Below, piece after piece: positions 1 to 34,224 of a DNA stretch of 34,224 nt. Positions within the stretch are counted from its first letter, which is position 1. Each line of letters starts with the position of its first letter. The position numbers and the translations under genes were made by a program. This DNA is from Chloroflexota bacterium (GTDB taxonomy: Bacteria > Chloroflexota > Dehalococcoidia > Lucifugimonadales > UBA1127): the NCBI GenBank assembly GCA_026713825.1, contig JAPONS010000075.1, forward strand, positions 1-34,224, in the 5' to 3' direction. The notes beneath the pieces are model-generated. The model ran no database searches. It was given only the letters and a program-made list of their open reading frames with translations, and was not told the DNA's origin.

Positions 1-61
1 CCCGCCCCCCGGCGGGGCGGCCCCCCCCCCCCCCCCCCCCCCCGTCCGCCCCCGCTCCCCC
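1..61. other. poly-C low-complexity contig tip
   Basis: This stretch is almost entirely C and G and includes an uninterrupted run of more than 20 C. It interrupts the 5' end of mnmA, whose N-terminal ATP-binding part should lie here. A similar C run occurs near the other end of the window. Homopolymers like this at contig tips are typical of sequencing or assembly artefacts, for example poly-G reads from two-colour chemistry. I do not read any biology into it. Confidence 0.7.
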
Positions 62-1021
62 GTGGAGATGCCAGCCCCCCCCCGCCGCTTCGGCGCTGCC
101 ACCGGCGCCCGCCATTATGTCATCAACGCCGAGCGCGAGTTCCGCTCCGCCGTCATCGACCACTTCCTCGCCGAGTACGAGCGGGGCCGCACGCCCCACC
201 CCTGCATCGCCTGCAATGACATGATCAAGTTCAGCTTCCTCCTCGACCGCGCCCTCGCCATGGACGCGGACGCCATCGCCACCGGCCACTACGCCCGGGC
301 GCAACGCGACGCCGACGGGACCGTGCGGTTACTCAAGGCCGTTGACCCCTCCAAGGACCAGTCCTACGTCCTCTTCGGCCTGCGTCAGGATCAGCTCCGG
401 CGCCTGCTGCTCCCCGTAGGCGACTACGCCAAGTCGGAGTTGCGCGATCTTGCGCGGGAGGCCGGCCTCGGCGTCGCCGACAAGCCCGACAGCCAGGACA
501 TCTGCTTCATCCCAGCCGGCGACTACCGCCAGTTCCTCACCTTGCACCGCGAGGCAACACCCGGCGAGATCGTGAACGTGGATGGCGAGGTCATCGGCGC
601 GCACCAGGGCGTCGACCGCTACACCGTCGGCCAGCGCCGTGGCATCGGCATCGCCAGCGACGCGCCGCTCTACGTCGTGCGCCTGGAGCCGAAGGCGCGC
701 AGGGTCGTCGTCGGCCCTGAGTCCGCCCTCTACGCCCCCGGCCTCGTCGCTGAGGGCGTCAACTGGGTGAAGGGCACGCCGCCCGACGACCCGGTGGAGG
801 CCACGGTCAAGATCCGCTACAAGGCCGCCGAGTCGCCCGCCATAGTCGAGCCCACGGAGAGAGGCGCAAACGTCTGGTTTTCCGACCCCCAGCGTGCAGT
901 CACGCCCGGCCAGGCTGCGGTATTCTACGCGGGGGACGAGCTGCTGGGTGGCGGATTCATTGCCGGGCCCTTGGCGCGCGGCGCAGATGACCCCTCGCAG
1001 CCCGCCCTTACACCAGCGTAA
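62..1021 (+). CDS. mnmA: tRNA-specific 2-thiouridylase MnmA, 5'-truncated
   Basis: MnmA uses ATP and sulfur relayed from a cysteine desulfurase to make 2-thiouridine at wobble position 34 of Lys, Glu and Gln tRNAs in the cytoplasm. Visible motifs are CNDMIKF with the first catalytic Cys (residue 51 of this ORF), ATGHYA (73-78), DSQDICFI with the second catalytic Cys (148), and VGQRRGIG in the central domain. The C-terminal beta-barrel is complete. The N-terminal PP-loop (SGGVDSS-type motif) is missing, so about 80-90 residues are lost to the contig tip. The apparent GTG start at 62 is therefore an artefact, and recognisable homology begins around base 85-100. It heads an operon with the DinB-like gene 9 nt downstream. 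Confidence 0.9.
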   Translation: MEMPAPPRRFGAATGARHYVINAEREFRSAVIDHFLAEYERGRTPHPCIACNDMIKFSFLLDRALAMDADAIATGHYARAQRDADGTVRLLKAVDPSKDQSYVLFGLRQDQLRRLLLPVGDYAKSELRDLAREAGLGVADKPDSQDICFIPAGDYRQFLTLHREATPGEIVNVDGEVIGAHQGVDRYTVGQRRGIGIASDAPLYVVRLEPKARRVVVGPESALYAPGLVAEGVNWVKGTPPDDPVEATVKIRYKAAESPAIVEPTERGANVWFSDPQRAVTPGQAAVFYAGDELLGGGFIAGPLARGADDPSQPALTPA

Positions 1022-1030
1022 GGACGTGCA

Positions 1031-1564
1031 ATGAACGCCATAGATTTCGTGGAAATGGCCGCGACCCAGTCGCGGAACGCAACCCTCTCCCTCGTGTCCA
1101 ACCTCAACCGCGAGCAGCTAACCTGGCGCGCCGGCCCGGAGGCCAACCCCGTCGGCTTCCTCATCTGGCACGTCTTCCGCACCGAGGACCGCTACGTGCG
1201 CCTGCTTACCGGCCAGGAGGAGACCTACACCGCCGACGGCTGGAACGCCGTCTGGAAGCTGCCGGAAACCATCACCGGCGAGCGCGCCGCCCTCACGACG
1301 GGCAACAGCTGGACGTCCGACGAGGTAGGCGAGTTCGACGTGCCCCCGCTGGAGGATCTGCTGGCCTACGGCGAGAAGGTGCGCAGCCGAGCCATGGACA
1401 TGGTCCGCGGCATCGACCCTGGCACCTTGGAAGACGTCCCCAATTCAGAGCGCCCTGAGTGGGTCAAGGCAACCTACCTGCGCTCCATGATCACCCATGA
1501 GTTCGGCCACCAGCAGCAGATGGACTACATAGTGGGGCTGCAGAAGGCAGCGGCCGGCGCATAG
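1031..1564 (+). CDS. DinB-like (DUF664-type) putative metal-dependent protein
   Basis: The 177-aa protein has the DinB/YfiT four-helix-bundle pattern. His47 lies in IWHVFRTED on the second helix, and His156 and His160 lie in HEFGHQQQMDY near the C-terminus. Together these form the three-His metal site typical of the superfamily. Members include bacillithiol or mycothiol transferases and damage-inducible proteins of unknown activity, so the substrate cannot be called. The ATG is preceded by AAGGA at a suitable distance. It sits 9 nt after mnmA and 3 nt before rnhB, so it is co-transcribed with tRNA- and RNA-processing genes, although no functional link is evident. Confidence 0.8.
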   Translation: MNAIDFVEMAATQSRNATLSLVSNLNREQLTWRAGPEANPVGFLIWHVFRTEDRYVRLLTGQEETYTADGWNAVWKLPETITGERAALTTGNSWTSDEVGEFDVPPLEDLLAYGEKVRSRAMDMVRGIDPGTLEDVPNSERPEWVKATYLRSMITHEFGHQQQMDYIVGLQKAAAGA

Positions 1565-1567
1565 CCC

Positions 1568-2203
1568 ATGCCCACCAAGCCAACTTGGTCAGCCGAACGT
1601 CTCCTCTGGAAGCAGGGCTACCTGCGCGTAGCAGGCGTCGACGAGGTCGGGCGCGGCCCCCTCGCTGGCCCCGTCGTAGCCGCAGCCGTCGTCTTCCCGA
1701 GGTCCTTCAACCCACGGAGACTCCCCGGCCTGCGCGACTCCAAGCAGCTCACCGCCGCAGCCCGCGAGCGTCTCGCTCCGCAGGTTCGCCGCCTCGCAGA
1801 GGGAGTGGGCCTCGGCAGCGCGAGCCCTGCGGAGATCGACGCCCTCGGCATAGTTGGGGCCACGGTAACAGCCATGTCCCGCGCCATCAGAGAGCTGCCG
1901 GCGGGCCCGGACCACCTCCTCGTCGACGCCCTCGCCCTTGAGTATGACGGCCTTCACTGCCGCGCCATCGTCCATGGCGACGCGCTCTGCTGCTCCATAG
2001 CCGCCGCCTCCATCGTAGCCAAAGTCGCCCGCGACGCCCTTATGGACGAGCTGGACGCCCTCTACCCCGGCTACGGCCTCTCCCGGCACAAGGGCTACCC
2101 AACGCCGGAGCACCTCTCGGTGTTGGAGCGCCTCGGCCCGACGCCCCTCCACCGGCGCAGCTTCGCACCCGTACGGCGGCTGCTGGAGGCCGAAGTTGCC
2201 TAG
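1568..2203 (+). CDS. rnhB: ribonuclease HII
   Basis: RNase HII cleaves the RNA strand of RNA-DNA hybrids and removes single misincorporated ribonucleotides. The 211-aa length is normal. The hallmark VDEVGRGPLAGPVV at residues 24-37 supplies acidic residues Asp25 and Glu26. DSKQL, SIVAKVARD and the YGLSRHKGYPT segment follow in the usual order. The ATG lies 3 nt after the stop of the DinB-like gene. The 3' end overlaps yraN by 8 nt, a common rnhB-yraN pairing. Confidence 0.96.
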   Translation: MPTKPTWSAERLLWKQGYLRVAGVDEVGRGPLAGPVVAAAVVFPRSFNPRRLPGLRDSKQLTAAARERLAPQVRRLAEGVGLGSASPAEIDALGIVGATVTAMSRAIRELPAGPDHLLVDALALEYDGLHCRAIVHGDALCCSIAAASIVAKVARDALMDELDALYPGYGLSRHKGYPTPEHLSVLERLGPTPLHRRSFAPVRRLLEAEVA

Positions 2204-2576
2204 CAGCCGTACAAAGCTGGGGACAGCCGGCGAGGGCATCGCGCGCCGTCACCTTGAGGAGCTTGGCTACGAGCTGCGGGAGGCCAATTACCGATGCCGT
2301 TGGGGAGAGGTCGACCTGGTGATGGAATATGAGGGTGCCGTCGTCTTTGTGGAGGTGCGCACCAAGCGCAGTACCGCCTTCGGCACGCCTGAGGAGTCCG
2401 TCACCGCGACCAAGCGCCGCCGCCTGACCGCCACCGCCTACACCTACCTGCAGGAGCATGATCTCGACGTGCCCTTCCAGATTGATCTGGTCGCCATCAC
2501 GGTCAACGCGCGAGGAGAGGTGGCGCGTGTCACCCACTTGGAGAACGTGGTCACGGAGGACATGACAGTCGACTGA
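2196..2576 (+). CDS. yraN: YraN family (UPF0102) putative endonuclease
   Basis: The 126-aa UPF0102 protein has a predicted Holliday-junction-resolvase-like PD-(D/E)XK fold. The motif GEVDLV (Glu38, Asp40) is followed by VFVEVR (Glu53) and a conserved basic segment. The precise activity of the family is unsettled. The start is TTG at 2196, inside the end of rnhB. GGAGG at 2185-2189 sits 6 nt upstream and fits this start, giving an 8-nt overlap and likely translational coupling. It ends 5 nt before the convergent ABC permease gene, with no obvious strong terminator between them. Confidence 0.88.
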   Translation: MPSSRTKLGTAGEGIARRHLEELGYELREANYRCRWGEVDLVMEYEGAVVFVEVRTKRSTAFGTPEESVTATKRRRLTATAYTYLQEHDLDVPFQIDLVAITVNARGEVARVTHLENVVTEDMTVD

Positions 2577-2581
2577 CGCGC

Positions 2582-3412
2582 TTACCGCACCAGGTCCTTC
2601 CGCCGGAACACCAGGACAGCCGACACGGTCGTCACGGCGAACACCCCGACGTAGACGCCGACGCCCGCCCAGTTGATCGCTCCCTCGGCGAGCACCTGCA
2701 GCGAGTCATAGTAGTAGAAGAGCGAGACGTACTTCAGCCAGCCCACGGCCTCGATTGCCGAGCCCAGCACGTTCACGAAGTAGGTCAGCGCCGTCAACAC
2801 CCCCGCCGCCGCCAGCGAGCGCCCCGGGTCCAGCGACACGCAGGACGCCAGTGTCGAGTAGCCGGCAATGGCGGCCACCAGCAGGAAGGACACGGCATGC
2901 ACAGCAATGACGTTGGACACGCTGGCGTCCTCGCCAATAGTGAGCCCGCCCAACAGGACAGCTATCGTCGAAAACGCTGTGGCTATGAGGGCTAGTGTCA
3001 AGAACCCGGACAGCTTGCTCAGAAGGAAGGTGGTACGCTCCACCGGCTGCGAAAGCACCACGTCCAGCGTGCCGCGCTCCACTTCCTTGGACACCAGCCC
3101 GCCGCAGTACACCACGGCGTAGATGCCCAGCAGCAACGGCAGCCACGAGATGTACTCGATGTTCAGGTATCCCACGTAGGTGAATGCTCCGGCTTGAAAG
3201 ATCAACGCGGACTCGTCCGGCCCCTGGATGCCCATGGCAGCCTTCAACTGCTCGGGCATGGCGTCCAGGTATTCCTCAAAATTGACGCCGGTGTTTCCCA
3301 GCGATGGGTAAATCCAGACCACCAGCAGCGCCCACAAAACGAGAACCACGCTCCACGACACCACGCCGACCTTCGCCAACGTCAGGACGTTGCGGTAGAT
3401 GGACGCGCTCAT
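2582..3412 (-). CDS. ABC-2 type transporter permease
   Basis: The 276-aa integral membrane protein has one N-terminal transmembrane helix (about 15-35), a polar extracellular segment (about 38-75), and then about five more helices. The segment KEVERGTLDVVLSQPVER between the second and third hydrophobic stretches is the typical ABC-2 coupling region. It forms the channel of the exporter with the ATPase encoded immediately upstream. The two genes overlap by 4 nt (ATGA), indicating translational coupling. The substrate cannot be deduced; the family exports drugs, polysaccharides or lipids, and relatives are often annotated as antibiotic exporters. Confidence 0.87.
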   Translation of the reverse strand: MSASIYRNVLTLAKVGVVSWSVVLVLWALLVVWIYPSLGNTGVNFEEYLDAMPEQLKAAMGIQGPDESALIFQAGAFTYVGYLNIEYISWLPLLLGIYAVVYCGGLVSKEVERGTLDVVLSQPVERTTFLLSKLSGFLTLALIATAFSTIAVLLGGLTIGEDASVSNVIAVHAVSFLLVAAIAGYSTLASCVSLDPGRSLAAAGVLTALTYFVNVLGSAIEAVGWLKYVSLFYYYDSLQVLAEGAINWAGVGVYVGVFAVTTVSAVLVFRRKDLVR

Positions 3413-4302
3413 GCCTCACCTCCGTCGCCCGTGTAGAAGCGCGTGAACGTGTCCTCCAGGCTCGCTTCCGGGAAGACGACGTCCTCCAGCGGCAGTGTGG
3501 CAAGATGGCCGATGAGCGCGCCGACGTGGCCTGCAACCTGCAGCTCGGCTCGGCGCCCCTCGCAGGCGACGACGGTTACGCCGTCGAGCACGAAGTCCTC
3601 CGCCCAGGCGTCGCGTGACAGGGTGACCTCCATGCGGCGCACCTGCTGCCGGTGCAGATCGTCCACGTCCAGCGTCGCGGCGAGCACGCCCTCGCGGATG
3701 ATGCCGACGCGGTCACAAAGCCGGTCGACCTCGCTGAGGACGTGGGACGAAAAGAACACCGTCACGCCCCGGTCGCGCTCCTCCAGCAGCAGCTTGAAGA
3801 ACTCCTGCTGCACCAGCGGGTCGAGGCCGCTGGTGGGCTCGTCCAGAATGAGCACCCGCGGGCTGTGGGCGAGCGCCTGCACGATGGCCAGCTTCTGCCG
3901 ATTCCCATGCGAGTAGTGCTTCACCGGCCGGTCCAGGTCTAGTCCGATGCGCTCCGCGACCTCGTCGCCGCGATGGTGTGCGCCGTTGTGGTGGCTCTGC
4001 ATGAGCGCAAGGTGCGCCCGGCCGGACAGGCTCTCGTAGAAGGCTGAATCGCTGGACACCACGCCGCACGCGCGCCGCACGGCCAGGGACTCGGCGGCAA
4101 CGTCCTTGCCGAGCACCGACGCGCTGCCGCTGGTCGGCTGCAGCAGGTTCAGCAGCAGCCGGATGGTCGTCGTCTTGCCCGCGCCGTTGGGCCCGAGGAA
4201 GCCGAAGACCTCGCCCTCACGCACCTGAAGGTCGAGGCCCATCACGCCGCGGCTCGCCCCGTAGTACTTGGTCAGGCCATGTGTCTCGATTGCGTTGCCC
4301 AC
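3409..4302 (-). CDS. ABC transporter ATP-binding protein (ABC-2 partner)
   Basis: The 297-aa ATPase has Walker A GPNGAGKT at residues 37-44, a signature region YSHGNRQKL in place of a canonical LSGGQ, Walker B LILDEPTSGLDP, and the switch His in SSHVLSEVDRL. The C-terminal domain after about residue 215 is the regulatory extension common in this subfamily. The degenerate signature matches the YSxGxxQR form typical of drug or antibiotic exporters. The start is GTG at 4302, preceded by a GAGAGGA-like SD. It is the first gene of the two-gene exporter operon and is divergent from the coiled-coil gene at 4431. Confidence 0.93.
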   Translation of the reverse strand: MGNAIETHGLTKYYGASRGVMGLDLQVREGEVFGFLGPNGAGKTTTIRLLLNLLQPTSGSASVLGKDVAAESLAVRRACGVVSSDSAFYESLSGRAHLALMQSHHNGAHHRGDEVAERIGLDLDRPVKHYSHGNRQKLAIVQALAHSPRVLILDEPTSGLDPLVQQEFFKLLLEERDRGVTVFFSSHVLSEVDRLCDRVGIIREGVLAATLDVDDLHRQQVRRMEVTLSRDAWAEDFVLDGVTVVACEGRRAELQVAGHVGALIGHLATLPLEDVVFPEASLEDTFTRFYTGDGGEA

Positions 4303-4430
4303 ATGCGTCCTCTCGCGCGAGCGCCTCCGCCGCGCCCCGTATTATTGTAGCGCGGCGAGGCCCCGTTCACGTGCGTTGACAGTCGGCCCGCCCCCTCCGG
4401 GAATAGAGTCACACTACGGAAAGGATACCC
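4303..4430. promoter_or_regulatory. divergent promoter region between ABC operon and coiled-coil gene
   Basis: The plus strand has a perfect TTGACA at 4376-4381, but only a weak -10 about 18-19 nt downstream (around GGAATAG, 4400-4406). On the minus strand TACAAT (4349-4344) is a good -10 for the ABC operon, without a convincing -35. AAGGAT about 7 nt before 4431 serves as SD of the plus-strand gene. Both promoters are inferred by eye. Confidence 0.4.
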
Positions 4431-4718
4431 ATGACCACCCAAGACGACAGCGTTCCCAGGTACTTCGCAGACTTCGTGCAGGAGAACGCGCGCCAGCACC
4501 AGGAGCTGGGCGACCGCATCAGTGGCGTGGAGACTACTCTGGGTAACCGTATCAGCGGTGTGGAGACTAATCTTGGCAACCGCATCGGCGATGTGGAGAC
4601 TAATCTTGGCAGCCGCATCGGCGGTGTGGAAGGTGAGCTCCGCATCATCAAGGCGCTGGCAGTGGGGATCTTCATCGCCGTGGGCGCGGCCGCCGTCAAG
4701 TACCTCTTCGGCTTGTAG
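4431..4718 (+). CDS. small tail-anchored coiled-coil protein with four hendecad repeats
   Basis: The 95-aa protein is of unknown function. Residues 26-69 are four consecutive 11-residue repeats of the form LGxRIxxVExx. Hydrophobic Leu, Ile and Val occupy positions 1, 5 and 8 of each unit, the spacing expected of a hendecad coiled coil. At the DNA level this is a 33-bp tandem repeat. Residues 73-92 form one hydrophobic helix (IIKALAVGIFIAVGAAAVKY) at the C-terminus, so the coiled coil is probably anchored to the membrane by its tail. The gene is monocistronic with a plausible SD. Low divergence between repeats suggests recent duplication. Confidence 0.75.
   Translation: MTTQDDSVPRYFADFVQENARQHQELGDRISGVETTLGNRISGVETNLGNRIGDVETNLGSRIGGVEGELRIIKALAVGIFIAVGAAAVKYLFGL
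4506..4637 (+). repeat. 33-bp tandem repeat, four units, in coding sequence
   Basis: Four in-frame 33-nt units encode LGxRIxxVExx repeats. The first three differ at only a few bases. Unit boundaries are 4506, 4539, 4572 and 4605. Because the unit is a multiple of three, copy-number change would lengthen or shorten the coiled coil without a frameshift. Confidence 0.85.
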
Positions 4719-4733
4719 TTCCCCCACACTCCC

Positions 4734-4753
4734 ATATCGGCGCAGGCCGATAT
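4734..4753 (+). repeat. dispersed palindrome, copy A (diverged)
   Basis: ATATCGGC (4734-4741) and GCCGATAT (4746-4753) form a perfect 8-bp stem, followed by CTAGAA. It matches the family consensus ATACCGGC-N4-GCCGGTAT-CCAGAA seen at four other sites in this window. Here both arms carry matching changes (C to T and G to A), so pairing is kept. It lies between the coiled-coil gene and glyQS and may end the upstream transcript, though no T-tract follows. Confidence 0.75.
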
Positions 4754-4854
4754 CTAGAAGGCCATCCCCGCCGCCCCCATAGCTTTACATCACCCGCTCG
4801 CGTTGCTACGCTTTTTCTGGTCCCGTACCCATATTCAGCCCCTCGGAGGCAGCT

Positions 4855-6195
4855 GTGTCTGACGCCCCCCGTGCCGTGACCATGGACAAGATCGTCTCGC
4901 TCTGCAAGCGGCGGGGCTTCGTCTTCCCCGGCAGCGAGATCTACGGCGGCCTCGCCAACGCCTGGGACTACGGCCCCATGGGCGTCGAGCTCAAGCGCAA
5001 CGTCAAGGAGGCCTGGTGGCGCGACGTCGTGCGGCGGCGGGAGGATGTCGTCGGGCTGGAAGCCGCCATCATGATGAACCCCGCCGTATGGGAGGCCTCG
5101 GGCCACCTTGCCGGCTTCACCGACCCCCTCGTCGAGTGCCGAGCCTGCCATCACCGCTTCCGCGCCGACCACGTCGAGTCCTCCGAGTGCCCGGACTGCG
5201 GCGGCGCCCTCGGCGACGCCCGCCAGTTCAACCTGATGCTCAAGACCTTCCTCGGCGCCGTCGAGGACACGGCCAGCACGGTGTACATGCGCCCGGAGAC
5301 GGCGCAGGGCATGTTTGTGAACTTCCTGAACGTGCAGACCGCCACCCGCAAGAAGCTGCCCTTTGGCATCGCGCAGATAGGCAAGTCCTTCCGTAACGAG
5401 ATCACCCCCGGCAACTTCATCTTCCGCACCCGAGAGTTCGAGCAGATGGAGATGGAGTTCTTCGTCCAGCCCGGCGAGGACGACGAGTGGCACGCGTTCT
5501 GGATACAGGAGCGCCTGGACTGGTACGTGCGCCACGGCGTCCGCGAGGAGAACCTCCGCCTGCGCCCGCACGACGCCGACGAGCTCTCGCACTACTCCAA
5601 GGCCACCACGGACATCGAGTACCTCTTCCCGTGGGGGTGGGCGGAGCTCGAGGGCATCGCCAACCGCACGGACTTTGACCTGCGGCAGCACTCGGAGCAC
5701 AGCGGCGCGCGGCTCACCTACTTCGACAACGACACCAACCAGCACGTCACGCCCTACGTCATCGAGCCGGCCAGCGGCGTCGACCGCGCGGCCCTCGCCT
5801 TCCTCGTCGACGCCTACGACGAGGAGGAGGTCGGCGGCGAGGCCGCCGGCGCCGGCGCCGGTGAGGCCCGCGTCGTGCTGCGGTTCCACCCCCGCATCGC
5901 GCCCGTGCAGGCCGCCGTGCTGCCCCTCAGCCGCAACGCCCGCCTCACCCCCCTCGCCCGCGAGGTCTTCGCCGCCCTCGTGGACGACGGCCGCTGGCGC
6001 GTCGAATACGACGACGCCCAGAGCATCGGCCGCCGCTACCGCCGCTTCGATGAGGTCGGCGCCCCCCTCTGCATCACCGTAGACTTCGACTCCCTCGACG
6101 ACAACCAGGTCACCATCCGCAACCGCGACACGCTGCTCCAGGAGCGCATCGCCATCCCGGACCTCCCCGCCGCATTGGCGGCGCGCCTGGGATAG
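4855..6195 (+). CDS. glyQS: glycyl-tRNA synthetase, single-chain (dimeric) type
   Basis: This class II aminoacyl-tRNA synthetase charges tRNA-Gly in the cytoplasm. The N-terminus has [20 protein letters not shown], the signature of the alpha2 type. A zinc-ribbon-like CxxC pair follows (CRACHHRF and CPDCGG, about residues 95-120). Motif 2 is [25 protein letters not shown] and motif 3 lies around EPASGVDRA. The C-terminal anticodon-binding domain ends with QERIAIPDL. The length of 446 aa is usual. A run rich in Ala, Gly and Glu (about 328-340) links the two domains. The start is GTG at 4855 with GGAGG at 4845-4849, 5 nt upstream. Confidence 0.96.
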
Positions 6196-6348
6196 GGGGC
6201 GCGCACCCCTTCTGGCCTTCCCCATGAATGCGGAATGGACAAAGCTGGGTGTGGCGCGCACGAACTGATTAGCAATCCCTATCTGTACATGAGCGATAAT
6301 TCATACGTGGACAGATACGCAAGACGAACTCTTCTGCGATCTGGAAAA

Positions 6349-6387
6349 CAATTCGTATCTGGAAATCGCCTTTCCAGATACGAATTG
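6349..6387. repeat. perfect 17-bp inverted repeat
   Basis: CAATTCGTATCTGGAAA (6349-6365) and its exact reverse complement (6371-6387) flank the 5-nt loop TCGCC. A third copy of the inner ATCTGGAAA lies in direct orientation at 6339-6347. No T-tract follows, so a simple intrinsic terminator is unlikely. It could be an operator, a recombination or mobile-element end, or a structured RNA. Confidence 0.85.
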
Positions 6388-6609
6388 AATCCGCGATCAA
6401 TTCCGTAGCTGCACCGTTCGTCCGGGGGCCTGCAGCGGTATTCGTAACCAGGGTGAGTGCGGTTTCCATGGAGTGAGGGTAGCGAGGGGCGGAGCGCAGG
6501 GGCAAGGGGGCTGTGTCAGGGTGTGGGCAAAACCCGCGCCCACCCCGCCGTTGGCCCCGAGCCCGTCCAAGGGCGCCCTGTTCCCCGAAAAACCGGCATG
6601 TCCGCCCCA

Positions 6610-6655
6610 TTGACACACCCTGCGCGGGTCCTTATGGTATAGAACAACTATTCTA
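6610..6655 (+). promoter_or_regulatory. promoter and palindromic operator of R-M operon
   Basis: TTGACA (6610-6615) is followed after 17 nt by TATGGT (6633-6638), a good sigma-70-type promoter. The inverted repeat TAGAA-N6-TTCTA (6640-6655) covers the expected start of transcription, where a repressor would block initiation. Its core GAAC-N4-ATTC is close to the GAAC-N4-GTTC box of Gram-positive-type LexA. No controller (C) protein gene is seen, so the regulator would be encoded elsewhere. Confidence 0.65.
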
Positions 6656-6701
6656 GGAATGAGTAGGCGCAGAGAGGGTGCCTATCGACGCGGGGGTTTA
6701 G

Positions 6702-7523
6702 ATGTCACACGCTACGCTTCTCTTGGGAGACTCCCGGACGGAATTGAAGGCCCTTGATTCAGATTCCGTCGATCTTGTTTTCACTTCGCCCCCCTATGCC
6801 AACCAGCGAGCCTCTACATATGGCGGCATCAAGCCTCAAGAGTACGTAGAGTGGTTGCTGCCTATAGTGGACGAGTTGTATCGCGTCCTCAAGCCCACCG
6901 GCACCTTTGTCCTCAACATCAAGGAACCGGCCATAGACGGCGAGCGGCATACGTGTGTGCTTGAGCTCATACTCGCAATGCGTTACCGCGGGTGGCTGTG
7001 GACAGAGGAGTTTATCTGGCACAAGAAGAATTGCTACCCGGGCAAATGGCCCAATCGCTTTCGGGATGCGTGGGAGAGGCTTCTGCAGTTCAACAAGCAC
7101 CGCCAGTTCAAAATGAACCAAGAAGCTGTCATGGTGCCAGTTGGGGACTGGTACGAGGACCGCATGCGGAATCTCAGTGAGACCGATCGCGTGCGAGACG
7201 AGTCAAAGGTTGGAAGTGGCTTTGGCAAGAAGGTGGAGAACTGGTTGGGCCGCGACAAGGTCTATCCCACGAACGTACTCCACGGCGCAACCGAGTGTGG
7301 CAATCGCAATCACAGCGCGGTGTTCCCCTCCTGGCTGCCTGAGTGGTTTATTGATTTGTTCACCGATCCCGGTGATGTTGTCTTGGACCCATTCGCCGGT
7401 TCCGGCACTACGTTGCTCGCGTCGCTTGACAAAGGACGTGATGCAATTGGCGTTGAGATATATGAGCCTTACTACCGTAAGCTACAGGAAGAATTGGGGC
7501 ATCAAGTGAGATTGGCCCTATGA
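6702..7523 (+). CDS. DNA methyltransferase, beta-class, probably N4-cytosine
   Basis: The 273-aa S-adenosylmethionine-dependent DNA methyltransferase of a type II restriction-modification system. The catalytic motif IV TSPPY (28-32) is N-terminal and the AdoMet-binding motif I DPFAGSGTT (229-237) is C-terminal, the beta-class order. SPPY is more usual in N4-cytosine enzymes, while N6-adenine enzymes mostly have DPPY, so m4C is favoured but not proven. The central target-recognition part (about 110-215) is distinct, so the recognition sequence cannot be read. The ATG follows a GGGGG SD. Its last bases overlap the endonuclease start (ATGA at 7520). Base composition is visibly less GC-rich than flanking genes, consistent with transfer. 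Confidence 0.9.
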   Translation: MSHATLLLGDSRTELKALDSDSVDLVFTSPPYANQRASTYGGIKPQEYVEWLLPIVDELYRVLKPTGTFVLNIKEPAIDGERHTCVLELILAMRYRGWLWTEEFIWHKKNCYPGKWPNRFRDAWERLLQFNKHRQFKMNQEAVMVPVGDWYEDRMRNLSETDRVRDESKVGSGFGKKVENWLGRDKVYPTNVLHGATECGNRNHSAVFPSWLPEWFIDLFTDPGDVVLDPFAGSGTTLLASLDKGRDAIGVEIYEPYYRKLQEELGHQVRLAL

Positions 7524-8287
7524 ATGCCATCACGGATGAACAAGTCACAGCATACGTAGAAGCCAACATCGGGCAGTTCCACGATTCACGTATTGAGAAA
7601 CTCACGGAACTCAGGCTCCCTAAGCTCCTGAGCAGGAAGAATCCCTATCTGTTCAAGAGCAAGAACATCATTGTAGCTTCAGACCTAGTGCAATCTCTAT
7701 TGAGTGCGCATCTCAGTTCGCAAGAAGAGACCTTGTTCGGTGCTTTCTTGGAGGGTTTGGCAGTTTACGTTGCGGAAACGGTACACAGTGGTATGAAATC
7801 AGGTGTGAAAGGGATAGACCTTGAATTCACCAAAGATGGCGCAAGGTACATCATCTCTATCAAATCTGGACCCAATTGGGGGAATAAGTCACAGATAGAC
7901 CAGATGAAGGCCAACTTCAAGACAGCAGCCCAAGTCATCCGTCAAGGCAATCGAGCAGCCAATGTCATCGCGGTTAACGGCTGTTGCTACGGTCGAGACA
8001 ATACACCTGATAAAGGAGAATACTTCAAACTCTGCGGTCAAGAGTTCTGGGAGTTTATCACCGGTGCCTCTGATTTCTACACACGCATTATTGAACCTTT
8101 GGGGCATGAGGCCCACCGACGTGACCAAGACTTCCAAGCGAAGTACGCAGCAGTCGCAAATACCTTCACGGCTCAGTTTACCAAAGACTTTTGTAACAAG
8201 GATGGCACCATAGACTGGCCCAAGTTGGTAGCCTTCAATTCCTCGAAGCAGCATCCACCACGGCCAAGGCGCCGCAGAACCTCTTGA
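7520..8287 (+). CDS. type II restriction endonuclease, PmeII-like
   Basis: The 255-aa protein is translationally coupled to the methyltransferase by an ATGA overlap, which alone argues for the cognate endonuclease. Segments such as KNPYLFKSKNI (40-50), SSQEETLFGAFLE (66-78), GIDLEF (98-103), YIISIKSGPNWGNKSQ (110-125) and NGCCYGRDN resemble, from memory, the PmeII family of restriction enzymes. The likely active site pairs Asp100 with Lys115. The residue two before the Lys is Ser113, not the usual Glu or Asp of PD-(D/E)XK, so the motif is non-canonical; Glu70 or Glu102 may supply the missing carboxylate. The C-terminus ends in a basic, proline-rich tail. Low GC and separation from housekeeping genes suggest horizontal acquisition. 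Confidence 0.8.
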   Translation: MNAITDEQVTAYVEANIGQFHDSRIEKLTELRLPKLLSRKNPYLFKSKNIIVASDLVQSLLSAHLSSQEETLFGAFLEGLAVYVAETVHSGMKSGVKGIDLEFTKDGARYIISIKSGPNWGNKSQIDQMKANFKTAAQVIRQGNRAANVIAVNGCCYGRDNTPDKGEYFKLCGQEFWEFITGASDFYTRIIEPLGHEAHRRDQDFQAKYAAVANTFTAQFTKDFCNKDGTIDWPKLVAFNSSKQHPPRPRRRRTS

Positions 8288-8310
8288 CACCTCTGTCGTG
8301 GTCCGCAAGG

Positions 8311-8333
8311 TCCTGGTCCACTTTTGACCAGGA
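8311..8333 (+). promoter_or_regulatory. hairpin covering the ribosome binding site of the 94-aa ORF
   Basis: TCCTGGTC (8311-8318) and GACCAGGA (8326-8333) form a perfect 8-bp stem with a 7-nt loop. The right arm includes the first three bases of the SD GGAGG (8331-8335). When folded it would hide the SD of the gene starting at 8342. TTGACA at 8284-8289 could be a -35 element, but no good -10 follows. Confidence 0.55.
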
Positions 8334-8341
8334 GGCCCCTC

Positions 8342-8626
8342 ATGTCCCTCGGCATCGGCGTCTTCCGAATTCAGTACTTGGACATCCCCTCCCCCCTCGC
8401 CTACGACTTCGCCTGGCACATGGCGCAGGACTGGGACGCCGGCGAGTGGGCCCGCGGCGAGGGCCAGGCGTACCTCTACTTCGAGCGGCGTCGCCTCCGC
8501 TGGCTGCTGCGGGATTTCTGCAGGGAGCGCAAGGTGTCCTTCAAGGAAGAGGCCGCTGTCTGGACATGGCTGGATTCTCTGCCGTGGACGGATGAGGACA
8601 CGCTGGAGCTGCACTTCAGCTGGTAG
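8342..8626 (+). CDS. hypothetical protein, 94 aa
   Basis: I do not recognise this protein. It is rich in aromatic residues and Arg (WARGEG, YLYFERRRLRWLLRDF, WTWLDSLPW), has no membrane segment or signal peptide, and is probably a compact cytosolic domain. The ATG at 8342 is supported by GGAGG at 8331-8335, 6 nt upstream; a TTG 18 nt earlier has no such support. GC content returns to the genome norm here, unlike the restriction-modification genes just upstream. It precedes the HigA-type gene by 57 nt in the position where a HigB toxin would usually lie, but it shows no RelE/HigB features I can see. Confidence 0.6.
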   Translation: MSLGIGVFRIQYLDIPSPLAYDFAWHMAQDWDAGEWARGEGQAYLYFERRRLRWLLRDFCRERKVSFKEEAAVWTWLDSLPWTDEDTLELHFSW

Positions 8627-8683
8627 CCCGGAGCCTCCAGACGGCATACAATGGACAACTGCCTACCACTAAGGAGACGAGTC

Positions 8684-8983
8684 ATGCCCATGCACGATCC
8701 TCCGCACCCCGGCGAGACCGTAAAAGTATTGTGCCTGGAGCCTCTCGGCCTCTCGGTGACACGGGCGGCAAAGGGACTCGGCGTGACGCGACAGGCGCTG
8801 TCGGACTTGGTGAACGGCAGAGCACGGGTGTCGGTGGACATGGCGCTGCGGCTTTCGAAGGCATTTGGGTCGACGCCGGAGCTATGGTTGGGGTTGCAGC
8901 GGGCGTACGATCTGTGGCACGCGCGGGAGCGAGCGGAGGCGATGGTGGTGGAGCGGTTTGAGGAGCCGTCGGTGACGGTGTAG
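8684..8983 (+). CDS. higA: HigA-family addiction-module antitoxin, XRE helix-turn-helix
   Basis: The 99-aa protein matches HigA-type antitoxins. The N-terminal HPGETVKV is followed by LSVTRAAKGLGVTRQALSDLVNGRARVSVDMALRLSKAFGSTPELWLGLQRAYDLW, in which a helix-turn-helix (about 25-45) binds the operator and the LWLxLQxxYDL stretch is the family C-terminal mark. The ATG at 8684 has AAGGAGA upstream; an in-frame start at 8651 lacks an SD. TACAAT at 8646-8651 is a possible -10. No HigB toxin gene is adjacent on either side. It may be a solitary regulator, a remnant, or the partner of the unrecognised 94-aa protein. Confidence 0.85.
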   Translation: MPMHDPPHPGETVKVLCLEPLGLSVTRAAKGLGVTRQALSDLVNGRARVSVDMALRLSKAFGSTPELWLGLQRAYDLWHARERAEAMVVERFEEPSVTV

Positions 8984-9128
8984 GGCCGCGTCTCTCCTTC
9001 CTTTGCTCCCAACCAGGGTGAAGTCGCACCCCAATTTCCAAATTCGTTCCACTCGCACCCTTGCGGCCCGCTCCGCTCGCTGCTATCATCCCCCTTGCCT
9101 TCACTTCCATATCTGCTGCAATCTGTAA

Positions 9129-9164
9129 TTGACTTGTGTTCACCATTTGATTCACAGGAGTCAA
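9129..9164 (+). promoter_or_regulatory. inverted repeat over promoter and SD of MazF-like operon
   Basis: TTGACT (9129-9134) and AGTCAA (9159-9164) pair. The adjoining TGTG (9135-9138) and CACA (9153-9156) also pair, leaving a 2-nt bulge. The left arm resembles a -35 box, and the right arm runs through the SD AGGAG (9156-9160) that serves the ATG at 9169. It could act as an operator on DNA or as an SD-hiding hairpin in RNA. I see no convincing -10. Confidence 0.5.
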
Positions 9165-9168
9165 GCAA

Positions 9169-9591
9169 ATGACCACCAATAATTCCCACAACAACGACCA
9201 GATCATTGCTTGCCTCCGTTCCCTCAGGGAGACCATAGACAAGCTCCAGGAGCTCCTCGGCGCACCCGCCGAGGATACGATGGAGCGCCTCTACCGCCGC
9301 CGCCGCGAGCTGCTGACGCGCCTCTACGCCTCGGGCGGGCTTGATCAGCGGGGGATCTTCGCCCTGCTGGATGAGCACGATACCCCGCACCAGTGGATCG
9401 GCCAGCAGGTGAAGTCCGGCTACGTCGAGAAATTTCCCCGTCCCAACGGCAAGGACCTGTATGTCGCCACCCACAAGGCCGTGGAGGACCTGAACCTGCA
9501 GGAGGAGGCCTCCGCCCTGGTCTCGGCGTCCGACGAGACCTTCACCACAGACTGGGACAGCGCGGAGGACGCCGCCTATGACCGTATCTAA
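9169..9591 (+). CDS. putative winged-helix-like antitoxin partner of MazF-like toxin
   Basis: The 140-aa protein is not recognised by name. Its N-terminus is a short amphipathic helix (about 10-31). Residues 43-100 read like a winged helix: helix RRRRELLTRLYAS, helix DQRGIFALLDEH, a possible recognition helix PHQWIGQQVKSGYVEKF, then a GKDLYVAT wing. The tail (about 111-139) is acidic and probably disordered, as in antitoxins that thread into a toxin. It overlaps the MazF-like ORF by 14 nt and lies upstream, the classic antitoxin-first order. The sequence is not AbrB-, RHH- or Phd-like. Function as antitoxin is inferred from position and architecture. Confidence 0.6.
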   Translation: MTTNNSHNNDQIIACLRSLRETIDKLQELLGAPAEDTMERLYRRRRELLTRLYASGGLDQRGIFALLDEHDTPHQWIGQQVKSGYVEKFPRPNGKDLYVATHKAVEDLNLQEEASALVSASDETFTTDWDSAEDAAYDRI

Positions 9592-9925
9592 CGTCCGCCA
9601 CGGCGACGTCGTCCTGGTGCCCTTCCCGCTCAACTCTCCGACATCGACCCAGCGACGGCCGGCGGTCGTCGTCAGCGGCGACTATTTCAACTCCGGCACC
9701 GGCGAGGTGGTCATCGCGCCCATCACGGGCCACGGCCGCGCCGCGCCCCGTATCGGCGACTACGCGGTCATGGACTGGGAGAACGCCGGCCTCCTCGGCC
9801 CCGGCACCGTGCGCGCCCGCCTGACCACGCTGCGGTCCTCGCACCTGCTGCGCAAGCTCGGCGCGCTCTCCCGCCGCGATATGGAGGGCCTGTCCCAGTG
9901 GCTCCGCCGCGTCCTGGAGCTGTAG
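9578..9925 (+). CDS. MazF/PemK-family toxin (mRNA interferase-like)
   Basis: The 115-aa protein has the MazF/PemK fold pattern. GDVVLVPFPL opens the domain, RRPAVVVSGDYFN carries the conserved Arg-Pro-Ala-Val-Val strand, VVIAPIT follows, and TVRARLTTLRSSHLLRKLGALS matches the C-terminal strand-helix that typically ends 'K-IG-L'. Such proteins cleave single-stranded RNA at short sequences and are held inactive by the upstream antitoxin. The ATG lies inside the upstream gene, with GGAGGA in that gene as SD, so the pair is translationally coupled. Activity depends on residues I cannot test here. Confidence 0.8.
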   Translation: MTVSNVRHGDVVLVPFPLNSPTSTQRRPAVVVSGDYFNSGTGEVVIAPITGHGRAAPRIGDYAVMDWENAGLLGPGTVRARLTTLRSSHLLRKLGALSRRDMEGLSQWLRRVLEL

Positions 9926-9933
9926 GCGCCTGT

Positions 9934-9971
9934 CCCGGTTCATCCTGAGGGAAATCGAAGGACGAACGGGG
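9934..9971 (+). repeat. dispersed hairpin repeat, second family, copy 1
   Basis: GTTCATCCT (9938-9946) and AGGACGAAC (9959-9967) form a 9-bp stem with one G-T pair around the 12-nt loop GAGGGAAATCGA. The 16-mer CTGAGGGAAATCGAAG recurs exactly at 26451-26466. It lies between the MazF-like gene and sbcD. Confidence 0.7.
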
Positions 9972-10022
9972 CTTCTCGCCCACGGATTCCGGCAGAAGCT
10001 GATATGTCGACTGAGAGTAAAC

Positions 10023-11315
10023 ATGCGCATCGTCCATACGGCTGACGTCCACATCGGCGTGGAGAACTACGGGCGTCCGGCAACTCAGGCCGACATCGAC
10101 GCGCTGCCCCCGTACTTCGCGCCCGGCGTCGACCGGCGTTCGTATCTGGGCCTTTCCACACGACTCATCGACTTCCTCTGCGTCCTCGACCAGGTTGTCG
10201 ACTACGCGACGCGCAACGACGCAGACCTTGTGCTCATCGCGGGCGACGCCTACAAGAGCCGAGACCCCTCGCAGACGCACCAGCGCGAGTTCGTCCGGCG
10301 CGTAGCTACGCTGGTGAGCCGCGGCATCCCCGTCTTCCTGCTGACCGGCAACCACGACATCGCCCACTCGCCGACGCGCGCAACCGCCCTTGCCATCTTC
10401 CCCACCCTCGACGTAGCCGGCGTCACCGTCGCCGAGCGCTTCGGGACGCACCGCGTCGAAACGCGCTCGGGGCCGCTGCAGGTGGTCGCGCTGCCGTGGA
10501 TACGGCGAGGCCAGCTTCTGGCGCGGGATGAGCGCCAGGGCGCGCCCATCGACGAGGTCACGCGCTACGTGGAGGAGGACCTGACGGCGCGCATCCTGTC
10601 TGAGGCGGACGCCCTCGCCTCCGACGTCCCGGCCATCCTGGCCGCGCACGTCACCGTGAACGGCGCCGTGTCGAGCTCGGAGCGCTCGATGATGCTGGGC
10701 CGCGACTACGCGCTGCAGCCGAGCACCCTCGCGCTACCGGTGTTCGATTATGTCGCCCTCGGGCACATCCACAAGCACCAGACGCTCATCGCCTCGCCGC
10801 CTGTCGTCTACCCGGGCAGCCTGCAGCGCGTGGACTTCAGCGAGGAGGACGACCGCAAGGGCTTCTGCGTGGTGGACATCGACCCGGCGGGGCCCAGGGG
10901 CGATCGAACGCGGTGGGAGCACGTGCCCGTCGACGCCCGCCGCTTCCTGACCATCGAGGCGACCGTCCCTGTCGACGCCGGGGACCCCACATCGCTCGTG
11001 CTCCAGCGAATAGCGGCGCGCGACGTCGACGGGGCCGTAGTTCGCGTCCACGTGACAGTACCGGGGCCGCTGGCGGGCCGCGTGAACGAGCGCGCCATCC
11101 GCGACGCCCTCGCCGGGGCGCACTCCGTCGCCGCCGTCAGCCGCGAGGTCATCCACGAGCGGCGGCCCCGCATTGGCTCGGACGCGCGGGGCATCACGCC
11201 GCAACAGGCCCTTGAGCGCTACCTGGAGGGCCGCACAGACCTGAGCGACGATACTCGCCGCCGTGCGCTCGAGTGGGGCACGGAGCTGGTGGCCGAAGAG
11301 ACTTCGAGGGAGTAG
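10023..11315 (+). CDS. sbcD: SbcD-like exonuclease subunit (Mre11-type)
   Basis: The 430-aa calcineurin-type phosphoesterase is the nuclease half of SbcCD, which opens DNA hairpins and trims double-strand ends. Metal-binding motifs appear in order: HTADVHIG (His5, Asp8, His10), LVLIAGDAYKSRD, LLTGNHD, LAAHVTV and YVALGHIHKHQ. The C-terminal half is the capping domain. The SD is weak (GAGAG before the ATG). The usual partner sbcC is not adjacent; the next gene is a membrane protein. Either SbcC is encoded elsewhere or this is a stand-alone Mre11-like nuclease. Confidence 0.9.
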   Translation: MRIVHTADVHIGVENYGRPATQADIDALPPYFAPGVDRRSYLGLSTRLIDFLCVLDQVVDYATRNDADLVLIAGDAYKSRDPSQTHQREFVRRVATLVSRGIPVFLLTGNHDIAHSPTRATALAIFPTLDVAGVTVAERFGTHRVETRSGPLQVVALPWIRRGQLLARDERQGAPIDEVTRYVEEDLTARILSEADALASDVPAILAAHVTVNGAVSSSERSMMLGRDYALQPSTLALPVFDYVALGHIHKHQTLIASPPVVYPGSLQRVDFSEEDDRKGFCVVDIDPAGPRGDRTRWEHVPVDARRFLTIEATVPVDAGDPTSLVLQRIAARDVDGAVVRVHVTVPGPLAGRVNERAIRDALAGAHSVAAVSREVIHERRPRIGSDARGITPQQALERYLEGRTDLSDDTRRRALEWGTELVAEETSRE

Positions 11316-11320
11316 CGGGC

Positions 11321-11797
11321 GTGGACGTTACCGCGGTCGTCCTGGTCATCGCCCAGTGGGTGCACACCCTGGCGGCCGCCTTCTGGGTGGGAGGCGGCCT
11401 GGTCTACCTGCTCGTCATTCGCCCCGCGGCTCGGCGGGCAGAGGGCGGCGGTCAAACGCTCGCCGACGAGTTCCGCGGGCTGGTGGACATCGCCGTCATC
11501 GCGATGGTGATCACCGGCGTCGTGCTCGCCTTCGACCGGCTGACGTCGCAGCACGCGGGCGTCGGCTACGCGGCGGTGCTCGGCGTGAAGCTGGCGCTGA
11601 CGCTGTGGATGTTCTGGCTGGCCGGCGTCATCCGCAGGCGGCGGCCTCGGCCCGCTACGGCGCCACGGGCTGCAGCTGCGCCCCGCACGGGGTGGCGGCA
11701 TCTCATGGACGCGGCGAACCAGGTCGTCGTCATCGGCGTGGTGGTGTTCCTGCTTTCGACGGTGATGCAGGCGCTGTTTGAACGCGCGCTGCAGTAG
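11321..11797 (+). CDS. CopD-like four-helix membrane protein
   Basis: The 158-aa protein has about four transmembrane helices. The first contains VIAQWVHTLAAAFWVGGGLVYLLVI, and the HTLAAAFWVGG pattern is characteristic of CopD/DUF2269-like proteins, where the His can bind haem or copper. An Arg/Pro-rich cytosolic loop (about 105-125) separates helix 3 from helix 4. The start is GTG at 11321; earlier in-frame starts would overlap the end of sbcD. Copper transport is possible but unproven. It is probably co-transcribed with sbcD and the following Trm112-like gene. Confidence 0.7.
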   Translation: MDVTAVVLVIAQWVHTLAAAFWVGGGLVYLLVIRPAARRAEGGGQTLADEFRGLVDIAVIAMVITGVVLAFDRLTSQHAGVGYAAVLGVKLALTLWMFWLAGVIRRRRPRPATAPRAAAAPRTGWRHLMDAANQVVVIGVVVFLLSTVMQALFERALQ

Positions 11798-11834
11798 GTG
11801 ATACCCTGCCCATACAGGTTAAGAGGAGCGTGCA

Positions 11835-12023
11835 ATGCGGCGAGACCTCATGGACATCCTGGTGTGCCCCGTCTGCAAGTCCCCCCTGCTGCTCGATGTG
11901 GAGGTGGAGGCGGAGGAGAACGAGGAGATCATTACCGGCTCGCTGCACTGCGCGGAGTGTCCCCAGACCTACCCCATCATTGACGCGATACCCAACCTGC
12001 TGCCGCCGTCGCTGCGGCAGTAG
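11835..12023 (+). CDS. Trm112-like small zinc protein
   Basis: The 62-aa protein is of the Trm112/YcaR type. It has two CxxC pairs: Cys11/Cys14 in LVCPVCKSPL and Cys39/Cys42 in LHCAECPQTYPIIDAIPNLLP. The YPI-D-IPNLLP ending is diagnostic. Eukaryotic Trm112 activates methyltransferases; bacterial members are mostly uncharacterised and often lie near methyltransferase or cell-envelope genes. A good SD (AAGAGGAG) precedes the ATG. It converges on rho, with stops only 12 nt apart. Confidence 0.9.
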   Translation: MRRDLMDILVCPVCKSPLLLDVEVEAEENEEIITGSLHCAECPQTYPIIDAIPNLLPPSLRQ

Positions 12024-12035
12024 CCAGCGCGGTGG

Positions 12036-13337
12036 TTACCGCTCCACGCCCCGGCCGCGAGTCACTTCCGACATGAGGTTGGAGAAGAACTCCTTGTTGT
12101 TCTTCGACTTGCGCAGCCAGTCAAGCACCCGCTCCGTAGCGTCCGTGGAGTCCATGTTGGACGTCTGCGCGGAGAGTGAGATCATCCGGCGCAGAAGCAT
12201 GACCTGCTTGAACGTCTCCTCGGTCAGCAGGAGCTCGTCGCGGCGGGTGCCGCTGCGGTGGATGTCGATGGCCGGGAAAACGCGACGTTCGGCGAGCCGG
12301 CGTTCCAGGTGGATCTCGCTGTTGCCGGTGCCCTTGAACTCCTCGTAGATGACCTCGTCCATGCGGCTGCCGGTGTCCACGAGGCACGTCGCGACGATGG
12401 TGAGGCTGCCGCCCTCCTCCGTGTTCCGCGCGGCGCCGAAGAAGCGCTTGGGCGGGTAGAGCGCGCTGGTGTCGATGCCGCCGGAGAGCGTGCGGCCCGT
12501 CGAGGGGAGCGCCAGGTTGTAGGCGCGCACCAGCCGCGTCAGGCTGTCCAGCAGCACCACCACGTGCTTGCCGCTCTCGACCAGCCGCTTGGCCCGCTCC
12601 AGTGAGACCTCCGCCGTACGGCAGTGGTCCTCCACCGGCTCGTCGAAGGTGGAGGAGTAGACCTCGCCCTTGATGGAGCGTCGCAGGTCGGTGACCTCCT
12701 CCGGCCGCTCGCCCGCCAGGACGATCATCAGGTACACGTCCGGCGCATTGGCCAGCACGCCGTTGGCGATGTCCTTCAGCAGGAACGTCTTGCCTGCCTT
12801 GGGCGGTGACACGATGAGCGCTCGTTGACCCTTGCCAAGCGGCGAAACGAGGTCAATGAGCCTCTGCGACAGATTGTCCTGTTTCGATTCCAGAACAAGT
12901 TGTTCCGTGGGGTACATGGGCGTCAGGTTGTCGAAATGCGCCCGCGTGCGGGTCAGCTCCGGGTCGGCTCCGTTGACGGCCTCGACGCGGATGAGGCCGA
13001 AGTAGCGCTCCCCCTCCTTGGGCGGGCGCACCTGCCCGGTCACCTGGTCGCCGGTGCGAAGCCCGAAGCGGCGTATCTGGGACTGCGAGATGTAGACGTC
13101 GCCGGGTCCGGCGCGCAGGCCCTGCTGGCGCAGGAACCCGTAGCCGTCGCCGATGATCTCGAGCAGGCCCGTGGCGAGCACGTAGCCCTGGCGCTTGGCG
13201 AACGCCTCCAGCAGGTGGAAGACGATCTCCTCCCGCCGCTGGGCGCCGTTCTCCACGCCCATCTCATGGGCCAATTCGACCAGTTCTTCCTTGGTCTTGG
13301 CCTCCAACTGTGCCATGGTAACTGCGGTCTCTTGCAT
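12036..13337 (-). CDS. rho: transcription termination factor Rho
   Basis: The 433-aa hexameric RNA helicase terminates transcription at untranslated C-rich RNA. It has an N-terminal Rho-N helical domain ([17 protein letters not shown]), the cold-shock-like RNA-binding domain with GDGYGFLR and GDVYIS, and the RecA-like motor with Walker A PPKAGKT near residue 180. It also has Walker [12 protein letters not shown], the Q-loop LSGGID and the arginine-finger region RRDELLL. There is no large insert between the N-terminal and RNA-binding domains. AAGGAG sits about 5 nt before the ATG. It lies 94 nt downstream of pyrG on the same strand. Confidence 0.97.
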
Positions 13338-13431
13338 GTCTCTCCTTGGACGTTGTCCTTGCGTTCGGCCCCGCTCTGTGATTATGTCCTGATTTTTGGC
13401 GGGACCCGCTCTTGTTCAGCTTTCTCTCGTT

Positions 13432-15087
13432 CTATCTGTTTACCGATCCACCGACGCCGTCCAGCGGCAGCGGTGGCTGCATGCCTTCCCGAGTGATGTG
13501 CTGCGCTACGGCGACAAACTCGCGGAACAGCGGGTGCGGCCGGTTGGGCCTCGAACGAAACTCCGGGTGGAACTGCGTCCCAACCATGAACGGGTGGTCC
13601 GACGCCTCGGCGATCTCCACCAGCCGCCCGTCCGGCGAGAGGCCGCTGAAGCGCAGCCCCGCGTCCTCCAGCCGCTCGCGGTAGTCGTTGTTGAGCTCGA
13701 AGCGGTGGCGGTGCCGTTCGTCCACCACATCCTCCGCGTACGCCTGCGCCGCGATGGTCCCGGGCTCCATGTGGCAGGGGTAGATCCCCAGCCGCATCGT
13801 GCCGCCCATCTCCGTGATGTCCCGTTGTTCCGGCATCAGGTCGATGACCGGGTACTGCGTTTCTGTATCGAACTCCGTCGAGTTGGCCCCTTGCATGCCG
13901 GCGCAGCTCCTCGATCGCTCGACGACCATCAACTGCATCCCGAGGCAGAGCCCCAGGTATGGCACCTGGTGCTCGCGGGCGTAGCGGACGGCCTCCACCA
14001 TGCCGTCGACGCCGCGCGGCCCGAACCCGCCCGGCACCACGATGCCGCAGGCGTCATGCAGGAAAGTGTGCGCGCCCTCCTGCTCGACGTCCTCGGACGG
14101 CACCCAGATGACCTCCACGTCGCGGTGGTGGAACAGGCCCGCGTGCTGCAGCGCCTCCTTGACGGAGATGTAGGCTTCCGGGAGGTTGGCGTACTTGCCC
14201 ACCACGGCGACCTTAAGCGGCGTCTTGGGCTCTTTGATGCGCCCGACGATCTCCTCCCAGTCGCGCAGGTCCGGCGTCAGGTTGCCGAGCCCCAGTCTAT
14301 CTGCGAGGAGGCCCGACAGGCCCGCCTCCTGCAGCACCAGCGGCACCTCGTAAATGGTGTCGACCGTCTGCAGGGGGATCACGGCGTTCGGCTTCACGTC
14401 GCAGAAGAGCGCGATCTTGTCCTTGATGCCCTCCGGCACGGGGAAGTCGCTGCGGCAGATGATGCAATCGGGCTGAATGCCGATGCTGCGAAGCTCCTTC
14501 ACGCTGTGCTGCGTCGGCTTGGTCTTCAGCTCGCCCGTCGAGGAGATATGGGGGAGCAGGGTGACGTGGATGTAGTAGACGTTGTCGCGGCCCACGTCGT
14601 TCGGCATCTGCCGGATGGCCTCCAGGAACGGCAGGCCCTCGATGTCGCCGACTGTGCCGCCGACCTCGACGACCACGACGTCGGGGTCGGACTCCTCGGC
14701 GAGGCGCATCATCTGCTTTTTTATGACGTTGGTAACGTGCGGCACCGTCTGAATGGTGCCTCCCAGGTAATCGCCGGCCCGCTCGTTGGCGATGACGCCG
14801 CTGTACACTTGCCCGGCGGTCACGCTGGAGGAGCTGGTCAGCTCCAGGTCGATGAACCGCTCATAATGACCCAGATCCATGTCTGTTTCGGAGCCGTCGC
14901 GCGTGACGAAGACCTCGCCGTGCTGGTAGGGGGACATGGTTCCGGGGTCGACGTTAAGGTAGGGGTCGAGCTTTTGAACGGAGACGGAGAGACCGGCGCT
15001 TTTGAGGATTCGCGCAATTGATGCGACGCTGATGCCCTTCCCGACGGAACTCACCACGCCGCCAGTCACAAATATATATTTCGTCAT
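13432..15087 (-). CDS. pyrG: CTP synthase
   Basis: CTP synthase aminates UTP to CTP using glutamine and ATP. The 551-aa protein starts with the amidoligase motif [13 protein letters not shown] and [23 protein letters not shown] and SPFL-equivalent regions follow. The C-terminal class I glutaminase has [10 protein letters not shown] with the nucleophilic Cys and a HPEF motif with the catalytic His. GANSTEFD and the family-typical HRHRFELN are present. No good SD is seen just before the ATG. A G/C-rich hairpin about 85-110 nt upstream could affect expression. It is divergent from the SWIM gene and likely co-transcribed with rho. Confidence 0.97.
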
Positions 15088-15413
15088 ACGGGGCAGCCGC
15101 TTTCTCCCGGCTTGTGAATGGTGAACGACAACGGAAGCTTAGCAGGCGCTACGTGGAAACCAGTGGGCTGCGGGTGGGGAAGCCGTCGTCCCCAACCCAG
15201 GGGACCCTTGGCTGATACGCACTTACTCGTACCGGAAGCAACAGTACGTGCAGTTACATGGTTTGTCAAGTGCCTTGCCACGGAATGCGAATTGCGTTTC
15301 GCGTCACTTCCGCGGCCCGCACACAATTCCTTAAACCCGCCTGATTTCTCGTTGACCTGCACCAACCCCTTCACTAGAATACCCCCCTGAGCAATCTGCA
15401 CGCAGGAGGGACC
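15088..15413. other. 326-bp divergent intergenic region between pyrG and SWIM gene
   Basis: There is no credible gene here. The region contains an imperfect hairpin on the pyrG side (GGGTGGGGA at 15172-15180 with TCCCCAACCC at 15189-15198, one-nt bulge) and a strong promoter for the SWIM gene on the right. The middle (15200-15340) shows nothing recognisable. Confidence 0.6.
15352..15380 (+). promoter_or_regulatory. sigma-70-type promoter of SWIM gene
   Basis: TTGACC (15352-15357) and TAGAAT (15375-15380) are spaced by exactly 17 nt. This is the best promoter match in the window. The expected start, near 15387, leaves a short leader of about 27 nt with a clear GGAGGG SD before the ATG at 15414. 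Confidence 0.75.
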
Positions 15414-15659
15414 ATGAACTCCGGACTGATTGGCAAGATTGAGAAAGCCAAGCGGTACGCCCAGGACCCGGGGCGGCTCACACTCCTGAAGTTCACGGTC
15501 CACTTTCATGGAGACCATTCAGACCATACCGTCACGTACGAAGGCGGCTCCTGGCACTGCGAGTGCTCGTTCTTCTCCACCCACAACACCTGCAGCCACA
15601 CAATGGCCATCGACGCGCAGCTGGGCGGCATGATTCCGGCGGAGTTCTCCGCCAGGTAG
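15414..15659 (+). CDS. stand-alone SWIM zinc-finger protein
   Basis: The 81-aa protein carries a SWIM zinc finger of form CxCx8CxH (Cys49, Cys51, Cys60, His62) near its C-terminus. An N-terminal basic helix (KIEKAKRYAQ) and two beta strands (LKFTVHFHGD, HTVTYEGGSW) come first. SWIM domains bind DNA or proteins and occur in transposases and chromatin ATPases, but free-standing ones of this size are uncharacterised. It is monocistronic with its own strong promoter, which suggests appreciable expression. Confidence 0.85.
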   Translation: MNSGLIGKIEKAKRYAQDPGRLTLLKFTVHFHGDHSDHTVTYEGGSWHCECSFFSTHNTCSHTMAIDAQLGGMIPAEFSAR

Positions 15660-15709
15660 GGGAGCGTGTTCCCGTCCTTTGCCTTCGGTGGCGCATATCA
15701 GTTACTGAC

Positions 15710-16519
15710 CTAGCCCTGATGTTGCGTGTCAGTCAAGTGGTTGCGGATGAGTTGTATCAATGCCCACAACCACTGGGTGACTTCATCAATCTGTGACTCT
15801 GTCAGTTCGTATTGTGTGTGGACAGCAAGCTCATTGTATTTTCCTGATTGGACAAACAAACCACTGTCTTGGGCTTGTTTCCTCAGGGACTCAATCTCTT
15901 CTGACGGAACATCTGGCTTGTCTCTCAACGCGGCGAGGTAGGTATATAACCGACCATAGTAGGAAGTTGAAGCATAACCGTAGCAGACCCAATATCGTTT
16001 CCCTCCAGAGACAACGTAGAGGGAGAAGCTCTTGGCGGCCCAAGTCGTGAGCATTCCTTCATATTTGCCAAGGTCAAGCACCCGCTCATAAAAAATTCTG
16101 GCGCTTCCGGTGAATGTGTCTAGAAACTCCTCCCGACTGATTCGTGCCTGACGTTTCTTGAATTCCTCTGCTGCAGCGCTGTCTTCTGGGGAGGCTGCGA
16201 CAAGCAGCTTGCCCACGCGCGGTGTTACGTCTCGGCCAGACAGAACCAGAAGTAGGGCCTCAGCCTGCTCAGGTTCAATTTGGAAGAACTCCCTAGATTC
16301 GTTGGCCCTGTACGGATGAAAGGCCCGGTGGAGAGCGCTTTCTACAGTTGCGGCCTCAGTGCTCTCAATCTCCTTGGCGATGACGCACTCAAATGGAAAC
16401 GGAACGCCGGTAGTAAAGAGTTCGTTCATCCTCCGCTGGACGTCATCGCGGTCGGTCATGCCGATCTTTACGAGACCTGGCATTGCGGGGTTGGTAAGGA
16501 CATAGACTATGTTCGGCAT
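15710..16519 (-). CDS. GIY-YIG (T5orf172-type) protein with unknown C-terminal domain
   Basis: This is a 269-aa protein. Residues 4-80 form a GIY-YIG domain of the T5orf172/MUG113 type: VYVLTNP is the first strand (GIY equivalent), VKIGMT the second (YIG equivalent), Arg30 in RRMNEL and Glu60 in VESALH are the likely catalytic residues, and REFFQI closes the domain. Residues about 120-269 form a second domain I cannot name; it is rich in aromatic residues (SFSLYVVSGGKRYWVCYGY) and helical at the end. ATG at 16519 is chosen because AGGG lies 8 nt upstream and the domain starts there; an earlier in-frame ATG adds 9 unsupported residues. The AT-richer composition suggests transfer. Confidence 0.8.
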   Translation of the reverse strand: MPNIVYVLTNPAMPGLVKIGMTDRDDVQRRMNELFTTGVPFPFECVIAKEIESTEAATVESALHRAFHPYRANESREFFQIEPEQAEALLLVLSGRDVTPRVGKLLVAASPEDSAAAEEFKKRQARISREEFLDTFTGSARIFYERVLDLGKYEGMLTTWAAKSFSLYVVSGGKRYWVCYGYASTSYYGRLYTYLAALRDKPDVPSEEIESLRKQAQDSGLFVQSGKYNELAVHTQYELTESQIDEVTQWLWALIQLIRNHLTDTQHQG

Positions 16520-16569
16520 CTTTGATTCCCTGAGACTTCCGTACACTTTCCCGTTGGACTATGCGCTCC

Positions 16570-17817
16570 CTACTCCTGAAACCGGCGGATGACCAGGCAG
16601 GCGTTCTGGCCGCCGAAGCCGAAGCTGTTGGACAGCACTGTCTGTACGTCCGCGCTCCGCGCCACGTTTGGAACGTAGTCCAGGTCGCAGGCCGGGTCCG
16701 GGTCTTCGTAGTTGATCGTCGGGTGGATGGTGCCCGTCTCGATGGACTTCACCGCCGCGACGGCCTCCACCGCGCCCGCCGCACCCAGCGCGTGCCCGAT
16801 CATCGACTTGGTCGAGCTGATGGGAACCTTGTACGCCGCGTCGCCGAACACCTGCTTGATCGCCAGCGTCTCCACCGCGTCGTTCAGCGGCGTCGAGGTG
16901 CCGTGCGCGTTGATGTAGTCGATCTCCTCCGGCATGATGCCCGCATCGGCGAGGGCCCACCGCATTGCGCGGGCGGCGCCGTCGCCGTTGTCGTCCGGGT
17001 GCACCGGGTGGAAGGCGTCGGACGATACCCCGTAGCCTACCACCTCGCCGAGGATGTTGGCCCCGCGCCCCAGCGCGTGCTCCATCTCCTCCAGCACGAG
17101 CGACGCCGCTCCTTCGCCGGGCACGAAGCCGTCGCGGTTCGCCTCGAAGGGGCGGCTGGCCCTCGCCGGGTCCTCGTTGCTGGATGAGAGCGCCTTGATG
17201 ACGCTGAACCCGCCAAGCGCAAGCTCGCAGATGCCTGCCTCTGTGCCTCCGCTGACGACGACCTTTGCCGCGCCCCTGCGGATGACCTCGGCGGCCTCGC
17301 CGATGGCCTGCGTGCCCGCGGCGCACGCGGTGATGACGGTGTTGGTGTAGCCCCTGAGTCCCAGAATGCGGCTGACCTGGGCCGCGGCCATGTTGGGCAG
17401 GATCATCGGGATGAAGAAGGGAGATTCTTTCATCCCGCCGCGTTCAAACAGCACCTTGGCCTGCTCCTGGGTGACAGGCATGCCCCCGTTGCCGTTGCCA
17501 AGAAGCACTCCGGCCGCGTCTGGGTCCATGTTCGACCCGTTCAGCCCGGACTGCTCCATCGCCCGCACCGCAGAGGCCACGGCCATCTGCGAAAACCGCG
17601 CCATCCGCCGCGCCTCGCGGCCGTCGATGTAGCTTGCCGGGTCAAAGCTCGTGACCTCGCCCGCGATGCGGCACGGGAACCCCGTGGGGTCGGCCATGGT
17701 CATCGGCCCGATGCCTGACCGGCCCTGCACCAGCGCGTCCCAGTACTCATCCACAGTCTCGCCAAGCGGACTCATGATGCCCATGCCCGTTATGACAACA
17801 CGCTTTCGCTCTGCCAC
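16570..17817 (-). CDS. fabF: beta-ketoacyl-ACP synthase II
   Basis: KAS II condenses malonyl-ACP with acyl-ACP in fatty-acid elongation. The 415-aa protein has the full Cys-His-His set: Cys165 in TACAAGTQ, a His in INAHGTSTPLND and a His in KSMIGHALGAAGAVE. The N-terminal VVITGMGIMSPLG and C-terminal NSFGFGGQNACLV are typical. The start is GTG at 17817 with GAGG 7 nt upstream, inside the end of folC. The stop of folC is 3 nt away, so the two are co-transcribed. No acyl carrier protein gene is adjacent. A short upstream fabF-like specificity could also be secondary metabolism, but the sequence looks housekeeping. Confidence 0.93.
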   Translation of the reverse strand: MAERKRVVITGMGIMSPLGETVDEYWDALVQGRSGIGPMTMADPTGFPCRIAGEVTSFDPASYIDGREARRMARFSQMAVASAVRAMEQSGLNGSNMDPDAAGVLLGNGNGGMPVTQEQAKVLFERGGMKESPFFIPMILPNMAAAQVSRILGLRGYTNTVITACAAGTQAIGEAAEVIRRGAAKVVVSGGTEAGICELALGGFSVIKALSSSNEDPARASRPFEANRDGFVPGEGAASLVLEEMEHALGRGANILGEVVGYGVSSDAFHPVHPDDNGDGAARAMRWALADAGIMPEEIDYINAHGTSTPLNDAVETLAIKQVFGDAAYKVPISSTKSMIGHALGAAGAVEAVAAVKSIETGTIHPTINYEDPDPACDLDYVPNVARSADVQTVLSNSFGFGGQNACLVIRRFQE

Positions 17818-17820
17818 TGC

Positions 17821-19188
17821 TTACCTCACACGCGAAGAAAATCGAACGTCCTGAAATTCAGGATACTCCTCCGGCGGGATGCCAAACAGGCGCTCCCGCA
17901 CCTCTACTGCCGTGAAAAGCGACCCCGTGGCCAATACCAGGTGCTCCGGCCCCGCGAGGGTCTTCGCCAGCGCGAACCCCTCGGCGACGCTGCCGCCCCA
18001 CTGCACCGGCATGCCCGCGTCCCGAAACTCCTGCATCAGCGTGTCCATGGGCACGGCGCGGGGGTGGCGCGACGCTGTTACCACGACCGCCTCGGGTTCG
18101 AGGGCCGCAAGCCCCCGCACGATTCCGCGCAGGTCGTGGCCCAGCGACGCCCCAAACAACAACACGCGTCTCCGAGCGCCAAAGTAGCGGTCGACGGCCT
18201 CCACCAGCCTCTTCGCCGAGTACGGATTGTGCGCGCCGTCGGCGACGACGAGCGGTTGCTCCTCCAGCACCTCCAGCCGCCCTAGCCACCGCACGTTCGC
18301 GAGCCCGTCCAGCGTCGACTCATGCGTGACCGCTGGGTCGCTCCCCGCCAGGGCCGCCGCCGCCGCGATGGCGCACATAGCGTTCTCCACCTGGTGCTCG
18401 CCGAGCAGGGGCAGCCAGCCGTCCCAAGATCCCCCTGTGCCCTCGGCGCGGAAGGACTGCCCGCGAAGGTCGAAGCCGGTCACGCTCCACTCGTAGCGTT
18501 CGTCTGTCCGCACCAGTTCTGCGCCGGCGCGGGCGCACGCCTCCTCCAATTCGGCGATGACACCGGGCGGCTGCGGAGCAGTGATCACCGTCGCGCCAGG
18601 CTTGATGATGCCCGCCTTGTCGTGCGCGATGGCCTCAACGGTGTCGCCGAGGATCTTCGTGTGGTCCAGGCTGATGGACGTGATGACGCACACCTGTGGC
18701 GATTGCACGGTATTGGTGGCGTCAAGGGTGCCCCCCATGCCCACCTCGAGCACCTGCCAGTCGAGCTTCCGCGACGCGAATGCGTGGAAGGCCATTGCCG
18801 TCAGCGTCTCGAAGGTGGTGACGCCCTCGGCGCTCATCGCCTCGACGGCGGGCCAGACTGCCTCGACCGTCGCCGCGAACTCCTCCTCAGTGAGCGGCTC
18901 GCCGTTCACCTGGATGCGCTCTCGCATGGTGTGCAGGTGCGGCGAGGTGTAGAGGCCGACGGTGTAGCCGCTGGAGCGGAGGATGGACGCGATCATGGAG
19001 GAGGTGCTGCCCTTCCCCTTGGTGCCCGTCACGTGCACCGTCGGCGTCGAGAGATGCGGGCGGCCGAGCGCGTCGAGCAGCGCGTGCATGCGGTCGAGGT
19101 CGTAACGCGGCCGGACGCCGGGCGGCTCCACCATGCGTTCCAGGTCTGCCAGACTCAGGACGTGGCGCAACGCGCTTGTGTAGTTCAA
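17821..19188 (-). CDS. folC: folylpolyglutamate synthase / dihydrofolate synthase
   Basis: FolC adds glutamate to dihydropteroate and to folates, an ATP-dependent ligase of the Mur family. The P-loop VTGTKGKGSTSSM (about 53-65), SPHL, the LEVGMGGTLDATN motif and SISLDHTKILGDT are all present. HNPYSAKR and the C-terminal Mur-ligase domain follow. The length of 455 aa is normal. The start is TTG at 19188, supported by AGGAG 5 nt upstream (GTGAGGAGCATCGTTG). It is the first gene of the folC-fabF unit and is divergent from the amidase gene. Confidence 0.94.
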   Translation of the reverse strand: MNYTSALRHVLSLADLERMVEPPGVRPRYDLDRMHALLDALGRPHLSTPTVHVTGTKGKGSTSSMIASILRSSGYTVGLYTSPHLHTMRERIQVNGEPLTEEEFAATVEAVWPAVEAMSAEGVTTFETLTAMAFHAFASRKLDWQVLEVGMGGTLDATNTVQSPQVCVITSISLDHTKILGDTVEAIAHDKAGIIKPGATVITAPQPPGVIAELEEACARAGAELVRTDERYEWSVTGFDLRGQSFRAEGTGGSWDGWLPLLGEHQVENAMCAIAAAAALAGSDPAVTHESTLDGLANVRWLGRLEVLEEQPLVVADGAHNPYSAKRLVEAVDRYFGARRRVLLFGASLGHDLRGIVRGLAALEPEAVVVTASRHPRAVPMDTLMQEFRDAGMPVQWGGSVAEGFALAKTLAGPEHLVLATGSLFTAVEVRERLFGIPPEEYPEFQDVRFSSRVR

Positions 19189-19400
19189 CGATGCTCCTCA
19201 CGAAATCCAGGGTTGCCGCGGCACGGGGCCAGATACGTGAACCGTGGACGTTGGTGGGATTGAAGGCGCGGATTGAAGTGCGAGGCCCGGCGCCTTCCTG
19301 TAGCTGTCTCAGGCTACCAGAGCGCCCCTTCATCGTCAACGCGGGTGCGCTTGCACGGCCCCCGCTTTTGCCCTAGCCTAACCCCCCGGAGGTGGCCCCT

Positions 19401-20822
19401 TTGACCGACATTGACCTCGCGTTCACCCCGGCCTGGCGACTGCGTGAACTGATTGCCGGCAAGCAGCTTTCTCCGGTGGATCTGACCACGCGCCTGCTCC
19501 GGCGCATTGAGGAGCTCAACCCCAAGCTCAACGCCTTCCTCACCGTGTGCGCCGGCGAGGCCCTTACCGCGGCGAGGCTCGCGGAGGAGCGGACGGCGCG
19601 GGACGAGGAGACAGGCCCGCTGCACGGCATCCCCGTGCCCATCAAGGACCTGAGCCGGACGGCAGGGATTCGCACCACCCGCGGCTCGCTCATCTACAAG
19701 GATGACGTCCCGGATGCCGACGACATGGTGGTGACGAGCATCAAGGCTGCCGGCGGCATCGTCATCGGCAAGACCAACACGCCCGAGTTCGGGCACCGGG
19801 GCACGACCGAGAACCTGCTCGGCGATCCGTGCCGCAACCCGTGGGACCTCGCAATGACGCCGGGCGGGTCGAGCGGAGGCTCCGCGGCGGCCGTCGCGTC
19901 GGGACTGTCGCCGGTCGCGCAGGGCAGCGACGGCGGCGGGTCCATCCGCGTGCCGGCCAACTTCTGCGGCGTCTACGGCCTAAAGCCCTCACGCGGCCGC
20001 ATTCCTACGCCATACGGCACGACTGGCGGGTGGAACGTCTTCGGCGTTAGCGGTCCGCTCACGCGGGACGTCCGAGACGCGGCCACGATGCTGAATGTTA
20101 TGTCAGGCCCCTTCCCGGAGAACCCCATGTCCATCCTGGAGCCGCCCCCCGATTTCACTATGGGCCTGCAGGACGGAATCAAGGGCCTGCGCGTGGCCTA
20201 CGCCCCTAGCATCGGGCGGATGCCTGTCGACCCCGAGGTGCGCGCCGTCGTGCGCGAGGCGGCCAGGCTGCTCGCGGACCTCGGCGCGGAGGTCGACGAG
20301 ATCGATCCCGACGTGGACGGGCTGACACTGCGGGAGAGCTTCCGTACCATCTTCGTCAGCGACATGTCGGCGGGTCTCGGACACCTGCTGGACACGCAAG
20401 CCCACATGCTCATGCCGACGATGCGCGAGTACCTGGAGCTCGCGACAACGTGGACCGTCGCGGACCTGGCCCGTGCACTCCGCGAGATGGAGCGCTTCAA
20501 GGGCGTGATGCGCGACGTCTTCCTCACCCACGACCTCGTCCTGAGCCCCGTCAACGCCGTGCCCGCCTTCCCCATCGAGGGCTGGCCGGACACCATCGAC
20601 GGCGTCGCCGTCGAGCCGAGATGGGCGTTCACGCCCTTCTGCTACCTCTACAACATGACGGGCCAGCCGGCGGCCAGCGTCCCCTACGGCTTCTCCAGCG
20701 GCGGTCTGCCTATCGGAGTCCAGCTCGTGGGGCGCTTCGCCGACGAGGCGACGGTCCTCCGCGCGTCGGCGGCCATCGAGGCCGCGCACCCGTGGGCGCA
20801 ACACCGCCCGCCGGTCAGCTAG
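19401..20822 (+). CDS. amidase-signature family hydrolase
   Basis: The 473-aa protein has the complete Ser-cisSer-Lys triad of the amidase signature family: Lys82 in PVPIKDL, cis-Ser157 in TPGGSSGGSAAAVASG, and nucleophile Ser181 in GSDGGGSIRVPA. Substrate specificity lies in the variable C-terminal half and cannot be read. It is not accompanied by gatB or gatC, so a catabolic amidase is more likely than GatA. The start is TTG at 19401: the only SD, GGAGG at 19388-19392, is 8 nt upstream of it, whereas the in-frame GTG at 19392 overlaps the SD itself. Confidence 0.92.
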   Translation: MTDIDLAFTPAWRLRELIAGKQLSPVDLTTRLLRRIEELNPKLNAFLTVCAGEALTAARLAEERTARDEETGPLHGIPVPIKDLSRTAGIRTTRGSLIYKDDVPDADDMVVTSIKAAGGIVIGKTNTPEFGHRGTTENLLGDPCRNPWDLAMTPGGSSGGSAAAVASGLSPVAQGSDGGGSIRVPANFCGVYGLKPSRGRIPTPYGTTGGWNVFGVSGPLTRDVRDAATMLNVMSGPFPENPMSILEPPPDFTMGLQDGIKGLRVAYAPSIGRMPVDPEVRAVVREAARLLADLGAEVDEIDPDVDGLTLRESFRTIFVSDMSAGLGHLLDTQAHMLMPTMREYLELATTWTVADLARALREMERFKGVMRDVFLTHDLVLSPVNAVPAFPIEGWPDTIDGVAVEPRWAFTPFCYLYNMTGQPAASVPYGFSSGGLPIGVQLVGRFADEATVLRASAAIEAAHPWAQHRPPVS

Positions 20823-20836
20823 CGACGGCTCGTCCT

Positions 20837-20933
20837 CACTTCGTTTTCGCTCAGGTCGAACGAGAAAGAAGTGGGCCGGACGCAACAGAACGCCGCTCGC
20901 CCCGACGGCCCCTGCCGTCAGAACGAGCGGCGT
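20837..20933 (+). terminator. 3' hairpins downstream of amidase gene (nested stem)
   Basis: Two structures lie between convergent genes. An imperfect hairpin pairs CACTTC (20837-20842) with GAAGTG (20868-20873). A stronger one pairs ACGCCGCTCG (20890-20899) perfectly with CGAGCGGCGT (20924-20933), and its loop contains a second perfect stem, GACGGC (20904-20909) with GCCGTC (20914-20919). No long T-run follows on either strand, only TCTTCAATT on the plus strand. A bidirectional terminator or RNA-stabilising element is likely. The segment TTCGTTTTCGCTCAGG within the first hairpin vaguely resembles the second dispersed repeat family in reverse. Confidence 0.6.
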
Positions 20934-20953
20934 CTTCAATTCCCTGTTTGCGG

Positions 20954-21160
20954 CTAGTCTTCGCCGCGGCTGGCCGTGGCCCGCTCCAGCAGGCTCTCGA
21001 CGGACTGCCCCAGGAGCAGCCTGCCGAGCCGCTTGTGGCCCAGTCCGTAGTAGTGGCGGTTCCACCACTGTCGCACGTCGTCGGCGGTCTCAAGCTCAAT
21101 CAGCTCGTCCGCCGCGCTTTGGATCTTTGACTCCAGTTCTTCAACGTTCTTCGTAGTCAT
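20954..21160 (-). CDS. hypothetical protein, 68 aa
   Basis: This is a small soluble, mostly helical protein I do not recognise. Its first half is an acidic helix (VEELESKIQSAADELIELETADDVRQWW), and the second half is basic (RHYYGLGHKRLGRLLLG). The WWNRHYYGLGHKR motif is distinctive. A strong SD (GGGGGAT) precedes the ATG. It follows mdh by 30 nt on the same strand and is likely the last gene of that operon, just before the nested terminator hairpin. Confidence 0.7.
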   Translation of the reverse strand: MTTKNVEELESKIQSAADELIELETADDVRQWWNRHYYGLGHKRLGRLLLGQSVESLLERATASRGED

Positions 21161-21190
21161 AGTTTATCCCCCCGGATGTGCTTCCTTTCC

Positions 21191-22129
21191 CTAGTTACCC
21201 CGGTTGGCCATCACGTCGATGAGCTCGCGGACGGCATCCGCGGACTTGTCGAGAGCGGCCTGCTCCTCGTTCGTGAGCGACAGCGTGATGACCTCCTCGA
21301 CGCCGGCCGCGCCGAGCTTGACCGGCACGCCCACGCAGAGGCCCTCAATGCCGTACTCGCCCTGCAGCTTTACGCAGCACGGCAGGATCTGCTTGCGGTC
21401 GAACAGGATGGACTCGACCATCTGCGCCACCGAGGCCGCGGGTGCGTAGAAGGCGCTGCCCGTCTTCAGCAGCGAGACGATCTCGCCGCCGCCGTCCTGC
21501 GTGCGCTTCACGATGGCGTCCAGCCGGTCCTTGGCGATGAGGTCCGCCACCGGGATGCCGCCGACGTTGGTCGCGCCGACCAGCGGCACCATCGTGTCGC
21601 CGTGGCCGCCCAGCACGTAGGCGTGCACGTCCTGCACGGAGACGTTCATCTCCGCCGCCAGGAAGGTGCGGAAGCGGGCCGTGTCCAGGATGCCCGCCAT
21701 GCCGAATACCTGCTCGCGCGGCTTGCTTGAGACGTCGAGCGCGTGCTGCGTCATCGCGTCCAGCGGGTTCGTCACCGTGACGACGATGCCGTCTGGCGAG
21801 TTCTCCACCACCTGCTTGATGACGCTGCCCACGATGTCCATGTTGGTGAACAGCAGGTCGTCGCGGCTCATGCCCGGCTTCCGCGCAATGCCCGAGGTGA
21901 CCACCGTCACGTCGGAGCCCGCCGTGTCCGCGTAGTCGTTGGTGCCGATGACCGAGGCGTCGGACCCGACGACCGGGCCGGACTCCAGCATGTCGAGCGC
22001 CTTGCCCTGCGGCAGCCCCTCGACGATGTCCACGAGGACGACGTCGGCGTACCCGCGGTCGAATATGCGCTGCGCCGTGGTTGCGCCCACGTTGCCCGCG
22101 CCTACAACTGTTACCTTCTTGCGTGCCAT
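21191..22129 (-). CDS. mdh: malate dehydrogenase, LDH-like type
   Basis: The 312-aa enzyme interconverts malate and oxaloacetate with NAD in the TCA cycle. The Rossmann motif is [12 protein letters not shown] (8-19), and Asp34 at the end of strand 2 favours NAD over NADP. The substrate loop reads [12 protein letters not shown], where the Arg marks malate rather than lactate specificity. VTNPLDAMT and the catalytic His in [10 protein letters not shown] are present. SD GGAAGAGGA precedes the ATG. It is 27 nt after the HNH gene and in the same strand block as icd, so the two TCA enzymes are near each other. Confidence 0.96.
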
Positions 22130-22156
22130 TCCTCTTCCTTTGCGTCTGTGTGATTT

Positions 22157-22555
22157 CTACCAGAATCCAAAGGGGTCTTGGTCCCTGCGCTTCTTGGCGA
22201 CTTTCGCCTTCTTCGTTGCCACGGTCTTCGCTACAGCCTCAAACTTGGAAAGCGGAATCGCTTTAACCGGTGGTAGTGTGCTAGGAAGGACGTCCTTAAA
22301 CTTCTTACGGAACTGCGCATCAGTTTGGGCACCCTTCCGCGTATTGCACGGAGCGCACAATAATTGCATGTTGCTCGGCTTTTCTTGTCCACCTTGAGAG
22401 TGAGGCTTCTTGTGGTCAACGTGGCCATCCCCCAACCGAAGCTTGTGTCCGCAGTACATGCACTTGCCCCCTTGCAGGGCATGAAGTGGTTTGTGCCAGT
22501 CCTTAAGGGAAGTACGCTTGCGCACACCGTCTCTGAACCAGTCATCCATGAACAT
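22157..22555 (-). CDS. HNH endonuclease-like protein
   Basis: This is a 132-aa protein. An HNH domain spans about residues 30-75: zinc-binding pairs Cys32/Cys35 (CMYCGHKL) and Cys67/Cys70 (CAPCNTRKG) bracket HVDHKKP with the catalytic His48, and NMQLLC leads into the second pair. The C-terminal third is Lys/Arg-rich (TKKAKVAKKRRD), probably non-specific nucleic-acid binding. SD GGAG is 8 nt before ATG 22555. It is embedded between a small membrane protein and mdh, with composition less GC-rich than mdh, suggesting a recent guest in an older operon. It could be a homing-type or phage-derived nuclease; its target is unknown. Confidence 0.88.
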   Translation of the reverse strand: MFMDDWFRDGVRKRTSLKDWHKPLHALQGGKCMYCGHKLRLGDGHVDHKKPHSQGGQEKPSNMQLLCAPCNTRKGAQTDAQFRKKFKDVLPSTLPPVKAIPLSKFEAVAKTVATKKAKVAKKRRDQDPFGFW

Positions 22556-22644
22556 AGCTGTTTCTCCAGTGACACGGGTTTACTGATTCTCCCTTGAACA
22601 TCCCTCTCGCCTCGTGCCCCCTTAAGCGATCGAGAGATTAAGAA

Positions 22645-22884
22645 CTAGGTAAACCCAAGATGATCCGCAACCCCGTAACCCCAAACCAATGCTGCGATAC
22701 CAAAGCCTACGTAAACTGGCAGCGTCCAATCTAACTGCAAGCTTCTCGCAGTTATAGCAGTCACAACTGCGGCAAATACCCCAGCTCCCAAGCCCCACCA
22801 CAAGAACCCAGACTCATAAACCAGCACCCCAAGAACGAGCAGGACTATAAATAGCCCACCTAGCCCCTTCTCTTTGTTGCCCAA
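22645..22884 (-). CDS. small hypothetical membrane protein, 79 aa
   Basis: Unrecognised. Hydrophobic stretches at about 9-22, 25-45 and 55-75 suggest two to three transmembrane helices after a short basic N-terminus (MGNKEKG). The start is TTG at 22884, supported by GGAGGAGG (complement of 22890-22897) 5 nt upstream. It lies between icd and the HNH gene. The intergenic side toward icd carries a dispersed palindrome. Confidence 0.65.
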   Translation of the reverse strand: MGNKEKGLGGLFIVLLVLGVLVYESGFLWWGLGAGVFAAVVTAITARSLQLDWTLPVYVGFGIAALVWGYGVADHLGFT

Positions 22885-22903
22885 AACGGCCTCCTCCCCA
22901 CCT

Positions 22904-22930
22904 CTCTGGATACCGGCATTCGCCGGTATG
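22904..22930 (-). repeat. dispersed palindrome, copy B
   Basis: ATACCGGC (22910-22917) and GCCGGTAT (22922-22929) form a perfect 8-bp stem around ATTC. Read on the minus strand it is followed by CCAGAGAGG, matching the family flank CCAGAA. It sits in the 58-nt gap after icd. Confidence 0.85.
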
Positions 22931-22942
22931 GGGGTTGGGGCG

Positions 22943-24148
22943 TTAGCCAGCGTCGACGTATGCCTGCCAGCGGTTGCCGACGTTGGCGTCCTCGACGGTC
23001 GCCATGATGTAGTCGCCGAACTCGGCTCCCGTCGCGCCCGTGCTGCGGCCCGTCATCACGATCTCGCGCTCGTACTGCCCGCAGATGTCCAGCGCCTGGT
23101 GCAGCCGCTGGCCAAGGTCCGGGTAGCCGATGTGCTCCATCAGCATGGCGCCGGCGCGGAGCATGGAGCTCGGGTCGGCATACTGGGCGCGGCCTTCGGA
23201 GACCATGCGCGGAGCGCTGCCGTGAATCGCCTCGAACATGGAGGACTGGTTGCCGAGGTTGGCGCTGCCCGCTGTGCCCACGCCGCCCTGGATCTGGCCG
23301 GCCTCGTCTGTCAGGATGTCGCCGTACAGGTTCGGCATCACCAGCACCTGGAATTCGGCGCGCCGCGCGGGGTCAAGCAGCTTGGCGGTCATGATGTCGA
23401 TGTACCAGGCGTCCAGCTCGATCCCCGGGTAGTTCTTGGCGATGTCCTGCGCCAGGTTCAGGAAGTTGCCGTCCGTCGTCTTGACGACGTTCGCCTTGGT
23501 CACGGCGGTCACCTTGGTCTTGCCCGTGCGCTTGGCGTACTCAAACGCCGCATCGATGATGCGCTGGGAGCCGGGCCGCGTGATGACGCGGAAGTCGATC
23601 GCCAGGTCGGAGTCTACGTTGATGCCCTGGCTGCCCACGGCGTACAGGTCCTCCGTGTTCTCCCGGAAGAACGTCCAGTCGATGCCTTCCGCCGGGATGC
23701 GGACGGGACGCACGTTGGCATAGAGGTCCAGCTCTTTGCGCATGGCCACGTTGGCGCTCTCAAGGTTGGGCCAGCCGTCGCCCTGCTCGGGTGTGTGGGT
23801 GGGGCCCTTCAGCGTGACGTGGCATTCCTTGATTTGGGCCAGCACGTCGTCCGGGATGGACTTCATGTGCTCGGCCCGGTTCTCGATGGTCAGGCCCTCG
23901 ATGATCTTGAAGGCTACCTTGCCCGATGCCACGGAGTCGCGGAGCAGGTACTCGAGCACGCGCTGCGCCTCCGCCGCGATGTACGGCCCGATGCCGTCGC
24001 CGCCCATGACGCCCACGGTGATCGTGGGCACGGACGCGAAGTCAATGGCAGGTTCCGCCGACTTCAGCCGCTCCACGCGCTCCAACTGCTGCTGCAGTAC
24101 GACGCCGAAGTGCTCCTTGGCTGCCTCTATTGCTTGGGTGTCTACCAT
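22943..24148 (-). CDS. icd: isocitrate dehydrogenase (isocitrate/isopropylmalate family)
   Basis: The 401-aa enzyme oxidatively decarboxylates isocitrate to 2-oxoglutarate. GVMGGDGIGP opens the fold; NLESANVAMRKELDLYANVRPVR contains the substrate-binding Ser-x-Asn and Arg residues expected of isocitrate dehydrogenase. FRENTEDLYA, the catalytic Tyr and Lys regions and NLYGDILTDEAGQIQGGVGTAGSANLG follow. Cofactor preference is not certain from sequence alone. The start is ATG at 24148, with GGAGG 5 nt upstream; a GTG 12 nt earlier overlaps the SD. It is 36 nt downstream of the biotin carrier gene. Homoisocitrate or isopropylmalate dehydrogenase is less likely given the context. Confidence 0.88.
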   Translation of the reverse strand: MVDTQAIEAAKEHFGVVLQQQLERVERLKSAEPAIDFASVPTITVGVMGGDGIGPYIAAEAQRVLEYLLRDSVASGKVAFKIIEGLTIENRAEHMKSIPDDVLAQIKECHVTLKGPTHTPEQGDGWPNLESANVAMRKELDLYANVRPVRIPAEGIDWTFFRENTEDLYAVGSQGINVDSDLAIDFRVITRPGSQRIIDAAFEYAKRTGKTKVTAVTKANVVKTTDGNFLNLAQDIAKNYPGIELDAWYIDIMTAKLLDPARRAEFQVLVMPNLYGDILTDEAGQIQGGVGTAGSANLGNQSSMFEAIHGSAPRMVSEGRAQYADPSSMLRAGAMLMEHIGYPDLGQRLHQALDICGQYEREIVMTGRSTGATGAEFGDYIMATVEDANVGNRWQAYVDAG

Positions 24149-24184
24149 CTTTTCCTCCACGCTGTTGCAATGTAATTTGCGAGG

Positions 24185-24687
24185 CTACTCCGTCGCGATG
24201 ACCGCCAGCACGTCTCCCCTCGCCACTCTGGAGCCGGCCTGCTGCGAAATGCGTGTCACGACCCCGGCGGCGGGCGCGGGAAGAGTGTTCTCCATCTTCA
24301 TCGCTTCCAGCACGACAACCGTCTCGCCTGCGGCCACGCGCTGTGATTCAGAAACAGTATAGCGCACCACCGTGCCCGGCATGGGCGCGGTCAGCAGCCG
24401 CTCGCCGGGGGCTGCCTGTGGCGCGGATGCTGCCGCAGACGCCGGGGCGGGTTGCGCGGCGGGCTGCGGCCGTGGCGCCGGCGCCGGTCGAGCGGGTGCG
24501 GCCGCGGAGGCCGAGGCTTCCGCCGGCGGAGCGCCCGTGGGCGTGACCGTCACGCTGAACGGCTGCCCGTCGACCGTGACCTGTACCGCTCCGGCCTCCG
24601 CCGTTTCGCCCGGCGTCACCGTGACGGATAGCTCGCTGCCCTCGACGACGACGTCGAAGGTGCGGGACGCGGCCTGCTCAGAGGCGC

Positions 24688-24691
<4 letters not shown>
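24185..24691 (-). CDS. biotin carboxyl carrier protein of acyl-CoA carboxylase
   Basis: This is a 168-aa protein. The C-terminal biotinyl domain (about 97-167) has the EAMKMEN motif with biotinylated Lys132 and PMPGTVV. A long Ala/Pro-rich flexible linker (about 52-96) connects it to an N-terminal beta-rich segment, an architecture typical of carriers in acyl-CoA carboxylases and sodium-pump decarboxylases. GTG at 24691 overlaps the upstream stop by 4 nt (GTGA), so it is coupled to the carboxyltransferase gene. A biotin carboxylase (accC-like) gene is not within the window. Confidence 0.9.
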
Positions 24692-26244
<1,553 letters not shown>

Positions 26245-26345
26245 AGACGTACGCTCGTTGTATACAGGCTGTGCCGTAGGGAAAAGCCGAATTATCCTAG
26301 CACGCGCCCAAACGCCCCCGCAACACGCGCCGCTCACCCCCCGTC

Positions 26346-26379
26346 ATACCGGCGAACCGGCGAAGGCCGGTATCCAGAA
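26346..26379 (+). repeat. dispersed palindrome, copy C, with internal duplication
   Basis: Arms ATACCGGC (26346-26353) and GCCGGTAT (26366-26373) followed by CCAGAA (26374-26379). The interior has the octamer CCGGCGAA twice in tandem (26349-26356 and 26357-26364), so this copy is 8 nt longer than the consensus, an apparent slippage or insertion event. Confidence 0.85.
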
Positions 26380-26443
26380 CGCCTGCGCCCAACGCCCTCT
26401 ACCCACGCGAGCGGGGGAAGGCCGGGATGGGGGAGCAGATTCC

Positions 26444-26473
26444 GTTCGCGCTGAGGGAAATCGAAGCATGAAC
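26444..26473 (+). repeat. dispersed hairpin repeat, second family, copy 2
   Basis: GTTCGCGCT (26444-26452) and AGCATGAAC (26465-26473) pair with one G-T pair and one mismatch around the same 12-nt loop, GAGGGAAATCGA, as the copy at 9938-9967. Confidence 0.7.
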
Positions 26474-26536
26474 GGCGCCTGCCGCCGCTCGCTCAGAGCC
26501 CGCCGGTCTCACTTCCGCCTCACCCCGCCCTTCCTC

Positions 26537-26564
26537 TGGACATTCGGGTTGGCTATTGTAGAAT
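26537..26564 (+). promoter_or_regulatory. promoter of recombinase gene
   Basis: TGGACA (26537-26542) and TAGAAT (26559-26564) are 16 nt apart. The predicted start near 26571 gives a leader of about 80 nt before the ATG at 26652. Confidence 0.6.
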
Positions 26565-26651
26565 ATGCGCGTTTGTACTATCTTCCACACAGGACTTCCA
26601 GGGGCATAGGAAAGTCTGTCACACAGACGGGCAAGTCGATAAGGGGTCAGT

Positions 26652-27548
26652 ATGAAACAGCAGATTGACGCGTATCTCAACCATCTTGCCGTGGAACGCG
26701 GCTTTTCCGGCAACACCATCATGGCGTACCGGAACGATCTCTACTCCCTCCAGAAGCACCTGGAGTCCGACGGCCTCTCAGATTGGCGCCGCGTCACCTC
26801 CGACCACTTGGCCGGGTTCGTGCTGTCGCTGCAGGAGAAGGGCTACTCGGAGACCACGCGCGCCCGGAAGACGGCCGCCGTCCGCTCCTTCTTCGCCTTT
26901 CTGGTCGACGACCGCATGCTGGAGAACAGCCCAGCCGTCGAGCTCAGCTCGCCCAAGATCGGACGGAGCCTCCCCAGCGCGCTCACCGAGGACGAGGTCG
27001 TCCGGCTGCTGGACGCGCCCATGGCCGTCGACACGCCGGAGTCGCGGCGGGACAAGGCGATGCTGGAGCTGCTCTACGCAACGGGCATGCGCGTCACGGA
27101 GCTCGTATCCCTCAAGGTGAGCGACGTCAACCTCAGCGGCGGCTACGTCCGCTGCATCGGCAAGGGCAACAAGGAACGCCTCATCCCCTTCCACGAGCAG
27201 GCGCTCGGCTCCCTGGAGTTCTACATCGATGAGGGACGCGATTCCTTCTTGGGCAACGGCCGGAAGGAGCAGGCCCTCTTCCTGAACCGGCGCGGCGAGC
27301 AGCTCACGCGGCAGGGGTTCTGGCTCATCCTGAAGGAGTATGCGCGCAAGGCGGGCATCGCCAACCCGGTGACGCCGCACACCCTGCGCCACAGCTTCGC
27401 GACGCACATGCTGCGCGGCGGCGCCTCCCTCCGGCAGGTCCAGGAGTTCCTCGGTCACGCCAGCATCGCTAGCACACAGATATACACCCACCTCACGGAC
27501 GACCACTTGCGCGAGCAGTTTGAGGAAGCCCATCCCCGTGGCAAATAG
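26652..27548 (+). CDS. xerD: tyrosine recombinase XerC/XerD
   Basis: The 298-aa site-specific recombinase resolves chromosome dimers at dif. The N-terminal SAM-like core-binding domain (about 1-90) precedes the catalytic domain. All catalytic residues are visible: Arg147 in TGMRVTEL, Lys171 in GKGNKER, His243 and Arg246 in HTLRHSFATHML, His269 in LGHASIASTQIYTHL, and Tyr278 as nucleophile. The length and C-terminus match XerD/XerC rather than a phage integrase. XerC versus XerD cannot be separated with certainty. It has its own promoter. The following short ORF and kinase-like gene are on the same strand. Confidence 0.92.
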   Translation: MKQQIDAYLNHLAVERGFSGNTIMAYRNDLYSLQKHLESDGLSDWRRVTSDHLAGFVLSLQEKGYSETTRARKTAAVRSFFAFLVDDRMLENSPAVELSSPKIGRSLPSALTEDEVVRLLDAPMAVDTPESRRDKAMLELLYATGMRVTELVSLKVSDVNLSGGYVRCIGKGNKERLIPFHEQALGSLEFYIDEGRDSFLGNGRKEQALFLNRRGEQLTRQGFWLILKEYARKAGIANPVTPHTLRHSFATHMLRGGASLRQVQEFLGHASIASTQIYTHLTDDHLREQFEEAHPRGK

Positions 27549-27568
27549 GCCGGAGGGAGCAGGCCGGG

Positions 27569-27712
27569 ATGCGCATCGCCGTAGGGAGTGACGAACGGAC
27601 GGAGCTGACCGATGCCGTGGCCGCCGGTCTGGCGCCTCGCGGCATGCATTCTGAAGGCCGGGAGCCGGTCACGCCCGTGGCGGCCGCTCGAAACACAGGA
27701 GGCGGATTATGA
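27569..27712 (+). pseudogene. 47-codon ORF resembling RpiB/LacAB N-terminus, probable remnant
   Basis: The ATG-initiated frame begins MRIAVGSD, then ELTDAVAAGLAPRG, the pattern of the first strand and helix of ribose-5-phosphate isomerase B (LacA/B family, normally about 145 aa). After about residue 30 the similarity stops and the frame ends in TGA that overlaps the ATG of the next gene (ATGA at 27709-27712). Catalytic Cys and later motifs are absent. It looks like an rpiB-type gene deleted down to its 5' end. A functional micro-protein coupled to the next gene is a weaker alternative. GGAGG lies 12 nt upstream, a poor SD spacing. Confidence 0.45.
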
Positions 27713-28425
27713 CCGTCATCACCATAAACGGGCAGCTTGGCGGCGCCGCCCGGGAAGTCGGGCAGGAGGTCGCCCGTCTCCTTGACCTCGATTATGTAGA
27801 CCGTGTGCTCCTCGCCGAGGCCGCAAAGCGCGTCGGCGCGCCCATAGCTGCGCTGGAGGAAAAGGAAGAGGAGGACCAGTCACTGGGCAGCCGCCTGACA
27901 CGGCTCATCCAGATCGCCTTCGAGCGCTCCGCCTACTCCGGCAACGGCGGCGACCCTTTCTTCGGCACTGGCGTTGACACGCTCCTGGCGCGCCCGTACC
28001 CGGAGGGGGAAAGCGACGAGGAGACGGCGGCGGTGGCAGCCGCACCCACAAGGCTGATCGACGACTCCCAGTTCTTTCAGGTCCTGTGCGACGTGATGAA
28101 GGACCTCGCAAAAGAGGGCAATGTCATCATCATGGGCCGCGGGGGCAACTTCGTCCTGAAGGACGTTCCCGGCGTACTGCACGTAGGCGTCGTGGCCCCC
28201 ATCGACTTCCGCATGGACACGGCCATGCGGCGCAACAGCATGGACCGCGCCAATGCTGAGCGCTACGTCATGATGGAGGAGCGGGCGCGCATCAGCTTCT
28301 ACCGCCGGCACTTCAAAGCCCATCCCGATGACCCGCACCAGTACCACATGATGGTAAACCCTGCTACCCTTGGTATAGAGAAGGCGGCCAAGCTGGTGGC
28401 GCAAGCGGTCCCGCTGGACGCCTGA
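27709..28425 (+). CDS. cytidylate-kinase-like family protein
   Basis: The 238-aa protein has the outline of the cytidylate-kinase-like (AAK26-type) family: the N-terminal strand VITING leads into a Gly-rich loop GGAAREVGQEVARLLDLDYVD, and the C-terminal half has VIIMGRGGNFVLKD, FRMDTAMRR and EERARISFYRRHF. The loop lacks the Lys of a canonical P-loop (GxxxxGK), as in many members, so kinase activity is uncertain. A middle segment (about 50-110) is low-complexity and acidic. AGGAGG about 6 nt before the ATG gives a strong SD. It follows the RpiB-like fragment with an ATGA overlap. Confidence 0.8.
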   Translation: MTVITINGQLGGAAREVGQEVARLLDLDYVDRVLLAEAAKRVGAPIAALEEKEEEDQSLGSRLTRLIQIAFERSAYSGNGGDPFFGTGVDTLLARPYPEGESDEETAAVAAAPTRLIDDSQFFQVLCDVMKDLAKEGNVIIMGRGGNFVLKDVPGVLHVGVVAPIDFRMDTAMRRNSMDRANAERYVMMEERARISFYRRHFKAHPDDPHQYHMMVNPATLGIEKAAKLVAQAVPLDA

Positions 28426-28493
28426 GCGGTCAACAATCACAACTACGATAGCGCCCCGGTGCCAACCCGGCGCCCGGGCCCCGGAGGACGCAC

Positions 28494-28856
28494 ATGCCCC
28501 GCAGTTCCAGAGGCGCGACAGGTCACAGGGGTCACCGCACCCGCAAGAACCGTGCCGGCGCCCCCAAGGCCTCGGTCGCCGCGCAGCAGGTCGCGCCCGC
28601 CTCCGCTGAGCTTGCAGCCGAGTCTGCGCCCGAGACGACCATCTCCGCTGACGCCCCTTCGGCGTCCCCGGCCGCCGCGGCTGCCCCCGCGACGACTCCC
28701 CGCCGCGCGACCGTCTCGCAGCCTCCGGGCGCAACGGTCTCCGGCGCATCGGTGCAAGGCGACCCGCTTCTGAACAAGGAGCTCATCCGCATTGCGTTCT
28801 TCGCCGTGATCACTGCAATCCTGCTGGTGGTGCTCACCACCGTCTTGGGCAACTAG
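28494..28856 (+). CDS. Ala/Pro-rich tail-anchored hypothetical protein
   Basis: The 120-aa protein has a strongly basic N-terminus (about 1-25, SSRGATGHRGHRTRKNR), a low-complexity Ala/Pro/Ser/Thr region (about 26-90), and one C-terminal transmembrane helix (IAFFAVITAILLVVLTTVLG). The layout is that of a tail-anchored protein with a disordered, possibly nucleic-acid-binding, cytosolic part. SD GGAGG precedes the ATG. The function is unknown. It lies between the cytidylate-kinase-like gene and an imperfect long hairpin. Confidence 0.65.
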   Translation: MPRSSRGATGHRGHRTRKNRAGAPKASVAAQQVAPASAELAAESAPETTISADAPSASPAAAAAPATTPRRATVSQPPGATVSGASVQGDPLLNKELIRIAFFAVITAILLVVLTTVLGN

Positions 28857-28884
28857 GGGAAGCACGCAGGCGCCCATCACCCCG

Positions 28885-28964
28885 CTCAAGCTTGAAGCTG
28901 GCTCAAAGACCATCGAATGTGCCAATGGTTTTCACGAAGCCAGGGAACTTCAGCTTGAGTTTTG
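28885..28964 (+). terminator. long imperfect hairpin followed by TTTTG
   Basis: Three nested stems occur: CTCAAGC (28885-28891) with GCTTGAG (28953-28959), CTGGCT (28898-28903) with AGCCAG (28938-28943), and ACCAT (28909-28913) with ATGGT (28925-28929). TGAAG next to the outer stem also pairs with CTTCA across a one-base bulge. TTTTG follows. It may terminate the 28494 transcript, or be a structured RNA or a MITE-like element. The rest of the 275-nt gap shows nothing else. Confidence 0.55.
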
Positions 28965-29131
28965 TTCAACACCTTCAGTCAGGCCTCTGCTGTATCCTGC
29001 CTATGGATTGACGCAGACACATTGAACAAGCACTCCAGAATTCCCGCAAGGAAGATTCATAGCCTGTCTGGCGTCCGCCATCTGGACGCACACTACACTC
29101 ACAAACAAGGACGCGGAGAGGAATAAGGGGA

Positions 29132-29728
29132 ATGGGGATAGCACTCATAGTGCTGTTTGGGCTTTTGTTCATGGCAGGAATTGTCTCCGCGCTTGCCATC
29201 TGCCTTGTGTGCGCAGCAGTCGCACTTTACAGGAGGCAGGCAGTGTGGACATTTGCAATTGCCGGGGCCCTGTTTGGCGCATTCATTTTCCCTTGGCCTT
29301 ATGTGCTCGCGAGGCTGTACGGGCGCTTGCTGCCTTACCCGATTATGGGGTTGATTTACCTCTTCGCATATGGCCTTTGGCTAATTGCGATACTGTCTGT
29401 CGTCACGAGCATCGCCTGGATATGGGAGTACACGCTTGGTACCTCTACAGGGTACGTCGCTTCGGGAGCCAGCATTGGCTCCGCTTCCTTCATGACCCTT
29501 TTGTATGGTGGTGGAATTGCTGTTTGTGGCTTTGCAATGTTCATGTCTGCAAAAGGTCTGTACAAGAGGTACCGCCTGGACAGACGCGATCCATTAGGCA
29601 CCCAAATTGACAGCGCGTACGTGACGCCCTTCTTCTATGCCTACCTATGGCTTGCCGCTGCGCTTGCCGTAGCGTTTGTAAACGCCCACTACATGGTGTC
29701 TATTGGCGTCGATATTCAGGGATTCTAG
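29132..29728 (+). CDS. hypothetical multi-pass membrane protein
   Basis: The 198-aa protein has about five to six hydrophobic helices (roughly 3-33, 38-60, 68-95, 112-137 and 165-185). A basic loop RYRLDRRDP (about 146-154) separates the last two. No family is recognised. The base composition is clearly less GC-rich than uvrC next door, consistent with acquisition. AAGGGGA precedes the ATG at 29132. It stands alone between two hairpin- or promoter-bearing gaps. Confidence 0.6.
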   Translation: MGIALIVLFGLLFMAGIVSALAICLVCAAVALYRRQAVWTFAIAGALFGAFIFPWPYVLARLYGRLLPYPIMGLIYLFAYGLWLIAILSVVTSIAWIWEYTLGTSTGYVASGASIGSASFMTLLYGGGIAVCGFAMFMSAKGLYKRYRLDRRDPLGTQIDSAYVTPFFYAYLWLAAALAVAFVNAHYMVSIGVDIQGF

Positions 29729-29829
29729 AGCAAATACCGCTCCTGGTCTCATTGTTGTATCACCGGAATTGCCATTCTCACATCTTGCCCTCACTTGTTC
29801 GTGCACCCGCATCCGTAGCCCGCATGCCG

Positions 29830-29844
29830 TACAATACGGACATG
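29830..29844 (+). promoter_or_regulatory. -10 element abutting uvrC start (possible leaderless transcript)
   Basis: TACAAT (29830-29835) is followed by 6 nt and then ATG at 29842, so the expected transcription start coincides with the start codon. No SD is visible before this ATG. A convincing -35 is not seen at 17 nt. Confidence 0.45.
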
Positions 29845-31770
29845 GTGGACGCAACGACGCCCCCCACCCTCGCGAACGGCCCCATGCGTGAGCGTCTGGG
29901 CTCCGTCCCGGCGCGTCCGGGCGTCTACCTCTTCAAGAACGCCTCCAGCCAGTTCATCTACGTCGGCAAGGCGGCCAACCTGCGCAACCGGCTGCGCTCC
30001 TACTTCGGCACGCCCCTCGGCCTCGTCCCCAAGATACGCCGCATGGTGCAGCAGGCCCGCGACTTCGAGTTCGTCGTCACCCACTCGGAGAGCGAGGCCC
30101 TCATCCTCGAGAACACCCTCATCAAGCGGCACCGCCCGCCCTTCAACACTCGCCTGCGCGACGACAAGACGTACCCGTACATCAAGATCGACCCCAGCGA
30201 GGATTTTCCGCAGGTCTACTTCACCCGCCGCGTCCAGAACGACGGCGCGCGCTACTTCGGGCCCTTCGCAAGCGCGGACTCCGTGCGCAAGACCCTCGCG
30301 CTGCTCAAGAAGCTCTTCCCGTACCGCTCCTGCACCAAGACCATCACCGGAACGGACGCGCGCCCCTGCCTCGAGTACTACATCCACCGCTGCGTCGCAC
30401 CGTGCGTCGGCTACGCGGATCGGGACAACTACATGGAGGTCATCGAGCAGGTGCTCATGTTCCTCGACGGCAAGACGACGGACGTCGTTCGGCAGCTCAA
30501 CCACCGCATGCACGAGGCCGCGGAGAAGCTCGAGTTCGAGCGTGCCGCCCGCCTGCGCGACCAGGTGCAGGCCATCCAGCGCGTCGGCGAGGACCAGAAG
30601 GTCGTCTCGCTGCGCAACCAGGACACCGACGTCATCGCGATGGCCCAGGAGCGCAACGAGGCGTGGGTGGAGGCGTTCTTCATCCGCAACGGCAAGCTCG
30701 TCGGCCGCGACCACTTCATCATGGACGGCGTCCAGGACGAGGAGGAGGGGCGCGTCCTCGGCACCTTCATCCAGCAATTCTACGACCGGGCCTCCTACGT
30801 GCCGCCCACCATCCTGCTGCAGCACCCCGCCGACGACACGCCCCTGCTGACCGAGTGGCTCACGGGCCGCCGCGGCACGAACGTGCAGCTGCAGGTGCCC
30901 GTCCGCGGTGAGAAGCGCCGCCTCGTCGCAATGGTGGCGGAGAACGCGACGCAGGGGCTCAGCATGTCGAGGGCGCAGCGGCTCGCGGGGCAGGGAGCCC
31001 TCGACTCGGCGATGGCTGAGGTGCAGGAGGCGCTCAGCCTGCCACGCCTGCCCAAGCGCATCGAGTGCTACGACATTTCGCACGTCCAGGGTTCCGACAC
31101 TGTTGGCAGCATGGTCGTCTTCCAGAACGGCGCGCCGCGCAAGGAGCACTACCGCCGCTTCAAGGTCAAGACCGTCGAGGGCCCCGACGACTTCGAGTCA
31201 ATGCGTGAGGTGCTGCGCCGCCGCTTCGCCCGCATGGCCGCCACGCTCCCGACCGAGGACAACGCCGAGGACGCACCCAACGCGAGCGTAGAGAACGCCG
31301 AGCAACTGTCTGAAGCTCCGGACGGCAAGGCGTGGGAGAACGTGCCCGACCTCGTCCTCATCGACGGCGGCAAAGGGCAGCTCTCAGCCGTGCACGGGGT
31401 GTTCCTGGAGATGGGACTCTCAACGGACGTGGTTCCATTGGCGTCGCTGGCCAAGCGCGAGGAGGAGATCTTCGTGCCACACAGCCCGGAGCCGACGATG
31501 CTGCCGCGCAACTCACAGGGCCTTTTCCTCGTCCAGCGCGTCCGTGACGAGGCCCACCGGTTCGCCGTCACCTACCACCAGCGGCTCCGCTCCAAGCGCC
31601 AGACCCGCTCCGGCCTGGACACCGTCCACGGCATCGGCCCCAAGCGCCGCCGCATGCTCATGCAGCGTTTCGGCAGTGTGGCGGCCATCCGGGAAGCGAC
31701 GTTGGAGGAGCTTTCGGCGGTGCCCGGCATGACGCGGGCATTGGCGCAGAACGTGAAGGAGCAACTGTAG
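29842..31770 (+). CDS. uvrC: excinuclease ABC subunit C
   Basis: UvrC makes both incisions in nucleotide excision repair with UvrA and UvrB. The 642-aa protein has the N-terminal GIY-YIG nuclease (RPGVYLFKN, YVGKA), the UvrB-binding UVR motif (AAEKLEFERAARLRDQ), the RNase H-like C-terminal nuclease (RIECYDISHVQGSDTVGSMVVF; LVLIDGGKGQL) and tandem helix-hairpin-helix motifs (VHGIGPKRRRMLM, LSAVPGMTRALAQ). An acidic linker (about 468-495) sits within the RNase H domain. ATG 29842 is chosen by the fit of the -10 and of homology; ATG 29824 is six codons earlier, and an open frame back to 29647 overlaps the preceding gene and is not conserved. Confidence 0.94.
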   Translation: MVDATTPPTLANGPMRERLGSVPARPGVYLFKNASSQFIYVGKAANLRNRLRSYFGTPLGLVPKIRRMVQQARDFEFVVTHSESEALILENTLIKRHRPPFNTRLRDDKTYPYIKIDPSEDFPQVYFTRRVQNDGARYFGPFASADSVRKTLALLKKLFPYRSCTKTITGTDARPCLEYYIHRCVAPCVGYADRDNYMEVIEQVLMFLDGKTTDVVRQLNHRMHEAAEKLEFERAARLRDQVQAIQRVGEDQKVVSLRNQDTDVIAMAQERNEAWVEAFFIRNGKLVGRDHFIMDGVQDEEEGRVLGTFIQQFYDRASYVPPTILLQHPADDTPLLTEWLTGRRGTNVQLQVPVRGEKRRLVAMVAENATQGLSMSRAQRLAGQGALDSAMAEVQEALSLPRLPKRIECYDISHVQGSDTVGSMVVFQNGAPRKEHYRRFKVKTVEGPDDFESMREVLRRRFARMAATLPTEDNAEDAPNASVENAEQLSEAPDGKAWENVPDLVLIDGGKGQLSAVHGVFLEMGLSTDVVPLASLAKREEEIFVPHSPEPTMLPRNSQGLFLVQRVRDEAHRFAVTYHQRLRSKRQTRSGLDTVHGIGPKRRRMLMQRFGSVAAIREATLEELSAVPGMTRALAQNVKEQL

Positions 31771-31779
31771 GCGATTCGC

Positions 31780-32955
31780 CTACGCCTGCGGCGGCGGCAC
31801 CTTCCACGACGCCAGCCGCCGGACGCCCTCCTCCAGGTCCTCGTCCGACAGCGTGAGCGAGAGCCGGATGTAGCCCTCGCCGTACTTGCCGTAGCCCGTC
31901 CCCGGCGTCACCACCATGTCGAGGTCGTCGAGCACGGCCGTCGCGAACGATGCCGACGTGAAGCCCTCCGGCACTGGCGCCCAGACGTAGAGGCTCGCCT
32001 TGGGCGGCTCCATCGTGATGCCGAGGCCGCGCAGCGCCTCGATCACCTTGTCGCGCCGCGCCTGGTAATGCGCGTTGCGCTCGTCGATCTCCTCCTGGCT
32101 CGTCTCCATCGCGCGTATGCCCATCTGCTGCACCGCCTGAGAGACGCCTGAGTCGAGGTTGGACTTGACCAGGAAGAGCGCCCTGACTAGGTCCGCGTTG
32201 CCCACGGCCATGCCGATGCGCCAGCCCGTCATGTTGTAGCTCTTTGACAGCGAGTGGAACTCGAGGCACACATCCTTCGCGCCGGGAACCTGCAGCGCGC
32301 TCACCGGCCGGTAGCCGTCGAAGGCGACCTCCGTGTAGCACGCGTCGTGCAGCAGCGCGATGTCGTGCTTGCGGCAGAAGTCGACGGCCCGCTCGAAGTA
32401 GTCGAGCTCCGCAACGGCGCCCGTGGGGTTGTTCGGGTAGTTCAGCCAGAGCACCTGTGCTTTCCGCGCTACGTCGTCGGGTATGGCGTCGAGGTCCGGC
32501 AGCCAGCCGCTCTCCTCGGTCAGCGGCAGCCAGTACGGCTCGGCGCCGGAGAAGAGCGTGCCGACGTTGTAGACCGGGTATGCGGGGTCAGGCTGCAGCG
32601 CGATGTCGCCCGGCTCCAGCAGCCCCAGCGCGATGTGCCCGATCCCCTCCTTCGCGCCGATGAGCGACATCACCTCTTTGCCGGGGTCCAGCTCCACTCC
32701 GAATCGGTCGTTGTACCACCCCGCGACGGCCTGCCGGAACTCAGGCAGTCCCTCGGTCTCCGGGTAGCGGTGGTTCGGCCGGCGGTGCGAGGCTTCCTTC
32801 AACTCCTCCAGCACCGGGTCCGGCGTCGCGAGGTCCGGGTCGCCGATGCCGAAGGTGACGACGCGCTTGCCCTCGGCCCGCTTGGCCGCAATGCGCCGGG
32901 AGATCTCCACGAAGAGATAAGGCGGAAGCTGCTGCACACGCTGGGTAAACTTCAT
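31780..32955 (-). CDS. dapL: LL-diaminopimelate aminotransferase-like PLP enzyme
   Basis: The 391-aa class I/II aminotransferase has SLSKSYNMTGWRIG with the PLP-binding Lys, NYPNNPTGA, HDACYTEVAFDG and the conserved Arg region EGYIRLSLT. FGIGDPDLATPDPVLEEL and the overall pattern match the DapL2/aspartate-aminotransferase-like group found in Chloroflexota and archaea. That, together with dapF just upstream, supports conversion of tetrahydrodipicolinate to LL-diaminopimelate. A general aminotransferase is the alternative. ATG 32955 has AAGGGGA 5 nt upstream; a longer frame to 33015 merely translates a dispersed palindrome. It is 218 nt from dapF. Confidence 0.8.
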   Translation of the reverse strand: MKFTQRVQQLPPYLFVEISRRIAAKRAEGKRVVTFGIGDPDLATPDPVLEELKEASHRRPNHRYPETEGLPEFRQAVAGWYNDRFGVELDPGKEVMSLIGAKEGIGHIALGLLEPGDIALQPDPAYPVYNVGTLFSGAEPYWLPLTEESGWLPDLDAIPDDVARKAQVLWLNYPNNPTGAVAELDYFERAVDFCRKHDIALLHDACYTEVAFDGYRPVSALQVPGAKDVCLEFHSLSKSYNMTGWRIGMAVGNADLVRALFLVKSNLDSGVSQAVQQMGIRAMETSQEEIDERNAHYQARRDKVIEALRGLGITMEPPKASLYVWAPVPEGFTSASFATAVLDDLDMVVTPGTGYGKYGEGYIRLSLTLSDEDLEEGVRRLASWKVPPPQA

Positions 32956-32977
32956 ACTGTCCCCTTCAACGTTCGTC

Positions 32978-33010
32978 ATACCGGCGAAGGCTGGTACCCA
33001 GAAAGCCCGA
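32978..33010 (+). repeat. dispersed palindrome, copy D (diverged)
   Basis: ATACCGGC (32978-32985) pairs with GCTGGTAC (32990-32997) with one G-T pair and one mismatch; CCAGAAAGCCCGA follows (32998-33010). It shares the extended 3' flank with copy E 70 bp away. Confidence 0.8.
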
Positions 33011-33035
33011 ACCAACCGCGCCGCACGCCCCCATC

Positions 33036-33079
33036 GTCATACCGTCATACCGGCGAATGCCGGTATCCAGAAAGCCCGA
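33036..33079 (+). repeat. dispersed palindrome, copy E, with tandem 8-mer
   Basis: ATACCGGC (33047-33054) and GCCGGTAT (33059-33066) form a perfect stem around GAAT, followed by CCAGAAAGCCCGA (33067-33079). GTCATACC occurs twice in tandem at its left end (33036-33043 and 33044-33051). Confidence 0.85.
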
Positions 33080-33173
33080 TCGCAAGCCGCGCCCGCACCC
33101 CGCGCCTCTCCGCTTGCCTGTTGCGCAGGGGCGATTCGTGAATCGTCCGCACCATTATGTCAAAAGAAGAAAA

Positions 33174-34088
33174 CTAGTCCGGCCAGCGGCCCTCGTAGAC
33201 CAGTTCCACCGGGCCCTCCAGGAAGATGTCGCCCTCGCCGTCCCACGTCATCGTGAGCGTGCCGCCGGGGAGCTGCACGGCGACCTGCTCGTCGGTGTAG
33301 CCGTGGATGCGCGCCGCCACCGCGACGGCGCACGCGCCGCTGCCGCACGCCAGCGTCAGCCCCGCGCCGCGCTCCCAGACGCGTGCCGTCAGGTGCGTGC
33401 GGTCGACGACGTTCACGATCTCGAAGTTGACGCGTTTCGGAAAGAGCGGGTGGTGCTCCACTAGCGGGCCGATGGCCTCCAGCGCAAAATCCTCCACGGG
33501 TGTGTCCAGGAATACGACGGCGTGGGGGTTGCCCATGGAGACGCCGGTGAAGGCGAAGGCGTGGCCCGGCACAGCCAGCGGCCAGTCGAAGACGATGTCC
33601 GTCGGGTTGTAGTAGCGCGCGCTCGCCCCGCTGCCGGTGTGTGCTGTGGCATGGCCCGCGCCGATGGGTACGAGCCGCTGCGCCGGGTCGACGGGGACGC
33701 GCTCCGGCGTCAGTTCCGGGCGGCCCATGTTCACGCGGGCCCGCACAACCTGGCCGTCCCGCAAGATCGGCTGGATCTCCAGCACGCCCGCCCCCGTCTC
33801 GGCGGTGAAAGTGCCGTCGCGGAGCGTCACCATGCCCCGCTCGATGGCGTACTTGCTGAAGCAGCGAATGCCGTTGCCGCACATCTCCGCCTCTGAGCCA
33901 TCCGGGTTCCACATGCGCATCCGCAGGTCGGCCACGTCCGAGGGCACGACCAGCAACAGCCCGTCGGAGCCGACGCCGAAGTGGCGGTCGGCCATGGCGG
34001 CCGCCAGCGCTCCCCAGTCGCGGTCCTCGCCGCGCGCTTCCACGACGACGAAGTCGTTGCCGGCGCCGTGCATTTTCGCGAAGTCCAT
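33174..34088 (-). CDS. dapF: diaminopimelate epimerase
   Basis: The 304-aa enzyme converts LL- to meso-diaminopimelate for lysine and peptidoglycan synthesis. The two catalytic Cys lie in EMCGNGIRC (Cys70) and LACGSGACA (Cys248); GAGNDF opens the N-terminal half, and GNPHAVVF is in the middle. ATG 34088 is placed by homology and a GGGGG-containing SD upstream; a frame extended to 34163 adds 25 non-conserved residues. Together with the downstream dapL-like gene it forms a lysine/DAP module. Confidence 0.96.
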   Translation of the reverse strand: MDFAKMHGAGNDFVVVEARGEDRDWGALAAAMADRHFGVGSDGLLLVVPSDVADLRMRMWNPDGSEAEMCGNGIRCFSKYAIERGMVTLRDGTFTAETGAGVLEIQPILRDGQVVRARVNMGRPELTPERVPVDPAQRLVPIGAGHATAHTGSGASARYYNPTDIVFDWPLAVPGHAFAFTGVSMGNPHAVVFLDTPVEDFALEAIGPLVEHHPLFPKRVNFEIVNVVDRTHLTARVWERGAGLTLACGSGACAVAVAARIHGYTDEQVAVQLPGGTLTMTWDGEGDIFLEGPVELVYEGRWPD

Positions 34089-34169
34089 AACCTGCCCCCG
34101 GTTGCATGTATCGGGTTGTGATTGCCCCTGCTGTAGCTGCTCCCAGTGTAGTTTGCCCGCCAACCCACG

Positions 34170-34224
34170 ACAAGGCCGCCCCCCCCCCCCCCCCCGGCGA
34201 CACCCCCCGCTGGTCCCCGCAGGA
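34170..34224. other. poly-C tract at right contig tip
   Basis: This stretch contains an uninterrupted C run (about 34178-34195) beyond the dapF leader. Like the left tip it is most likely a sequencing or assembly artefact. Sequence past about 34170 should not be used for promoter reading. Confidence 0.65.

Follow-up and report, generated by a model that had tools for sequence, protein, structure and literature searches.

Within the 34,224-nucleotide stretch of Chloroflexota DNA analysed here (the window) lies a gene whose 269-aa product joins an N-terminal GIY-YIG nuclease domain to a C-terminal domain, here called X, that matches no library model and that in other genomes follows a second, unrelated nuclease fold. 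The protein is best read, with a little more confidence than doubt, as a solitary, horizontally moved, restriction-type defence nuclease in which X would be an exchangeable specificity module taking the place that RAMA has in its sister proteins. The features on which this reading draws are as follows.

15710..16519, minus strand: coding sequence, GIY-YIG (T5orf172) nuclease domain plus C-terminal X domain, 269 aa
16253..16510, minus strand: T5orf172 / GIY-YIG nuclease domain, residues 4-89 (Pfam)
16145..16252, minus strand: connecting region (residues 90-125), where the PDC-S57 model stays in register until about residue 128
15713..16144, minus strand: X domain, residues 126-269, predicted alpha/beta fold, homologues fused to NucS-like nucleases
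16527..16531, minus strand: AGGGA, resembling a ribosome-binding site, 7 nt 5' of the ATG (read from the sequence)
15414..15659, plus strand: flanking 81-aa ORF, kept in three congeners, its end being the exact start of the insertion
16570..17817, minus strand: flanking gene, FabF-like by eye, its stop codon bordering the insertion

The frame at 15710-16519 is intact from ATG to stop, with a GTG nine codons upstream as a possible alternative start. Residues 4-89 match Pfam T5orf172 (PF10544; E 8.4e-18, 65.2 bits against a cut-off of 20) and residues 17-90 match Pfam MUG113 (E 4.8e-15), so that an earlier note on this DNA, which ended the T5orf172 domain near residue 80, was about right. The PADLOC model PDC-S57 reaches further, over residues 2-128 (E 2.7e-43), and PD-Lambda-1 gives a partial and weaker match to residues 6-99 (E 5.3e-14). 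In all 11 aligned GIY-YIG rows, the window protein included, Y6, K18-I19-G20, R30, E60, H64 and E77-F78-F79 are invariant; catalytic roles in GIY-YIG enzymes are given to an arginine and a glutamate in the available text of PMC8263062, and to a tyrosine in that of PMC11037411.

Past this half the libraries fall silent. Scanned alone, residues 126-269 have no Pfam match at E<=10; the whole protein finds no NCBIfam family at E<=1, its PHROG matches all end by residue 95, and nothing from NCBIfam, PHROG or PADLOC matches beyond residue 130. The view that the nuclease domain is joined to an unrecognised C-terminal domain, and not to a common known one, therefore holds. PDB sequence searches found no relative, the matches to gp41 constructs (E 0.026) and some weak unrelated ones being judged chance. 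That the C-terminal 144 residues are not chance coding follows from a protein of the same order but another family (L010), which aligns with the window protein over its full length at 53% identity, and from the conservation of X in ten proteins (alignment A4).

Searched with a profile of two tails, those of the window protein and L010 (A1), 2 of 250 genomes of the order and, at E<=1e-15, 8 of 400 genomes of the phylum carry X, the window's own counted each time; at E<=0.1 the phylum figure is 18 of 400, those beyond the eight being weak. The profile of the ten A4 sequences, from which the weak or partial L026, L027, L028 and L037 were left out, was run on the class of one X-bearing genome (X in 5 of 41 genomes) and on the order of another (X in 2 of 82, one of the two weak), and all seven were already among the matches from the 400 phylum genomes. 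The sole match among 349 genomes of one other phylum (9.7e-4, inside a 1097-aa frame) is marginal and was not counted. Plasmids and phages gave no X with either of two X queries, and viral contigs no match to the window protein; three viral contigs matched by another X query share with it just a common 24-residue piece (L040 was read), judged chance. Neither was X found in six genomes holding GIY-YIG homologues, a search run without a positive control. As far as these samples reach, X appears to be rare and firmly present in one phylum only. In the open-licence literature searched there was no mention of the X family, its two nuclease partners or its block replacement, nor of experimental activity, DNA binding or phage resistance of an X protein; a nuclease with an exchangeable DNA-reading tail is a known kind.

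Among the ten A4 proteins X follows a GIY-YIG domain in three (window, L010, L019) and a NucS-like half in six, and in one (L025) it stands alone without a nuclease. The X domains of the three GIY-YIG proteins fall on one side of a supported branch of the X tree (97/98), and their GIY-YIG domains form one clade (92/93) in a tree whose RAMA labels were assigned by eye to 11 rows; since each tree groups the trio, one transfer of X between nuclease types would suffice. Within the trio the tail is conserved at 33-44% and residues 1-100 at 60-69%. The genes of X proteins mostly lie among genes that do not look defence-like by eye. Adjoining the X-bearing GIY-YIG gene of L019 is an HNH frame (L083:6852-7250). 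Longer models of HNH restriction enzymes match it with their final third to half, PADLOC HNH at 5.8e-49 and a named type II restriction enzyme at 3.5e-30.

The N-terminal half of the six NucS-X proteins matches NucS_C at weak-to-moderate levels (E 1.9e-6 to 4.9e-4), exceeding the curated cut-off in four of them, while D62, E76 and K78 are invariant in all nine NucS-like rows aligned, six of which are X proteins. PADLOC PDC-S11 matches the nuclease half only, in each of the three scanned (L036, L020, L022). The PDC-S11/NucS_C-like nucleases share X with the window protein in six cases, and differ from it in a catalytic fold that is PD-(D/E)XK instead of GIY-YIG; X, DUF4268 and one weak EVE are the tails seen on them. 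Plasmid relatives of this half were sampled as 10 fetched among 30 listed of 357 matching records, and six of those ten, all with other tails, lie beside restriction or DNA-methylase genes. Pfam places DUF4268 after the NucS-like half in L172 and L173, and the record annotation does so in L174; the gene lies within a type I operon in L172 and between hsdS and hsdR genes in L173 and L174. L166, L167 and L169 adjoin a restriction endonuclease, a DNA methyltransferase and an hsdR-type gene, respectively, and L165, L168, L170 and L171 have no annotated restriction-modification gene adjoining. The EVE label used for some NucS tails has as its sole basis a sub-threshold Pfam match in L168 (0.014), and a PDB search with five tails of that kind found nothing. 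In L056, L058 and L068 the half that precedes a DUF5655 domain is PD-(D/E)XK-like, a call made by eye alone; by profile comparison the NucS-like half was not found in 29 RAMA proteins, nor significantly in DUF5655 proteins. In one genome (L087; G373 contig C6) there are two NucS-X copies, the second fragmented with an internal stop, and they adjoin a CRISPR-like array of 20 repeats.

The GIY-YIG group has an alternative to X. Ten of the 14 other GIY-YIG loci extracted carry a shorter tail of one kind, on which Pfam names no domain in the five proteins scanned. In a single profile comparison, the profile of these ten tails (L004, L006, L015 and L016, with the tail absent or cut, were omitted) matched a set of 29 RAMA domains with a probability of 97.7% and E 1.5e-12; the set comprises 29 of 30 loci, L141 having a stop. 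The two RAMA-type relatives scanned cover the best PDC-S57 model almost throughout (5-207 and 4-208 of 212), whereas in all three X proteins the match ends at residues 124-128 and the model is unmatched beyond position 129 of 212. What the window protein has in common with PDC-S57, a PADLOC candidate made up of GIY-YIG and a RAMA-like tail, is accordingly the nuclease half and connecting region, residues 2-128, and the difference is X in place of that tail. The PDC names denote phage defence candidates, most of the core set of which await experimental validation according to the available text of PMC11514479 and PMC12988326; the name PDC-S57 was not met in the open-licence literature. Two-domain GIY-YIG-RAMA fusions are suggested methylation readers in the part of PMC11037411 available, which also says that an attempt to confirm a 6mA preference failed for one RAMA protein. 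In both nuclease groups, then, it is the tail that varies, and the alternative to X among the GIY-YIG proteins is suspected to be a DNA reader. A second GIY-YIG protein of the window genome, this one of the RAMA-like type, is encoded on a different contig (L002; L160:7766-8719, G000 contig C41), directly after a HicB-like antitoxin frame (PF15919, 1.9e-8).

The most direct sign that X can be exchanged comes from two NucS-X orthologues, L022 and L024, in collinear loci of two genomes of one genus. Their residues 1-200 are identical at 190 of 200 positions (dS 0.095, dN 0.028), and from residue 205 to the end, which is X, at 87 of 139 (dS 1.31, dN 0.24). Read in 100-base steps, identity is 0.65-0.80 over X and some 85 bases past the stop, a stretch that is partly non-coding, against 0.77-0.98 downstream and 0.78-0.99 upstream including the nuclease half. 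Selection on the protein would not by itself be expected to raise synonymous divergence so abruptly; the jump indicates exchange with a diverged allele, so that X in this pair was probably replaced by recombination, in the manner of target-recognition domains. This one pair, the only clear case, is NucS-X and stands outside the GIY-YIG-X branch. A second congeneric pair follows the same trend on one side (0.68-0.78 in X, 0.80-1.00 beyond it) and is weaker as evidence, its partner L025 being without the nuclease half. At a locus shared by two congeners, one has NucS-X (L088:2770-3810) and the other a stand-alone X (L089:6068-6487); as the upstream leader is shared, the nuclease half appears to have been lost in the latter with the X frame still open.

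The window gene is itself an insertion. It is the only gene in the 910 bp (15660..16569, GC 0.52) that separate two convergent genes, counted from one stop codon to the other. In all three readable congeners (G002, G003, G004) the flanking genes meet without it, with 16 bp between their stop codons in G002; the contig of a fourth congener ends too early for the site to be read. The gene has a GC of 0.52 and a GC3 of 0.57, compared with 0.60-0.68 and 0.83-0.90 in five other window genes. Composition, from which the earlier note had already suspected transfer, and the empty site in congeners together support horizontal movement of the gene. No inverted or direct repeat of at least 9 bases frames the insertion. 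A 7-base inverted match, GGGAGCG / CGCTCCC, seen by eye at its exact ends (15660-15666 and 16564-16570), may mark the termini of a mobile unit, come from a split terminator hairpin or be a coincidence.

The immediate neighbours are genes common to the congeners, and no methyltransferase gene is adjacent; in this the window nuclease resembles type IV (modification-dependent) enzymes. Among the window genes scanned, the nearest methylase is 8 kb away. It belongs to a restriction system about 7 kb off: at 6702-8287 on the plus strand a DNA methylase (PF01555, 149 bits) and an EcoO109I-type enzyme (PF14511, 282 bits) occupy overlapping frames. About 6522-9080 has no match in the closest congener, which has some 690 other bases instead, and the system may have been either gained in the window genome or lost in that congener. 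An unnamed 103-aa frame comes after the methylase/EcoO109I-type pair. Elsewhere in the window a 132-aa HNH endonuclease lies in a GC dip (22157-22555, minus strand; best PADLOC match PtuB, 3.5e-10), and a 198-aa frame of low GC (29132-29728, plus strand) is without a match in Pfam (E<=0.01) or PADLOC.

A clean insertion of one gene into a convergent gap between conserved genes, with empty alleles in three of three readable congeners, is also what a free-standing homing endonuclease would leave: a selfish gene whose C-terminal domain recognises its own insertion site, the empty alleles being cut and converted. The general view of phage T5orf172 proteins is that they are homing endonucleases whose DNA-binding parts are modular (PMC10448857, PMC8263062). 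In L082 (6005-12855), from another family of the order, the gene for GIY-YIG with X is 2.7 kb from a rho-like and 4.3 kb from a pyrG-like gene; the same pair, named by eye, is also near the window gene (12036-16519), on the other side and at another site, and the shared closeness may be chance or a local hot spot. However, the three genes of this type occupy three different sites, a weak objection since the site can vary within one family of homing genes. Homing requires that domain and site match, yet in L022/L024 X was replaced while the gene kept its place; no DNA-binding domain of those named for phage homing genes is matched by Pfam in the window protein, and close relatives have the RAMA-like tail and are matched by PADLOC defence candidates. 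We hold homing, the foremost rival of the defence-nuclease reading, to be unlikely.

What X might do has been approached through its predicted fold. Modelled alone from ten sequences, X gives a mean pLDDT of 91.6 and a pTM of 0.87; an earlier full-length model (mean pLDDT 62.8, two sequences) was of insufficient quality in the nuclease part, and the fold search made with it has been superseded. The order is helix, helix, four strands, helices, two strands and a long helix, a mixed alpha/beta arrangement that does not bear out the earlier description of the C-terminus as rich in helical segments. The best fold matches are YdhG (2oc6; Z 9.2, 114 residues, 3.5 A), a Listeria YdhG-like protein titled frataxin (9t2w; Z 9.2) and DR2400 of DUF419 (Z 9.1, 112 residues, 3.4 A), Z values only slightly above the background of 7-8 stated by the tool. 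Next come PSPTO_3016 (Z 7.8 and 7.7), NB7804A (2kl4, its title without a family; 7.5), E. coli YjbR (7.4) and the C-terminal domain of T4 MotA (7.3, 7.1 and 6.9). Nine of the top ten rows are YdhG, YjbR-type or MotA, at Z 6.9-9.2, and unrelated folds (PcyA, aminotransferases) begin at Z 6.7. Foldseek places the MotA C-terminal domain first (E 0.029), DR2400 second (0.037) and YdhG lower (0.17), with none below 0.001 and with aminotransferases (0.065-0.12) between the YjbR-type match and YdhG; BFVD gave nothing below 1e-3.

Sequence does not follow where the fold leads. By profile comparison, X has no kinship with 30 YjbR domains (MmcQ/YjbR, PF04237; probability 1.1%), with 26 DUF5655 domains (1.9% over 40 columns; 26 of 30 loci, without L051, L057, L070 and L073, the first two of which were left out for odd flanks), or with DUF4268 and the tails of L165-L168, L170 and L171; against RAMA the probability is 0.1%, and the RAMA-like tail is likewise without kinship to X. 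The positive controls worked, YjbR against DUF5655 giving 5.3e-10 and the RAMA-like tail against RAMA the 1.5e-12 already quoted. Pfam has no match at E<=1 on X of ten relatives, YjbR, DUF1801/YdhG and DUF5655 included. The likeness of the predicted model to YdhG/YjbR proteins and to the T4 MotA DNA-binding domain comes without detectable sequence kinship, and DNA binding by X is a reasonable guess, no more.

Two observations point against X as a DNA reader: it is acidic in nine of its ten members (pI 5.6 in the window protein), so that plain DNA binding is not favoured, and a protein titled frataxin (9t2w) is in its fold class. The acidity, the capacity of X to stand alone in L025 and the block replacement, which is also expected in a protein arms race, would suit a partner domain that senses a phage protein or infection signal and frees an otherwise idle, little-specific nuclease in abortive infection. 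Against this stand the resemblance of the predicted X fold to the MotA DNA-binding domain and the replacement of X in sister GIY-YIG proteins by a RAMA-like domain, a proposed reader of modified DNA in the available text of PMC11037411; a sensing role seems to us quite improbable. That X is instead a metal-handling or small-molecule domain of frataxin/YdhG type, regulating the nuclease or a mere structural appendage, is very improbable, for although its best Z matches are YdhG-type (2oc6 and 9t2w), it has no sequence kinship with that class on the Pfam scan of the ten relatives, and its fusion to nucleases of two folds and its replacement alone better fit a role in specificity.

Under the favoured reading as a restriction-type defence nuclease, the N-terminal GIY-YIG domain would cut DNA near a site bound by X, and X, putatively double-wing-like in the YjbR/MotA manner, would bind incoming DNA and pick the cleavage target, as RAMA is thought to do. 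X would be a specificity cassette shared by two unrelated nuclease folds, and its block replacement would alter the target with the blade unchanged. The nuclease would have no protecting methylase of its own, and its target must then be something absent from the host, either a modified base or a rare sequence; with RAMA in the sister proteins, modified DNA is the foremost candidate. We infer in this way, for the window protein, nuclease activity, DNA binding by X, the kind of target and phage defence, and likewise the reading of modified bases by X. The second nuclease fold, the RAMA-like tail in sister proteins and the block replacement lend indirect support to a targeting role of X, which the earlier note had raised along with that of a partner domain. 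A bolder version, in which X is the first of a new class of modified-base readers with a YjbR/MotA double-wing fold, a cassette for at least two nuclease folds that re-aims a single-gene defence at new phage DNA modifications, is put forward tentatively and is more to be doubted than believed.

There are instructive parallels, each taken here from the available part of the source. In the 6mA-dependent type IV enzymes of PMC11037411, wH-GIY-YIG and PD-(D/E)XK-wH, winged-helix 6mA readers are carried by several nuclease folds, GIY-YIG and PD-(D/E)XK among them; there too one reader serves unrelated nucleases and methyltransferase genes rarely adjoin. They differ in that the best folds for X are YdhG, YjbR and MotA with no winged helix listed, an absence that is no proof, and in that the nuclease domain comes first in X proteins. 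A fusion of GIY-YIG, MmcQ/YjbR and EVE, reported as one example in PMC7641849, likewise joins GIY-YIG to a YjbR-like fold, but its domains are Pfam YjbR and EVE whereas X has neither a Pfam match nor YjbR kinship. The chimeric T5orf172 nuclease Odn / Gp88 of phage ICP1 (PMC8263062) acquired its target together with a DNA-binding domain of foreign origin; the domain in Odn is N-terminal, of RepA_N type and phage-encoded, in contrast to a C-terminal X in a gene among conserved chromosomal genes.

If the reading as a defence nuclease with an exchangeable reader is right, a new specificity module would join the few known readers of solitary restriction enzymes (winged helix, EVE, RAMA and others). 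L022 and L024 would be a natural before-and-after pair in which little but the reader has changed, making its role directly testable. PDC-S57 and PDC-S11, two defence candidates of unrelated catalytic fold, would then be partly explained by one theme, a fixed blade with an exchangeable tail.
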